Assembly: GCF_040500475.1 (NCBI RefSeq)
Contig: NZ_CP159358.1
Span: 868,001 to 932,000, forward strand
Direction of reading: 5' to 3'
DNA: 64,000 nucleotides
Source of the DNA: Bacillus sp. Bos-x628
GTDB lineage: Bacteria > Bacillota > Bacilli > Bacillales > Bacillaceae
Shown here: piece after piece, positions 1-64,000 of the stretch
How the letters are laid out: every line of letters begins with the position of its first letter
Position numbering within the stretch: the first letter of the stretch is position 1
Notes under the pieces: generated by a model
Seen by the model: the letters and a program-made list of their open reading frames with translations, nothing else
What the model was told of the DNA's origin: nothing
Databases searched by the model: none
Position numbers and translations under genes: made by a program

Positions 1-1855
1 CAATTCTTAGCTTATGCTCAGGAGATACCCTTGCAAAGACATACACATCATCTGCCATCTGCTCAAGCTCTTTGTCACTTAACTGATCTAATGCTTTCCC
101 GTCTAGTACCTTTCCTTGTTTCGGCAAAAGTCTTAAATCCTTCGCAATGGCTTTCGCTGTTTCAATGTGATCTCCAGTAATCATGACCGTTTTAATGCCT
201 GCATCCCGGCACTCTTTGATCGCTCTCCTCACTTCAGGACGAGGAGGATCGATCATGCCTTCTAGACCAATAAACGTTAAATCGCTTTCTGCCTGTTGAA
301 GAGATGATATTTTTTCTGTGAGACCAACCTTCTTATATGCAATGGCAATTGTTCTGAGTGCTTGCTTTGCTAAACCTTGAATTGCGGCTTCCGTTTCTTG
401 TCTATGTGTTTTAGAAAAAGAAACCGTTCGGCCGCCGTGCATGATATGACTGGAGCGATTCATCAAGACATCTGGCGCCCCTTTAGCTATGACGTACCGC
501 TCCTTCTGATTGGTTTCAACGACGACCGACATCATTTTTCTCTCAGAGTCAAAGGGAAACTCTTCTACTATGCGAAATCCCGCTTCAATGAATTGCTCTG
601 TAAAGCCTGCTTTACGGGCAGCTGTTAAAAGCGCCGCTTCTGTTGGATCTCCATCGAGCTTCAACTCTCCATCCTTTTCAATGATAGTTGATGTATTACA
701 AAGCGCCCCGTATAATAATACTTTTTGCAGGCTTGGGTGTTTGTCAACATGAACAAGCTCACCGTTTAATGTGAAATCTCCAGCTGGTTCATAGCCTGTG
801 CCCGAGATATGCCAAGTTTTCCCCTCAGCCCAAATGTGCGTCACAGTCATTTTATTTTGCGTCATTGTTCCAGTTTTATCTGAGCAAATGATCGATGCAC
901 AGCCTAGTGTTTCCACTGCCGGCAGCTTTCTCACAATTGATTTTTGTTTAATCATCCGCTGGACACCTAAGGAGAGTGCAACTGTCACAATGGCTGGCAG
1001 TCCTTCTGGTATCGCAGCAACAGCGAGAGAAACACCTGCTAAGAACATGTGATATAGGTCATGTCCTTGAACCACACCAAGAACAACAACGAGTATGGTT
1101 AAACATAAGGCAGCGACAATAAGGATTTTCCCAAGCTGTTCGAGGCGTCTTTGTAAAGGGGTTTCCATATTGCCAGCGGCATCTAGCATGCCGGCAATTT
1201 GTCCCATGGCCGTATTCATCCCTGTACCGATGACAACCCCGACACCGCTACCTCTTGTGACAAGCGTCCCCATAAAAGCCATGTTGGTCAAATCTCCAAG
1301 TGAGACATGATCTCGTGAAAGTGGACTTGCATGTTTGACCGCAGGAATGGATTCACCCGTAAGTGCCGACTCTTCAATTTCAAGACTCTTTGTTTCTAGT
1401 AACCTCAAATCCGCCCCAATCCGGTCTCCGCTACTAAACTTGACAATATCTCCTGGCACTAGTTGTTTAGATGGAATTTTTACCCACTCTTTGTTTCTTC
1501 TTGCATACACATGTGGGGTTGATAGCTCCTTTAACGCTTGAAGGGATTTTTCTGCCCGTCGTTCTTGATAGAAACCTAGTACACCGTTAATAAGGACAAT
1601 GGCTACAATGGCCACAGCATCAATATATTCACCTAAAAAAGCAGAAATGACCGTTGCCGCTAGCAAGATCAATACCATAAAGTCTTTAAATTGCGCTAAA
1701 AAGAGAACAAAAGCAGATGCCTTTTTCCCTTCCTGCAATTCATTCAGCCCATGCTTTTCAAGCCGCTTTTGTACATCTTCTTCTGACAGTCCGTCACCTA
1801 TCGATGTATTCATTGTTTTTAATAAATCGGTTTGGTTCAGTTCATGCCAATTCAT
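1..1855 (-). CDS. yloB: P-type calcium-transporting ATPase, N-terminal part (cut by window edge)
   Basis: This is a type II cation P-type ATPase that pumps Ca2+ across the membrane. About 618 N-terminal residues are visible; the C-terminal part runs off the window start. The reading begins MNWHELNQ at 1853-1855. It shows the cation-ATPase N domain, the LTGES actuator motif, the PEGLP turn of membrane helix 4, and the phosphorylation motif DKTGTMTQ with the catalytic Asp near residue 326. The nucleotide-binding domain follows, including KGAPD, and the hinge motif MITGD lies near the cut end. It is divergent from rqcH, as in B. subtilis. The B. subtilis homologue is expressed in sporulation; no such control is evident here. 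The gene appears intact as far as seen. Confidence 0.93.
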
Positions 1856-1915
1856 TTGACCTCGTCCACTCCTCTTTTGTTCTCTCTCATATGCAGTGTT
1901 CTATAAGCCAGTTTA

Positions 1916-1944
1916 TTCAGACTCGTCCCAAATCATGCTATAAT
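1916..1944 (+). promoter_or_regulatory. SigA-type promoter for rqcH with extended -10
   Basis: The -35 candidate is TTCAGA, followed by a 17-bp spacer and TATAAT. The TGC just before the -10 makes an extended -10 element, which compensates for the weak -35. It lies in the short divergent gap between yloB and rqcH. Confidence 0.6.
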
Positions 1945-2020
1945 AATAAGACTGCCTAAAGAACGAGAAAACGTAAGGTTCTTTCAGTAGATTTGTGTGA
2001 AAAAAGAGGGTGTATCAAAC

Positions 2021-3730
2021 ATGTCATTTGACGGCATTTTTACATACGGTATGACAAAAGAATTACAAAAGGCGTTAACAGGTGGAAGAATTTCAAAGAT
2101 ACATCAGCCATATAAACATGAGCTGATCTTCCATATCCGAGCAAACGGACGGAATCACAAGCTGCTCTTATCTGCTCACCCAAGCTATGCAAGAGTGCAA
2201 CTGACCGAGCACCATTATGAAAATCCAAGTGAGCCCCCGATGTTTTGTATGCTTTTACGAAAGCATCTTGAAGGTGGATTCATTGAACGTTTTGAGCAGA
2301 TTGGGTTAGATCGAATCATTGTTTTGCATGTGAGAAGCCGGAATGAAATCGGTGATGAACAGACGCGGAAACTCTATATTGAAATCATGGGGCGGCACAG
2401 CAACCTCATTCTTGTCGATGATGAGACAAAGCAAATCATTGACGGACTCAAACATCTGTCTCCTTCTGTTAACAGCTATCGAACCGTGCTTCCAGGTCAC
2501 GAATACCTTTTGCCACCTGCACAGAAAAAATTAAACCCTTTTGATGTGACGAAGGAAGATATCTTAAAACATTTACGCTTTCAAGAAGGGAAAATCACCA
2601 CTCAAATTGTAGATACCTTCTCTGGTGTTTCCCCGCTCTTTGCAAAAGAAGTCGTCCATAGAGCCGGTCTTGCAAACCAAGAAACGATTCCAACCACACT
2701 GCTTGAGATGTTTCAACTCATTCGGACGCTTTCCTTTACACCACAGCTCACAAGGAAAGATAGCAAGGAGTATTTTTACTTATTGGAACTCCAGCATGTA
2801 AACGGTGAAATCAAGACATTTGATTCTCTAAGTCAACTGCTGGACCGCTTTTATTTTGGAAAAGCTGAAAGAGACAGGGTGAAACAACAAGCAGCTGACC
2901 TTGAACGGTTTGTAGTAAATGAAAAGAAAAAGAATGAAAACAAACTGAAAAAGCTGATAAAAACCCTTGAAGAATCTCAAAATGCGCACAAGTACCAGCT
3001 CTATGGTGAATTGTTAACTGCCAATTTATATGCCATACAAAAAGGCGATAAAGAAGCGACCGTGATCAATTATTATGATGAAGAAAGTAAAGAGATGACC
3101 ATTCCGCTGAAAACAAGCAAAACTCCTTCTGAAAATGCTCAGGCGTATTTTACAAAATATCAAAAGGCCAAAAACGCCGTTGAGGCTGTACAAGAACAAA
3201 TTGAACGAACAAAGCAAGAAATTGTTTATTTTGAACAACTCATTCAGCAACTATCCTCTGCCTCTCCAAAAGATTTAGAGGAAATAAGAGAAGAGCTTAT
3301 TGAAGGGAGATATTTACGCGCAAAGCAAAAGCGTCACACAAAAAAGAAAAAGCAGACGTCCATTCAGCTTGAAACATATGAATCTTCTCATGGCATTCTC
3401 ATTTTGGTCGGAAAAAACAACAAACAAAATGAGTATTTAACCACAAAGGTCGCTGCCCGTGATGACATTTGGCTACACACAAAAGATATCCCAGGATCGC
3501 ATGTCGTCATACGTCATCAAGCACCTGATGAACAGACTTTGCTAGAAGCTGCACAAATTGCAGCCTATTTTTCAAAGGCAAAAGAGTCAAGCTCAGTACC
3601 CGTCGATTATACGAAAATTCGGCATGTCAAAAAACCAAACGGAGCAAAACCAGGCTTTGTCACATATGACCACCAGCAAACACTGTTTGTCACGCCGGAT
3701 GAAGATGTCGTGTTAAAGCTGCGAAAATAA
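2021..3730 (+). CDS. rqcH: Ribosome quality-control factor RqcH (NFACT family)
   Basis: RqcH binds obstructed 50S subunits carrying peptidyl-tRNA and recruits tRNA-Ala to add C-terminal alanine tails that mark the stalled peptide for degradation. The 569-residue product has an NFACT-N domain (about 1-180), helix-hairpin-helix region, a long charged coiled coil (about 285-430) and a C-terminal NFACT-R domain. The Asp97-Arg98 pair, known from B. subtilis as needed for Ala-tailing, is present at exactly those positions (GLDRII). I chose the ATG before SFDGIFTYG, which has an AGAGGGTG ribosome-binding site; an in-frame GTG eight codons upstream is less likely. It is the only large gene on the plus strand in the first 60 kb. 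Confidence 0.93.
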
Positions 3731-3734
3731 AATA

Positions 3735-3767
3735 AACCGATAAAATCGGGATTAGATTTTATCGGTT
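3735..3767. terminator. Shared bidirectional terminator between rqcH and sirC
   Basis: A 13-bp perfect stem (AACCGATAAAATC with its complement) and a 7-base loop are followed by a T run on the plus strand and an AT-rich tract on the minus strand. It sits between two convergent genes, and the sirC stop codon lies inside the stem. Confidence 0.85.
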
Positions 3768-4271
3768 TTTTCTTTGTTTTGTTATTCGTTCTTTTCTCTC
3801 CATATAAAGTACGTCAAGCGCTTCTATATCTTCGTTTTCAAGCATGGCTTCAATCGTTGCAGCTAGCTGTTTTGTCCGGGCTGGACTTGCACCGCTCGTA
3901 GATACTGAAATCGTCACTTTCCCTGCTTTGATTACCTTTGGCATGATCACAGACCCTAGCTCTGACTGGCTCACGCAATTGACAAGTTGATGAGGAAGCG
4001 ATGTTTTCGCAATCCATTCGTTGACCGCATGATCGTTTGTTGCGGCTACAATGAAAAAAGCATCTTTCAAGTCTTCAACGTCAACCTTCTTTTTTTTCCA
4101 ATGAAGCTTATACGTATCAATTAAATGCGCCATTTCAGCACAAATTTCAGGACTGATCACGGTGATATCGCAAGGCTCAGCGCATATGGCATTTACTCTC
4201 CTTGATGCAATCGTTCCGCCCCCGATAATCAGCACTTTTTTGTTCGATAAATCAAGATGGATTGGAAGCAT
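3759..4271 (-). CDS. sirC: Precorrin-2 dehydrogenase (siroheme synthesis)
   Basis: SirC oxidises precorrin-2 to sirohydrochlorin with NAD+, the middle step of siroheme synthesis for sulfite and nitrite reductases. The 170-residue protein opens with MLPIHLDLSNKKVLIIGGG, a Rossmann GGGxxAxRR dinucleotide motif, then the middle segment ISxSTSGASPARTKQLA typical of the family. I chose the ATG at 4271 because AAGGAG lies six bases before it; an upstream in-frame ATG nine codons earlier would place this site inside the gene. It overlaps the end of sirB by 20 bases and is the last gene of the SAM-riboswitch operon. B. subtilis YlnF is the equivalent. Confidence 0.9.
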   Translation of the reverse strand: MLPIHLDLSNKKVLIIGGGTIASRRVNAICAEPCDITVISPEICAEMAHLIDTYKLHWKKKKVDVEDLKDAFFIVAATNDHAVNEWIAKTSLPHQLVNCVSQSELGSVIMPKVIKAGKVTISVSTSGASPARTKQLAATIEAMLENEDIEALDVLYMERKERITKQRKNR

Positions 4272-5037
4272 GTCTATCTCCTTGAAAACGAAAAGCATCT
4301 TCTTTGTTTAATATCGTTTCTTTGATGCGCTCAATATACGCAGCCTTGACATGCGGGTGGAATCCAATATATCTACACACATGGACATTTTGCAGGCGTT
4401 TTCTGACATTGCTCGCCTCTCTTTCAATCTCTTTCATTAAAATCCCCGTAAACAGAAGATAAGGAACGATATACACAGGCGTATCATGATCAGCGGTTAA
4501 CTGCGCCAACACATCTCGATAATTTGGCTCACATGCCGTAATGAAACATGGGAAAACTTCCGCATGTGGAAGCATGTTTCGAACGTCGTCTGCAATCCCG
4601 CATACATCCCGTCTCACATCAGGATCAGAGCTCCCGCGACCAATTAGGAGGATTTGCGCCCTCTCACCTTGGTAACCCGCTTCCTCTATTCTCGCCACAA
4701 CTGCTTTTGTGACGTCTTGGTTCACACCGATCGGTTTTCCGTATGTTACTTGCACATGCGGAAATCGCTGCTTTCCTTTTTCAATTTCGATCGGTATATC
4801 TGATTTGGCATGCATGGCGGTTAACAGGAGGAGCGGGACAATTGCAATGTGTGTTGCTCCTTTTTTCACACATGCTTCAAACCCTTCTTCAATGGAAGGC
4901 TTCGTCAGCTCCAAAAAACAAATTTCTTGTATATCTGCTTCAACAAGAGGCATACAGCTTTTCATAAAGGAAATGGCTTTATCCTGTGCTTCTTTTACCC
5001 TGCTTCCATGCCCAACATATAGTACAGCTTGTTTCAT
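4252..5037 (-). CDS. sirB: Sirohydrochlorin ferrochelatase
   Basis: SirB inserts Fe2+ into sirohydrochlorin to give siroheme. The 261-residue protein carries two CbiX-like halves: the N-terminal half starts MKQAVLYVGHGSR with the metal-binding His of GHGSR, and the second half begins near ILLIGRGSSDPD. I took the ATG at 5037, which follows AAGGAGGAG; in-frame sequence upstream to 5115 has no such site. The length equals that of B. subtilis SirB (YlnE). It is separated from sumT by 74 bases and overlaps sirC, so translation of the two is probably coupled. Confidence 0.9.
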   Translation of the reverse strand: MKQAVLYVGHGSRVKEAQDKAISFMKSCMPLVEADIQEICFLELTKPSIEEGFEACVKKGATHIAIVPLLLLTAMHAKSDIPIEIEKGKQRFPHVQVTYGKPIGVNQDVTKAVVARIEEAGYQGERAQILLIGRGSSDPDVRRDVCGIADDVRNMLPHAEVFPCFITACEPNYRDVLAQLTADHDTPVYIVPYLLFTGILMKEIEREASNVRKRLQNVHVCRYIGFHPHVKAAYIERIKETILNKEDAFRFQGDRHASNPS

Positions 5038-5111
5038 TTGACTCCTCCTTGCCACCTCGTTGTGATCAGACGAAAAGACACGATAGATGTACGTGTCTTT
5101 CCCATTCGATA

Positions 5112-5867
5112 TCATTTCTTAATGAGTTTCGGCTCAAACCAGTTTAGCTTTTGATGAAAATGAACCACATCTCCTACAACAATCAAGCTAGGGTGCTCGA
5201 TCCCTTCTTTTTCAACTGTTTCAGATAGAGACGCTACTGTACAGCAAGTGGTCTCCTGACGAGTCGTTGTTCCCCAGTGAATAAAAGCAGCCGGTGTTTC
5301 GGGATCTCGTCCATTTTTCAAAAGAAGCCGCTGCACTTTGTCGACATTTTTGACCCCCATGTAAATGACAAGGGTATCAATGCCAGTGGCTAGCGCCTCC
5401 CATTTCTCTTCAAAATGCTCATCCTTCTGATAATGTCCCGTGACAAAGGCGACATTCGAACTATACTCACGGTGCGTGACAGGTATACCCGCATAAGCAG
5501 CCGCTGCAATACCTGATGTAATGCCAGGCACTACCTCATATGGTATACGGTGTTCAGCTAAGCACTCTATTTCTTCACCACCCCGTCCAAATACAAAGGG
5601 GTCGCCGCCTTTCAGACGAACGACAACTTTCCCCTCCTTTGCATGGGCAACAAGCGCATCATTAATGGCTTCCTGTCTCATCGTATGATGATTTGGGAGC
5701 TTTCCGCAATAGATCAATTCTGCGTCATGTTTGGCATGGGCGAGAATGTCTTCATTGACAAGACGATCATATAAAATGACATCTGCCTCTTGTATCGCCT
5801 TATGGGCCTTCAATGTAATTAACTCTGGGTCCCCCGGTCCGGCACCAACAATGTATACTTTCCCCAT
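5112..5867 (-). CDS. sumT: Uroporphyrinogen-III C-methyltransferase
   Basis: SumT methylates uroporphyrinogen III twice with S-adenosylmethionine to give precorrin-2, the entry to siroheme. The 251-residue protein begins MGKVYIVGAGPGDPELITLKA, the glycine-rich SAM-binding start of the family, and has VVRLKGGDPFVFGRGGEE and PGITSGIAAAAYAGIPVTHR. The chosen ATG follows AGGGAGAG by eight bases; another in-frame ATG eight codons upstream is possible but would add an unconserved tail. It belongs to the sulfate operon, whose riboswitch senses the methyl donor this enzyme uses. B. subtilis YlnD is the equivalent. Confidence 0.9.
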   Translation of the reverse strand: MGKVYIVGAGPGDPELITLKAHKAIQEADVILYDRLVNEDILAHAKHDAELIYCGKLPNHHTMRQEAINDALVAHAKEGKVVVRLKGGDPFVFGRGGEEIECLAEHRIPYEVVPGITSGIAAAAYAGIPVTHREYSSNVAFVTGHYQKDEHFEEKWEALATGIDTLVIYMGVKNVDKVQRLLLKNGRDPETPAAFIHWGTTTRQETTCCTVASLSETVEKEGIEHPSLIVVGDVVHFHQKLNWFEPKLIKK

Positions 5868-5895
5868 CGCATGTTCTCTCCCTGCCATCAAACGA

Positions 5896-6489
5896 TTATT
5901 TCGTTTTTCCCTTTACATAGTCAACAAGCAACTGTTTTGATTCTTCACGTGTGAATTCGTCTGTATTCAAAACTAGCTCAGGTGCAGCCGGTTCTTCGTA
6001 TGGAGAATCAATTCCTGTGAAAAATGGAATTTCTCCTCTTCGTGCTTTTTGATATAATCCCTTCGGATCACGCTCTTCACAAACATTGAGATCACATTTA
6101 ACATACACTTCATGAAATTCACCTTCTTCAACAAGCTGCCTTACAATTTGGCGATCTTCTTGAAAAGGTGAAATAAAGGCAGTGATGACAATCGTACCTT
6201 GCTCGACAAAAAGTTTCGCCACTTCCCCGATGCGGCGAATGTTCTCTTTCCGGTCATCATCTGAAAACCCTAAGTCTTTATTAAGTCCGTGGCGTACATT
6301 ATCACCATCAAGAACAGTGACTTGATACCCCTGTTCAAACAGCTCTCTTGCCGCTAGGTTTGCAATCGTCGATTTCCCAGAACCACTTAGACCAGTAAGC
6401 CAGACAATCACGCTTTTATGATTGTTTTTCTGTTGATATTCTTCTTTTGTAATAGACGCATCGTGCCACACGATATGCTCGTTACTCAT
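5896..6489 (-). CDS. cysC: Adenylylsulfate kinase
   Basis: CysC phosphorylates adenosine 5'-phosphosulfate (APS) with ATP to PAPS, the second activation step of sulfate. The 197-residue protein has a P-loop GLSGSGKST near residue 34, DGDNVRHGLNKDLGFS, and FISPFQEDR for the APS site. It lies 13 bases after sat and is followed at 28 bases by sumT. Start MSNEHIVWHD is preceded by an AGGAGGT-type site and gives the same length as the B. subtilis enzyme. Confidence 0.95.
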   Translation of the reverse strand: MSNEHIVWHDASITKEEYQQKNNHKSVIVWLTGLSGSGKSTIANLAARELFEQGYQVTVLDGDNVRHGLNKDLGFSDDDRKENIRRIGEVAKLFVEQGTIVITAFISPFQEDRQIVRQLVEEGEFHEVYVKCDLNVCEERDPKGLYQKARRGEIPFFTGIDSPYEEPAAPELVLNTDEFTREESKQLLVDYVKGKTK

Positions 6490-6502
6490 GTCTCTACCTC
6501 CT

Positions 6503-7639
6503 TTAGGATACAGTTGTTTTTAATCCGTCAATTAATGTTTCAATGACTTCTTTTCGGCTGAACGTGCTCGGCGGTAATTCACCGTTTCTTAGCATTGTTC
6601 TTACCTTTGTACCCGAAAGAATGACATGCTCGCTTTTATCATGAGGACACGTTTTTGGTGTCGCCATGGCTTCACATGTATTGCAGTAGAAACTATGTTC
6701 AAATTTTAAAGGCGTGATGCCAATCTCTTCACTCGTAAATTGATCAAATAATTCCTGCGCTTCGTATGTGCCGTAATAATCACCAACACCCGCATGATCT
6801 CTTCCGACAATAAAGTGTGTGCAGCCATAATTTTTTCGAACAAGTGCATGAAATATCGCTTCCTTTGGTCCAGCATAACGCATTGCAGCTGGAAATACAC
6901 CTAAAAAGACGCGATCTTTTGGATAATAACCATTCAATAATACTTGATAGCTTTTCATTCTCACATCTGCTGGGATATCATCGGCTTTTGTTTCACCAAC
7001 CAGCGGATTTAAAAATAAACCATCTACTGTCTCAAGTGCTGTTTTTTGAATATATTCATGGGCACGATGTACTGGATTTCTCGTTTGGAAACCGACAATC
7101 GTTTTCCAACCGTTTTCTTTAAAATGTCTTCTTGTCTCTTCTGGTTCATAGGTGAATTGAGGGAATGGCTTTTCGCTACGCTTGGTCAGTGTAATTTTAC
7201 CACCAATATATGTGTCACCGCGCTCAAATAATTTTTTCACCCCTGGATGATTCCGATCATTTGTTTTATACACATTCACAGCTTCTTTTTCCTTATCTGG
7301 CGTGTATTGATCTTCCACCTCAATTATCCCGTAAACTGTTCCATTGTAAGATAAACGGACGATATCTCCTTTACGAATTTCTGCTGCCTTTTCCTTTGTG
7401 ACTGGAAGAGTAATAGGAAGAGACCAAACAACACCACTTGCTAGTCTCATGTCGCTCACAACGGCTTCATAATCGGCTTTTGTTAAAAAGCCTTCAATTG
7501 GACTATACCCGCCGATTGCAATCAGTTCAAGGTCTGCAAAAGAGATCGTATCCAGTTCGATTTCCTTCTCTGCTGTGCTTAAATCATATTCTTCATTTAC
7601 TCGATTAATTAATACGCCACCATGTGGTGTTAAACTCAT
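6503..7639 (-). CDS. sat: Sulfate adenylyltransferase (ATP sulfurylase)
   Basis: Sat makes APS and pyrophosphate from sulfate and ATP in the cytoplasm. The 378-residue homomeric-type enzyme has the PUA-like N-terminal domain, the catalytic [12 protein letters not shown] motif (the RNP and HRAH elements that bind ATP and sulfate), and [30 protein letters not shown] stretch with cysteines and histidine lies toward the C-terminus, as in other Bacillus Sat proteins. It is co-transcribed with cysP upstream and cysC downstream. Confidence 0.95.
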
Positions 7640-7695
7640 TTGTTCATCTTCCTCTCAATGTTCAAGTTATTAGATGTTAATAGTCAGATTTATCG

Positions 7696-8760
7696 TTAAA
7701 TGCCGCCGCCTTGTTCATGGATGGAGTTGCTTTCATTTTTGACTGCCTTCATCAGACTTAATGCGCCGAGTGAGGCAAATAACACACTCATCATGATAAA
7801 GATAGAATAATAGTCTCCTTTTAAGAAAAAGCTTACCAGCAAATAAGACAAGCTGAGTGATAAGAATGGAGAAACAACCCAGACTTTCAGCATCTTTTTC
7901 ACGACATGTTTATGAAAAATGTTCGGTCCACCCTTTGCCATCCCAAGACCAATAATTGATGAAGAGGTGATTTGGGTAAGTGGTACAGGCAAGCCGAAAA
8001 TAGAACTCACAATGACAAGTCCGGCACCGGTACTAGAGAGTAAGATGCCTTCACCTGTTTGATATCGTGTGATTTTCTTACCGTTTGTTTCAAGTACTCT
8101 CCTACCGAGTAAAAGTGCACCAAGCGCGACAAATATCCCCCCGTAAAGTGTACCTTGCCCTACTGACAGGACACCTGATGCCACTAGCGGACCTACAGCA
8201 TTGGCAACATTGTTCATACCAGCTGAAAAAGCCTCTAGAAAGCCACTGATGATTAAAGCGATAGAAAGAATGCCGACACCTTTTTTAGATAATGTGCGTT
8301 TTGGGAACAGTCTGATGATTTTGATCACAGTAAACGTGAAAGCAAAAGCAATGAGTGGAATAATGATCCAAAATGCGACGATCACTAAAATGGATTTTAC
8401 AAACAATACTTTGTATGCCACGGCAACACCAACAACAGCTCCAACCGTTACTTCACTTGTGGATAGCGGGATGGCCATCAGATTCGCAATAAATAATGAT
8501 AATGCAGCGGAACCAATGATAATGCAAACAATTTCAAGTGTAATCACAGATTCTGGCATAATACCAGAACTGATGGTTTTGACAACTTCACCGCCGCCAA
8601 TCACTGAACCTGCTAAAATACCTCCAGCACAAACGATGAGTGCATACAGCGGTTTTTGAATCGCTCCTGATCCGTACGCAATTCCCATAGAAGCTGCTGC
8701 TCCGCTTGCGCCAATATTTAAAGCAAAGAATAAACTAAATAAAATTGCAGCGATTTCCAT
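7696..8760 (-). CDS. cysP: Sulfate permease, PiT family
   Basis: CysP imports sulfate, likely with protons; B. subtilis CysP (formerly YlnA) is the characterised relative of the phosphate-transporter (PiT) family. The 354-residue protein has about ten to eleven hydrophobic segments and the duplicated PiT signature, here GSGAAASMGIAYGSGA near the N-terminus and GMNNVANAVGPLVASG in the middle. The context between cysH and sat, under a SAM riboswitch, supports sulfate rather than phosphate as substrate. The last 20 or so residues are cytoplasmic and polar. Confidence 0.92.
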   Translation of the reverse strand: MEIAAILFSLFFALNIGASGAAASMGIAYGSGAIQKPLYALIVCAGGILAGSVIGGGEVVKTISSGIMPESVITLEIVCIIIGSAALSLFIANLMAIPLSTSEVTVGAVVGVAVAYKVLFVKSILVIVAFWIIIPLIAFAFTFTVIKIIRLFPKRTLSKKGVGILSIALIISGFLEAFSAGMNNVANAVGPLVASGVLSVGQGTLYGGIFVALGALLLGRRVLETNGKKITRYQTGEGILLSSTGAGLVIVSSIFGLPVPLTQITSSSIIGLGMAKGGPNIFHKHVVKKMLKVWVVSPFLSLSLSYLLVSFFLKGDYYSIFIMMSVLFASLGALSLMKAVKNESNSIHEQGGGI

Positions 8761-8773
8761 TAATTATGCTCCC

Positions 8774-9475
8774 TTACTCATGTAATCCGCACTCCGTCTT
8801 TGCTGTTCCAGCCCACCTTCCAGAACGCAGATCATCTGCAGTGAAGGCTGGTTGTGTACATGGTGCACAGCCAATACTTGGGTATCCTCGATCATGTAGC
8901 GGATTATAAGCAAGTTCCTGCTTAGATGCATATCTCCATATATCTTTCCAAGTCCAGTGGATGAGCGGACACACTTTCACTGATTGGAATTTATCATCCT
9001 TATTTAAAAAGTTTGTACCTGCTCTTTTTGGTGACTGCTCCCTTCTTAAGCCAGAAAGCCACGCCGGATAGCCTGATAGTGCTTCTTGCAAGGGAATGAC
9101 CTTCCGCATATGGCAACAGCTTTGAGGATTTGTTTCCCACAGTTTGTCACCATGCTGTTCATTCTGCTGTTCAACTGTCAGATCAGGTGTTTTCATCACA
9201 ATATCTAATCCGGGGTATCTTTCCTTCACCGCATCAATTGTCTCGTAAGTCTCTTTGAAATGTAGTCCTGTATCTAAAAAGACAATGCTCGCATCTTTTT
9301 TGACTTTAGCGATTAAATCAATCAAGACAATGCCTTCTATACCGAAGCTACATGCATAAACGAGCTGATCACCATAATGACCGTACGCCCATTTCAGCAC
9401 AGATAGCGCTCCTTTATACATATCGTCCTCTTGAAATGTAATGGACGGCTCTTGCCAATTTTCATATGTTAACAT
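8774..9475 (-). CDS. cysH: APS/PAPS reductase, thioredoxin dependent
   Basis: CysH reduces activated sulfate to sulfite. The 233-residue protein has the P-loop-like CSFGIEG region, the pair CCHMRKV, the later CAPCTQP, and the C-terminal ECGLHE with the nucleophilic cysteine. The CC and CxxC pairs mark the [4Fe-4S] subgroup; B. subtilis CysH of this type uses both APS and PAPS, so the role of cysC here may be partly optional. It ends 13 bases before cysP and begins 43 bases after the small DUF2292-like gene. Confidence 0.94.
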   Translation of the reverse strand: MLTYENWQEPSITFQEDDMYKGALSVLKWAYGHYGDQLVYACSFGIEGIVLIDLIAKVKKDASIVFLDTGLHFKETYETIDAVKERYPGLDIVMKTPDLTVEQQNEQHGDKLWETNPQSCCHMRKVIPLQEALSGYPAWLSGLRREQSPKRAGTNFLNKDDKFQSVKVCPLIHWTWKDIWRYASKQELAYNPLHDRGYPSIGCAPCTQPAFTADDLRSGRWAGTAKTECGLHE

Positions 9476-9518
9476 TGTTTCTCCCCTTCCGGAGTATTGC
9501 TCATATTGCTATAGCGCA

Positions 9519-9665
9519 CTACTTCAATCTGATTTTTTCATTTTTCTCTACTTGAATTATTTGACCGTCTTGAACAATCAATGTGATTGAACCGAATTTC
9601 ATATCTCCAATCAATTCTTGCATGTTTTTCACTAAGTCTTCATCCTGGTTTTGTTTCACTTCCAT
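9519..9665 (-). CDS. Small DUF2292/YezD-like protein
   Basis: A 48-residue acidic protein, MEVKQNQDEDLVKNMQEL then KFGSITLIVQDGQIIQVEKNEK. The core FGSITLIVQDGQIIQVEK resembles the DUF2292 (YezD) family of short proteins often placed next to sulfur genes. I chose the ATG at 9665, eight bases after GAGGAGG; the in-frame upstream sequence belongs to the riboswitch terminator. It is the first gene after the SAM riboswitch and ends 43 bases before cysH. The function of the family is unknown; position suggests a part in sulfur or methionine metabolism. Confidence 0.75.
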   Translation of the reverse strand: MEVKQNQDEDLVKNMQELIGDMKFGSITLIVQDGQIIQVEKNEKIRLK

Positions 9666-9699
9666 CTCCTCTTCCTCCTCACCATTAAAAATAAAAAAA

Positions 9700-9848
9700 C
9701 TTTCTTTCAATCCGAAAGAAAGACGAGGAAGCTCACGATTTCCTTATCTTTCAAAATAGAATCATTTTGCAGGAAGTAGCACCTTGCTCAGGATAGCAGG
9801 TTGCTGGGTTTCATCGGGCCAGTCCCTCCACCTCTCTGGATAAGAGTT
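9700..9848 (-). promoter_or_regulatory. SAM-I riboswitch (S-box) with terminator
   Basis: On the minus strand the transcript reads CTTATCCAGAGAGGTGGAGG, then GACTGGCCCGATGAAACCC, AGCAACC, AAGGTGCTACTTCCTGCA and GATAAG, the classic S-box aptamer with its closing P1 helix (9839-9844 with 9743-9748). Downstream, CTTTCTTTC and GAAAGAAAG (9700-9722) form a terminator stem followed by T7-A-T5. High S-adenosylmethionine should fold the aptamer and terminate transcription before the sulfate genes. Confidence 0.96.
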
Positions 9849-9862
9849 TTAATTTGTATTAA

Positions 9863-9890
9863 ATATTAACACAATTCAAACAAAAGTCAA
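9863..9890 (-). promoter_or_regulatory. SigA-type promoter of the sulfate operon
   Basis: TTGACT and TAATAT with a 16-bp spacer lie just upstream of the SAM riboswitch, about 15-20 bases before its first helix. Confidence 0.7.
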
Positions 9891-9954
9891 CCCGACTTTA
9901 TTGATAGGATTAGTTTTTATTCGCATTTGGGTCTATTTTACTATTTTAAACCAA

Positions 9955-9983
9955 ATGAAAAAAGCTGTGCATCTGGGCACAGC
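9955..9983 (-). terminator. Terminator of the pyr operon
   Basis: A perfect 7-bp stem GCTGTGC/GCACAGC with loop CCAGAT is followed by TTTTTT on the minus strand, directly after the pyrE stop. Confidence 0.88.
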
Positions 9984-9987
9984 ATTG

Positions 9988-10606
9988 TTATAGCGTCTCT
10001 TCCATCCAAGATTCAGAGGAAGGGTCTTGTCTCCAGCGTTTAAGTTTATTCATAGCAGATGGCTCGATGGCTCTTAGCTCAAGTGCCGCATCTGTCAACG
10101 CATCATAGTCTGTCAGTGTGACATATGGAATGTCTTTTTCTGCAAAAGCAGCAACTGCTTTTGGCAATCCATATGTGAAAATGGCTGCAACCCCAAGCAC
10201 TTCACAGCCCTCATCTTGAAGGGCGGCGACAACTTCAAGGACGCTCCCTCCAGTTGAAATGAGATCTTCTACGACGACAACCTTTTGACCAGTCGTTACC
10301 GCTCCTTCGATCTGATTTCCTTTTCCATGTGCTTTTGGCTTATTTCTCACATAACACATAGGCAAATTTAGACGATCTGCCACCAATGCCGCATGCGGGA
10401 TTCCGGCCGTTGCAGTACCGGCTATCACTTCTGCTCCCTCAAAATAAGTTTGAATGAGATCTTTAAGTCCTTCAGCGATGTCATTTCTGACGTTAGGGTA
10501 CGATAATGTCAGGCGATTATCGCAGTAAATCGGTGATTTAATACCGCTTGCCCACGTGAATGGTGCATCTGGTTTTAAGGAGACGGCTTTGATTTGTAAT
10601 AAATGT

Positions 10607-10626
<20 letters not shown>
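9988..10626 (-). CDS. pyrE: Orotate phosphoribosyltransferase
   Basis: PyrE joins orotate to PRPP to make OMP. The 212-residue protein has the PRPP-binding motif [13 protein letters not shown] and the flexible loop around [15 protein letters not shown]. The start overlaps the last 20 bases of pyrF, and a terminator follows four bases after the stop, so this is the last gene of the operon, as in B. subtilis. A C-terminal segment rich in charged residues ([14 protein letters not shown]) is Bacillus-like. Confidence 0.95.
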
Positions 10627-13008
<2,382 letters not shown>

Positions 13009-13012
<4 letters not shown>

Positions 13013-16000
13013 ATTGTTACTGTCACCTCAGCATTCGTTTTCACTTCTGGCATTTCGTCTGTTCTAAATGTCATGCTCTCTAGCACTCTTAAAATGGCCT
13101 CTGCCGTATCTAGTGAGGTTAAGCAAGCCACGCCGTTTTCAACAGATTCACGTCTGATTCTAAAACCATCTCTAGCTGGCTGTTTTCCTTTTGTCAGTGT
13201 ATTGATGACAAATTGAGCTTCACCGTTTCGGATTACATCTAGAAGATTTTTGCCTTCTTCTCCTATTTTGCCTACAACACTTGATGGAATGGATGCTTGT
13301 TTTAAGTAATTCGCCGTTCCTTCTGTTGCCAAAATATGATATCCAATCGCATGGAATCTTCTCGCAATCTCAAGTCCTTCTTCTTTATCCTTATCAGCCA
13401 CTGTCAAGATCACAGTTCCGTCATTAGGAATTTGAATACCTGATGCGATTAATCCTTTGTACAGGGCTTTTTCGATTGTGACATCTTTCCCCATGACTTC
13501 ACCTGTTGATTTCATTTCAGGTCCAAGTGTAATATCGACTCTTCTTAGTTTTGCAAAGGAGAAGACCGGTACTTTGACGTACACACCCGCTTGCTCCTCG
13601 TATAGTCCTTCTTGGTAGCCATAGTTTTTGAGCTTGTCACCTAAAATGACTTTTGTCGCTAGGTTTGCCATTGGGATGCCAGTAATCTTACTTATGAATG
13701 GAACAGTCCGGCTTGAGCGCGGATTCACTTCTAGAACGTACACTTCACCTTTTGATAAAACAAACTGAATGTTAAGCAGCCCGATGATGTTAAGCCCTTT
13801 TGCTAGTTTAATGGTATACTCAGCAATCTTTTCTTTCATCTCCTCTGACAAGGTTTGCGGAGGGTAGACCGCAATGGAATCGCCAGAGTGAACACCAGCC
13901 CGTTCAATATGCTCCATAATGCCTGGGATGACAACAGTTTCTCCATCAGACACGGCATCTACTTCAATTTCCTTACCTGTTAAATACTTGTCAATCAAGA
14001 CAGGATGCTGTGGATTTACTTTGACCGCATTCTTCATATAATGAAGGAGCTCGTTTTCTTGATAAACGATTTCCATCGCACGTCCGCCTAATACATAGGA
14101 AGGACGGACAAGCACTGGATATCCGATATGATTGGCAATGTCGACTGCCTCCGGAATAGAGGTCGCTGTTTTTCCTTTTGGCTGCGGAACGCCAAGTGTT
14201 TCTAGTGTTTGTTCAAACTTGTCACGGTTTTCAGCGCGATCAAGGTCTTCAAGTGAAGTCCCTAGAATCTTTACGCCTCTATTGGATAGTTCATCCGCTA
14301 AATTAATGGCTGTTTGTCCGCCGAACTGAACGACAACACCTTCTGGTTGTTCAAGATCAATGATATGCATGACATCTTCCACTGTCAGTGGTTCAAAGTA
14401 AAGCTTATCTGAAATACTGAAGTCTGTTGACACGGTCTCTGGATTGTTGTTAATAATAATGGCTTCATACCCTGCTTGTTTAATCGCCCATACAGAATGG
14501 ACAGTCGCATAATCAAATTCAACCCCTTGTCCAATTCGGATTGGGCCTGAGCCTAACACGATGACACTTTTCTTATCTGTTCGTTCTGATTCGTTTTCGT
14601 CTTCATAGGTGCTGTAGAAATAAGGCGTTTCTGATTCAAATTCTGCCGCACATGTATCGACCATTTTATAGACAGGTACAATACCTGTTTCTTTTCTTAG
14701 CTGATAGAGATCTGCTTCATTCATGCCCCATTTTCGGCTAATATAGATGTCTGAGAAGCCCTTCTCTTTTGCTTCTCTTAATACGTCTGTATTGCCTTTG
14801 TTTTCTTTTAACGTCTGTTCAAGTGCGATAATGCCTTCCAGTTTATGAAGGAAGAAATAATCGATTTGAGAAAATTCATGAATTTGGTCGACCGTATAGC
14901 CTCTTCTAAGCGCCTCAGCGATATAAAATAGTCGTTCATCGCCTGCTTTTTTAATCCGCTTCTCTAGCACTTCATTTGTGATTTCCGCTTCATCTTTTAG
15001 TTCGATGTGATGCACGTCCGCTTCAAGTGAACGTACAGCCTTTAAAAGTGACTCCTCTAATGTGCGCCCAATCGCCATGACTTCTCCTGTTGCTTTCATT
15101 TGTGTACCAAGTCGTCTGTTCGCAGATTCAAATTTATCAAACGGCCAGCGCGGAATTTTTGAAACGATATAGTCAAGTGCTGGTTCAAAGGCGGCATATG
15201 TTTTGCCTGTCACTGGGTTCATCATTTCATCTAGTGTTAAGCCGACAGCGATTTTGGCTGCAAGCTTTGCAATTGGATAACCTGTCGCTTTAGAAGCAAG
15301 CGCAGACGAACGGCTCACGCGCGGGTTCACTTCAATGATGTAGTATTGAAAGCTGTTTGGGTCTAAAGCAAGCTGTACATTACAGCCGCCTTCAATGCCT
15401 AGTGCACGGATAAGCTTGAGTGACACATTTCTCAGCAGCTGGTATTCACGGTCACTTAAGGTTTGGCTTGGTGCGACAACAATACTGTCACCTGTATGAA
15501 TACCGACTGGGTCAAAATTCTCCATGTTACATACAACGATCGCATGGTCACTACTGTCACGCATCACTTCATATTCAATTTCTTTAAAACCTGCGATACT
15601 TTTTTCGAGTAAGCATTGTGTCACAGGGCTCAGCTTGAGACCATTTTCAACGATTTCTTTCAGTTCTTGTTCGTTTGTACAGATTCCGCCGCCAGTTCCG
15701 CCTAAAGTATAAGCTGGTCGAACAATGACTGGGAAGCCGATTTTGTTCACGAAGGTCATTGCCTCATCAAGATTATGGATGATTTCACTTTCTGGAACAG
15801 GTTCATTCAACTCTCTCATCAAATTACGGAATAAATCTCTGTCTTCTGCTTTTTGAATCGCTGACAGCTTTGTACCAAGCACTTCAACACCGCATTCAGC
15901 TAATACCCCAAGATCTGATAATTCAACGGCAAGGTTTAGACCTGTTTGCCCACCAAGTGTCGGCAGGATCGCATCAGGGCGCTCTTTCCGAATGATTCGT

Positions 16001-16224
16001 GTTAAAAATTCCGATGTAAGCGGTTCGATATATACCTTGTCAGCCATTTCTGTATCTGTCATGATCGTCGCTGGATTTGAGTTCACAAGAACGACTTCAT
16101 AACCCTCTTCTTTTAGCGCTAAGCAAGCTTGTGTCCCTGCATAGTCAAACTCCGCTGCCTGACCGATGATGATAGGACCTGATCCGATTACTAATATCTT
16201 CTTGATGTCTACACGTTTTGGCAT
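13009..16224 (-). CDS. pyrAB: Carbamoyl-phosphate synthase, large subunit (pyrimidine-specific)
   Basis: PyrAB makes carbamoyl phosphate from bicarbonate, ammonia passed from PyrAA, and two ATP. The 1071-residue protein has two ATP-grasp halves, beginning at residues about 1 ([19 protein letters not shown]) and about 555 ([18 protein letters not shown]), and a C-terminal MGS-like allosteric domain from about 935. It overlaps pyrAA by 16 bases. A separate arginine-specific synthase is expected elsewhere, as in B. subtilis. Confidence 0.96.
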
Positions 16225-17299
16225 ACTTCTTCCCCTACTTTCTCAGTCGTATGAATCATTTCCATGAACTCGTCAAATAAGTAGTTCGCATCTTCTGGAC
16301 CCGGTGATGCTTCTGGATGATACTGCACAGTGAAAGCTGGTGCTTCTTTATGTTTTAATCCTTCAATCGTATTGTCATTTAATGCGATATGGGTCACTTC
16401 AAGCAGTTCTTCATTAATTGCGCTTACCGTATACCCATGGTTTTGAGAAGTCAGTGTGACCTTTCCAGTGGCTAATTCTTTGACTGGATGGTTTGATCCT
16501 CTATGACCAAATGGCATTTTTTCTGTACTTGCACCGCACGCAAGAGCAAATAGCTGGTGCCCCAGGCAAATTCCAAAGAGTGGTACCTTTCCAATCAATT
16601 GCTGAATCATTTCGACTGCTTCAGGCACATCGACTGGATCTCCAGGTCCGTTTGAGAGCATGATCCCATCAGGCTTTAGCTGCAAGACTTCATTTGCTGT
16701 AATATTGTATGGGACAACTATCACATCACAATCACGCTTATTGAGCTCGCGCAGTATACCGTGCTTCATCCCAAAATCCACAAGAACAATTCTCTTTCCT
16801 CTTCCTGGACTTGGATACGCATTTTTTGCCGATACTTGTCTCACTTGGTCCGTTGGAAGCTGAAAGGTTTGAAGGCGACGAACGACTTCATCTACTTGTT
16901 CATCCGGTCCTGCAAAAGTCCCTCTTAATGTCCCAGCACTTCTGATGATTCTTGTCAGTTTTCGTGTATCAATTCCGCTAAGCCCTGGAATGTTTTTCAT
17001 TTTTAAATATTCATCAAGCGAGTAGGAAGAGCGCCAGTTTGAGGGCTTTTCACAAAGCTCTTTGACAATCAGTCCTTTGACAAACGGTGTAATCGATTCA
17101 AAATCATCACGGTTTATGCCATAGTTGCCAATGAGTGGATATGTCAGTGTGACCAATTGTCCGCAGTATGATGGGTCAGACAAAATTTCCTGATAGCCAG
17201 TCATCCCTGTGTTAAAGACCACTTCTCCGACTGACGGTTCTAAACTGCCAAAGCCTATTCCTTCAAATACTGTTCCGTTTTCTAGTACTAAGCGTCTCT

Positions 17300-17303
<4 letters not shown>
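16209..17303 (-). CDS. pyrAA: Carbamoyl-phosphate synthase, glutamine-hydrolysing small subunit
   Basis: PyrAA releases ammonia from glutamine for PyrAB. The 364-residue protein has the N-terminal CPSase small domain (about 1-150) and a class I glutamine amidotransferase domain with the nucleophile in [11 protein letters not shown] and the His-Glu partner in [11 protein letters not shown]. It overlaps pyrC by four bases and pyrAB by 16. Confidence 0.96.
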
Positions 17304-19514
<2,211 letters not shown>

Positions 19515-19531
19515 TCAATCACTTTCAGGTT

Positions 19532-19640
19532 CAAAAAAACCCCAAGCCTTGGCAGCTTAGGGTTCTCCAAAAGGAGCAGCGACAATTACGCACATTCTGC
19601 TCATGTTAGAACCCTTGTCAGCCTCACTGGACTTCTTTTA
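19532..19640 (-). promoter_or_regulatory. PyrR-dependent attenuator 3 (pyrP-pyrB)
   Basis: The minus-strand RNA carries AAGTCCAGTGAGGCTGACAA, the PyrR-binding hairpin loop (CCAGTGAGG), at about 19615-19637, overlapping the end and TGA stop of pyrP. Near 19532-19563 a stem CCCTAAGC/GGCTTGGGG followed by T7 forms the terminator. With UMP, PyrR binding should free the terminator and switch off pyrB onward. Confidence 0.9.
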
Positions 19641-20952
19641 AAAGGTTTTCTGTATTCAATTCATTTGATGGGTTTTTATCTGCTTGCTCATTTGGCAAAA
19701 TCAAGTTTAACAAAACCCCAGTAATGGCAGCGAGCGCCATTCCAGATAAAGTAAGATTGATTTGCTTCACCTCAATAAAAGCTCCACCGATTCCAATGAC
19801 TAAGATGACAGATGCGATAATGAGGTTCCGTTTTTCTTCAAAATTGACTTTATGATCAATCAGAATTCTCAGACCGCTCGACGCAATGATCCCAAAAAGT
19901 AGGAATGAGACGCCCCCCATCACTGCTGAAGGAACTGTGCTAATTAATGCTGAAATTTTCCCGACAAAGCCGAAACAGATGGCGAATACTGCTGCTCCGC
20001 CGATGACGAAGATACTAAACACTCTCGTGATGGCAAGTACACCAATGTTCTCACCATATGTAGTGGTAGGTGGTCCGCCAATGAGTGAGGCAAAGATTGT
20101 GGCTGCACTGTCTCCTAAAATCGAGCGGTGAAGTCCAGGCTTTTTGATAAAGTCTTGACCTACCACCTTACTTAACACCACTTGGTGACCAATGTGTTCA
20201 GACATTGTCACAAAGGCAACTGGCACCATCACCGAGATAATGCTAAGTGTCACAGCAGGTGTGTAATTGACAAATGGTATGACAAAGTTTGGTACGGCAA
20301 ACCATTTTGCGTCAATGACCGGCTGAAAGTTCACAATGCCTTGTGTTAAAGCAAACAGATAACCGCTAATTATTCCGATTAAAACTGGGATGAGACTAAG
20401 AAACCCTCTAAGGAAAATCATACTGATGATTGTTACCGCTAGAGTAAAGCCAGCTACTGTTAAGTGCTTCAAGCTGTACACAAGCTCGGGCGCATTCGGA
20501 TCAACATACATGGCCATATTGACTGCCGTTCCAGCTAAACCAAGCCCGATCACCATAATCACCGGTCCAACTACTACTGGCGGCAACAGGTTCATAAGCC
20601 AGCCTGTACCTAACCATTTAATGAATAAAGCAATGAATGCGTAAGCGACACCCGCCATCAAAGCACCGACCATTGCGGCTCCTGGACCACCTGATGCTTT
20701 GACATTCAGTATAGGGGAAATAAAGGCAAAGGACGATCCAAGATAAGCCGGAATTTGCCCTCTAGTGATCATTAAGTAAACAATTGTTCCGACACCGCTT
20801 GAGATGAGAGCAACGGCTGGACTCATGTCAATTATTTTCGGCACTAAAATTGTGGCTCCAAACATGGCAAACAAATGCTGCAAGCTCAGTGATAGCCATG
20901 TGAAAGGTTTTGGTATATCTCGAATGCCTAAATTGGCTTTTGGCTGACTCAT
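19624..20952 (-). CDS. pyrP: Uracil permease
   Basis: PyrP imports uracil with protons; NCS2 family. The 442-residue protein has about 14 hydrophobic segments and the family pair FAMFGATILVPK near the N-terminus and GGPPTTTYGENIGVLA in the middle. I start at the ATG before SQPKANLG because AGGAGG lies seven bases upstream; an in-frame extension would run back through the attenuator terminator. The gene lies between two PyrR attenuators. Confidence 0.93.
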   Translation of the reverse strand: MSQPKANLGIRDIPKPFTWLSLSLQHLFAMFGATILVPKIIDMSPAVALISSGVGTIVYLMITRGQIPAYLGSSFAFISPILNVKASGGPGAAMVGALMAGVAYAFIALFIKWLGTGWLMNLLPPVVVGPVIMVIGLGLAGTAVNMAMYVDPNAPELVYSLKHLTVAGFTLAVTIISMIFLRGFLSLIPVLIGIISGYLFALTQGIVNFQPVIDAKWFAVPNFVIPFVNYTPAVTLSIISVMVPVAFVTMSEHIGHQVVLSKVVGQDFIKKPGLHRSILGDSAATIFASLIGGPPTTTYGENIGVLAITRVFSIFVIGGAAVFAICFGFVGKISALISTVPSAVMGGVSFLLFGIIASSGLRILIDHKVNFEEKRNLIIASVILVIGIGGAFIEVKQINLTLSGMALAAITGVLLNLILPNEQADKNPSNELNTENLLKEVQ

Positions 20953-20983
20953 GTTTTTCCTCCTAGTTGTGTTCTTTTCTAAT

Positions 20984-21094
20984 AAAAAAGCCTCTTTGCA
21001 TATGAGCAAAGAGGCCTAGAAAAGCCGCACACTTCGAGTGTTGTGTGCATGACGTTTCTGTTATTGCCCTCTTTGCAAACTCTCTGGAATGCAT
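20984..21094 (-). promoter_or_regulatory. PyrR-dependent attenuator 2 (pyrR-pyrP)
   Basis: The PyrR-binding segment reads GCATTCCAGAGAGTTTGCAA on the minus strand (about 21066-21092), starting just after the pyrR stop. The terminator is a 10-bp perfect stem GCCTCTTTGC/GCAAAGAGGC (20990-21015) followed by TTTTTTATT. Confidence 0.92.
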
Positions 21095-21649
<555 letters not shown>

Positions 21650-21665
21650 TTACACCTCTTTTTGC

Positions 21666-21768
21666 AAATAAAAAGCCCCTTCTGCAAAGGGCAGAGAGGG
21701 GCGTTCATTTGTGCATACACGTGCACAATTGATCCGTTATCCTTCTCAGCCTCTCTGGACTGTGTTAA
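21666..21768 (-). promoter_or_regulatory. PyrR-dependent attenuator 1 (pyr leader)
   Basis: The leader carries ACAGTCCAGAGAGGCTGAGA, the PyrR-binding loop, at about 21742-21763. A terminator stem AGCCCC...GGGGCT with inner pairs (about 21674-21703) followed by TTTTTATTT precedes pyrR. An antiterminator can form between the two. Confidence 0.93.
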
Positions 21769-21789
21769 AGAATCTCAATGTCTTTGTTC

Positions 21790-21818
21790 ATTATTTCAGA
21801 AAAAAAACAGCCTGTCAA
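21790..21818 (-). promoter_or_regulatory. SigA-type promoter of the pyr operon
   Basis: TTGACA, 17-bp spacer, AATAAT. The TGA stop codon of the upstream rluD-like gene lies within the -35 hexamer. The predicted start is a few bases before the PyrR leader. Confidence 0.75.
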
Positions 21819-22729
21819 TTGTTATTTCTTAATGAATCGATAAAATTCTGCATATCATCTGGAATTGGTGCGGAAAACTCGATGTATTTTCCTGTTCTCG
21901 GATGATTAAATCCTAATACACCAGCATGTAGCAATTGTCCATTGAAATCAATCGTTTTTCTAGGACCATATTTGGGATCTCCCGCAAGCGGATAACCAAT
22001 ATATTTCATATGAACACGAATTTGGTGAGTTCTTCCTGTTTCAAGACGGCATTCTACAAGCGTGAAATCTTTGAAACGTTCGATGACGTCAAAATGAGTG
22101 ACAGCCTGCTTTGCGTTTTCTTTTGTGACAGTCATGCTTTGGCGATCTTTTTTGTCTCTGCCAATAGGTGCATCAATCGTCCCTGTATCATGTTGGATGA
22201 TGCCATGAACAACGGCTGTGTATTTTCTCGTGACTGTCTTGGCAACCAATTGATTGACTAATGATTCGTGCGCCATATCATTTTTAGCAACCATTAACAG
22301 CCCAGACGTATCTTTATCAATTCGGTGGACAATCCCAGGTCTCATGACCCCATTAATGCCCGATAGATCATGACAATGCGCCATAAGACCATTGACGAGC
22401 GTTCCTGACACATGGCCTGGTGCTGGATGAACGACCATTCCTCGTGGTTTATTCACCACAAGTACGTCTTTATCCTCATAATAAATATCAAGATCCATTG
22501 GTTCTGCCTCAATATTTAATGCTTCTGGCTCTGGAATATTCACTTTGATTTGATCGCCAGTTTGAACTTTGTAATTCGCTTTCACTTGTTTCCCGTTTAC
22601 TTCAATCAGCCCATCCTTTACCCACTGTTGGATTTGGGTTCTTGACCACTCTGGTTCATTGGTGCTTAAAAATTTATCAAGCCGTTCACTCGTTTGTTCT
22701 TCTGAAACGGCAATGTTTATTTGATTCAT
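21815..22729 (-). CDS. ylyB: RluD-family 23S rRNA pseudouridine synthase
   Basis: This enzyme converts uridines of 23S rRNA to pseudouridine. The 304-residue protein has an S4 RNA-binding domain (about 14-70) and a catalytic domain with the signature [18 protein letters not shown], including the essential Asp. [23 protein letters not shown] follows. The start overlaps the stop of lspA by four bases (ATGA), so the two are coupled. The position between lspA and pyrR is that of B. subtilis ylyB. Confidence 0.93.
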
Positions 22730-23193
22730 GTAGTTGACTCCTTATTTTTCTTTCCATCTAACAGCATTTGAATAAAGAGCAGAATAACCCCTACACATAG
22801 AGAAGAATCTGCAATATTAAAGATTGGATAATGATAATCCCCGAGCACAAAATGGGCAAAATCAACCACTTCCTGACGGAAAATTCGGTCAATGAAGTTA
22901 CCTATCGCTCCGCCAAGCATTAAGGCTAGTGCGACTCCAAGCAGCTTGTCCTTTTGTCCATCCCGCTCTAAATAATAGATAATCCCAGCAATAACAACGA
23001 GTGTGATCACATAGAAAAACCACATTTGTCCTTGAAGAATTCCCCATGCGGCTCCTGAATTCCGGTGAGAGGTGATATAAAAGAATCCATCAATGATTGG
23101 AATGGAATCGCCGATCATCATATTTTTGACAATGAGCCATTTTGTTAATTGATCTAAACAAATTATAACGAATGCGATTATGTAATAGAACAC
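22726..23193 (-). CDS. lspA: Lipoprotein signal peptidase
   Basis: LspA cuts the signal peptide from prolipoproteins in the membrane. The 155-residue protein has four hydrophobic helices and the two catalytic Asp regions, [15 protein letters not shown] and VVDFAHF...NIADSSL. The start is GTG, eight bases after GGAGGA. Translation appears coupled to ylyB. Confidence 0.95.
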
Positions 23194-23229
23194 ACACGTT
23201 CCTCCATCTTCATACTTTGATCTTTAAGC

Positions 23230-23258
23230 ATTTTATCAAGAAAACAGGAATGAGTAAA
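23230..23258 (-). promoter_or_regulatory. Candidate SigA promoter for lspA
   Basis: TTTACT, 17-bp spacer, TAAAAT on the minus strand, about 35 bases before the GTG start of lspA. Confidence 0.5.
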
Positions 23259-23287
23259 GAAACTTTAGTTGACAGACAAAAACCTCC

Positions 23288-23662
23288 CTACATGTGGAAG
23301 GCTTCAAAATGCGAATCATTTGAATCATTAGGATATGGGGTGAATGCTTTTTTCTCATATTGCTTATGATATAAAAAATCGTCAATCGTGCGTGCTGTAG
23401 GTAAAATACTCATTTGTTCAAGTGGAATCGTGTGACCTGTATTCTCACATATGCCATATGTTCCTTGTTCTATTTTTGCTAAAGCAAGCGAAACATCTTG
23501 TAGCTCTTCTTTTATATGGTAGAGGAGGGTTGTTGTTTTGTCGTGATTCATTGTTACATGTTCAGCAGGTGAACGAAATGATGCATATTCAAACAGTTTT
23601 GATTGTAATTCATCTTTCATTTGAAGGAGTTCCATGTAAATCATGTGTAGATCGCCATTCAT
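23288..23662 (-). CDS. ylyA: TraR/DksA-like protein YlyA
   Basis: A 124-residue protein with a long N-terminal helical part (about 1-65, coiled-coil like) and a DksA-type C-terminal part, LAKIEQGTYGICENTGHTIP then EQMSILPTARTI. Family members bind RNA polymerase; B. subtilis YlyA acts with the forespore polymerase. Only one cysteine of the usual four-Cys zinc finger is kept, as in the YteA/YlyA branch. The first ATG is 14 bases after GGAG, so a later start at MIYMELL or MELL is possible. It lies between ileS and lspA as in B. subtilis. Confidence 0.8.
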   Translation of the reverse strand: MNGDLHMIYMELLQMKDELQSKLFEYASFRSPAEHVTMNHDKTTTLLYHIKEELQDVSLALAKIEQGTYGICENTGHTIPLEQMSILPTARTIDDFLYHKQYEKKAFTPYPNDSNDSHFEAFHM

Positions 23663-23775
23663 GTCGCTAACTCAACTCCTGCTCTGTCGTGATAATCATA
23701 TTGTTGCCCCACCTGTTTACTTTAAAGCCATAAGATTTTTCCTTTCGTTCTAAACGCTGTCATTTTCTAAAATAA

Positions 23776-23803
23776 GAAAGCACCCCGCAATATACGGGGC
23801 GCT
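23776..23803 (-). terminator. Terminator after ileS
   Basis: A GC-rich stem GCGCCCCGTA/TGCGGGGTGC is followed by TTTCTTATTTT on the minus strand, 20 bases past the ileS stop. Confidence 0.82.
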
Positions 23804-23822
23804 AGTTCATCAATTGGTGATG

Positions 23823-26588
23823 TTAATTTTGGTAATATTTCTCCACGATTTCTGCGTTTTTCAGTGACAATGTTGGGTATTTCGGATTTGCGCCAACATC
23901 TTTTGAAATCATGCGAGAACGTTCGCACAGTTCTCCTTCGGCTTTTTTAACAACGATACGTCCTGATGTGTATTCGGGTGCAGATGTCTCTGCATCCTTC
24001 TCATCTTCCACATTCAATTCTGAGATGATAAAGAGCTGTTTGACATCTTCTTTAATGGACGCTAGAAGAGTTTTGACTTCATCTGTCGCATAAATTGTGA
24101 CACTCGCTTCAAGTGAACGTCCAATTACTTTCTCATTACGCGCAATCTCAAGCGCTTTTAGGACATCATCACGTACTTCCATAAAGCGATCAAACTTCGT
24201 TTCTGTTGCTTCAGCTTGAGGAACCGCTATTCCTTCTGGCATATCTGTTAACTGAACGCTTGGCTCTTCAACAAAGGTTAGATGGCTCCATAATTCATCT
24301 GCTGTATGCGGAAGAATTGGTGCTATCAGTTTCACTAGGGCCATTAATGTTTCATAGAAGACTGTTTGCATGCTGCGGCGGTCTGGATGATCTGCATGCT
24401 CAATGTATACGACATCTTTTGCAAAATCCAGATAGAATGAGCTTAGCTCAATCGTACAGAAATTATGAATTGCATGATATACGATAGCAAATTCATAATC
24501 GTCATAAGCTTTTTTCACTTTATCAACTAGTTTGTTTAATTTGATCAAGATATATTGATCCACTTCACGAAGCTTTACTACTGGCACTGCATTCACTGCC
24601 GGATCAAAGTCAAACAAGTTTCCATGCAGGAAGCGGAGCGTGTTCCGAATTTTCCGGTAAACTTCTGCCACTTGCTTTAGAATTTCATCAGACACCGGGT
24701 GATCGGCTTGATAGTTCACAGAAGACACCCAAAGTCTAAGAATTTCAGCACCAAGCTGTTTTGCAACCTTCGTCGGATCAATTGTATTTCCTAATGATTT
24801 ACTCATCTTACGTCCTTCTTTATCAAGTGTAAAACCATGACTTAGCACACTTTTATAAGGTGCTTTTCCAGTGACAGCCACCGATGTTGATAATGATGAG
24901 TTAAACCAGCCTCGATATTGGTCAGATCCTTCAAGATAAAGGTCTGCCGGGCGAACAAGATCTTCTCTTTCTTCTAAAACGGCCTGATGAGAAGAACCTG
25001 AGTCAAACCATACATCCATAATGTCTTGCTCTTTTGTAAATTTGCCATTTGGACTACCTGGATGCGTAAAGCCTTCTGGCAGTAATTCTTTTGCTTCTTT
25101 TTCAAACCAGATATTCGAACCATGCTCTCTAAATAATTGAGACACATGCTGAATCGTTTCATCTGTTATGATCGGCTCTCCATTTTCCGCATAGAAGACT
25201 GGAATTGGCACTCCCCATACACGCTGTCTTGAAATACACCAGTCACCTCTGTCACGCACCATGTTGAACAGGCGCGTTTCGCCCCATGCTGGAACCCATT
25301 TCGTTTCTTTAATATTATCTAGTAAAGCTTCTCTAAAGTCTTTAATTGATGCAAACCACTGCGCTGTCGCACGATAAATGGTTGGCTTTTTCGTTCTCCA
25401 GTCATGCGGATAAGAGTGCGTAATAAAGTCGAGTTTTTTCAGTGCACCTATTGCTTCAAGCTGTTCTGTAATGGCTTTATTTGCATCTTCATAGAATAAT
25501 CCTTCAAAACCGGGTGCTTCTTCTGTCATGACACCTTTTTCATCTACTGGACATAACACCTCAAGACCATATTTCATACTCACAATGAAGTCATCTTCCC
25601 CGTGACCTGGTGCAGTGTGTACACAGCCTGTTCCCGCATCAGTTGTCACGTGATCACCAAGCATAACGAGAGAATCTCTTCCGTAAATCGGATGCTCTGC
25701 AACGACTCTGTCAAGTTCTATTCCTTTTACTGTTTTAACGACTTCGTATTCATCAAAACCGATCGTTGTTGCCACTTGTTCAGCAAGCTCAGATGCAACG
25801 ACGTATCGTTCATCTCCTACTTGCAGCACACTATACTCAAGATTAGGATGGACACAAATGCCAAGGTTTGCAGGAATCGTCCAAGGGGTTGTCGTCCAAA
25901 TGATAAATTGTTCCCCATTTTCAAGTACGCCTTTTCCATCTTTCACTTTAAATGCAACGTAAATAGATGGTGATCGTTTGTCTTTATATTCAATTTCCGC
26001 TTCAGCTAGTGCTGATTCACTTGAAGGAGACCAGTTGACTGGCTTCAATCCTTTATAAATGTATCCTCTTTTTGCCATTTCACCAAATACAAGAATTTGC
26101 TGAGCTTCGTATTCAGGCTTTAATGTCACATATGGATTGTCCCAATCTGCTCTTACACCTAGTCGTTTAAACTGATTGCGCTGACCTTCAATTTGCTTCC
26201 AAGCGTATTCTTCGCAAAGTTTACGGAATTCTGCTGTTGACATTTCTTTTCTTTTAATTTTTTTATTTTTGGTAAGCGCTGTTTCAATCGGCAAGCCATG
26301 TGTATCCCAGCCCGGTACGTAAGGTGCATGGAAGCCATTCATGGACTTAAAACGAACAATAAAATCTTTTAGAATTTTATTTAGCGCATGTCCCATATGA
26401 ATATCACCATTCGCATATGGAGGTCCGTCATGCAAAATAAATGTCGGGCGCCCTTTTGTTCGCTCCAATACCATTTGATAAATATTTTTTTCTGCCCATT
26501 CTTTTTGAATTTCAGGCTCTTTGTTTGGTAAGTTCCCTCTCATCGGAAATTCTGTTTTCGGCATTAATAAGGTGTCTTTGTAGTTCAT
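23823..26588 (-). CDS. ileS: Isoleucyl-tRNA synthetase
   Basis: IleS charges tRNA-Ile. The 921-residue class I enzyme has the HIGH-type motif [16 protein letters not shown] near residue 60, the CP1 editing domain (about 200-390), WDTHGLPIE, and [12 protein letters not shown] near residue 598. The length equals that of B. subtilis IleS. At the C-terminus the usual zinc knuckle (two CxxC pairs) is reduced to a single Cys in ELCERSRM. Expression is governed by the T-box leader upstream. Confidence 0.96.
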
Positions 26589-26599
26589 ATCTATTCCTC

Positions 26600-26898
26600 C
26601 AAATGCAAATTCAGATTAAAGAAAAACAATAAAAAAAGCCCTCTCATCCCATAAGGGACGAGAAGACTTGTCTCGCGGTACCACCCTTTTAGATCAACGA
26701 TAAATGATCGTTCATCCACTCAAAAATCGTAACGTGATTAGACGCCTTTTCTTACTGGTTCATTTCAGAAAAGGAACTAAAGGGGTGATCTCATTGCAGC
26801 GCTTCGTAATGTCAGGCTTCCACCATCCCTGATTCGCTTTATTACGCATAAAACAGCTGCGAGTGTCCCTTTCAAACGTTTATCTCTTGTGCATTTAT
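26600..26898 (-). promoter_or_regulatory. T-box leader of ileS (Ile specifier)
   Basis: The T-box sequence AGGGTGGTACCGCG is at 26674-26687 on the minus strand. The terminator TCTCGTCCC TTAT GGGATGAGA followed by GGGCTTTTTTTATT lies at 26632-26667. Stem I shows GATGGTGGAAGCC and then a specifier loop region AATGAGATCACC, whose ATC reads isoleucine. Uncharged tRNA-Ile should stabilise the antiterminator. The rest of this 355-base gap holds only the promoter. Confidence 0.95.
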
Positions 26899-26904
26899 GA
26901 TGGT

Positions 26905-26934
26905 ATTATATGCAACGTGTGCACGTCATGTCAA
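26905..26934 (-). promoter_or_regulatory. SigA promoter of ileS
   Basis: TTGACA and TATAAT, both perfect consensus, with an 18-bp spacer, directly upstream of the T-box leader and ten bases after the divIVA stop. Confidence 0.85.
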
Positions 26935-26943
26935 GATAACGGA

Positions 26944-27438
26944 TTATTCTTTTTCGTCAAGGACAGCGTCGACTTCATATTCCAGCAAATGATCCCAATC
27001 ATCATTTTTCAAAAGATCGAGCTGTGCTTCAATGAGCATTTGGAAACGAGTTCTAAAGACCTTCGACTGCTTCTTCAGCTCCTCAATCTCCATTGCAATC
27101 TTTCTTGATTTAGAGAGCGCTTCATTGATGATACGGTCTGCATTTTTCTCTGCTTCACGAATAATTAGTTTCGCTTCTTTATCAGAATGACGCTTTACAT
27201 CTTCAGCCGCTTCTTGCGCCACAAGAATGGATTTGTTCAAGGTCTCTTCAATTGTTGCAAAATGACCTAATCTTTCATCAAGCTCATTTACTTTATCTTC
27301 AAGCTCGTTCTTTTTACGTAATACGATTTCGTAATCTTTGCGTACTTGGCTTAAAAACTCGTTCACCTCATCTTCGTCATAACCACGAAAACTTTTTGTA
27401 AACGTTTTATTATGAATATCATTAGGTGTTAATGGCAA
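26944..27438 (-). CDS. divIVA: Cell-division site positioning protein DivIVA
   Basis: DivIVA binds curved membrane at septa and poles, recruits MinJ-MinD and anchors the chromosome origin in sporulation. The 164-residue protein begins with the conserved lipid-binding domain (PLTPNDIHNKTFTKSFRGY) and continues as parallel coiled coil. The start is a TTG placed six bases after GGAGGTG; it gives exactly the B. subtilis length. An upstream in-frame TTG would put the ribosome-binding site inside the gene. It follows ylmH by 26 bases. Confidence 0.93.
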   Translation of the reverse strand: MPLTPNDIHNKTFTKSFRGYDEDEVNEFLSQVRKDYEIVLRKKNELEDKVNELDERLGHFATIEETLNKSILVAQEAAEDVKRHSDKEAKLIIREAEKNADRIINEALSKSRKIAMEIEELKKQSKVFRTRFQMLIEAQLDLLKNDDWDHLLEYEVDAVLDEKE

Positions 27439-27464
27439 CCTGGCCACCTCCAGTTTCAAGTTCG

Positions 27465-28241
27465 TTATGTCAGAAGCTCAAATGTTACTTTAAATTTATC
27501 TTTTTTCGTCTTACCCTCAATTGTCTTCAAACTAAACCGGCCAAATCCTCGGACAGAGAGCTGATCTCCTTCGCCGATTGTGAAAGAAGGATCTTCTGTG
27601 ACTTTCCAGTTCACTTTGACCAGACCATTTTTGACCAAAAGTTGTGCTTTTTGACGAGATTGTCTGCTGACAGCAGCACAGACAGCATCCAGCCGCAAGG
27701 AAGAAATCGTATCTTCTTTGATGTCTGTCCTGCTGATGACAGGCTTTATGTGCGTCTGATCAATTTCTTCTAATGAAACTGCAGCTCTTCCAACATGCGT
27801 TAGCTGAGTTCGAACAAAATCAGCTACATCGCTTGTACAAATAAACTGTACAGATTCCTCAGAAAATAGCAAATCCCCGAACTTTTGACGTTTCAAGCCG
27901 ATTCCCATGAGTGATCCGAGGAGTTTCGGGTGTTCAATGGATATAAACTTTTTCGCATAGTTCACCTGAAAATAAGATAGCTCAAAATCCTCAAGAGACG
28001 GCTTTAAATATTCAGGATAAATGACGGCTCTTTTTCGTTCCGCTTCATCGTACCCACCAAAAAACATAAGACCGAGTTCGTCTGAATGCTGGATCACTGA
28101 TTGAGTAATAAACTGCTCACGCGGATCAAGAAAGTCTGTCAGTTTTAATCGATATTGATCGAGTGCAATTTTTTTCCAACCTAACACTTGATCGACAAAT
28201 GGCTGTTCGTCTTTTCTGAAATGTTGATATATATCGCTCAT
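27465..28241 (-). CDS. ylmH: S4-domain RNA-binding protein YlmH
   Basis: A 258-residue protein with an N-terminal YlmH-type domain and a C-terminal S4 domain (about 180-245: LRLDAVCAAVSRQSRQKAQL then VKVNWKV). Recent work on B. subtilis places YlmH in ribosome-associated quality control, able to stand in for RqcP beside RqcH; that is family knowledge, not shown here. It sits in the sepF-divIVA block, conserved in Firmicutes. Confidence 0.9.
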   Translation of the reverse strand: MSDIYQHFRKDEQPFVDQVLGWKKIALDQYRLKLTDFLDPREQFITQSVIQHSDELGLMFFGGYDEAERKRAVIYPEYLKPSLEDFELSYFQVNYAKKFISIEHPKLLGSLMGIGLKRQKFGDLLFSEESVQFICTSDVADFVRTQLTHVGRAAVSLEEIDQTHIKPVISRTDIKEDTISSLRLDAVCAAVSRQSRQKAQLLVKNGLVKVNWKVTEDPSFTIGEGDQLSVRGFGRFSLKTIEGKTKKDKFKVTFELLT

Positions 28242-28264
28242 TTTGTTCCCCTTTTATGTAAAAG

Positions 28265-28284
28265 GGCTTGGCCTCTGCCAAGCC
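28265..28284 (-). terminator. Hairpin between ylmG and ylmH
   Basis: A perfect 8-bp GC-rich stem GGCTTGGC/GCCAAGCC with loop AGAG is followed by CTTTT on the minus strand. The short T run suggests partial termination or a processing/stability hairpin rather than a full stop. Confidence 0.5.
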
Positions 28285-28295
28285 TGGCAGCCGTA

Positions 28296-28577
28296 TTAAA
28301 TGATACGAGCAAGCATTTGATAAAGACCGCTTAATCCATAATATGATGCAAAGTGAAGCACAAACAATGCCACAATTGGCGAGATGTCAATCATGCCAAT
28401 TGGCGGAATAATTTTACGAAATGGTTCTAAATACGGTTCACAAATGGATGTCAAAAAGTGGCCAATTGCTGTTTCTCTGGCAGAAGGTACCCATGACATA
28501 AAGATGTAAATAATAATCGCATATGAGTAAATCGTTAACACAGTCTGTAAAATGTTAAAAATGTAATCTAGAATCAC
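28296..28577 (-). CDS. ylmG: YggT-family membrane protein YlmG
   Basis: A 93-residue protein with two hydrophobic helices (about 5-27 and 65-88) and the YggT motif [16 protein letters not shown] between. Homologues are tied to division or nucleoid placement; the molecular role is unknown. The start is GTG, whose AGAGGTGG site is formed by the last codons of sepF. Confidence 0.9.
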
Positions 28578-28583
28578 TTTGAT

Positions 28584-29042
28584 TTACCACCTCTGAGGTT
28601 CTTCCTCTGTCAATAGTTCTGATATTGTGCCAGATACATCCACATTATCAGGTGTGCAGAGGAATATATTCGAGCCAATACGTTGAATGTCTCCACCGAT
28701 TGCATAAACAGTGCCGCTTAAAAAGTCGATAATTCGCTTTGCTTGATCGTGCTGAATCCGCTGCAAATTAACGACGACTGCACGTCTGTTTTTAATATGG
28801 TCTGCAATCTCTTGCGCCTCTGCATAAACACGCGGCTCACTTAACACCACTTTAGAGGATTTTTGCACGCTTTGCAAGCTGACAACATTTTGTTTTCCAG
28901 TTTGCGGACGCTCTTGAAATGCTGCTTTATCTCTTGTTCCTTTTTCTTCTTGAACTGGTTCTCTGTCTTCATCAATATATTCGTATTCATATTCTTCATC
29001 ATCAAGTGTGAAAAAGCTTTTAAACTTATTTTTTATGCTCAT
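28584..29042 (-). CDS. sepF: Cell-division protein SepF
   Basis: SepF binds FtsZ filaments and the membrane and helps align the Z-ring. The 152-residue protein begins with the amphipathic membrane helix [11 protein letters not shown], an acidic linker [11 protein letters not shown], and the conserved DUF552 core (about 60-150) with [21 protein letters not shown]. The chosen ATG at 29042 has AGGAGGTG upstream and gives the B. subtilis length; it is one base from the ylmE stop. Confidence 0.95.
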
Positions 29043-29043
29043 G

Positions 29044-29739
29044 TCACGCACCTCCTGTTTCATTTCCGACAAGTGAAGAGCCAATCCGAACAAATGTCGC
29101 ACCTTCTTCAATTGCAATTTCAAAATCGTTTGACATCCCCATAGATAAATGCTGACAAGGTGCATTTTCTTGGTTTAGATGTTTTACCTCTTCTTGAAGG
29201 CTTCTTAGTGTTTTAAAGCAGTTTCGGATCACAGCATGATCATCTGTAAATGGAGCCATCGTCATCAATCCAACGATTTCAATATGTTTAAAATCAGCTA
29301 GCTGCCTGACAAACGGTATCACTTCTTCACTTTTCAAGCCGTGCTTCGACTCCTCAAGAGATGTGTTCACTTGAACAAAACAGCGAACAGTGTGATCTGC
29401 TCTTTTTTCAATTTCATTCGCAAGGGAAATTCTGTCAAGCGAATGTAAATAGTCAATCGTATGAATGACAGATTTCACTTTTCTTGTCTGTAAACTGCCG
29501 ATGAAGTGCCAGTTAATGCATTCATCGGTTATGGCAGCTTGTTTTTCAAGCAGCCCTCTGTCACGATTTTCACCAAAATGTACAATTCCTGCTTCTTTGG
29601 CTTCAATGGCACGTTCGATCGAGACATATTTCGTTACAGCCACTACAGATACATCCTCTGGATTTCTCCCTGCTCTTTTACATGCTTCGTTTATTTGTTC
29701 ATTTATTTGTCTGAATTTCTCTCGTACTTTCAATTGCAC
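29044..29739 (-). CDS. ylmE: PLP-binding protein YlmE (PLPBP/YggS family)
   Basis: A 231-residue single-domain alanine-racemase-like TIM barrel that binds pyridoxal phosphate and balances PLP and amino-acid pools. The PLP lysine is in VVAVTKYVS near residue 36, and RIGSSLVG near the end binds phosphate. The start is GTG, directly adjoining the ylmD stop, with its ribosome-binding site in the last ylmD codons. Confidence 0.92.
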
Positions 29740-30579
29740 TTATGCCTCCTTAAACCCGACAAAAGACATCATACGTCCAGTTCTCCCTTGATCACGCCGG
29801 TGTGAGAAGAAAAGCTGATCGCTACAGCTTGTGCACATCGAACTGACATATATGTTTTCTTCTTTTATTCCTGCATGAAGCAATACGTTTTTGTTTAATG
29901 TTTTTAAATCAATTTTGTATTGTCCCACTGAAATCTCGGAATACACATCCTCTGCTGGAAAAGGAAGCTCTTTTACTTGATCTATAACGACATCATCTAC
30001 TATGTAGCAGCAAATGCCAATCGATGGACCAATCACAACCTGTATATGATCGACTAGCACACCTTCCTGACTGCTCCATACATCAACCATTTTTGCGCCA
30101 ATTTGCTTGACAGTTCCTTTCCAGCCGGCATGAGCCGTTCCAATAAGTCCTTCATGGGGCGCTAGAAAATAAAGCGGAACACAGTCAGCAAAACAAAGAG
30201 CGAGCATCATGTTTTTTTCAGAGGTATATAGACCATCTGTTCTAGGCAGGGCCTCATGATAATGAAGGCTTCCTTTTCCCTTTTGCTCTTTGGTGACTTT
30301 CATGATGTGATCCTCATGGGTTTGGTCGGCAAATACCCAATTAGAGAGCGGCATAGCGGTTTCCTCTGCTATGACTTGACGATTCTTTTGGACACTGGCA
30401 GCATCATCTCCTACATGGAGTCCAGTGTTCAATGATTGATATGGGGAAAGGCTAAAGCCACCATTTTTGGTCGTAAATCCGGCTATAACCTCTCTACCAG
30501 AACACCTCATGTTCGTCCAATCATGAATTGTCATTGCATAAGGCGTTTTCAGCCGAAAGGGGTCACGTATGTGTTTCAA
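29740..30579 (-). CDS. ylmD: Laccase-domain (PgeF/YlmD) purine nucleoside enzyme
   Basis: A 279-residue protein of the YfiH/PgeF family. Relatives act as purine nucleoside phosphorylase/deaminase or in peptidoglycan editing. The metal site is visible as QTHEDHI, CFADCVPLYF and GTAHAGWKGTVKQIG. The start is TTG, about five bases after GGGAGGT. It heads a tightly packed run ylmD-E-sepF-ylmG. Confidence 0.88.
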   Translation of the reverse strand: MKHIRDPFRLKTPYAMTIHDWTNMRCSGREVIAGFTTKNGGFSLSPYQSLNTGLHVGDDAASVQKNRQVIAEETAMPLSNWVFADQTHEDHIMKVTKEQKGKGSLHYHEALPRTDGLYTSEKNMMLALCFADCVPLYFLAPHEGLIGTAHAGWKGTVKQIGAKMVDVWSSQEGVLVDHIQVVIGPSIGICCYIVDDVVIDQVKELPFPAEDVYSEISVGQYKIDLKTLNKNVLLHAGIKEENIYVSSMCTSCSDQLFFSHRRDQGRTGRMMSFVGFKEA

Positions 30580-30808
30580 AGCTACCTCCCGCCTTTCATT
30601 CTCTCTCTTAATATCGCTCCTATTTTACCACAAGAAATGCACAAACAGTTAGTAGGATTCATTAAATAATACACTCAAATGTGCCCTTTCTTCATGTTTT
30701 TTTACAAATTGATATGAAAACGTAATCTTTTTAATCAAAAAAGGCATTGTTTGCTGGGTGAAGAAATGATAAAGAGAATGAAACGATTCATAGAGGGTTT
30801 ATATCATT

Positions 30809-31042
30809 TTAAGAAGACAATCGGACAAGAATCACATCTTCGCCAATTTTTACTATATTTCGCCATGGGACGATCATTTCCTCTTCTTTTCCGAAAAATC
30901 CCATCATTTTACCTGTGCCGCCAATAATAATGGCTTGGATTTTCCCGCTTGTGACATTGATATCAATATCGCCAATTGTACCAAGCTTTTTCCCACTGGA
31001 CACATCGACGACATCCTTGATTTGAAATTCAGAGATACTCAT
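30809..31042 (-). CDS. ylmC: PRC-barrel protein YlmC/YmxH family
   Basis: A 77-residue PRC-barrel protein, MSISEFQIKDVVDVSSGKKL then GDIDINVTSGKIQAI and IVPWRNIVKIGEDVILV. Family members are linked to sporulation; the role is not known. Two adjacent ATG codons are possible starts; the second has the better distance from AAGG. The 229 bases between it and ylmD hold no gene; I see only AT-rich sequence there. Confidence 0.88.
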   Translation of the reverse strand: MSISEFQIKDVVDVSSGKKLGTIGDIDINVTSGKIQAIIIGGTGKMMGFFGKEEEMIVPWRNIVKIGEDVILVRLSS

Positions 31043-31118
31043 CATCTTTCCTTCCCCGCCTTTCGTTTTCTACTATAATATGTATGATGGAAAAGCTTGA
31101 ACGCATACCAATTGTTTC

Positions 31119-31901
31119 TCAAGGCTGCAATTTACTTAAGTGAGGCCGGCCATTACTCCACATTACCTCAACTTGACAATTAAAAAAGGATGAAAGCACT
31201 TCGCTTGTCAATATTTGTTTAGTATCTCCTTTAGCAAAGACAGTTCCTTCTTGTAATAATAAAGTGTGCTGAAAAATCGGTAAAATCTCTTCAGCATGAT
31301 GGGTCGTATATAGTAAAGTTGGGGCATCAGGCTTTGATGCAATAGATGAGATCGTTTCTAACACTTGTTCTCTTGCTAAAAAATCAAGACCTGTTACTGG
31401 TTCATCTAATATCAGCAGTTCGGGATTATTCATTAAAGCTCTCGCAATCAATACCTTTTGTTTTTCACCTTGCGAGAGGGTTTCATACGTGCGATTGGCA
31501 TACTTGAATGATCCAAAGGCTTTTAAAAGATCAATCGCTTTCTCTCTCATACAATCGGTTGGTGATTCATAAAGCCCAATAGAAGCAAATGCTCCGCTTA
31601 ATACAATCTCAAAAGCATGATCTTCTGCATGTAGTTTCTTTTCAAGACCTGCGGAGATGAGACCTATCTTCCTCCTCAGCTTCTCACCGAGTGCCTCCTT
31701 TCCAAATACATGTCCTAAAACTGTCATCTCACCTGATGTCGGAAAATAATACGAACACAACATATTCAAAAGAGCGGTTTTCCCAGCACCATTTAACCCA
31801 TAAAGCACCCAGTTTTCCTTCTCCTTTACTTGCCAGTCTACATGGTGCAATATCCATTTCCCATTTCGTTTTAAAGAAACATCCTTTAATTCAAGTGACA
31901 C
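31119..31901 (-). CDS. ylmA: ABC transporter ATP-binding protein YlmA
   Basis: A 260-residue ABC ATPase: Walker A GLNGAGKT, signature LSQGEKQK, Walker B LLILDEP, and a switch His in TTHHAEE. No membrane partner lies next to it, as for the B. subtilis gene, so its substrate is unknown. I chose the GTG eight bases after AGGAGG; the next in-frame start upstream (31922) would lie in front of that site. It follows the PTS locus terminator. Confidence 0.87.
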   Translation of the reverse strand: MSLELKDVSLKRNGKWILHHVDWQVKEKENWVLYGLNGAGKTALLNMLCSYYFPTSGEMTVLGHVFGKEALGEKLRRKIGLISAGLEKKLHAEDHAFEIVLSGAFASIGLYESPTDCMREKAIDLLKAFGSFKYANRTYETLSQGEKQKVLIARALMNNPELLILDEPVTGLDFLAREQVLETISSIASKPDAPTLLYTTHHAEEILPIFQHTLLLQEGTVFAKGDTKQILTSEVLSSFFNCQVEVMWSNGRPHLSKLQP

Positions 31902-31955
31902 GACATTTTCCTCCTGCATCAAAATAGTCAGAATATACGAATAATTACTGTCTAC

Positions 31956-31984
31956 AGCATATCTTAAATAAACATTTCAGTAAA
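31956..31984 (-). promoter_or_regulatory. Candidate SigA promoter for ylmA
   Basis: TTTACT, 17-bp spacer, TATGCT on the minus strand, between the PTS-locus terminator and ylmA. Confidence 0.45.
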
Positions 31985-31990
31985 CCTATC

Positions 31991-32024
31991 ATAAAAAAGC
32001 TGCTCCTAATTGAAGGAACAGCTT
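31991..32024 (-). terminator. Terminator of the glucitol-type PTS operon
   Basis: AAGCTGTTCCT and AGGAGCAGCTT form a stem with one G-U pair, followed by T6-AT on the minus strand, eleven bases past the IIA stop. Confidence 0.88.
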
Positions 32025-32034
32025 CTTTTCTTTA

Positions 32035-32391
32035 TTATGAAATTTTAATGCGTACGCCTTCTTTTATGTCAGGAAACGTATGCGGGGATGCAAAAACAGC
32101 TCCAGGTAATACATCATCAAACGGCTCTTGGAAGTAAATCGAAATATGGCCAAGTTCTTTAAAGTTTTCATTTGCTTGATTACCTAATGCAGTGATTGTG
32201 TACGTTTGTTCGCCCACTTGAATGGTTCCGCCTAGTTTCAGCGGCTCTTCTTCTAAGTGCTCGAATTCATGAATGACAGACATGTCCTTTAGTTCTTGCG
32301 GCGCTGCTGGTCCAAATAAAACAATCAGCTTATCTTCTTTAAACTGCGGGACTAAGATCCCAATTTCTTTTACAACAGATTGTGTCACCAT
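32035..32391 (-). CDS. PTS glucitol/sorbitol-family IIA component
   Basis: A 118-residue cytoplasmic phosphocarrier of the glucitol-PTS IIA family (GutA/SrlB type). It shows the small beta-barrel pattern, GILVPQF near the start, LIVLFGPAAPQEL, and the C-terminal FPDIKEGVRIKI. His41 in SVIHEFEH is the likely phosphorylation site by position; this is inference. It takes phosphate from HPr and passes it to IIB. It is last in the operon, unlike enteric srl operons where the PTS genes come first. The true substrate is not shown by sequence. Confidence 0.88.
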   Translation of the reverse strand: MVTQSVVKEIGILVPQFKEDKLIVLFGPAAPQELKDMSVIHEFEHLEEEPLKLGGTIQVGEQTYTITALGNQANENFKELGHISIYFQEPFDDVLPGAVFASPHTFPDIKEGVRIKIS

Positions 32392-32417
32392 ATATCTCGA
32401 TTCCTCCTTTAATGCGT

Positions 32418-33428
32418 TTAATACATACCGAAGCTGGCAACGTATGCGATTACAACAGATAGGACCCCTGTAATGAGGCGGCTATATAAAACAGCTGGTA
32501 CGCCATATTGTACCGTTTCCGGCTTTGCTTCACCAAGTGATAGACCAACAGGAATGAAGTCACACCCTACTTGACCATTAATGGCAAATAATGCAGGAAG
32601 CGCAAATTGTGGCGGAATGTTGCCAAGTGCAATTTGACTTCCGATAAGAACACCAATGACTTGTGCAATAACGGCTCCAGGTCCTAAGACAGGTGATAAA
32701 AATGGCAATGTACAGATAACAACGAGTAGTAAGAGCCCCCATAAAGAACCTGCCAAAGGTGATAAGAAATGGGCGATGAGATCACCAATTTTTGTATAAT
32801 TAATAATTCCAATTAACATACTGACAAATGCCATAAATGGAATAATATTTTTCAAAAGCATATCAACAGAATCACGACCCGCCTGATAAAACGTTCCGGT
32901 TACTTTCCCGATCCCTCTTGAGAATCTCATCAGGAAATTTCCTTTTTCCTGACGTTCGATATTTTCCTGTTTTAACTTTGAATACGTTTCTTTAACCTTC
33001 TCCCTGTCAATCGTCTCGCCAGTCTCTTGACTTTCTGTCTTCATCTCACCATCAGATGCTTCAGCATAGGATATATCTTTTTCTGTTACTCCTGATACGA
33101 AGATATCATCTGTAATATGTTTTGCAAGTGGTCCAGAAGGAGAGGATGCTAACACATCTACTGTCGGGATACGCTTCATTGGATAAAGCCCAATTCGTGC
33201 CGTTCCTCCGCAGTCAATGACAACGCACATCATTTCATCTTCTGGAATTGAGTTTTTAAAGCCATCATATGCTTCTGTACCTGTCATTTCAGCAATTTTG
33301 CGTGCAACGGGGTGAATACCGCCCCCTGTAATCGAAACGACCTTTCTTCTTTTACCGGTTGGTTCAATCTCTAACCCTTTTCCCCATCCGCCAGCACCTT
33401 TTGAAACAAATACTTTGTGGTTTGTCAT
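32418..33428 (-). CDS. PTS glucitol/sorbitol-family IIBC component
   Basis: A 336-residue protein of the SrlE family: an N-terminal IIB domain with [19 protein letters not shown] and the probable phospho-cysteine in [14 protein letters not shown] (about residue 73), a charged linker (about 110-165, rich in Glu and Lys), and a C-terminal membrane domain with about five helices from residue 185. It forms the channel together with the separate IIC protein encoded just upstream. SD GGGAGGGG precedes the ATG. Confidence 0.9.
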
Positions 33429-33441
33429 GTCTAACCCTCCC

Positions 33442-33972
33442 CTATTGTGAATTCGCTTTCATTTTTCCTGCTAAATATTTTGTTATCCATTCAGTCATGA
33501 TTCCACGTAGTAAAATGACAACAATCCCGACTAAAAAGTAACGAACAGCAAGCTCTGACATCGAGTATCCTGCCTCTTTAATTCCGTTCGCAATTCCTAA
33601 ATAGACAAACAGTTCTCCTGCATTTGCATACGGGAACAGTGATGTAACGGGATGAACAAATGAAACAGCCGAATCATAGAATGCTGGTTTTTGTTTTTCA
33701 GGCAAGAAACGACCAAACGTATAAGCCATTGGATTTGTCAAAATAAGAACGGATAGAATCGGCATTAATGTATAGCGTAAAATCGTGTATTTTGCTGCAA
33801 ACTGGATGGCTCTATTGACTCGCTCTTCTCCAATAAACTTCATGACTGCATAGGTAAAAGTAAGTAAGACAACAAGCGTTGGAACGATACCTGTCATAAG
33901 ACTCATGAATTGCTTTCCGCCGGCTTCAAACATTCCGATAAAATGCTCCCCAAACCATTGAATCCATTCCAT
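33442..33972 (-). CDS. PTS glucitol/sorbitol-family IIC component
   Basis: A 176-residue membrane protein of the SrlA family with about four to five helices; [19 protein letters not shown] and [22 protein letters not shown] are typical. It pairs with the IIBC protein to move and phosphorylate a polyol. The spacing of 13 bases to the IIBC gene suggests a stoichiometric complex. Confidence 0.9.
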
Positions 33973-33990
33973 GTTTCATCTCCCCTTTCT

Positions 33991-34422
33991 TTAGTTCACA
34001 TTTGTTATATTTTTTTTCGAGATGGATACAAGTGCCTGCTCGGCTGCCATTGAGATCGCTTGCAGCACTGCAGATCCTTTTTTGCGTTTTTTCAATGTTT
34101 GCTTCATCATATGGTGCTCGTCCAGCACAGCGCCTACATGCTTGCCTTCATATGAAGGAACTTCCTTACATTTCGATAAGATTGAAATCCCGCCAAGCAC
34201 ATGACATTTTTGAATGATAAATGATTCATCGACAATGATGAACGCAATGGCCCCAGGACCAAATTTGCGCCTCTCCATTCCTGAAAATAAGTGATAACCT
34301 TGTTTCCCTTTATAATCATCAATAAGTGTATCCATGCTTTTTCGGTAGTACTTGATTTGAAAAAAAGATAAACCATATTGCACAATGAGGATGATGCAAA
34401 GTACAATGGCTAACTTTTCCAT
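33991..34422 (-). CDS. GutM-family regulator of the polyol operon
   Basis: A 143-residue protein of the GutM (glucitol operon activator) family. It has one N-terminal membrane helix (about 4-21), then a soluble domain with MERRKFGPGAIAFIIVDE and HVLGGISILSKCKEVPSYEG. It contains no DNA-binding motif that I can see, so a role as a membrane-bound modulator is more likely than direct DNA binding. The C-terminal 40 residues are basic. It lies between the oxidoreductase gene and the IIC gene. Confidence 0.82.
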   Translation of the reverse strand: MEKLAIVLCIILIVQYGLSFFQIKYYRKSMDTLIDDYKGKQGYHLFSGMERRKFGPGAIAFIIVDESFIIQKCHVLGGISILSKCKEVPSYEGKHVGAVLDEHHMMKQTLKKRKKGSAVLQAISMAAEQALVSISKKNITNVN

Positions 34423-34434
34423 AGCATCACGTCC

Positions 34435-35679
34435 TTATGATTGAAATAGATGATCTTGCAATGAACGCAACTTCCAGACTGTTGTGTTTGAATCCAGCTC
34501 CACATCATCATGAGATAGGAATTGTCCTGACTTGATATCTTTTTTCGCAACCACTTTACCGCTGATTAAACCAATTGGAATGTGACCGTTCGTTTTCATA
34601 TCTTGATGCGTTTTAAGAACACCTCTGACTGAGTATCCGCCAATTCCGTCAAGTGTTTCTCCTGCTTTAATATCTCTTTTCGCAACAGCAACAGTTTCTG
34701 AGACTGGTACACCAATTGGGTGAATCGATGAATCGTGTTGTAAGACCGCTTTTGCAATTGTCACCGGCGTTTCAAGACTCGCTAAGTGGAAAGGTCGATA
34801 AAGCGTGTAATGAGGGCCTTTCCCAACTTTTAAGTAGCGAAGCTCTTCATCCACTGGCTCAAGCTCACTTTTGACGATAACAAATACACCTGGTGCAAGA
34901 CCCTTTACATATTCAACGACACCAAAGTGATCCAGCACACCGCCTTGTTGTTTTTGGTTCAATTTATCTGCTACATTCTCTAAATTCGCTTCGACTCCGT
35001 GCATGCCCACTTTATCAGGCAAAAGCCCTGTCGCATTACTTAATAGGTTCATTTCTGCCATTGTTTTTGTTCCATCCTGAAAAGCAGCGAGCATGTGTGC
35101 ACTCATATTTTTACTATCTGCTTCTACTTTACATGTATCTGGGTTCGCTTCTGGGAAAAATGGATTATTCTTACCTTTCCCAGCAACTAGCACCTCAAGT
35201 CCCATTGTTTTTGCAAATTCATATAATTCTAAAGTAGCTGCTGGTTCATCTCCAGCTGACCCAGAGTAAACAAGTCCTGCATTTGTGAATAACTTATGCA
35301 TCACTAAACCGATCGTAATGTCGACTTCAACATTTAAAAGAACGAGATGTTTTTTTGAATTAAGCGCTTCCAAAGAAATGTTTGCGCCAACTTCCGGAAC
35401 ACCAGTTGCATCAACAATGACTTCTACGAAATCTGATTGAATGACCTCTCTGTAATCATTTGTGACGACCATTTGATGTGGTTTCGCATGTTGTTTGTAA
35501 AAATTCGCTGCTTTCTCTGCTGCATCAAGGTGAATATCACAAACACCCGCTACAATCATGCCAGGAATATGAGAAATTTGTGAGATCAGTCCAAAACCCA
35601 TTTGTCCTGCACCAATAATCCCCACTTTGATCGGATCTCCGCTACGTTCTCGTGCTAACAACTGTTGATAAATTGACAT
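34435..35679 (-). CDS. Rossmann-SAF oxidoreductase resembling DXR-like (DRL/DXR-II) enzymes
   Basis: A 414-residue protein with an N-terminal homoserine-dehydrogenase-like NAD(P) fold (VGIIGAGQMGFGL, about residues 19-31; VIVDATGVPEVG near 98), a catalytic middle part (GDEPAATLELYEFAKTMGLE, GKGKNNPFFPEANPD) and a C-terminal SAF domain (VAKRDIKAGETLDGIGG to the end). This architecture is that of the DRL family, first known from Brucella, where it does the reductoisomerase step of the MEP pathway. Not all members have that activity. Here it lies with a sugar-alcohol PTS, so oxidation or isomerisation of a polyol phosphate is a fair guess. Start chosen at ATG before SIYQQ, eight bases after AAAGGA. 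Confidence 0.78.
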   Translation of the reverse strand: MSIYQQLLARERSGDPIKVGIIGAGQMGFGLISQISHIPGMIVAGVCDIHLDAAEKAANFYKQHAKPHQMVVTNDYREVIQSDFVEVIVDATGVPEVGANISLEALNSKKHLVLLNVEVDITIGLVMHKLFTNAGLVYSGSAGDEPAATLELYEFAKTMGLEVLVAGKGKNNPFFPEANPDTCKVEADSKNMSAHMLAAFQDGTKTMAEMNLLSNATGLLPDKVGMHGVEANLENVADKLNQKQQGGVLDHFGVVEYVKGLAPGVFVIVKSELEPVDEELRYLKVGKGPHYTLYRPFHLASLETPVTIAKAVLQHDSSIHPIGVPVSETVAVAKRDIKAGETLDGIGGYSVRGVLKTHQDMKTNGHIPIGLISGKVVAKKDIKSGQFLSHDDVELDSNTTVWKLRSLQDHLFQS

Positions 35680-35734
35680 AAAAATCATCCTTTCATGCTT
35701 CACATAGATTGCTAGAGAAATAATCTAAAAATTT

Positions 35735-35804
35735 TAACAAATGTTATAAAAATTAACAAAAATCTAATTTTAGTAACATTTGTTATCATTTTTATCATTT
35801 GTTA
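35735..35804 (-). promoter_or_regulatory. Operator array upstream of the PTS-oxidoreductase operon
   Basis: Sites TAACAAATGTTA (35735-35746), TAACATTTGTTA (35774-35785) and TATCATTTGTTA (35793-35804) share an inverted-repeat core. A degenerate copy TAACAAAAATCT lies at about 35754-35765. Centres are 19-20 bp apart. The same core occurs before the SorC-type gene, so it is the likely binding site of that regulator. The array lies downstream of the promoter. Confidence 0.72.
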
Positions 35805-35813
35805 TGGATTCAG

Positions 35814-35841
35814 TTTATATGATGTGTCAACTTTGTGTCAA
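35814..35841 (-). promoter_or_regulatory. SigA-type promoter of the PTS-oxidoreductase operon
   Basis: TTGACA, 16-bp spacer, TATAAA on the minus strand. A second TTGACA lies inside the spacer. Transcription would start near the first operator site. Confidence 0.65.
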
Positions 35842-35866
35842 GCTAAAATCAATAAAATTTTCAATC

Positions 35867-35915
35867 TTTTTGAGTCTAAAGACTCAAAAAAAACTACCTA
35901 AACAATTAGGCAGTT
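35867..35915 (-). terminator. Terminator after the SorC-type gene plus second inverted repeat
   Basis: AACTGCCTAA/TTTAGGTAGTT with a short loop, followed by T6 or more on the minus strand (35884-35915), ends the regulator gene; its stop codon is inside the stem. Next to it TTTTTGAGTC/GACTCAAAAA (35867-35890) is a second perfect 10-bp inverted repeat. Confidence 0.78.
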
Positions 35916-36852
35916 ACTTTAATAAGGCATCTCCAGTTCGTTCATCTGTAATTAATACATGAATTAATTCGCCCTCTAATACCGCTCGTATGGCTTCAAT
36001 TTTTTCTTCTCCGCCAGCTACACCAATGACAAGCGGGATTTCTTTCAGTTTTTGCGGACTTATTCCCATGACGCGGTCGTTCCATGGATGAGGATATACT
36101 TCTCCTTTTTTATTGATAAAATTATAGCAAATGTCACCTGCCACATCCTTTGCTTGGAGTATGTCCTCCTCACCTTTTGTCATATAAGATTTCACCATGG
36201 TAGAATGCTGCGGAACTCCGCCGATTCCTACAACGGCGATATTTGATTTTTCTCCTAGTTCAATGATTTTTTTGATAGACGGCTGTCTAATGAGAACATC
36301 CTTCGCTTCTTTCGTATCAAGCATGACAGGGACGTGTAAAAATTCACATTTCGACTTGAGTGCTTCTGTACATCTGGCAATAATATAATTGGCATGGATA
36401 TCAACATCTTCATTTCCGACTCCTCCGACAAGTGGAACAAATGTTACGGATGGAAAGTGCTGCACCGACGTAAGCGATTTTGCCATTTCATGCAAAGTCG
36501 TTCCTGATGAAAAGCCGATCACTTGCCCATCTTTCATGACTTTTAATAAAAAGGCTGCAGCTGCCGCACCGATTCGGCTTTTCGTTGTTTCTTGACTGAG
36601 GGATTCAACACATACGACTTCTCGCAATCCATATTTCCTCTCTATCTTTCTTTCTAACGAACCATATTGTTGATTGAATTCATCATGAATAATGATTTCC
36701 ACGATTCCTGCTTCACGTGCTTTTGCCAAATATTTTGATATGAGCGAGCGGCTAACCCCTACCGCTTCTGCAATTTTAGATTGGGTAGCGCCTTCTTCAT
36801 AATACATATGCGCAACCTTAATGAGCAGCCTTCTTTCATCATGGAATGTCAT
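35914..36852 (-). CDS. SorC/DeoR-type sugar-binding transcriptional regulator
   Basis: A 312-residue regulator: N-terminal helix-turn-helix (about 18-50, ATQSKIAEAVGVSRSLISKYLAKAREAGIV) and a C-terminal sugar-phosphate-binding domain (about 60-310) with GFSSGTTLHEMA, PLVGGVGN, VVGIGG and VIGVAGGEEKIEAI. It likely binds the phosphorylated product or intermediate of the PTS substrate. Two operator-like sites precede the gene, so it probably controls itself. A terminator separates it from the PTS operon, which therefore has its own promoter. Confidence 0.9.
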   Translation of the reverse strand: MTFHDERRLLIKVAHMYYEEGATQSKIAEAVGVSRSLISKYLAKAREAGIVEIIIHDEFNQQYGSLERKIERKYGLREVVCVESLSQETTKSRIGAAAAAFLLKVMKDGQVIGFSSGTTLHEMAKSLTSVQHFPSVTFVPLVGGVGNEDVDIHANYIIARCTEALKSKCEFLHVPVMLDTKEAKDVLIRQPSIKKIIELGEKSNIAVVGIGGVPQHSTMVKSYMTKGEEDILQAKDVAGDICYNFINKKGEVYPHPWNDRVMGISPQKLKEIPLVIGVAGGEEKIEAIRAVLEGELIHVLITDERTGDALLK

Positions 36853-36882
36853 AATAACCCTTCTTTCCGCTTAAGTGTTCCC

Positions 36883-36913
36883 TAACAAATGATATGTCAA
36901 ATAACATTTGTTA
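36883..36913 (-). promoter_or_regulatory. Operator pair upstream of the SorC-type gene
   Basis: TAACAAATGATA (36883-36894) and TAACATTTGTTA (36902-36913), centres 19 bp apart, repeat the motif found in front of the PTS operon at the same spacing. A weak promoter candidate (TTGACT, 17 bp, TAATCT) lies just upstream, near 36920-36950. Confidence 0.68.
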
Positions 36914-36971
36914 AAAATAGATTAAATGAAAAAAATAACAGAGTCAATACTACAAGCATGTTCTCATGAAG

Positions 36972-37006
36972 AATGAAAAAAGCCGCTACATAACCAGCGG
37001 CTTTTT
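36972..37006 (-). terminator. Terminator after sigG
   Basis: AAAAAGCCGCT/AGCGGCTTTTT, loop of eight bases, T-rich tail on the minus strand; the sigG TAA overlaps the stem foot. Confidence 0.88.
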
Positions 37007-37784
37007 AAAAAATGTTTTTATTCATTTGTTTAATGGCTGCTTTTTCGAGCCTTGATACTTGTGCTTGGGAAATTCCGATTTCTTCTGCTACTTCCATTTG
37101 CGTTTTCCCTTGGAAAAAACGTTTGCGGAGAATCATTTTTTCTCTATCATTCAACCTGCGCATCCCCTCTTTTAAGGCAAGCTCTTCGACCCATTGAGTA
37201 TCTTTGTTTCGATCATCACTAATTTGATCCATGACATAAATCGGATCTCCTCCGTCGTTATAGATCGGTTCAAACAAAGAAACAGGATCCTGAATTGCAT
37301 CTAGGGCGAAGACAATTTCCTCGTGAGGCACTTCCAGCACTTTGGCAATGTCTTCTGCCGTTGGCTCCTTGCTTGTCTCACTAATCAGCCTCTCACGCAC
37401 TTGGAGCGCCTTGTAGGCAATATCTCTCAGTGAACGAGACACTCGAATGGGGTTGTTGTCACGCAAGTATCTACGGATTTCTCCTATGATCATAGGGACC
37501 GCATAAGTTGAAAATCTAACATTGTGGCTTAAATCAAAATTATCAATTGATTTCATTAATCCAATACAACCCACTTGGAAGAGATCATCAACATACTCGC
37601 CTCTGTTGTTAAAACGCTGAATCACACTTAAAACCAATCGCAAATTGCCATTGACTAGCTTTTCTCTTGCTGTATCGTCCCCCTCTTCCTGTAGCTGTTT
37701 GAACAATTTTCTCATCTCATCGTTTTTCAGAACAGGCAGTTTTGAGGTGTCGACTCCGCAGATTTCTACTTTATTTCTGGACAC
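37005..37784 (-). CDS. sigG: Sporulation sigma factor G (late forespore)
   Basis: SigG directs late forespore genes. The 259-residue sigma-70 member has the N-terminal segment MSRNKVEICGVDTSKLPVL that is bound by anti-sigma factors, region 2 (VDDLFQVGCIGLMKSIDNFD, FSTYAVPMIIGEIRRYLRD), region 3 and region 4 helix-turn-helix (TQMEVAEEIGISQAQVSRLEK). The start is GTG with GGAGGG upstream, as in B. subtilis where the GTG and a leader hairpin damp translation. It follows sigE with its own forespore-type promoter. Confidence 0.96.
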   Translation of the reverse strand: MSRNKVEICGVDTSKLPVLKNDEMRKLFKQLQEEGDDTAREKLVNGNLRLVLSVIQRFNNRGEYVDDLFQVGCIGLMKSIDNFDLSHNVRFSTYAVPMIIGEIRRYLRDNNPIRVSRSLRDIAYKALQVRERLISETSKEPTAEDIAKVLEVPHEEIVFALDAIQDPVSLFEPIYNDGGDPIYVMDQISDDRNKDTQWVEELALKEGMRRLNDREKMILRKRFFQGKTQMEVAEEIGISQAQVSRLEKAAIKQMNKNIF

Positions 37785-37819
37785 TATTTTCCCTCCCTAC
37801 AGGAGCTGTTGTACAAAAT

Positions 37820-37850
37820 TAAGTATCTCCTTGGGATGGAAAAATATGCA
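37820..37850 (-). promoter_or_regulatory. Candidate SigF/SigG-type promoter of sigG
   Basis: TGCATA (consensus TGAATA), 17-bp spacer, GATACTTA (consensus CATACTA) on the minus strand, about 36-65 bases before the GTG of sigG. Forespore expression of sigG from such a promoter is established in B. subtilis. Confidence 0.65.
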
Positions 37851-37898
37851 CGAGCTATGAAGAGAAAAATGTAAAAATATGTTCATCCCCTTGGCAGC

Positions 37899-37915
37899 GT
37901 AAGGAGGAGGCTTAC
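37899..37915 (-). repeat. Small hairpin between sigE and sigG
   Basis: GTAAG and CTTAC flank the pyrimidine loop CCTCCTC on the minus strand, just after the sigE stop. It has no T run, so it is not a clear terminator. Confidence 0.35.
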
Positions 37916-37923
37916 AAAAAAAT

Positions 37924-38643
37924 TTACACCATTTTGTTAAATTCTTTTTGTAATCGTTTAATAATTCTCTTTTCAAGCCTCGAAATATAGGACTGTGAGA
38001 TGCCCAGCATATCAGCCACATCTTTTTGGGTTTTTTCTTCACCGCCGACTAAACCAAACCTTAGCTCCATAATCTGTTTCTCGCGGTCATTTAATTGCTC
38101 AAGTGCTTTTTTCAGCAATTTTTTATCGACATTTGCTTCAATATCTCGGGTGATAATATCATTGTCTGTCCCAAGCACATCTGATAGTAATAGTTCATTA
38201 CCATCCCAATCAATGTTCAGTGGCTCATCAAAGGATACTTCTGATCGGGTTTTATTATTTCGACGTAAATACATCAAAATCTCATTTTCAATACACCTTG
38301 AGGCATATGTAGCAAGCTTAATCTTTTTTTCTGGATTAAATGTATTTACAGCCTTGATAAGGCCAATCGTACCTATACTAATTAAATCCTCAATATTAAT
38401 GCCAGTGTTTTCAAATTTTCTAGCAATGTAGACCACTAAACGTAAGTTTCTTTCGATGAGAATCGCCCTTGCAGTTTGATCACCCTTCGGTAATTTAATA
38501 AGCAGCTCCTGTTCTTCATCTTTTGATAACGGAGGTGGGAGAGCCTCACTTCCTCCAATATAATAAATTTCATCACTCTTTAGACCTAGCTTCATGAGGA
38601 GTTTATACCAGTAGTAAGTGAGTTTAAATTTTAATTTTTTCAT
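37924..38643 (-). CDS. sigE: Sporulation sigma factor E (pro-SigE)
   Basis: SigE runs early mother-cell gene expression and is made as an inactive precursor cut by SpoIIGA. The 239-residue protein has the membrane-binding pro-sequence [20 protein letters not shown] with the cleavage zone near [13 protein letters not shown], region 2 ([19 protein letters not shown]) and region 4 ([21 protein letters not shown]). The chosen ATG has AAGGGAG upstream and gives the B. subtilis length. It is 59 bases after spoIIGA, in one operon. Confidence 0.96.
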
Positions 38644-38702
38644 CTTCTTCTCCCTTCTAAATATCAAGTTGACCTCGTAAGATAAAAGACATCACCCAAA
38701 AA

Positions 38703-39632
38703 CTACGACACACTTTGTATGATTTTTCCGTCTAACATGTCTGGATGGACAATCGATTGAAATTCATGATCTGCTGATAAGCCGCTTATACTCATGCCCA
38801 CAAAGCATTTTGATGGCTGTATCATATGTGTTTTCGTATAAACCAACACCTCATCTGGCTTCAGGCACATTAGAAAGCCATGATCATGACCGACAGCACG
38901 ATAAGGAACCAGTCTTAAACGATCAAGAAGAGGAAAACTTTCATCAAGCTGCTGCATCACCTCGACAGGATGACACCGTTTCATCAGTTCTAGAAATGAT
39001 TCTCCGCAAACGGACGTCAGCTTCTCTAGCTGGACGATCATGACAGGTGTTTTCGTCATCGGATCATAAAGCTGATTCCCTGAATCAACGAGTCCATTTA
39101 ACCGAATGGTCTCTCCATTGATGTGTAATTCAACAAGCACTTGTTCATCAAACTGTCTTTTTTTCGCGCCAATCTCACCTAACCTTTTCTTAGAAAACAA
39201 CCAAATAGCTGGAAATCCAGTTAAGACAAAAAGCCAGCTAATGGGATCACCAAACCCATTGTTTTGTGAAATAAGCAATCCATCTTGAATGACTGTATTT
39301 GTTTGTAAAAACGAATGAACCCCAATCATGCCTCCTCCCATCAAAAATGTGACAAAATAAAAAGCAAACAGATTTTGAAAAAAGGAACGAAAACGCCCAA
39401 AGCCAAATGTTGCAATCACGATCAAGACAGAAAATAGCAGTTTACCTAAAGGGTGTGATACAAACATTGCAAATGGTGTAAAGAGCAAAAGAACAATGCT
39501 CGACCCAATAAGAGCACCTAACATATATCGCCTTTTTTTCACTTGGCGTTTGAGAATAAATGCAGTCAGTAAGAGAAGCAATAGATCAAAACAAAAGTTT
39601 AACAACCAAATCACATCTAAATAAATGACCAC
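38703..39632 (-). CDS. spoIIGA: Pro-SigE processing aspartic protease
   Basis: SpoIIGA is a membrane aspartic protease that cuts pro-SigE after a signal (SpoIIR) from the forespore. The 309-residue protein has five N-terminal membrane helices (about 1-155) and a C-terminal domain with the catalytic motif LNGLVDSGNQLYDP. The start is GTG, after AAAGGAG. It precedes sigE in the spoIIG operon. Confidence 0.95.
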   Translation of the reverse strand: MVIYLDVIWLLNFCFDLLLLLLTAFILKRQVKKRRYMLGALIGSSIVLLLFTPFAMFVSHPLGKLLFSVLIVIATFGFGRFRSFFQNLFAFYFVTFLMGGGMIGVHSFLQTNTVIQDGLLISQNNGFGDPISWLFVLTGFPAIWLFSKKRLGEIGAKKRQFDEQVLVELHINGETIRLNGLVDSGNQLYDPMTKTPVMIVQLEKLTSVCGESFLELMKRCHPVEVMQQLDESFPLLDRLRLVPYRAVGHDHGFLMCLKPDEVLVYTKTHMIQPSKCFVGMSISGLSADHEFQSIVHPDMLDGKIIQSVS

Positions 39633-39691
39633 TTTTTGCTCCTTTCATCTAAAACAAAGAATCAAAAGCAGTACTTGCACTTGTTTGTACT

Positions 39692-39725
39692 AGTATAAAA
39701 CAGTCATCAGAAGGAAGTCTGTCAA
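39692..39725 (-). promoter_or_regulatory. spoIIG promoter with 22-bp spacer (Spo0A-dependent type)
   Basis: TTGACA and TATACT are separated by exactly 22 bp, the hallmark of the spoIIG promoter of B. subtilis, which SigA uses only with Spo0A~P. A TGTCGAG sequence close to the 0A box TGTCGAA lies 48 bp upstream of the -35, at 39773-39779. The remainder of the 367-base gap to ftsZ holds the ftsZ terminator and no gene. Confidence 0.88.
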
Positions 39726-39949
39726 TTCTTGTTGGGGATGATAGAGAACTTTTGCTGGATTGTTATTGTTTTTGTCGAGGAAAGAGAATTAGGTGAACTC
39801 ATGGCCATTTCTAGGACAAGTTGTTTTATTTTTTACAGTTAAATGTTTCTTATGACTTAACCCGAATAAACCTAAATACATTATGATAGATTTCACGTTT
39901 CTTGTAGTGCTACGACTTTTCTATTAGAGCAGCAGGCTTCTTTTCTTTT

Positions 39950-39987
39950 AAACAAAAAAATGATCCCCTTCCAAATGGAAGGGGATC
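39950..39987 (-). terminator. Terminator after ftsZ
   Basis: An 11-bp perfect stem GATCCCCTTCC/GGAAGGGGATC with loop ATTT is followed by ATTTTTTTG on the minus strand. Confidence 0.92.
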
Positions 39988-39999
39988 TTACATAATTGA

Positions 40000-41145
40000 T
40001 TAACGTTTGTTACGATTTCGTAAGAACGTAGGGATGTCCAGCGTATCATCGTGTGATTGTGTATTGTGTCTTGGCTGAGATGAAGTTTGCTGATGATCTT
40101 CTCGCTTCACTTCGCGCTTTTGTGGGATGGATTGATTTTGCTTTAATCCCTGTCCTAATGGATTTCTTTGCGGTTTTGTCACTTCTTGCTCTTGCTCAAT
40201 AAATCCAGTTGCGATCACAGTGACAACAATTTCATCTTTCAAATTATCATTAATGACAGACCCGAAAATCATATTCACATCTTCATCAGATGCAGAAGCA
40301 ACAATATCTGCCGCTTCTTGCACTTCATAAAGACTAAGGTTTGTACCACCAGTAATATTCATGATCACACCTTGTGCTCCATCAATAGCCGTTTCAAGAA
40401 GTGGTGAAGAAATAGCCTTTTTCGCAGCTTCAGCAGCACGGTTTTCACCTGTTGCCACACCAATTCCCATAAGAGCTGAGCCTTTATTTGACATGATTGT
40501 TTTCACGTCAGCAAAGTCAAGGTTAATCAAACCTGGTGTTGCAATTAAATCTGAAATTCCTTGTACACCTTGTCTTAAAACATTATCCGCAGCACGGAAC
40601 GCTTCAAGCATTGGCGTATTTTTATCAACAATTTCAAGCAAGCGGTCGTTTGGAATCACAATTAATGTATCCACCGCTTCTTTCATAGAAGCAATCCCTT
40701 CAACTGCTTGAAGCTGACGTTTTCTTCCTTCAAAAGTAAAAGGGCGTGTCACAACTCCAACTGTCAATGCGCCAGAGTCTTTTGCGATCTTTGCAATAAC
40801 AGGTGCAGCACCGGTTCCAGTCCCTCCACCCATACCAGCAGTAACAAAGACCATGTCCGCACCTTTTAATACTTCTTCAATTTGTTCCTTGCTTTCTTCA
40901 GCAGCCTTTTTACCGACCTCTGGATTCGCTCCTGCTCCAAGCCCTCTTGTCAGCTTAGCGCCAATTTGCATTTTTGTTTCTGCTTTTGAAAGGTTTAACG
41001 CCTGAGCATCTGTATTCACTGCAATAAAATCGACACCCTGCACGTCATTTTCAATCATTCGGTTGACAGCGTTATTCCCGCCTCCACCTACTCCGATTAC
41101 TTTAATTGATGCTAGGCCGTCTATATTTGTTTCAAACTCCAACAT
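40000..41145 (-). CDS. ftsZ: Cell-division GTPase FtsZ
   Basis: FtsZ polymerises into the Z-ring at mid-cell. The 381-residue protein has the tubulin signature [12 protein letters not shown] near residue 105, the GTP-binding [13 protein letters not shown] near the start, the T7 loop [11 protein letters not shown], a Gln-rich flexible linker (about 320-365), and a C-terminal peptide [16 protein letters not shown] that binds FtsA, SepF and others. It is 33 bases after ftsA. Confidence 0.97.
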
Positions 41146-41178
41146 GCTGAATCCTCCTAATCCGTCGAAAATCTAATT

Positions 41179-42501
41179 CTATTCCCAGAACATATTAAAT
41201 AGTTTTTTCATTCTGCCCTGTTTTTTATTTGTCTCTTGTTGTGCTTTTTGTTTCACTTTCGGTCTTGGCTGCACTTCTTTCACTTGTGCTGAAGAAGAAA
41301 CCGGCTCCATGGACGCACCGACTTCATGAAACGCCTCATCCGGCATTTGAAAACCAACCTGCCTGCCCTGAATCTTTGCATTGCGGTAAGCAAAATGGAT
41401 AAGACCCACCCCTGTCATATATTGAGGCTCTCTTACCCCGATATAATTAGGACTTGCAATCCTTACATTATTTTGCAAGACTGTTTGTGCAAGAGAAAGG
41501 ATACCTGGAATGGCTGCCTGTCCACCTGTTAGAACAAATCCGCCAGGCAGATCATGAACCCCCATATTTCTTAACTCCTCTGCAACAAACAACAGGATTT
41601 CTTCCAAGCGCGCCTCGATAATATTTGCCGCTTCAAGTTGTGTATACGTCTGTTTTTGATCTGTCCCGATGACGGAAACTTCAAATGTTTCATCAGGCGA
41701 TGCTTCATCATAGAACGCATGTCCAAATTCTTTTTTAATCCGTTCAGCTTCTTCTGTGGAAGTTCTAAGTCCTATAGACAAATCCTTTGTAATGTTCTCT
41801 CCGCCCAAAGGGATAGTGTGAGTAGAATAGAGATGCCCGTTTTTAAATACGGATATGGTTGTAGATCCTCCGCCAATATCGACAAGAGCTACTCCTAGAT
41901 TTTTTTCATCTTTTGATAATGCTGCTGACCCCGATGCGAGTGGCTGTAAGCAAATATCCATAATTTCGATTCCAGCTCGCTCTACACACCGGAGCCAGTT
42001 ATGTAGAATCGTTTTAGAGCCTGTAATTAACGATCCATCCACCTCAAGCCGAACACCGAGCATTTTTTTCGGGTCTGTGATTTCATCTCTTCCATCGACG
42101 ATAAATTGTCTTGGAATCACGTCTACAACGAGATGTTCTTGAGGAATAGATACTACTTGTGCAGCATCTAAGACGCGTCTCACATCCTCAACATGTATTT
42201 CTTTGTTTTCACTAGATACTGCGACAACGCCGCTTGTATTCTGAATATGAATGTGGTTTCCGTTAATTCCGACAATTGCCTTTTGTAAAGGAAAACCTAC
42301 CATTCTCTCAGCCTGTTCAAATGCTTGTCTAATAGAATGAACTGTCTCATCTATATCAACAATCGATCCTTTTTTTAACCCTTCTGAAGGGACATTTCCA
42401 ACACCTATAATGTTAAGCGAATCATCCGCCATTTCTCCGACGATGACTTTTATATTGGATGTACCGATGTCAAGGCTGACGTAAATTTCATTGTTGTTCA
42501 T
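41179..42501 (-). CDS. ftsA: Cell-division actin-like protein FtsA
   Basis: FtsA tethers FtsZ to the membrane. The 440-residue actin-like ATPase begins MNNNEIYVSLDIGTSNIKVIV (phosphate 1), has the phosphate 2 motif VDIGGGSTTISV, and ends in a membrane amphipathic helix GRMKKLFNMFWE. The chosen ATG has GGAGGT eight bases upstream and gives the B. subtilis length. Confidence 0.97.
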   Translation of the reverse strand: MNNNEIYVSLDIGTSNIKVIVGEMADDSLNIIGVGNVPSEGLKKGSIVDIDETVHSIRQAFEQAERMVGFPLQKAIVGINGNHIHIQNTSGVVAVSSENKEIHVEDVRRVLDAAQVVSIPQEHLVVDVIPRQFIVDGRDEITDPKKMLGVRLEVDGSLITGSKTILHNWLRCVERAGIEIMDICLQPLASGSAALSKDEKNLGVALVDIGGGSTTISVFKNGHLYSTHTIPLGGENITKDLSIGLRTSTEEAERIKKEFGHAFYDEASPDETFEVSVIGTDQKQTYTQLEAANIIEARLEEILLFVAEELRNMGVHDLPGGFVLTGGQAAIPGILSLAQTVLQNNVRIASPNYIGVREPQYMTGVGLIHFAYRNAKIQGRQVGFQMPDEAFHEVGASMEPVSSSAQVKEVQPRPKVKQKAQQETNKKQGRMKKLFNMFWE

Positions 42502-42632
42502 TCTATGGCACCTCCTCACATATCAATACTTTCTATTCTATTATTTGCTGAACAACAATACAATGAATGTGTTTTTACAAGTGTGTAACAAAGCGTAAAA
42601 AATCAACATTTTTTATTAGGATTACTGAAAAT

Positions 42633-42657
42633 ATTCGTTACATCATATGTATATCCT
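42633..42657 (-). promoter_or_regulatory. SigH-type promoter of ftsA-ftsZ
   Basis: AGGATAT and GAAT separated by 14 bases on the minus strand match the SigH pattern (as in spoVG AGGATTT and GAAT). A SigH promoter that raises ftsAZ at the onset of sporulation is established in B. subtilis. Confidence 0.7.
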
Positions 42658-42667
42658 TTTTTATGAC

Positions 42668-43027
42668 TCACTTTTTTTCTTTTTCTCTAGAAATTGTCCA
42701 TTTTGTTAGTAAAATTCTTCGAATTACTGCTATATTTTGAAACAATCTTACGCCGAACGCAAACATTCCGACTAAATACAAGTCTACACCAAGATGGACG
42801 CCCAGAAAAGCTAAACTTATTGCGAGTATAATATTAAAGAAGAAGCCTGATACAAACACAAGTTCATCGTATGCCCCTTGCAGATGTGCTCGAATTCCAC
42901 CAATTAATGTATCAAGCGCAGCAAGTACAGCGAGAGAAAGATAATTAGAATACTCATTTGGTATCGTAAAATTCGTTAAAAAACCAATCGCAACTCCTAT
43001 GATTAAACCAAGGACAGGAAGCCACAT
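42668..43027 (-). CDS. sbp: Small basic membrane protein Sbp
   Basis: A 119-residue protein of the DUF1290 (small basic protein) family with three to four hydrophobic helices and a basic tail RRILLTKWTISREKEKK. Function unknown; position just before ftsA is conserved. The ATG overlaps the TAA of ylxX (TAATG). Confidence 0.9.
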   Translation of the reverse strand: MWLPVLGLIIGVAIGFLTNFTIPNEYSNYLSLAVLAALDTLIGGIRAHLQGAYDELVFVSGFFFNIILAISLAFLGVHLGVDLYLVGMFAFGVRLFQNIAVIRRILLTKWTISREKEKK

Positions 43028-43758
43028 TAAAATTTTCCCTCCTTTACATCATCAAGAGGCTTTAACTCGTTTAATTGAATTGCACCATCGTTTGCTTTTA
43101 AGTGGATTTTTTTCTTCGGATGGCTGATACTCAAGCTGAAATTTTCCTGAGCGAACAAATCACCAATATCTGATACATTTAATCTGCTATACAGCTTATC
43201 AGCCTGTTGACTAATCATTTTAATATTGACTATGTCACCATCTAAGCTGTAGCCATCCATTTTGGTCGAACCATTAATATCTCTAATAACACTTGTGTTA
43301 ATTACTCGGTGGTCATTGATGGAAATATACTTTGCTCCATACATATTGGCTTCGTTCATTAATTTTTTTAAAAGGTCGGGCGGGATATTTTTCACTTCTT
43401 CTCCTGTAAGATCCTTGGAAAACAGTTGCGTGATTTCAAGTTCAATGCCTTCTCCTGTCACCTCTGTAAAACCGGCCTTTTCTTTCAAATCCTTTAATGT
43501 CTGCTTCAATTGAGCTTCTTTTGATTGATCTTCTTGATTTCTATACTTTTTCAGCATCTCATCATATTTGTCGATTTCTTTTAGTAATTCCAATTCTTTA
43601 CTTTTAGACGCAGATAAATCCTCTCTTAGTTCCCAAACATCTCGCGTGTCACGAATTTTAGGTTTTTGTAATGAGTTAAATTGGATTGAGACCATCACGC
43701 CAAATATCATCATTAAGACTGTCAAACTCAGTAAAGGCTTCTTTTTTCTCAACACCAC
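43027..43758 (-). CDS. ylxX: DUF881 protein YlxX
   Basis: A 243-residue protein with an N-terminal membrane helix (about 8-25), a coiled coil (about 45-100) and a DUF881 domain (about 105-225) with GIELEITQL and ISINDHRVINTSVIRDI. It is a paralogue of the neighbour ylxW. Three tandem starts GTG-GTG-TTG follow AAAGGTGA, so the exact N-terminus is open by one or two residues. The role in division is unknown. Confidence 0.88.
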   Translation of the reverse strand: MVLRKKKPLLSLTVLMMIFGVMVSIQFNSLQKPKIRDTRDVWELREDLSASKSKELELLKEIDKYDEMLKKYRNQEDQSKEAQLKQTLKDLKEKAGFTEVTGEGIELEITQLFSKDLTGEEVKNIPPDLLKKLMNEANMYGAKYISINDHRVINTSVIRDINGSTKMDGYSLDGDIVNIKMISQQADKLYSRLNVSDIGDLFAQENFSLSISHPKKKIHLKANDGAIQLNELKPLDDVKEGKF

Positions 43759-43772
43759 TCACCTTTTCACTT

Positions 43773-44462
43773 TTAATCTTTGCTTCTTAAAAGAGGCTTC
43801 ATATGAATATCCTTTTTTTCAATGGTCACTGAAATGTGATCACTTGTCAGCTGATCAACCGCCCCACCTGCAATATTTAAGGCAGGTATTAATACAGTGG
43901 GATCCCCGATAGCAGAAATGACAAATGGCGCCGGATGCTGGACTCCGTCAACTATGACGACTGGTCCGTTACAATGTATGTAAGATTGGTGAGTGATTCT
44001 TTGTCCATTAACGGCAACAGCAGATGCACCTGATATAAATAATTCGTTTATAACATTAAAAATGTGACTCTCATGAACAATGTAATTATTGACATTTTGT
44101 CCACTTGGGATATAAGACGCATCTTCAAGAGATACTTTTACGCCTTTTCCTTTCACACCAATTTCACCTGTAAACATTCGGTATTTCTCAACATCTTCCA
44201 AAACATTGAAATACTTCTCTTTTTTATTCTTTAAATTCGATTCTGTCGCTTGGACTTTTGATTGGAGGCTGTACAGTTCTTTTTCGAGCTTCTGATTTGC
44301 TTTTTCTTGCTTTGCCAGCTGACTTTTTAATGAATATTCTTTCTTCCATTGTTCTGTTCGATTGACATCCGCTTGATGTTGCTTTGTATATTGATACGAA
44401 AAAGAAATCAGAAACCCAAGAACAAGCATCACAATAGAGAAAATGACAGTTTTGCCTCTCAA
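43773..44462 (-). CDS. ylxW: DUF881 protein YlxW
   Basis: A 229-residue paralogue of YlxX: membrane helix (about 5-24), coiled coil (about 35-95) and DUF881 domain with GVKVSLEDASYIPSGQ, AVAVNGQRITHQSYIHCNGP and LNIAGGAVDQL. The start is TTG, overlapping the divIB stop in the sequence TTGA. Its role is unknown; the gene pair is conserved in Bacillus next to divIB. Confidence 0.9.
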   Translation of the reverse strand: MRGKTVIFSIVMLVLGFLISFSYQYTKQHQADVNRTEQWKKEYSLKSQLAKQEKANQKLEKELYSLQSKVQATESNLKNKKEKYFNVLEDVEKYRMFTGEIGVKGKGVKVSLEDASYIPSGQNVNNYIVHESHIFNVINELFISGASAVAVNGQRITHQSYIHCNGPVVIVDGVQHPAPFVISAIGDPTVLIPALNIAGGAVDQLTSDHISVTIEKKDIHMKPLLRSKD

Positions 44463-45238
44463 CGTTCATCTTCCTTTTTCTTAGATTTGAAAGCTTCAAA
44501 ATACGTGGCTACTTCCATATGAATAATGCCTTGATCAGAACGAGAAAGTTCTTTAACAATTGATGGATATGTTTTCATTTTCTCTGCAAATGTTTTAATC
44601 GATGCAATGACTGTATAACCGTCATTCATATAAAATTTAACGAGCCACTGATTTGAACTTGTCGGCACATAATATACTTCAGAAATGAGTTCCTGAATAG
44701 AAGCTGGCAGTTGATTAAGAGATTTTACTGTCTGTTTTAGTTTCTCTTTGTTGTCCCAATCAACAAAAATGGGACCTGCATCACTTGGCGTTACCTCATC
44801 TGGTAAGACTGTTCCATTTTCAAGAAGTTCATAGTATAGATTTCCTTTTTGAAGATACGCAATATTTGCATATTCTTTTACTGCAATACTTACCTTATTT
44901 GGGAAATGTTTTTTAATGGTGACATCTTTAATCAGTTTGTTTTGTTTAATATGGTCTGCTGTTAAATCTTTGTTGAGATTCCAAAACTCTGTTTCGCCTT
45001 CTTTAATTTGTGAGAGCTTAACAAGCTGTTTTGTTGACACATGCTCGTTACCTGTGATGGTTAAAGAAGAAACTTTACTGATGGGTGTTTGTAAATAAAT
45101 AATAATTAAAACCATGATGAAAAACAGCAGAATAAAAGAGATCAGTCTCCGATTGGCTTTCTGTTTTCTTTGTTCTTTAATTTTAGGAATTCGCTCTTCT
45201 ATATTGACGATCTTTTCATTTTCATGATCAGGCCGCAT
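44459..45238 (-). CDS. divIB: Cell-division protein DivIB (FtsQ homologue)
   Basis: DivIB stabilises the FtsL-DivIC-PBP2B division complex. The 259-residue bitopic protein has a short cytoplasmic basic part, one membrane helix (about 29-48), a POTRA domain (about 50-120: ISKVSSLTITGNEHVSTKQL) and an outer beta domain. It starts about 120 bases after murB, across a strong hairpin. Confidence 0.94.
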   Translation of the reverse strand: MRPDHENEKIVNIEERIPKIKEQRKQKANRRLISFILLFFIMVLIIIYLQTPISKVSSLTITGNEHVSTKQLVKLSQIKEGETEFWNLNKDLTADHIKQNKLIKDVTIKKHFPNKVSIAVKEYANIAYLQKGNLYYELLENGTVLPDEVTPSDAGPIFVDWDNKEKLKQTVKSLNQLPASIQELISEVYYVPTSSNQWLVKFYMNDGYTVIASIKTFAEKMKTYPSIVKELSRSDQGIIHMEVATYFEAFKSKKKEDER

Positions 45239-45308
45239 ATATCCTCTTCACCTCATTCAAAGCTGCTTGTCCACACCTTTGGGTCATTACTCATCAAATT
45301 TTGATTAG

Positions 45309-45342
45309 AAAACAAACGGCATGTAAAGATGCCGTTTGTTTT
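45309..45342. terminator. Perfect 14-bp hairpin between murB and divIB
   Basis: AAAACAAACGGCAT and its exact complement flank a six-base loop; four T residues end each side, so it can act in both directions. It splits the dcw cluster between murB and divIB. Confidence 0.72.
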
Positions 45343-45355
45343 CCCCGCGGTATCA

Positions 45356-46288
45356 TCATTCATAAAAGCTGGTGTTTTCGTTTGCTTCACCGATAATCTC
45401 TACCTCTGTATGCATATCTACATTGTAGTCTTCTTTAATCTTCTTTTGAATGAACTGAATTAAGTTAATCACATCTTGGGCAGTTGCCCCACCAGTGTTA
45501 ACAATAAAATTCCCATGCATATCAGAAATTCTTGCTCCGCCAATCTGATATCCTTTTAAATTCGCCTTTTCTACGAGCTGTCCTGCATATTCAGGTAACG
45601 GATTACGAAAAATACTGCCGGCACATGGTCGGTTATAAGGTTGTGTTTCTTTGCGATAGTCTTTATTTTGCTGCATTTTTTTTGTGATTTTCTCGCGATC
45701 ATCCTGCTTTAGCTGAAACACAGCTTCAAGTACAATGCCCGGTCGTTCTTTTTGAAGTACAGATGTCCGGTAGCTAAATTTCATTTGCTCTTTTGTTAAC
45801 CACTCGATGCTTCCATCTTCAAATAAAACTCTCGCTTTCACAAGAATTTGGCTAATATCTGATCCGTGTGCCCCTGCATTCATATAAACGGCACCACCGA
45901 TAGACCCTGGAATACCGGCTGCAAATTCCAGCCCTGAAAGACCTTGCTTACTAAGAGACGTTGCTAACCGTACAACAGAATATCCGCCGCCAACTCTAAT
46001 TTCTTCTCCATTTACGTCTAAATGATCAAGTCCGGCACCTAACTTCAAGACAACGCCTCGAATCCCTTTGTCGAGCACAAGTAAATTAGACCCTCTCCCA
46101 ATGACTGTCCAATTCACACGGCGCTTTTTTACAATATCCATTATATTTTTTACTGCATCGATATCTTTTGGGATGATCAATAAATCTGCTGGTCCGCCGA
46201 TTTTCATCGTAGTATGATTTGCAAGTGGTTCGTTTTCAAGTACTTTACCAACTTGCGCATCTAATAATTCATTCTTCAAGTTCTCCAT
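45356..46288 (-). CDS. murB: UDP-N-acetylenolpyruvoylglucosamine reductase
   Basis: MurB reduces the enolpyruvyl group with NADPH to form UDP-MurNAc. The 310-residue FAD protein has [41 protein letters not shown], and the catalytic Ser region [11 protein letters not shown] chose the ATG after CGGAGGG at 46288; the in-frame codons upstream are not conserved. It is 31 bases after murG. Confidence 0.95.
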
Positions 46289-46319
46289 TTTACCCTCCGC
46301 CTTACCTAATATCATTCAA

Positions 46320-47414
46320 TCATTTAGTTGTAATCTCTTTTAACACATTATATAAGCGAGTGGCCGCATCTGGTACACCAAGTTCTTTCGTTAAACAACT
46401 CATCTGCTCTAATTTCTTATCGTCACCGGCAATTTCATCAATCGCATTTAGTAAACGATCTCCAGAAAGTTCAGATTCTCTTAAAACAATAGCAGCATGA
46501 TGTTTTTCAAGAGATCTAGCATTCATTTCTTGGTGATTTGCCGTCACATAAGGACTTGGAATAAAAATCGTTGGTATCCCAAGTGCTGTTACTTCAGCAA
46601 TCGTTGTCGCTCCAGCTCTTGCGACAATTACATCAATTGTTTTGAGATACTCTGGCATTTGATGCAAGAAAGGTTTTGTTATCATATTAGGTGCTGCACC
46701 TTTTTCATTTAATTCGTTCATCACTTTTTCATAATGAACCTCACCTGTAATATATAAGACCTGATAGTTCTTTGTTTTTAATGCATTTTGCATCTCAATG
46801 ACTGCTTTATTTATTGGGGCTGCACCTCTGCTGCCCCCAAAAATAAGAATCGTTTTTTTCTTTTCATCTAGCCCGAATTCTTTTAGAGATTTCCCCTCTT
46901 TAATAGAGACGACTTCAGAGGCCCTTGGGTTTCCTGTAAAAATAACCTTTTCAGCAGGAAAATGCGCCTTTGCTTCTTCAAAGCAAATTGCTACTTTATT
47001 AACGTATCTCGCCAAAAACTTGTTCGTGATACCAGGCAAGCTATTTTGTTCATGGATAATTGTTGGGATTTTCATTTTAGAAGCCGCATAGACCACAGGA
47101 CCACAAACATATCCACCTGTTCCAATCACAGCATCGGGCTTGAAATCTTTTAAGTAAGATTTACTTTTTTGTACACCTTTAAAGAATCTCAAGATCGTTT
47201 TTATATTATCAAAGGCAAGCTTTCTTTTAAAACCTGTGATCTCTATAGACTTGAAAGGAATATTTTCTCTTTCTACAATTTTTTTTTCTAGTCCATTTTC
47301 AGTACCAATATATAAAAATTCCACATCAGAATGGAGTCTTTTCACTTCTTTAATAAATGCTAGGGCTGGATAAATGTGTCCACCTGTTCCGCCTCCACTG
47401 ATTACTATACGCAT
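46320..47414 (-). CDS. murG: UDP-GlcNAc transferase to lipid I
   Basis: MurG turns lipid I into lipid II at the inner membrane face. The 364-residue GT-B enzyme has [14 protein letters not shown] at the N-terminus, [15 protein letters not shown] and [15 protein letters not shown]. The ATG at 47414 follows GAGGGG by ten bases; upstream in-frame sequence is the spacer with hairpins. Confidence 0.95.
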
Positions 47415-47461
47415 TATACCATTTCCCCTCAATATTTTTTCTGCTTTAAACAAAGTATAAA

Positions 47462-47552
47462 CCCTGTTTTAAACAACAGGGCTCCATTAAAACCTGTAAT
47501 GAAGAGTCAAAATAAAGTAATTTCGAATTAGAAATAGTGATTTTCACTCTTC
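47462..47552. repeat. Hairpin and long inverted repeat between spoVE and murG
   Basis: CCCTGTT/AACAGGG (47462-47481) is followed by TTTATACTTTGTTT on the minus strand, a weak terminator shape. Next to it a long imperfect inverted repeat has outer arms GAAGAGT/ACTCTTC (47501-47507, 47546-47552) with inner pairing around ATTTC/GAAAT. I see no gene in this 200-base gap. Confidence 0.6.
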
Positions 47553-47614
47553 AAATCATTTTTTTGTAATTTTGCAAAATGACAGTCAGCATGGTTTCAT
47601 TAAGAAGTAGCCAA

Positions 47615-48715
47615 TTAATATCTGGAGTACCGGCTCACATTCAGGAGTACACCAATTGCCATCAGCATTAATGTAAGTGATGAACCACCATAACTTAGAA
47701 ATGGTAGCGTGATGCCTGTCACAGGGATGAGTCCGGTGACGACGGCGATATTAATCATCACTTGAATTGCAACCATAGAAATAATGCCAACTGCTAAGAA
47801 ACTTCCATATAAGTCTGGTGCACCAAGTGCAATCCGTATTCCTCTCCAAAGCAAAACGCTAAAGAGCAAAAGAATGAGTGATCCGCCTATAAAGCCGAGC
47901 TCTTCTGACAATATAGCAAAGATAAAGTCAGTCTGCGGCTCAGGTAAATAGAAGAATTTTTGTCTACTTTGACCAAGACCCATTCCAAACAAGCCGCCTG
48001 GACCAACAGCATACAGAGATTGAATAATTTGAAATCCGCTGCCTAGCGGGTCTTCCCAAGGATTCAAATAAGAAGTGATTCGTTTTATTCGATACGGCGC
48101 TGATAAAACAAGAGCAGCAAATCCGCCAAGTCCTAAAAGACCGAGAAATATAAAGTGAGCAATTCTCGCACCTGAAACAAAAATCATAATAATACAGGTT
48201 CCAACCATGACTGTCCCAGTCCCTAAATCAGGCTGTAGCATAATGATCGCAAATGCTGCAAACACAATGCCTAAAGCTGGTGCGAAACCTTTTCGGAAAG
48301 AGGTGATATTTTTTTGTTTTTCAGATAAGAATTTCGCAAGAAACGCAATCATCGCAAGCTTCATAAATTCAGAGGGCTGAATACTAAACGCACCGACACC
48401 TATCCAGCTTCTTGATCCATTCCTTTCCATCCCGATACCAGGAATGAGTACAAGCAATAAGAGAAGAAAACATATAACGATCAAGATCTTTGACCAAGTC
48501 CGCCATGTCCAATAATCCACTCGCATGATGAAAAACATCGCAATAACTCCGATTCCGGCAAACAAAAGCTGTCTTTTAGCAAAATAAAATGAATCATCAA
48601 ATTTATATGATGCCCACACAGCACTTGCGCTGTACACCATAATTAAACCAATCGTCAATAAAAGTAACGTAATGACAACGAGCAAAAAATCCGGAGAAGT
48701 TTTTTTATTCGTCAA
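47615..48715 (-). CDS. spoVE: SEDS-family glycan polymerase SpoVE
   Basis: SpoVE polymerises peptidoglycan of the spore cortex together with the transpeptidase SpoVD. The 366-residue protein has ten membrane helices, the SEDS signature SIQPSEFMKLAMIAFLA, the catalytic-loop Asp region IIMLQPDLGTGTVMV, and PVTGITLPFLSYGGSS. The start is TTG after GGGGTG and gives the exact B. subtilis length. Confidence 0.95.
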   Translation of the reverse strand: MTNKKTSPDFLLVVITLLLLTIGLIMVYSASAVWASYKFDDSFYFAKRQLLFAGIGVIAMFFIMRVDYWTWRTWSKILIVICFLLLLLVLIPGIGMERNGSRSWIGVGAFSIQPSEFMKLAMIAFLAKFLSEKQKNITSFRKGFAPALGIVFAAFAIIMLQPDLGTGTVMVGTCIIMIFVSGARIAHFIFLGLLGLGGFAALVLSAPYRIKRITSYLNPWEDPLGSGFQIIQSLYAVGPGGLFGMGLGQSRQKFFYLPEPQTDFIFAILSEELGFIGGSLILLLFSVLLWRGIRIALGAPDLYGSFLAVGIISMVAIQVMINIAVVTGLIPVTGITLPFLSYGGSSLTLMLMAIGVLLNVSRYSRY

Positions 48716-48775
48716 GAGACCGACACCCCAAGCATAATTTCATTTGGGCTGTCAGTCAATTTGAGAGACGAGCCC

Positions 48776-50131
48776 TTATTTAAGCATATGCACGGCGTTT
48801 ACAAACATGTCTCCACGTTCTTCAAATGTTTTATGTTGATCCCAGCTTGCACAAGCCGGAGACAATAAAATCACATCTTCTTCTTCAGATATGTTAAACG
48901 CCGCAGGTACTGCTTGTTCAACATTATCGACATGTTTCACGTGATGTATTCCCAGCTCTTCACCTAGTTTGACAAACTTAGGCGCAGTCTGCCCGAATGT
49001 AATAATTCCTTTCACATTTTTCATAAATGGTTTTAGTTCATCAAATTCGTTTCCTCGATCTAATCCGCCCGCCAGTAAAATGATCGGCTGATCGAATGCA
49101 GACAATGCTTTACTTGTAGCAAGTATATTTGTCGCTTTACTATCGTTATAAAATTTTCTATTTTGGATCTCATCTACAAATTGCAAACGATGCTTAACAC
49201 CGCCAAAAGTTGTTAAGACGCGGGCAATCGCTTCGTTTGAACAGCCTGCATTTTTCACAACACAAATGGCTGCCAGAATATTTTCCAAATTATGCTCACC
49301 AGGAAGTACAATCTCATTCAGATCAATAACATGTTCATTCTTATAGTAGATAGCGCCATTTTTTATAAACGCACCATGCTCTACTGGATCTTTTACTGAG
49401 AAATACACTTTTTTTGCCTTTGTACCTTCTGCTAGTTTCACGACAGATGGATCATCTAGGTTAATAACAGCTATGTCATCTTCATGTTGATGAGCGTACA
49501 CTTTCTGTTTCGCTTTTTCATATTCTTCGCGTGTGTGGTGATAGTCTAAATGTGCGTCAAAAATATTCAGAATTAAACTGATTTTTGGTCTAAATTGAAC
49601 TGTTCCCATTAATTGAAAGGAAGAGAGCTCTGTCACAATCCATTCATCGCCAGTTGCATTGGCAGCTACTTCACTAGCAACCATTCCAATATTTCCTGCC
49701 ACCAAAGTTTTTTGACTGTCTTTTTTAAGCATTTCGTAGATCAGTGTGGTGGTAGTGGTTTTTCCATTTGATCCGGTTATTCCAATGAAAGGAGATGACG
49801 TCAAATGATAGGCTAATTCTATTTCCGTCCAGACTGGAATTTGACGACGAAAGGCTTCTTGGACCATGACATTCTCATAACGAATTCCAGGATTTTTAAT
49901 CAGAATCGTAATTTGTTTTTCATCGAATATACGAAGGGGATGACATCCACAAATGACATCAACCCCCTTTTCTGAGAGTAGCTTAGCAGGTTCATTTTCT
50001 TCAAATGGTTTTTGATCATTTACCGTTACACTTACTCCATGTTCGTGAAGGATTGAGGCTGCCGCATATCCGCTTTTTGCAAGCCCTAGTACTAGTACAT
50101 GTTCGTTTTTTAAAATATGCATCTTATTCAA
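48776..50131 (-). CDS. murD: UDP-N-acetylmuramoylalanine-D-glutamate ligase
   Basis: MurD adds D-Glu to UDP-MurNAc-L-Ala with ATP. The 451-residue Mur ligase has the N-terminal Rossmann part [13 protein letters not shown]-loop [14 protein letters not shown], the catalytic His region [10 protein letters not shown], and YNDSKATN. The start is TTG directly after the mraY stop; its GAGGTG site is in the last mraY codons. A later ATG (MHILK) is possible. Confidence 0.95.
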
Positions 50132-51106
50132 TTATAACCACACCTCGATGTAAATTCCTAAAACAGCAAGTAATAAACCTGCTGTCCAGAAGGTGACAAC
50201 CACTCTCCACTCAGACCAGCCAACTAACTCATAGTGGTGGTGAAGCGGGCTCATCTTAAATATTCTTTTACCAGTTGTTTTGAAGGAGATCACTTGAAGA
50301 ATAACAGATAATGTTTCAACAACAAACACTCCTCCAATAATCACTAGTAAAATTTCAAGCTTCGTTAAAATAGCAATTGTCACAATGGCTCCGCCTAAAG
50401 CAAGCGACCCTGTATCCCCCATAAATACTTTTGCAGGATGTGCATTAAATACAAGGAAACCAAGGACAGCACCAGCTACTGCTACAGAAAATATCGCAAC
50501 ATCGTATTGAGATTGATTCCAAGCAAGTATTGCAAATGCGCCAAATGCAATGGCTGCTGTTCCTGATAAAAGACCATCAAGTCCATCTGTTAAGTTAACA
50601 GCATTAGAGCCGCCAACAAGCATGAAGATGACAAGGATAAAGTAAGCCCAGCCTAAATCAAAGCTTATATCCGTTCCAGGAATGCGAATGGTCGTTGCAA
50701 ACTGATAATAATGGAACACTGCATAAAAAATCACAGCAATGACAATTTGACCAATCAATTTTTGTTTTGAAGTTAATCCAAGATTTCGTTTCATTGCTAC
50801 TTTAATATAATCATCTAAAAATCCTAATAAGCCGTAGCCCAGTGTGACGAATAAAAGTAAAAACATTTCCGGACTAATTTTAGAAAATTTGTTGATCATC
50901 ACAATCGTTGTAATCGTAATAGAAACGATAATCATAATGCCGCCCATTGTCGGGGTGCCTGATTTCTTTTGGTGAGACTGCGGACCTTCTTCTCTAATGC
51001 TTTGACCAAATTTCAGCCTTCTTAAAAACGGAATAAAAATCGGGGATAAAAGAACACTGATTAAAAATCCCATTATGATTGTAAACAATATTACCTGTTC
51101 AAGCAT
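50132..51106 (-). CDS. mraY: Phospho-MurNAc-pentapeptide translocase
   Basis: MraY moves phospho-MurNAc-pentapeptide from UDP to undecaprenyl phosphate to give lipid I. The 324-residue protein has ten helices, GTPTMGGI, the Asp pair [20 protein letters not shown] and the HHH motif in SPLHHHYEL. It is coupled to murD. Confidence 0.96.
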
Positions 51107-51241
51107 CGTTCTTTACTCCTTCCGAATTTCCAAAGCCGTTTCCCATTAGAAAATAGCATTCATTATTATGATATTCATTCGTCTCTTTCATATGTTGTTT
51201 TTGCTCAAAATGCTTCATTTCATTACACTCTTTTCATCGTT

Positions 51242-52717
51242 TTAAGATTTGTTTAGATCTAAAATAGCGTCCGATGCAACCTTTGCATCATCAAAGTCGA
51301 ATACTTGATCTCCAATGATTTGGTACGTCTCGTGACCTTTTCCTGCAATTAACACTGTATCGCCTTTTTTCGCATTGGCAATTGCAAAGAAGATCGCTTG
51401 TTTACGATTCACAAAACTATGATAATATGCATCTGGCACACCATTTTCCATATCTCTTATAATAGAAGCCGGATCTTCACTTCTTGGATTGTCTGACGTA
51501 AATACGGGTTCATCTGCATATTCCACAGCGATTTTGGCCATTTGTGGACGCTTTGTTTTATCACGGTCACCACCGCATCCTACTACACAGAAAATTTTAC
51601 CTTCTGTTAACTCTCTACATGTTGTTAGCACATTTTCCAAACTATCAGGAGTATGCGCATAATCAATGATCACTGGGAACTCTTGATCACAGTTCACAAG
51701 TTCAAATCTTCCTTTTACTCCTTGGAGTTCTTCAATTGCACTGACGATCGTATCAAACGACAAACCGGATACGACACCAACTGATACAGCTGCCAAAATG
51801 TTATACACATTGAACTTCCCAATCAGGGCAACCGTAACATTTTTTGTCCCGATCGGTGTAATTAAGTCAAACTGTGTTCCCTTAGGTCTGATTTGAATAT
51901 TTTTTGCCATCACGTCTGCTTCTTGTTCTAAGCCATACGTCATAATTTCAGCAGCAGTGACTTTTTCAAAATAACTAGACGCTTCGTCATCTGCATTTAA
52001 AATGGCATGCTTCGGCTTCTCGTGTTGAAAAGTATTTCCGAGCTGGGAGAAAAGCAAACTTTTTGCATGTTTATATTCTTCCATTGTGTTGTGGTAATCG
52101 AGGTGATCTTGCGTCAGGTTTGTAAAAACCGCAATATCATAATCACACCCATGAACCCGACCAAGATGTAATGCATGTGATGAGACTTCCATAATGGCTG
52201 TATCGACATCTTGATCAAGCATTCGTTTAAAGGTTTTCTGAAGTATGACGCTCTCTGGCGTTGTATTTTTAACTTCGAATTTTTCATCCATAATTTTCAT
52301 ATACATGGTACCAATCAAGCCTGTTTTCTTTTTGGCTTTTCTCATGATTTGTTCTACCATGTGTGTTGTCGAGGTTTTTCCATTTGTCCCAGTAATTCCT
52401 ATTAGATTGAGTTTATGAGTCGGTTGACCATAAAACGCATCAGCAATTCTTGCAAGTGCTCTTTGAGAGTGTTTTACAATTATTACTGGTACATTCGTTA
52501 TGTCAAGGTGATGTTCTGCCACAATGGCTGCAGCACCACTTTTCACAGCTTTTTCAGCATAATCATGTCCGTCTACTGTATACCCTTTTATACAGACAAA
52601 AAGACTCCCTTTTTTCACCTCTCTTGAATCCATTTCAATAGAAGTGATATCAGGATTTTCGTTTATCAATTCGTTGTTTTCACTTTTAAAGTATGTAAGG
52701 AGTTCTTGTAGTTTCAT
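51242..52717 (-). CDS. murE: UDP-MurNAc-tripeptide synthetase (meso-diaminopimelate adding)
   Basis: MurE adds the third residue to the stem peptide. The 491-residue Mur ligase has P-loop [14 protein letters not shown], the central [19 protein letters not shown], and [10 protein letters not shown]; the DNPR motif marks meso-diaminopimelate specificity, as in B. subtilis. The 210-base gap before it contains the spoVD terminator and a T-rich tract with no clear promoter. Confidence 0.95.
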
Positions 52718-52880
52718 TTCATATCAAACCTCTCAAATTCGTTCAAGTACATGTCTTGTGAAAAAAACACACAGTCTATATTTTATCGTAAAAAAAAGGA
52801 TACATCCAGCGTATTCCTTAAGTTTCTCTTGGAAAAAACACACTTTATGCTCTTTTTCTTAAACTGACCTTCTCTTTCAA

Positions 52881-52915
52881 TAAAAAGAGGTAGCCAAATG
52901 GATGCGCTACCCTCT
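52881..52915 (-). terminator. Terminator after spoVD
   Basis: AGAGGGTAGC/GCTACCTCT with an 11-base loop is followed by TTTTTATT on the minus strand, 12 bases past the spoVD stop. Confidence 0.85.
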
Positions 52916-52927
52916 GTTCATTCTTGA

Positions 52928-54847
52928 TTATTCATCATTTAAGTATAGTCTGATCGTGGACCCTTCTTTTACTTTTGTTCCGGCAGCAGGCGATTGTTTT
53001 ACGACTTTACTGCCTTTACCTGAGGCATCAATCTTTAGGTTAATCAAGAGTGACTCAAGATCAGAAACAGATCCCCCTACAAGATTCGGTACCTCAATGG
53101 TTTTTGTGTCCAGCCATTGGTACTTCTTTTCAATTTGTCCTTTTCTTTTTTTCACACCAATCTCAGGCAGGCTGTCTCTCATAATGTGACCGACAATTGG
53201 TGCTGCAACTGTTCCACCGAATTGAATCGTACCTTTTGGGTTATCCACTGCAACATAAACAACGATGCTTGGGTCATCAGCAGGCGCAAAACCGATAAAT
53301 GACACAATGTGGTTATTTTCCATGTACTTTCCGTCCTTTACCTTTTGCGCTGTCCCTGTTTTCCCGCCTACTCGGTATCCTTCAACAAATGCATTTCGTC
53401 CTGTTCCTTGAGCGACCACACTTTCAAGTGCATATCTTATTTCTTTGGACGTCTCAGTTGAAATCACTTTTTTCTTTGCAATTGGTGATTGCTTTTTGAC
53501 CACCTCTTTTGTGATGGGATCAATCCATTCCTTTGCAATATAAGGCGTGTAGAGCGTTCCGCCATTGACCGCTGCTGCCACTGCTGCCACTTGTTGAATC
53601 GGCGTAACTGATACACCTTGACCAAAGGCCGTCGTCGCCTGCTCAACAGGGCCTACACGATCAAGCGGGAAGAGGATGCCTCGTCCTTCTCCTTGAAGAT
53701 CAATCCCTGTTTTCTGACCAAATCCGAAATTTTTAATATAGGAAAATAATTTATCTTTTCCAAGTCGATCACCTAACTCTACAAAACCGGGGTTACAGGA
53801 GTTTTGAACGACTTCTAAAAACGACTGTGATCCATGTCCTCCTTTTTTCCAGCATCTAAGCCTTGCTCCATCGACTGTCACAGATCCACTATCAAAGAAG
53901 TGGTCCCGCTTTAAATTCACTTTATTTTCTTCTAAAGCCGCTGCTAGTGTAATGATTTTAAACGTAGATCCTGGCTCATATGTGCTCCAAACCGGTAAAT
54001 TTCGGTTAAACACTTTGGGATCGACTGATTGATAGTCTGCTGGATCAAAATCAGGTCTGCTCGACATCCCTAACACTTCACCATTTTTTGGATTCAACGC
54101 AATGGCGATCATTCCATCTGGATTATATTTTGCCTGAGCATTGTCTAGTTCTCGTTCAATGATAGTCTGTACTTTCGAATCAACCGTTATTTTCATATCG
54201 AGTCCATCTTTAGGCGGTGTATAATCATCTGCTTCATCCGGCATTTTTTGCCCCTTTGCATCAGAATAGAATTTCACAGACCCTTTTTCTCCTTTTAGGT
54301 CATCATCATAGTAGGCTTCTAGCCCAAGTAAACCTTGATTGTCAATTCCAGCAAAGCCTAATACATGCGAGAGATAACTTCCAAACGGATAGTGTCTGAT
54401 ACTGTCCTCTGCCACATATACACCATCTAAATCTAGCTCTCTGACTTCTTTGGCTTTTTCATGAGATATTTTTCTGCCCTCTGGAGAAATGCGCTCAATT
54501 GATGTTTTCTTTGTGATATGCTTGTACGCTTTTTCCTCAGACATATTCAGCACGGCTGCCAGTTTTTTGCTTGTTTCAGCTGGATTTTTAATTTGTCTCG
54601 GCACAACCAAAATAGATGGAGCACTTTTGTTTGTCGCCAGCTCCACTCCATTTCGGTCTAAAATATCTCCTCGTTCAGGTTCAAAAGGGAGGTTTCGACT
54701 CCACGAATCTTTTGCTAAACTTGTCAACTTTTCGCCCATGATAAACTGCACATATCCTAATCTAATATCTATGATGAAAAAAATGATCACCCCAAATAGC
54801 AACACAAAAAGCAATCGTTTTCTCACTGTTACACTTGACACTCGCAC
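52928..54847 (-). CDS. spoVD: Sporulation transpeptidase SpoVD (class B PBP)
   Basis: SpoVD cross-links cortex peptidoglycan in the mother cell with SpoVE. The 639-residue protein has a membrane helix (about 11-30), the PBP dimerisation domain, and a transpeptidase domain with PGSTFK near residue 294, SCN in VVQNSCNPGF and KTGTA in GGKTGTAQK; a PASTA domain ends the protein (IEVPNLVGGSVSDLESLL). The start is GTG ten bases after AGGAG; a longer in-frame reading back to 54952 lacks a site. It is cut off from pbpB by a terminator. Confidence 0.94.
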   Translation of the reverse strand: MRVSSVTVRKRLLFVLLFGVIIFFIIDIRLGYVQFIMGEKLTSLAKDSWSRNLPFEPERGDILDRNGVELATNKSAPSILVVPRQIKNPAETSKKLAAVLNMSEEKAYKHITKKTSIERISPEGRKISHEKAKEVRELDLDGVYVAEDSIRHYPFGSYLSHVLGFAGIDNQGLLGLEAYYDDDLKGEKGSVKFYSDAKGQKMPDEADDYTPPKDGLDMKITVDSKVQTIIERELDNAQAKYNPDGMIAIALNPKNGEVLGMSSRPDFDPADYQSVDPKVFNRNLPVWSTYEPGSTFKIITLAAALEENKVNLKRDHFFDSGSVTVDGARLRCWKKGGHGSQSFLEVVQNSCNPGFVELGDRLGKDKLFSYIKNFGFGQKTGIDLQGEGRGILFPLDRVGPVEQATTAFGQGVSVTPIQQVAAVAAAVNGGTLYTPYIAKEWIDPITKEVVKKQSPIAKKKVISTETSKEIRYALESVVAQGTGRNAFVEGYRVGGKTGTAQKVKDGKYMENNHIVSFIGFAPADDPSIVVYVAVDNPKGTIQFGGTVAAPIVGHIMRDSLPEIGVKKRKGQIEKKYQWLDTKTIEVPNLVGGSVSDLESLLINLKIDASGKGSKVVKQSPAAGTKVKEGSTIRLYLNDE

Positions 54848-54930
54848 GCCCCGTTCACTCCTCACATATGGCTTGTTCTCATCATATGCATTCCATCCCT
54901 TGTGTAGAACGGTTGAAGCTTCCACTATGC

Positions 54931-54969
54931 AAAAATACAAAAAGCCTAGCAAATTGTTTGCTAGGCTTT
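54931..54969 (-). terminator. Terminator between pbpB and spoVD
   Basis: A 13-bp perfect stem AAAGCCTAGCAAA/TTTGCTAGGCTTT with loop CAAT... is followed by TTGTATTTTTG. It separates vegetative pbpB from sporulation spoVD. Confidence 0.88.
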
Positions 54970-54974
54970 AAAAT

Positions 54975-57134
54975 TTAACTTGGACTTTTAAATGTCACAG
55001 TGATGACATGATCATCAGAAATCTCTGTTCCACTTTTTACACTTTGCTTTACAGCATACCCCTGTCCATTTGTTTCAATATGCACACCTGAGATGGATGC
55101 ATATTGCAGCACTTCTCTTCTGGACCAGCCTGTCATATCAGGCATTTTAATGGTTTTTCCAGCTGTTTTCAAAAAGACTTTCTGACTTTCAGAGTATTCA
55201 GATCCTGCACTCGGAAACTGACGTTTAATGGATAAGCCGTCGCCAATGACAACAGGCGTTAAATGTTTGTTTTTCGCTTCTGTTTCTGCCTGTTTCACTT
55301 CTAAATCCAGGAATGAAGGCATTGTTTCTTGTTTCACCTGTTGTTCGTCTGATTTCTTATCGTCTGTTTTCGTTGGGGCAATATTTAAATAAAGCAGACT
55401 GTTTTTCATCACAGGATTAAAAATTTGTGAAACTGGGGCAGATCCCGTTTCTGTTTCAGATAACTGCGGCTGCTGCACCGCAACATAAACAAGCAGTTTC
55501 GGATCATCTTTTGGGGCCATTCCCATAAACGAGAAGACGTAGTCGTTTCTTCCTTGAAGATAACCGCCTGCCCCACCAATTTGTCCTGTACCTGTTTTTC
55601 CAGCGACGTCAAAGCCTTTGATTTGATATGGCTGTCCTGTACCGATTTTCGAGGAGACGACTTCACCTAAAATGTCGCGTACTTTCTTGGCCGTATCAGA
55701 TGAGATAGGCTTTCCAGCTACTGTCGGTTCATGCTGTAAGATCGTTTTGTTCGTGTTCGGATCTGTAATGTGATCAATCACATATGGCTTCATCATTGTT
55801 CCGTCGTTTGCGATAGCTGTTGCAGCTTCGATTTGCTGAATTGGTGTAATTGCTGAAGCTTGACCATAGGCGGTCGATGCTTTGTCATACTCGTATCTGT
55901 AGTTGATTTTACTTGATGCCTCGTTTGGTAAATCAATCCCTGTCTTATCATAAAAATGGAATTTTTGCAGGTATTGTTGGTATCTTGTGAATCCGAGCTT
56001 TTCCTTTGCTAGTTTTGCAAAAGCCACGTTTGAAGAGCGGAGAACTCCTTCATGAAAATCAATTTTCCCCCAGCCGTTACCACCATTATGGTCTCTCACA
56101 AGGCCACCGCCTACTTTATAAGTGCCTGATTGATACTTATCACTACCCTGATATACACCTTCTTGAATAGCTGCGGCCAATGTGAAGATTTTCATGGTTG
56201 AACCTGGTTCAAACGCGTATGAAATGACATCATTATTATAATTCGTAATGTCTAGTTCATTTAAATTAAAGCTTGGTCTTTGTCCCATAGCTAAAACTTT
56301 TCCTGTTTTTGGATCAACTACTGTTGCAATAATTTTCTTCGGTTTATACTTTTTGGCGACCTGTGTCATACTTTCTTCAAGAAAAGCCTGAATTTTTTGA
56401 TCGATGGTCAAAGTGACGTTTTTCCCATTTTTTGGGGCCACTATGTCTTCTTTACTATTTGGAAGTGCCCATCCACTTCGATCACTATTGTAGGTGACAT
56501 AGCCGTCTTTTTCTTTTAAGTATTTATTCAGCGCCTTTTCTAGTCCCATCGCACCTGACATGTCCTTTGTTGCTTCATCTAATCTTGCATAACCGATTAA
56601 GTTAGATGCAAACATGCCGTTTGGATAATAACGCTTCGTGTCTTTCTCAAAGGCGATGCCTGGAAGCTTCAGCTTTTCTATTTTTTCCTTTGTTGAAAAG
56701 CTAATATCCTTTCCGGCTTTGCCAAACTCAACTTGGAAAACATCTTTTGCATTCAGACGCTTTAAAATATCACTTTCACTCATATCAATATATTTTGACA
56801 GCTCTTTTGCCGTTTTCTCTTTATCGACTACATGCATCGGGTGCTTTGGATCGACAGTCATTTTCTTGCTCATAATTGCGATGAGCTTATAAACAGATGT
56901 ATCTTCTGCAATGACATTCCCATTCCGATCTAGAATCGAGCCTCTTTTGGCTTCGAGCGTTTTCTTTGATTGATATTGTTCATTTGCTTTTGCTGCTAAA
57001 ACTTGTCCATCAACCGTTCCCGTAATCTGAATATAAATAAAACGCATAAGGATGATAAAGAAAAACAGGGCGAAGCAAATACTCGCAATTGCCGCGCCTC
57101 TGTTCATCATTTTATTCTTTTTGGGCATCGCCAT
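54975..57134 (-). CDS. pbpB: Penicillin-binding protein 2B (division transpeptidase)
   Basis: PBP2B is the essential septal class B PBP, acting with FtsW and FtsL-DivIB-DivIC. The 719-residue protein has a membrane helix (about 14-36), a dimerisation domain, and a transpeptidase domain with EPGSTMK near residue 312, SSN in RSSNVAFAK and KTGTG in [10 protein letters not shown]; two PASTA domains follow (from about 600). The ATG is one base after the ftsL stop. Confidence 0.96.
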
Positions 57135-57135
57135 T

Positions 57136-57483
57136 TTAATCGACCTTCTTCACATCATTCGATATGTTTAAGCCTGCTTTTTTTGCGGCACTAATAATTC
57201 TTTCTGGTTCACTAAGCACATCTTTTTCTTTTTGAAGCTCTGTGATCTTTTTTGACTCTAAAGACACTTGCTGTTGTAGTTTCTGCACTTCAATGTTTGC
57301 TTGATATACGGCGAAAGCTTTAGAAATGATGAGAATGGAGCTACACATAAGACCCATGACAAACATGACAAGTAAGATCTTTTCACCAAGTGTAATCGAA
57401 CCTCTTCTTCTAATGACGACAGATTGGCCTTGCTGCTCTGTTTGATATTGTTTTACTTCTCTTTGATAAGCCAAATTACTCAT
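57136..57483 (-). CDS. ftsL: Cell-division protein FtsL
   Basis: FtsL is a short bitopic scaffold of the divisome. The 115-residue protein has a basic cytoplasmic part, one membrane helix (about 37-58) and a leucine-zipper-like coiled coil outside (about 60-95). The chosen ATG follows AAGGAGG. Sequence conservation of FtsL is low; position between rsmH and pbpB secures the call. Confidence 0.93.
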
Positions 57484-57519
57484 AAGAAACCTCCTTTTTA
57501 TCATCATCTATGATGCTGT

Positions 57520-58452
57520 TTACTTTTTTTCTGCAATTCGGAGCTTCGCTGAACGTGCACGGTTGTTATGTTCCAGCTCTTGCTCTGATGCGACGATCGG
57601 TTTTCTTGTAATCAGCTTCAGTTTCGGTTCAAGCCCTTCTGGAATCACTGGCAGTCCGTGTGGAAGTTCTGGAAGAGATGACATCTCTTTAAATGTACTT
57701 TTACAAATCCGATCTTCTAGTGAATGGAATGTAATGACAGAGATTCTTCCCTTTGGATTGAGTAACTCTATTGCTTGTTCTAATGCTTCTTCAAATGCTT
57801 TAAGTTCATCATTTACAGCAATTCGGATCGCTTGAAACACTCTTTTGGCTGGATGTCCGCCAGTTCGTCTTGCAGGTGCCGGAATTCCTTCTTTGATAAT
57901 GTCTACGAGTTGACCCGTTGTTTCAATTGGCGCTTTATTCCTAGCTTCTTCAATCTTACGAGCGATTTGCTTGCTGAATTTTTCTTCCCCATATTTGTAG
58001 AAAATCCGAACCAGATCTTCAAATGACCATTCATTCACCACTTGTTTCGCTGACAATGTGGCTGATTGATCCATTCGCATATCAAGAGGTGCATCATGAT
58101 GATAACTAAAGCCTCTTTCTGGTGTATCAAGCTGAGGGGATGAAACCCCAAGATCAAAAATTACACCATCTACACTTGTAATGCCTAGTTCATTCAGACG
58201 TTCTTTTAAATATCGGAAGTTGCTTTTTATAAAAAGAATTCTCGCTTTAGCATCTGCGAGCTTCTTTCGTGCATGATCCAGTGCAGCATCGTCTTGATCA
58301 AATCCAATTAATGTACCTTCTTCTGATAATTGAGATAGTAAATATGCGCTATGACCTGCGCCGCCTAGCGTGCAGTCCACATATGTACCGTCTTCTTTGA
58401 CGTTTAAACCGTCAACTGTTTCTTTTAATAATACTGTCTCATGTTGAAACAT
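57520..58452 (-). CDS. rsmH: 16S rRNA (cytosine-1402 N4)-methyltransferase
   Basis: RsmH methylates C1402 of 16S rRNA with SAM. The 310-residue protein has the SAM site [34 protein letters not shown] and SFHSLEDR near the C-terminus. It follows mraZ by 66 bases. Confidence 0.96.
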
Positions 58453-58518
58453 GATGTCATGGTCCCACCTTTTTCAAATAGAAATGAATGTGTAGAAAGC
58501 TTGCTGCACAAGGGATAA

Positions 58519-58950
58519 TTATATATCAAATCCAATCATGTTTTCAGCAATTTCAGCAAATGAATCTTCTTGCTCTTCTGTATATTGTTCCCAGATTGAC
58601 TTACTCCACAACTCAATTCGATTTGAAACGCCGATGACCACACATTCTTTTTCGAGTTTTGCATATTGGAGTAGATTTGATGCGATGTTAATGCGCCCCT
58701 GCTTGTCCAGCTCGCATTCTACTGCGCCAGAAAAGAAAAATCGGGTAAACGCACGGGCATCTTTTTTCGTTAGCGGAAGTGCTTTTAGTTTCTCTTCGAT
58801 TAGTTTCCACTCACTTATAGGGTAGCCAAATAAACATTGATCAAGCCCTCTCGTCAGCACAAACTGTTCTCCGAGACCGTCTCTAAATTTTGCAGGGATG
58901 ATCATGCGCCCTTTAGTATCAATCGTATGTTGGTATTCACCCATGAACAT
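58519..58950 (-). CDS. mraZ: Transcriptional regulator MraZ
   Basis: MraZ is a ring-shaped AbrB-fold regulator of the dcw cluster. The 143-residue protein has two MraZ repeats: [21 protein letters not shown] and [14 protein letters not shown], each with the DxKGR-like motif. Direct-repeat binding sites are visible just upstream of the gene (58976-59010), so self-control is likely. Confidence 0.96.
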
Positions 58951-58975
58951 GATATATCAGAGCCCCACTTTCTCT

Positions 58976-59022
58976 CCCTTACTCACCACTATCCACCACT
59001 TCTCTCCACAAGACTTATTTTA
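58976..59022 (-). promoter_or_regulatory. MraZ-box array with promoter -10 of the dcw cluster
   Basis: On the minus strand TGTGG, AGTGG, AGTGG and AAGGG occur at exactly 10-bp steps (59006-59010, 58996-59000, 58986-58990, 58976-58980), the helical-phase pattern of MraZ boxes. A TAAAAT -10 is at 59017-59022; the -35 is weak and lies in the T run of the upstream terminator. Confidence 0.72.
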
Positions 59023-59036
59023 CACTGTTTCTGCAT

Positions 59037-59064
59037 AAAAAAAAACCCTGAACTAGTCAGGGTT
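59037..59064 (-). terminator. Terminator after bshC
   Basis: AACCCTGA/TCAGGGTT with a short loop followed by a run of at least eight T residues on the minus strand. Confidence 0.9.
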
Positions 59065-59079
59065 CATGAAAACTTTATT

Positions 59080-60699
59080 TCAAAGTTTGACAATTTGTTG
59101 CTTGTTTTGGAATGAAAATGGCAGATTCTTAAATGTTTTGAAGAATTCTGGACCATATTTGTTCAAAAAGTACATGATATTCCAAATTCTTTCTTGTGGC
59201 GCTTCAAGAGGTTTTAAACTATTTTCAATTCGTTCATAGTCACGAAGAATATACCCTTCCTTTTCTTTAACACGCTGAGCAACCTTTTGATAGACAAATT
59301 GGATTTGATCTTCAATAAATTTGGCATTTTTATCAAGAAGCTGTTCAAAGCTCGGTTCAATTTGCAACGCTTCTCGTCTAACCGTCAGATGAACATTCTC
59401 TAATTCACGTTTGGCTGTTTGAATGGCTTGAACGAAGCTATCTGGAAGGCTTTGCTTGAAGTGGGCTTCCTTCTTTTCTTTTACCCCTTTTGTTAAAACT
59501 TCTTCTACCGACATTCCTCTCAAAGGAAGCCTCTTGTCAATATGTCTTTCGAGAATGGTCACATGTAATCTTGGAACTACTGGTGCCATCTTTAATTGAA
59601 AGTACTCAAAAATCCCTTTCAACTCAGCCCAATAATTGATTTCACCGTGTCCTGCCATGAAAGCTAGCGTTGGAAGAAGTGTTTCCTGCATTACAGGGCG
59701 AGTCACTACATTGTTGCTAAAACGCTCTGGGTGCTCTTCTACTTCTTCAAGAAGCTCTTCTTTTGTCCAAATAAGCCCAACTTCTGATACAGAAAATTGG
59801 TCTTGATCTTTTTCAATGAGGAAACGCTCCTCGTCATATTCATAAAACAAATTCGCCTGATGTGCACCGGCTTCGATAATAGGCTGATACCCTGCTCTTT
59901 TCATGGCACCCTGCGTTTCATTCAAACGTCTTGTAATCATTTCATTTGATTCAACTATTTGTTTGAATAACGTGCGCTCAAGTTGTTTTACGCCTAAGTC
60001 TCCAGAATTAAAAAGCAGCAATCCATCTTCTTCAAAAAGATCGCAGACAATCCATTCAAAGAAATCAGTAATTGTTCGTGATTTGCGTAAACATCGAAGA
60101 AGCTGATCAAGTAATTCATTTGTATAGGCTGATTCTTCATAGGTTGAAAAAACACCTCGCAACCACTTCTCGGTCTTCTCTTGATGTAAAGGTGTTCTTT
60201 TCGCTGCAGCTTTTTTTATACTATGTAAAGGTAGCTTTTGTTTGGCCGGACCTTCTTCACCAGAAGTGTACACAAAATGAATCTCATCTATATCATGATC
60301 TTCCCCTGCTACCCAAAATACTGGAATGACAGGAACACCAAGCTCTGACTCTTTTTCTTTCGCAAATTGGATAATTGATATGATTTTATGTATGGTATAA
60401 AGTGGTCCTGTTAAAAGACCCGCTTGCTGCCCTCCAACAACCATGACACTCCGTTCGTCACGAATTTTTTCAATATTCCGCTGCATTGCTACAGATTCAA
60501 ACTTTGCGTGATATGCGCTCATATAATCCGCTAAAGCTTCACGAGGAAAACTTCTTTGGATGAGATCGTCGTATCTTTTTTTCCATGTGTGCTCAGAATG
60601 GATATCATAATCAAAAAAAGCAGTCATCTCTTTTTTTTCTTCTATATAATCACGTATGAATAAATTTTGACTTCGGATGGAAAGTTCAGTCAATTGCAT
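59080..60699 (-). CDS. bshC: Bacillithiol biosynthesis cysteine-adding enzyme
   Basis: BshC joins cysteine to GlcN-malate, the last step of bacillithiol synthesis. The 539-residue protein equals the B. subtilis length and has VVGGQQAGLLTGPLYTIHK, VFWVAGEDHDIDEI, a coiled coil near 380-450 and QERIWNIMYFLNKYGPEFF at the end. It has its own terminator before mraZ. Confidence 0.95.
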   Translation of the reverse strand: MQLTELSIRSQNLFIRDYIEEKKEMTAFFDYDIHSEHTWKKRYDDLIQRSFPREALADYMSAYHAKFESVAMQRNIEKIRDERSVMVVGGQQAGLLTGPLYTIHKIISIIQFAKEKESELGVPVIPVFWVAGEDHDIDEIHFVYTSGEEGPAKQKLPLHSIKKAAAKRTPLHQEKTEKWLRGVFSTYEESAYTNELLDQLLRCLRKSRTITDFFEWIVCDLFEEDGLLLFNSGDLGVKQLERTLFKQIVESNEMITRRLNETQGAMKRAGYQPIIEAGAHQANLFYEYDEERFLIEKDQDQFSVSEVGLIWTKEELLEEVEEHPERFSNNVVTRPVMQETLLPTLAFMAGHGEINYWAELKGIFEYFQLKMAPVVPRLHVTILERHIDKRLPLRGMSVEEVLTKGVKEKKEAHFKQSLPDSFVQAIQTAKRELENVHLTVRREALQIEPSFEQLLDKNAKFIEDQIQFVYQKVAQRVKEKEGYILRDYERIENSLKPLEAPQERIWNIMYFLNKYGPEFFKTFKNLPFSFQNKQQIVKL

Positions 60700-60764
60700 G
60701 TTTTAGAACTTCCTTTCTTCAATAAGTAGTTAGTTTCCCGAAAAAGTATAGCACGTAAATGAGC

Positions 60765-61664
60765 TCACTCAAAAGATTTTGTTTGCTTTTTTTCCAATAC
60801 TTCCAAGCTTCTATTGAAAAAAGTAAGATACGGCGCATGAATTGCTTGGGTTTGAGCTTTTGTTAAAAGATAGCCGACAATGGCTTTTCTTTCCGTTTGA
60901 CGGCCTCTGACGATATCTTGAAGCATCGAAGATTGGTTGTCAGCCGTTTTATGGCAAATGGAGACAACGTGCGCCCAAAGCCGTTCCTTTTCGGACATTT
61001 GCAGGATGGATACCGACTCATCAAATGCGCATTTCATCATGTGTTCATATGATGGGTTTGAAATGAGCTCGCCATTTTTCACATGTAATAAAGCCGTCAG
61101 CGGATTAATACAGACATTGACAAGCAGCTTTTCCTCAAGCACCTTTTTCCATTCAGTTGTGAATACCATCTTAAAATCATCGGATGCCCCTTCAAGCTCA
61201 TGGCTGAATTCTGCTGACGCCTCATGATGAAATGGTCCCCACTTTATCAACCCAATTCCTGTATGTATAACTGCATGGTCTGTCATCTTCATCGCACCGT
61301 GCTCAACAACACCTACATATAACTGATGAGCTGTTTTCCATTTTGTTAAATCCAGTAGATGGGCCATCCCATTTTGCAAAAACAAAATCCGCTGACGAGG
61401 TAAAGTCGACAGTTCATTGAGCACATCTTGGAGCTGATGATATTTCACCGTGACAATCAGCAAATCATACATTCCTTTCAGCCCTGTTTGAGCATCGACA
61501 ACTGTGCGAAAAGTCTGTCCTCTTACTGTCAATTCAATTCCTGAGGCTCTCATTTCTTCTGCCTGTTCCTTCCTTCTTGTAAATATGGTGATTTCATGAT
61601 GCTTTGACAAATAGCTTGCACACAACATACCAATAGCACCACCACCAATGATTCCGATTTTCAA
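60765..61664 (-). CDS. panE: 2-dehydropantoate 2-reductase (ketopantoate reductase)
   Basis: PanE reduces ketopantoate to pantoate with NADPH for coenzyme A. The 299-residue protein begins KIGIIGGGAIGMLCASYLS (Rossmann), has LLIVTVKYHQL and LQNGMAHL, and the C-terminal helical domain with the catalytic Lys and Asn in NVCINPLTALL. I chose TTG at 61664, seven bases after AAGGGAAG; a GTG three codons upstream is too close to that site. Equivalent to B. subtilis YlbQ. Confidence 0.88.
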   Translation of the reverse strand: MKIGIIGGGAIGMLCASYLSKHHEITIFTRRKEQAEEMRASGIELTVRGQTFRTVVDAQTGLKGMYDLLIVTVKYHQLQDVLNELSTLPRQRILFLQNGMAHLLDLTKWKTAHQLYVGVVEHGAMKMTDHAVIHTGIGLIKWGPFHHEASAEFSHELEGASDDFKMVFTTEWKKVLEEKLLVNVCINPLTALLHVKNGELISNPSYEHMMKCAFDESVSILQMSEKERLWAHVVSICHKTADNQSSMLQDIVRGRQTERKAIVGYLLTKAQTQAIHAPYLTFFNRSLEVLEKKQTKSFE

Positions 61665-61707
61665 ATGCCGCACTTCCCTTTTATATATTTACTGCATCAT
61701 ATCAAAT

Positions 61708-61735
61708 ATTTTACCAGTTTCATGTCATGATGCAA
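61708..61735 (-). promoter_or_regulatory. Candidate SigA promoter for panE
   Basis: TTGCAT, 16-bp spacer, TAAAAT on the minus strand. Confidence 0.55.
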
Positions 61736-61757
61736 AAAGCAGATAAAATGCAATGAT

Positions 61758-61786
61758 TTGAATTTTTTAAATTAAAAAACTATAAT
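61758..61786 (+). promoter_or_regulatory. Candidate SigA promoter for ylbP
   Basis: TTGAAT, 17-bp spacer, TATAAT on the plus strand, about 90 bases before the ylbP start. Confidence 0.6.
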
Positions 61787-61876
61787 AATAAGTGTAATGA
61801 CTTTTTTAGGCGGATGGGATGAAAACGTCTTCATTGACAAAACTGTCGACATTATGTGTGTAAGGGGGATGATATG

Positions 61877-62356
61877 ATGACACAGGTAAAACGTCTTCTG
61901 ATTAACTACAAAACATTAGAGGAATTTAAACAATTTAAGGAATATGGCATTCAAGAGCTTTCAATGCTTGAAGACCTTGAAAGTAATATGATTGAAAATG
62001 ACAGCAACTCTCCATTTTATGGGATTTATTTTGGAGATAAGCTTGTCGCACGTATGAGCTTATATCAAGTTGATGGCTCAACGACTACTTATTTTGATCA
62101 CAACCAAGATTATTTAGAGCTTTGGAAGCTAGAAGTGCTTCCAGGATATCAGCGAAAAGGATATGGTGAAGCACTCGTTGAATTTGCGAAATCTTTCGGA
62201 CTACCGATCCGTACAAATCCTCGTGTCAAATCCGCTGGCTTTTGGGAAAAAATGGGCTTCAAAGCAGTTAAATATGATATGGAACGCGATAAAGGTGAAA
62301 ATCCACTTATTTGGGAACCAGCACATATGAAAGAGAATACAGGCGAATCAGCTTAA
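61877..62356 (+). CDS. ylbP: GNAT-family N-acetyltransferase YlbP
   Basis: A 159-residue GNAT protein: FYGIYFGDKLVARMSLYQV, LELWKLEVLPGYQRKGYG (acetyl-CoA loop Q/RxxGxG/A) and SAGFWEKMGFKAV. Substrate unknown. Of two adjacent ATG codons after AGGGGG I took the second (TQVKRLL), which matches the B. subtilis N-terminus. It is one of only two complete plus-strand genes here and faces gerR across a shared terminator. Confidence 0.9.
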   Translation: MTQVKRLLINYKTLEEFKQFKEYGIQELSMLEDLESNMIENDSNSPFYGIYFGDKLVARMSLYQVDGSTTTYFDHNQDYLELWKLEVLPGYQRKGYGEALVEFAKSFGLPIRTNPRVKSAGFWEKMGFKAVKYDMERDKGENPLIWEPAHMKENTGESA

Positions 62357-62365
62357 CGCTTGATC

Positions 62366-62404
62366 AAAAAACGCCCCTCCTTTGTTTGGCGAGGGGCGTT
62401 TTGT
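62366..62404. terminator. Shared bidirectional terminator ylbP/gerR
   Basis: AAACGCCCCTC/GAGGGGCGTTT with an 11-base loop, T-rich on the plus side and AAAAAA (T6 on the minus side) on the other; it lies between convergent genes. Confidence 0.88.
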
Positions 62405-62943
62405 CATTTTGCGTAGTCTTTTAAGTTAATATTCTGCTTGACTCTTTCTACAATACCAATCAAAGCTCTATAATCTTCTTCTGTCATTTTTAATTGACGC
62501 TTCAAATGTTCATTTTCTTCTGTGAGCGCCTTTAACTGATGATGCGCATCTTTTAACTCTTCACGCAAATGACTCGGACCAGATGGATCTTTCTCAAGCT
62601 GTTCTAAAAATTGAATGACTTCCCGAAGTGTCAGTTGATTGCCAGTTGAAGATTTCTCCTCCACTTTTGTCAGGGCTTGTTGCGGCATACCTGATGAATG
62701 GATGCCGATTTTTTTACGTAGTTCTTTCCGCTGTTTTTTCGCCAGCTCGATTCCTGCTTGATACTGTTTTCTCACGTAAGAATTCCACCTGAACCCACAT
62801 GCTGCAGCAGTTCTTGACAGCGCCTTACCAACCTCCTCAAATGCGGAAAGCTGGGTGCCTCCTTCTCGAATATGTCTTAAGACGACCTCTGCTAAAAGCA
62901 AATCTTCATCTTGTGTCCAAGCATCCTGCCTTGTAATCGTCAA
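62404..62943 (-). CDS. gerR: RsfA-family sporulation regulator GerR (YlbO)
   Basis: GerR is a mother-cell regulator that adjusts the SigE regulon in B. subtilis. The 179-residue protein has a Myb/SANT-like N-terminal DNA-binding domain ([33 protein letters not shown]) and a C-terminal coiled coil (about 105-170). The start is TTG, eight bases after GGGGGG; the longer in-frame reading upstream would cover the promoter and is not conserved. Confidence 0.9.
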
Positions 62944-62973
62944 TTGATCATCCCCCCTGAATCTGAATACCAC

Positions 62974-63002
62974 ATCATATGCGCTTACTAGAGTAGATAG
63001 AC
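62974..63002 (-). promoter_or_regulatory. Candidate SigE promoter of gerR
   Basis: CATATGAT resembles the SigE -10 CATACAMT; GTCTATCT 13 bases upstream is a weak match to the -35. SigE control of ylbO is known in B. subtilis. Confidence 0.4.
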
Positions 63003-63031
63003 TATTTGCAGGAGAGAAACCTAAAAAATAG

Positions 63032-63070
63032 AAAAATAAAAAAACGCAAGAGATGATTCCCTCACGTTTT
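63032..63070 (-). terminator. Terminator after rpmF
   Basis: ACGTGAGGG pairs with CTCTTGCGT (some G-U pairs), then T7-A-T5 on the minus strand. Confidence 0.78.
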
Positions 63071-63077
63071 TTATTGA

Positions 63078-63251
63078 TTACTTGCTTTTTACGTCTTTGC
63101 CTTTGTATGTTCCGCAAGATTTGCAGACACGATGAGAAATTTTCATTTCACCGCATTCTGGGCAAGCTACCATACCAGGTACTTGTAGTTTAAAGTGCGT
63201 ACGACGCAATCTTTTTTTCATTTTAGAAGTTCTTCTAAAAGGTACAGCCAT
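63078..63251 (-). CDS. rpmF: Ribosomal protein bL32
   Basis: A 57-residue basic protein [19 protein letters not shown] with a zinc ribbon, CPECG and CKSCG near residues 30 and 43, so the zinc-binding form. The ATG has AAGGAGGTG upstream. It is 21 bases after ylbN, the usual DUF177-bL32 pair. Confidence 0.97.
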
Positions 63252-63272
63252 TATTCCCACCTCCTTAAAGAG

Positions 63273-63791
63273 TTAAGATTCATTCTTTTCTTCTAAGAGC
63301 TTCTTCAAACCTTCTAGACGCGGATCAATTCGGTTTTGGTGTGCATCCTCCGAAATGACCGCCCAGTCACTACCTTCTTGTGGTGCAGCACCTTTTACGT
63401 CAGCTCTGTCGCAAAAGATTTGCATCGGCACTTCAAGAAGAATTTCTTCTTTGACAATAGGCGTTAAGTCAATGATATCGTCTTCTACAATCTGGACGTC
63501 TTCATCTTCTATATCGTCTGTCTTATGAAGTACAAACAGTTCTTTTGTTGAAATCGCAAATGGATAATTGACATCAACGAGCGTTCGTGAACAAGGCAAT
63601 GTCATTTCACCTGTAATGGTTAAGTCAAATGCGACTTGCTTTGATTCGATAACACCTGTCCCTTTCACCTGTACTGGTGAAATGCGACGTATATCTGAAT
63701 GGAGGCTAGTCAGTTCATTTAAATCAACCGTCTCATGAAAATCGAAGCTGTTTTGAGCTTTTTGATGTAACTGATAAACTGTCCATTTCAA
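63273..63791 (-). CDS. ylbN: DUF177 protein YlbN (YceD family)
   Basis: A 172-residue YceD-family protein linked to 23S rRNA or 50S assembly in other organisms. It has LTITGEMTLPCSRTL, the conserved acidic EDDIIDLTPIVKEEILLEVPM, CDR, and C-terminal DPRLEGLKKLLEEKNES. The start is TTG after AGAGGTG, which gives the B. subtilis length. Confidence 0.9.
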   Translation of the reverse strand: MKWTVYQLHQKAQNSFDFHETVDLNELTSLHSDIRRISPVQVKGTGVIESKQVAFDLTITGEMTLPCSRTLVDVNYPFAISTKELFVLHKTDDIEDEDVQIVEDDIIDLTPIVKEEILLEVPMQIFCDRADVKGAAPQEGSDWAVISEDAHQNRIDPRLEGLKKLLEEKNES

Positions 63792-63820
63792 TTGGATCAC
63801 CTCTAAGAGCAACAAACATG

Positions 63821-63849
63821 ATTATAGCTTTCATCATCCTATTTGTCAA
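63821..63849 (-). promoter_or_regulatory. SigA promoter of ylbN-rpmF
   Basis: TTGACA, 17-bp spacer, TATAAT: full consensus at optimal spacing on the minus strand. Confidence 0.88.
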
Positions 63850-63889
63850 TATTTTTTCTTTACAGTCCTCTGTAATCAATCAAGGTCGT

Positions 63890-63918
63890 TTGACATCAGT
63901 TCTTCTAATCACTACACT
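63890..63918 (+). promoter_or_regulatory. Candidate divergent SigA promoter at window end
   Basis: TTGACA, 17-bp spacer, TACACT on the plus strand. It would drive a gene starting at the edge; AAAGGCGG then TTGA at the last bases may be the ribosome-binding site and start of that gene (ylbM in B. subtilis order). The gene body is outside the window. Confidence 0.5.
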
Positions 63919-63943
63919 GAAAAAATGGGCTTCATTTTTCTCT

Positions 63944-63960
63944 TATGCTACTTTAGCATA
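63944..63960. repeat. Short perfect inverted repeat TATGCTA-CTT-TAGCATA
   Basis: Seven-base arms around a three-base centre, downstream of the candidate plus-strand promoter. Without a T run it looks more like a protein-binding site or RNA hairpin than a terminator. Confidence 0.5.
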
Positions 63961-64000
63961 GACCATTTAACCATAGCAAGAAAGGCGGAACTTCTATTGA

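What the first reader, a model, noticed from the sequence alone, without database searches (positions are those of the whole stretch)
31993..36913. Polyol-type PTS joined to a Rossmann-SAF (DRL-like) oxidoreductase: a pathway of unknown substrate
Seen: one operon encodes glucitol-family IIA, IIBC, IIC, GutM and a Rossmann-SAF protein, with a SorC-type regulator just upstream. No short-chain sorbitol-6-phosphate dehydrogenase, kinase, aldolase or isomerase is present. Known: the glucitol PTS makes polyol phosphates; the SAF oxidoreductase architecture is that of DRL/DXR-II enzymes, which act on 1-deoxyxylulose 5-phosphate in Brucella. Inferred: the enzyme oxidises or isomerises a phosphorylated polyol or deoxy-polyol, giving a central-pathway sugar phosphate in one step. 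That would be a short catabolic route not described for sorbitol.
Basis: partly seen in the sequence, partly recalled or inferred. Interest (0 to 1): 0.75.

Follow-up and report, generated by a model that had tools for sequence, protein, structure and literature searches.

The report
Probable methylerythritol-eating operon
These genes look like the uptake and first-oxidation half of an undescribed bacterial pathway that runs the start of terpenoid synthesis backwards to feed on the branched sugar alcohol 2-C-methylerythritol, which would explain why many bacteria carry a seemingly redundant terpenoid enzyme.

Summary
In detail: a SorC-family regulator gene, then the close-packed genes DRL-gutM-srlA-srlE-srlB, with no sorbitol-6-phosphate dehydrogenase, kinase, aldolase or isomerase beside them. 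By sequence the oxidoreductase is DXR-II/DRL: it keeps the Brucella substrate-site residues, in a genome that also has DXR-I. New here: the operon is half of a regulon. A TPP/lipoyl complex (E1alpha-E1beta-E2-E3), linked to DRL in many genomes, lies about 230 kb away in this one. Its promoter carries the genome's only perfect copy of a tandem operator; one-mismatch copies stand before DRL and before the regulator. In 398 Bacilli genomes DRL and this E1 occur together in 35, alone in 4 and 3. On some alphaproteobacterial plasmids an ABC transporter and a sugar kinase replace the PTS, while DRL-E1-E2 stays. Best reading: 2-C-methylerythritol -> MEP (PTS) -> DXP (DRL in reverse, probably NAD+) -> acetyl-CoA + glyceraldehyde 3-phosphate (E1-E3). 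The coupling is shown by sequence; substrate, direction and the last step are inferred, without assay.

The parts
35914..36852 (-). SorC-family sugar-phosphate-responsive regulator (312 aa)
   Evidence: Pfam Sugar-bind 225 bits; PDB relatives include Lmo0547 (4r9n) and the sorbitol operon regulator 2w48
34435..35679 (-). DRL / DXR-II-type oxidoreductase (414 aa): Rossmann + DRL_cat + SAF
33991..34422 (-). GutM
   Evidence: PF06923, 66.2 bits, cut-off 25
33442..33972 (-). PTS glucitol-family IIC (SrlA type)
   Evidence: PF03608; passes NF049923
32418..33428 (-). PTS glucitol-family IIBC (SrlE type)
   Evidence: PF03612 and PF07663; passes NF049924
32035..32391 (-). PTS glucitol-family IIA (SrlB type)
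   Evidence: PF03829; below the NCBIfam gutA cut-off (75.4 against 189.55 bits)
35735..35785 (.). two exact operator boxes (TAACAAATGTTA / TAACATTTGTTA) before DRL
   Evidence: these two and the one before SorC are the only copies of these two words in the 3.33-Mb genome; binding not tested
35776..35802 (.). tandem operator ACAWWTGT-N11-ACAWWTGT, one mismatch, before DRL
   Evidence: C1:903776-903802
36885..36913 (.). tandem operator (one mismatch, 36885-36911) overlapping an exact box (36902-36913) before SorC
35892..35915 (-). terminator-like hairpin between SorC and DRL
31993..32030 (-). hairpin followed by T run after IIA, probable operon terminator
   Evidence: read from the sequence; not listed by the scan

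Best explanation
The window holds the uptake and first-oxidation half of a two-operon regulon for growth on 2-C-methyl-D-erythritol (ME) or a near relative. [quoted passage not shown] (3) A dedicated E1alpha-E1beta-E2-E3 complex, encoded about 230 kb away, cleaves DXP, a methyl ketone like acetoin, with thiamine diphosphate, CoA and NAD+ into acetyl-CoA, NADH and glyceraldehyde 3-phosphate. (4) SorC-family regulators control both operons through shared tandem operators. Shown by sequence: the operon, the match to the DXR-II substrate site, the linkage and co-occurrence of DRL with the E1-E3 complex, the shared operator words. Inferred: ME as substrate, the direction and cofactor of the DRL step, DXP as substrate of the complex, and binding by SorC.
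For: Substrate-site residues K191, K193 and T229 of Brucella DRL kept, also R320, E174, F178, G121, H250. Own genome has DXR-I and IspF, so DRL is not needed for isoprenoids. E1alpha+E1beta within about 9.5 kb of DRL in 21 of 52 loci, often right behind IIA; ortholog complex unlinked in own genome. Co-occurrence in 398 Bacilli: both 35, DRL only 4, E1 only 3, neither 356. Tandem operator: 5 sites with at most one mismatch in 3.33 Mb, three of them before DRL, SorC and the distant E1alpha; before E1alpha in 7 of 8 other unlinked genomes. 14 of 14 opened alphaproteobacterial plasmid loci at 39-42% identity have DRL-E1alpha-E1beta-E2 in a row, with Gut PTS or with ABC importer plus sugar kinase. 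Five genomes with IspF and no DXR-I have as their only DRL the PTS/E1-linked one, so its natural pair should be DXP/MEP. Title of Testa 2004, seen in reference lists: the sorbitol PTS transports ME into Salmonella. E. coli aceE mutants yield DXP in vivo (abstract). Asp at the end of Rossmann strand 2 in the window and in 34 of 34 loci with PTS, E1 and SorC, against SARR in Brucella.
Against: No growth or enzyme test exists. The E1alpha passes an NCBIfam pyruvate dehydrogenase model (402.1 bits, cut-off 393.85). The total counts of the operator patterns are hardly above the reversed-pattern controls (10 against 6; 5 against 4); only their places speak. In 26 of 52 loci PTS and SorC are near DRL without E1, and Listeria and Ligilactobacillus loci show none. 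A passage in PMC3994034 ascribes phosphorylation of ME in Salmonella to an ATP-dependent kinase, not to the PTS. The DXR reaction favours MEP (recalled). Asp is also found in ispDF-linked DRLs (L051, L101). In DXR-I-less genomes the same DRL must also serve synthesis, which sits uneasily with a purely inducible operon.
Confidence: 0.6

Rival explanations
1. Same genes, other branched substrate: the PTS imports apiitol (2-C-hydroxymethyl-erythritol) and DRL turns its phosphate into D-xylulose 5-phosphate by the same rearrangement, a true one-step route to a central sugar phosphate.
For: Same chemistry as DXR-II; no further enzyme would be needed. Some loci without E1 carry transketolase instead (L046; Ligilactobacillus L124 with fsa and tkt).
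Against: Gives no role to the E1-E3 complex that co-occurs with DRL in 35 of 39 DRL-bearing Bacilli; on xylulose 5-phosphate it would give glycolyl-CoA. In five genomes the linked DRL appears to be the MEP synthase. One literature search for apiitol found three papers, none on its breakdown by title.
Confidence: 0.1
2. DRL is a plain polyol-phosphate dehydrogenase without rearrangement: either sorbitol 6-phosphate to fructose 6-phosphate, as the Listeria operon is described, or a linear 1-deoxypentitol phosphate to DXP, which the E1-E3 complex then cleaves.
For: IIBC and IIC pass NCBIfam's SrlE and SrlA cut-offs; the Listeria operon is called a sorbitol operon in print (PMC11176438, passage). 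The deoxypentitol form keeps a role for the complex.
Against: DRL keeps the DXR-II substrate site. For sorbitol the acetyl-CoA-forming complex has no role. No natural source of 1-deoxypentitols is known to me (recalled).
Confidence: 0.12
3. ME salvage for isoprenoids: the PTS imports ME as MEP for IspD, and DRL works in the synthetic direction as a spare MEP synthase; the E1-E3 complex is a pyruvate or acetoin dehydrogenase that only happens to be co-regulated.
For: In L101 the PTS-DRL genes run into ispD and ispF, the only ispF of that genome; L051 has DRL-ispD-ispF (labels by reading). 19 of 43 DRL-bearing Bacillota genomes lack DXR-I. E1alpha passes a pyruvate dehydrogenase model.
Against: Own genome and 23 other DRL genomes keep DXR-I. 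DRL and the complex share operator words and occurrence; E2, E3 and lipoyl genes point to CoA-dependent oxidation.
Confidence: 0.13

Closest known systems
Brucella DRL / DXR-II (PDB 3upl, 3upy) and the DXR-II clade of Carretero-Paulet 2013 (PMC3847144)
   Same: Whole-length similarity (E about 2e-96), same three domains, substrate-site residues kept; a B. pumilus SAFR-032 protein is listed in that clade.
   Different: Sits in a PTS operon and a regulon with an E1-E3 complex, beside a DXR-I; Asp in place of SARR at the end of Rossmann strand 2; Y322 is F.
Listeria lmo0542-lmo0547 operon
   Same: SorC-DRL-GutM-IIC-IIBC-IIA in the same order (L127); regulator structure 4r9n.
   Different: In print as a sorbitol operon (passage); no E1 complex in the 19-kb stretch opened.
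Sorbitol (glucitol) PTS operons srl/gut of enterobacteria and streptococci
   Same: IIA, IIBC, IIC and GutM families. A title in reference lists says the Salmonella sorbitol PTS transports ME.
   Different: A DRL gene in place of the sorbitol-6-phosphate dehydrogenase gene.
Acetoin dehydrogenase complex AcoABCL
   Same: TPP/lipoyl E1alpha-E1beta-E2-E3 make-up; E1alpha of the distant operon is 50% identical to own AcoA-type, 37% to own BKD-type, 31% to own PDH-type (paralogue labels are mine from gene order).
   Different: A separate group that occurs with DRL; own genome has both.

Membership tests
DXR-II / DRL family | Rossmann + DRL_cat + SAF architecture | tested here: met
   (Rossmann by DapB_N at 29.7 bits, cut-off 25.6)
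DXR-II / DRL family | Lys191, Lys193, Thr229 (fosmidomycin/substrate site) and Arg320 | tested here: met
DXR-II / DRL family | NADPH-type cofactor site as in Brucella | tested here: not met
   Asp at the end of strand 2 in the window against SARR in Brucella; whether NADPH is defining for the family is uncertain
DXR-II / DRL family | turns DXP into MEP (rescues a DXR-deficient E. coli) | not testable with these tools
   indirect only: five DXR-I-less genomes with IspF rely on a PTS/E1-linked DRL
Glucitol-family PTS | IIA, IIBC and IIC of the Gut type | tested here: met
Sorbitol catabolic operon (srl/gut) | sorbitol-6-phosphate dehydrogenase gene in the operon | tested here: not met
   the rest of the genome was not searched for SrlD
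SorC-family regulator | HTH plus Sugar-bind domain | tested here: met
SorC-family regulator | binds the operators named here | not testable with these tools
   words and places only
Acetoin dehydrogenase (distant E1-E3 operon) | E1alpha groups with AcoA | tested here: inconclusive
   nearest own paralogue is the AcoA type (50%), but the name-giving model it passes is pyruvate dehydrogenase; in the quick E1beta tree the DRL-linked rows stand apart from own AcoB, PdhB and Bkd with support 88 and long branches

The most novel reading that the evidence does not exclude
A complete, dedicated and widely shared catabolic pathway for 2-C-methylerythritol, perhaps also for the 2-methyltetrols formed from isoprene in air, that runs the first steps of the MEP pathway backwards and ends in a new activity, an acetyl-CoA-forming 1-deoxyxylulose-5-phosphate dehydrogenase complex. 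It exists with a PTS in Bacillota and with either a PTS or an ABC importer plus kinase on alphaproteobacterial plasmids. Many catalogued DXR-II 'isoprenoid enzymes' would then be catabolic enzymes.
Probability: 0.55. Interest if true: 0.9.

Novelty: new variant of a known kind. Interest (0 to 1): 0.8.

Why it matters
The 2013 survey of DXR-II asked how DXR-II evolved in strains that have DXR-I, since redundant activities should not be favoured, and noted DXR-II in Finegoldia and Anaerococcus strains where no other MEP or mevalonate genes were found (PMC3847144). A reversed, catabolic DXR-II would answer this and can be tested directly. It would add a pathway and an enzyme activity, correct the 'sorbitol operon' label in Listeria, and warn that surveys of fosmidomycin targets based on DXR-II genes mix synthetic and catabolic enzymes. 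2-Methylerythritol and 2-methylthreitol are measured isoprene-derived aerosol tracers (PMC5765163, passages), so the pathway could bear on their fate on leaves and soil (inference; whether aerosol stereoisomers fit is not known to me).

Tried and rejected
(a) My first idea, apiitol to xylulose 5-phosphate, is kept as a rival; it fell once the E1-E3 complex turned up. (b) A rule 'catabolic = Asp, synthetic = Arg' for the cofactor site: Asp in 34 of 34 loci with PTS, E1 and SorC and 29 of 30 with PTS and SorC only, but also in ispDF-linked L101 and in 12 of 22 DRLs with none of these nearby, ispDF-linked L051 among the 12. So it is weak support only. (c) My prediction that DRL genomes with the PTS/E1 layout would have DXR-I failed in part: 19 of 43 DRL genomes lack DXR-I, some with only a PTS/E1-linked DRL. 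I then read this as a sign that those DRLs make MEP. (d) Loci L084, L089, L090, L092, L095, L096, L098, L105 have DRL beside a transaldolase-like gene and a ptsI-like gene (labels by reading); not explained. (e) L045, L046, L102, L104 and L110 carry a class II aldolase, a triose-phosphate-isomerase relative and YjbQ; not resolved. (f) Of the 20 plasmid loci opened, three remote DRLs (L128, L140, L141; 32-34%) had no E1 and were not followed; 91 of the 111 records were not opened. (g) on the 49 loci L073-L121: PTS 25, E1 18, SorC 24, none of the three 20; in 2 (L100, L109) my ORF caller gave no DRL frame. (h) The 66% line for the E1alpha ortholog was set after seeing the gap from 66 to 54%. Searches were taken to draw the same 398 genomes (same size and handles). 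Genomes and loci are related, so counts and the Fisher value overstate independence. The 52 loci were found with words of the window's own DRL and lean to close relatives. (i) The promoter scan gave no more hits than shuffles (15 against 14.8). (j) One search for E1alpha relatives (best 120 of 8000 shown) gave mixed names, pyruvate or acetoin dehydrogenase, so names do not decide. (k) No structure prediction was run; the own genome was not searched for SrlD, IspD, IspE, IspG, IspH or DXS. (l) That the pathway is not in print rests on paper searches, open-access papers only.
Full report
What is in the window. On the - strand, between a sigG-type sigma factor gene (37005-37784) and an ABC ATPase gene (31119-31922), lie a SorC-family regulator gene (35914-36852) and, after a terminator-like hairpin (35915-35892), five close-packed genes: DRL (34435-35679), gutM, srlA, srlE and srlB. 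No sorbitol-6-phosphate dehydrogenase, kinase, aldolase or isomerase gene is there. The ten nearest DRLs are from the Bacillus pumilus group (94-98% identical; L002-L010, L030), so the window very likely comes from that group.

The oxidoreductase. Its best solved relative is Brucella DRL (3upl/3upy, E about 2e-96; the next is 3.6e-06). Using residue roles given in Carretero-Paulet 2013 (PMC3847144; parts 1-4 of 8 and the Discussion read), the window protein keeps K191, K193 and T229 (fosmidomycin/substrate site), R320, E174 and F178 (dimer-interface cavity), and G121 and H250 (divergence sites); Y322 is F. By sequence it is DXR-II; that paper lists a B. pumilus SAFR-032 protein in its DXR-II family. 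The window's genome also has DXR-I and IspF, and only one DRL.

The missing second half. Of 52 loci with DRL from other genomes, 47 have Gut-PTS genes, 48 a SorC gene and 21 an E1alpha plus E1beta pair within about 9.5 kb. The pair belongs to a TPP/lipoyl complex E1alpha-E1beta-E2-E3, often right behind IIA on the same strand. The window's own genome has this complex too, unlinked, at C1:1,130,763-1,137,248, about 230 kb from DRL, with a second SorC gene and a small zinc-ribbon-like gene behind it. It differs from the genome's other complexes: its E1alpha is 78% identical to the DRL-linked one of Neobacillus (L011), 53% to that of an Agrobacterium plasmid (L122), 50% to the own acetoin type, 37% to the own branched-chain type and 31% to the own pyruvate type (type labels are mine, from gene order).

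Co-occurrence. Of 398 Bacilli genomes, 39 have DRL at E up to 1e-60 and 38 the E1alpha ortholog (identity 66% or more; the next hit is 54%). Both 35; DRL only 4 (G515, G557, G639, G662); E1 only 3 (G451, G456, G537); neither 356; Fisher p = 3e-42, which overstates independence because genomes are related. In 26 of the 35 the two genes lie within 20 kb; in 9, the window's genome among them, they do not.

A shared operator. TAACAAATGTTA or TAACATTTGTTA occurs at 3 places in the 3.33-Mb genome, all in this locus: two before DRL, one before SorC. The looser TAACANNTGTTA has 10 places against 6 for the reversed control. The tandem form ACAWWTGT-N11-ACAWWTGT has 5 places with at most one mismatch, against 4 for the control: before DRL, before SorC, before the distant E1alpha (the only perfect copy), and two elsewhere. 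So the numbers are not above chance; the places are the evidence. In the fetched loci ACAWWTGT lies upstream of 17 of 28 E1alpha, 40 of 56 DRL, 14 of 24 GutM, 27 of 62 SorC and 1 of 13 IIC genes that have a gap of at least 90 bp, against 16 of 327 other genes (many loci are close kin). In the unlinked genomes the perfect tandem box stands before E1alpha in 7 of 8 besides the window's own, and in G520, G488 and G715 also 640-680 nt ahead of IIC of the PTS-DRL genes. Of 45 perfect tandem boxes in 2.48 Mb of fetched loci (with overlap, such as L067 and L071), two are not clearly in front of a pathway gene (L034, L079).

A transporter swap. A protein search of the plasmid collection found 111 records with DRL relatives; 40 were listed as a spread and I opened 20. 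All 14 alphaproteobacterial ones at 39-42% identity (H4-H17) have E1alpha-E1beta-E2 right behind DRL. Pseudoroseomonas and two Rhizobium plasmids have the Gut PTS beside it. Agrobacterium, S. meliloti Rm41 and S. chiapasense have an ABC sugar importer and a sugar kinase instead (PfkB family in the first two), the first two with lipA at the end. Three Aminobacter plasmids have a different, polyamine-type ABC importer nearby, and one Shinella plasmid has no importer directly beside the genes. PTS, or importer plus kinase, gives the same kind of product, a phosphorylated polyol. The three remote DRLs (32-34%) lacked E1, as did the three Bacilli records (Listeria, Enterococcus, Ligilactobacillus).

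What the substrate is. Of 43 DRL-bearing Bacillota genomes, 24 have DXR-I and 41 IspF. Five of those without DXR-I but with IspF (G034, G229, G160, G311, G380) have as their only DRL the PTS/E1-linked one; it should then be what makes MEP there, unless a gene is missing from the assemblies. In L101 the PTS-DRL genes run into ispD and ispF, the only ispF of that genome, which also has DXR-I. So DXP/MEP is the likely natural pair of this enzyme. [quoted passage not shown] paper not held), though PMC3994034 ascribes its phosphorylation there to an ATP-dependent kinase (passage). DXP is a methyl ketone with a neighbouring hydroxyl group, like acetoin; aceE (PDH E1) mutants of E. coli yield DXP in vivo (PMC3424233, abstract), so this carbon bond is within reach of an E1 enzyme. 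Joined up: ME to MEP to DXP to acetyl-CoA plus glyceraldehyde 3-phosphate. The steps are inferred; the coupling of the genes is shown.

Direction. The window has Asp at the end of Rossmann strand 2, as do 34 of 34 loci with PTS, E1 and SorC; Brucella has SARR. By the usual rule (recalled) Asp favours NAD, which fits oxidation. G271 and G395 carry both types: Asp in the E1-linked copy, Asn-Arg in the other. But ispDF-linked DRLs and 12 of 22 others have Asp too, so this is weak.

Limits. The own E1alpha passes a pyruvate dehydrogenase model; that of L011 falls just short of it (390 against 393.85). Loci without E1 exist: 26 of 52 have PTS and SorC only, though in the pumilus group the complex lies elsewhere. 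Listeria (L127), Ligilactobacillus with fsa and tkt and Halolactibacillus with transketolase (L046) may break the ketose in another way or use another substrate. No experiment was possible.

Known or new. The operon layout occurs in Listeria and has been called a sorbitol operon (passage). DXR-II is known as a synthetic enzyme whose persistence beside DXR-I was stated as a question. No paper held any of six phrases on methylerythritol breakdown, and none held a DXR-II term together with 'sorbitol PTS' or 'acetoin dehydrogenase' (both papers listed hold only the DXR-II terms). The library is open-access only.

Verdict. A real, conserved, most likely catabolic regulon, built of known families in an arrangement and probably a direction not described in what I could search. 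New variant of a known kind; interest 0.8.

Noticed in passing
G000:C1:1130763-1131092 (L071:1764-2093); also L014:17908-18288: A small (about 105-130 aa) zinc-ribbon-like protein of no clear family lies beside the E1-E3 operon or DRL in many loci: family f22 in 10 loci, n9 in 17 frames; only sub-threshold Pfam hits. That f22 and n9 are one family is by eye.
   Followed up: partly
L084, L089, L090, L092, L095, L096, L098, L105: A second DRL context: transaldolase-like gene, sometimes a lone IIA, DRL, the zinc-ribbon-like gene, then a ptsI-like gene.
   Followed up: no
L045, L046, L102, L104, L110: DRL-PTS loci with a class II aldolase, a triose-phosphate-isomerase relative and YjbQ; perhaps another way to break the ketose, or another polyol.
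   Followed up: no
L101:11955-12479: One 174-aa frame reads like the start of GutM joined to the end of IIC, so IIC may be truncated in this ispDF-linked locus.
   Followed up: no
L011-L013, L016, L020, L034, L039, L040 and others: A galactitol-type PTS with a BglG-type regulator and a zinc alcohol dehydrogenase often lies in the same region (labels by reading).
   Followed up: no
L047-L050; L122, L123: Lipoyl/octanoyl-transferase-like genes (below the curated cut-off) or lipA sit in the clusters, so lipoylation of the E2 may be supplied locally.
   Followed up: partly
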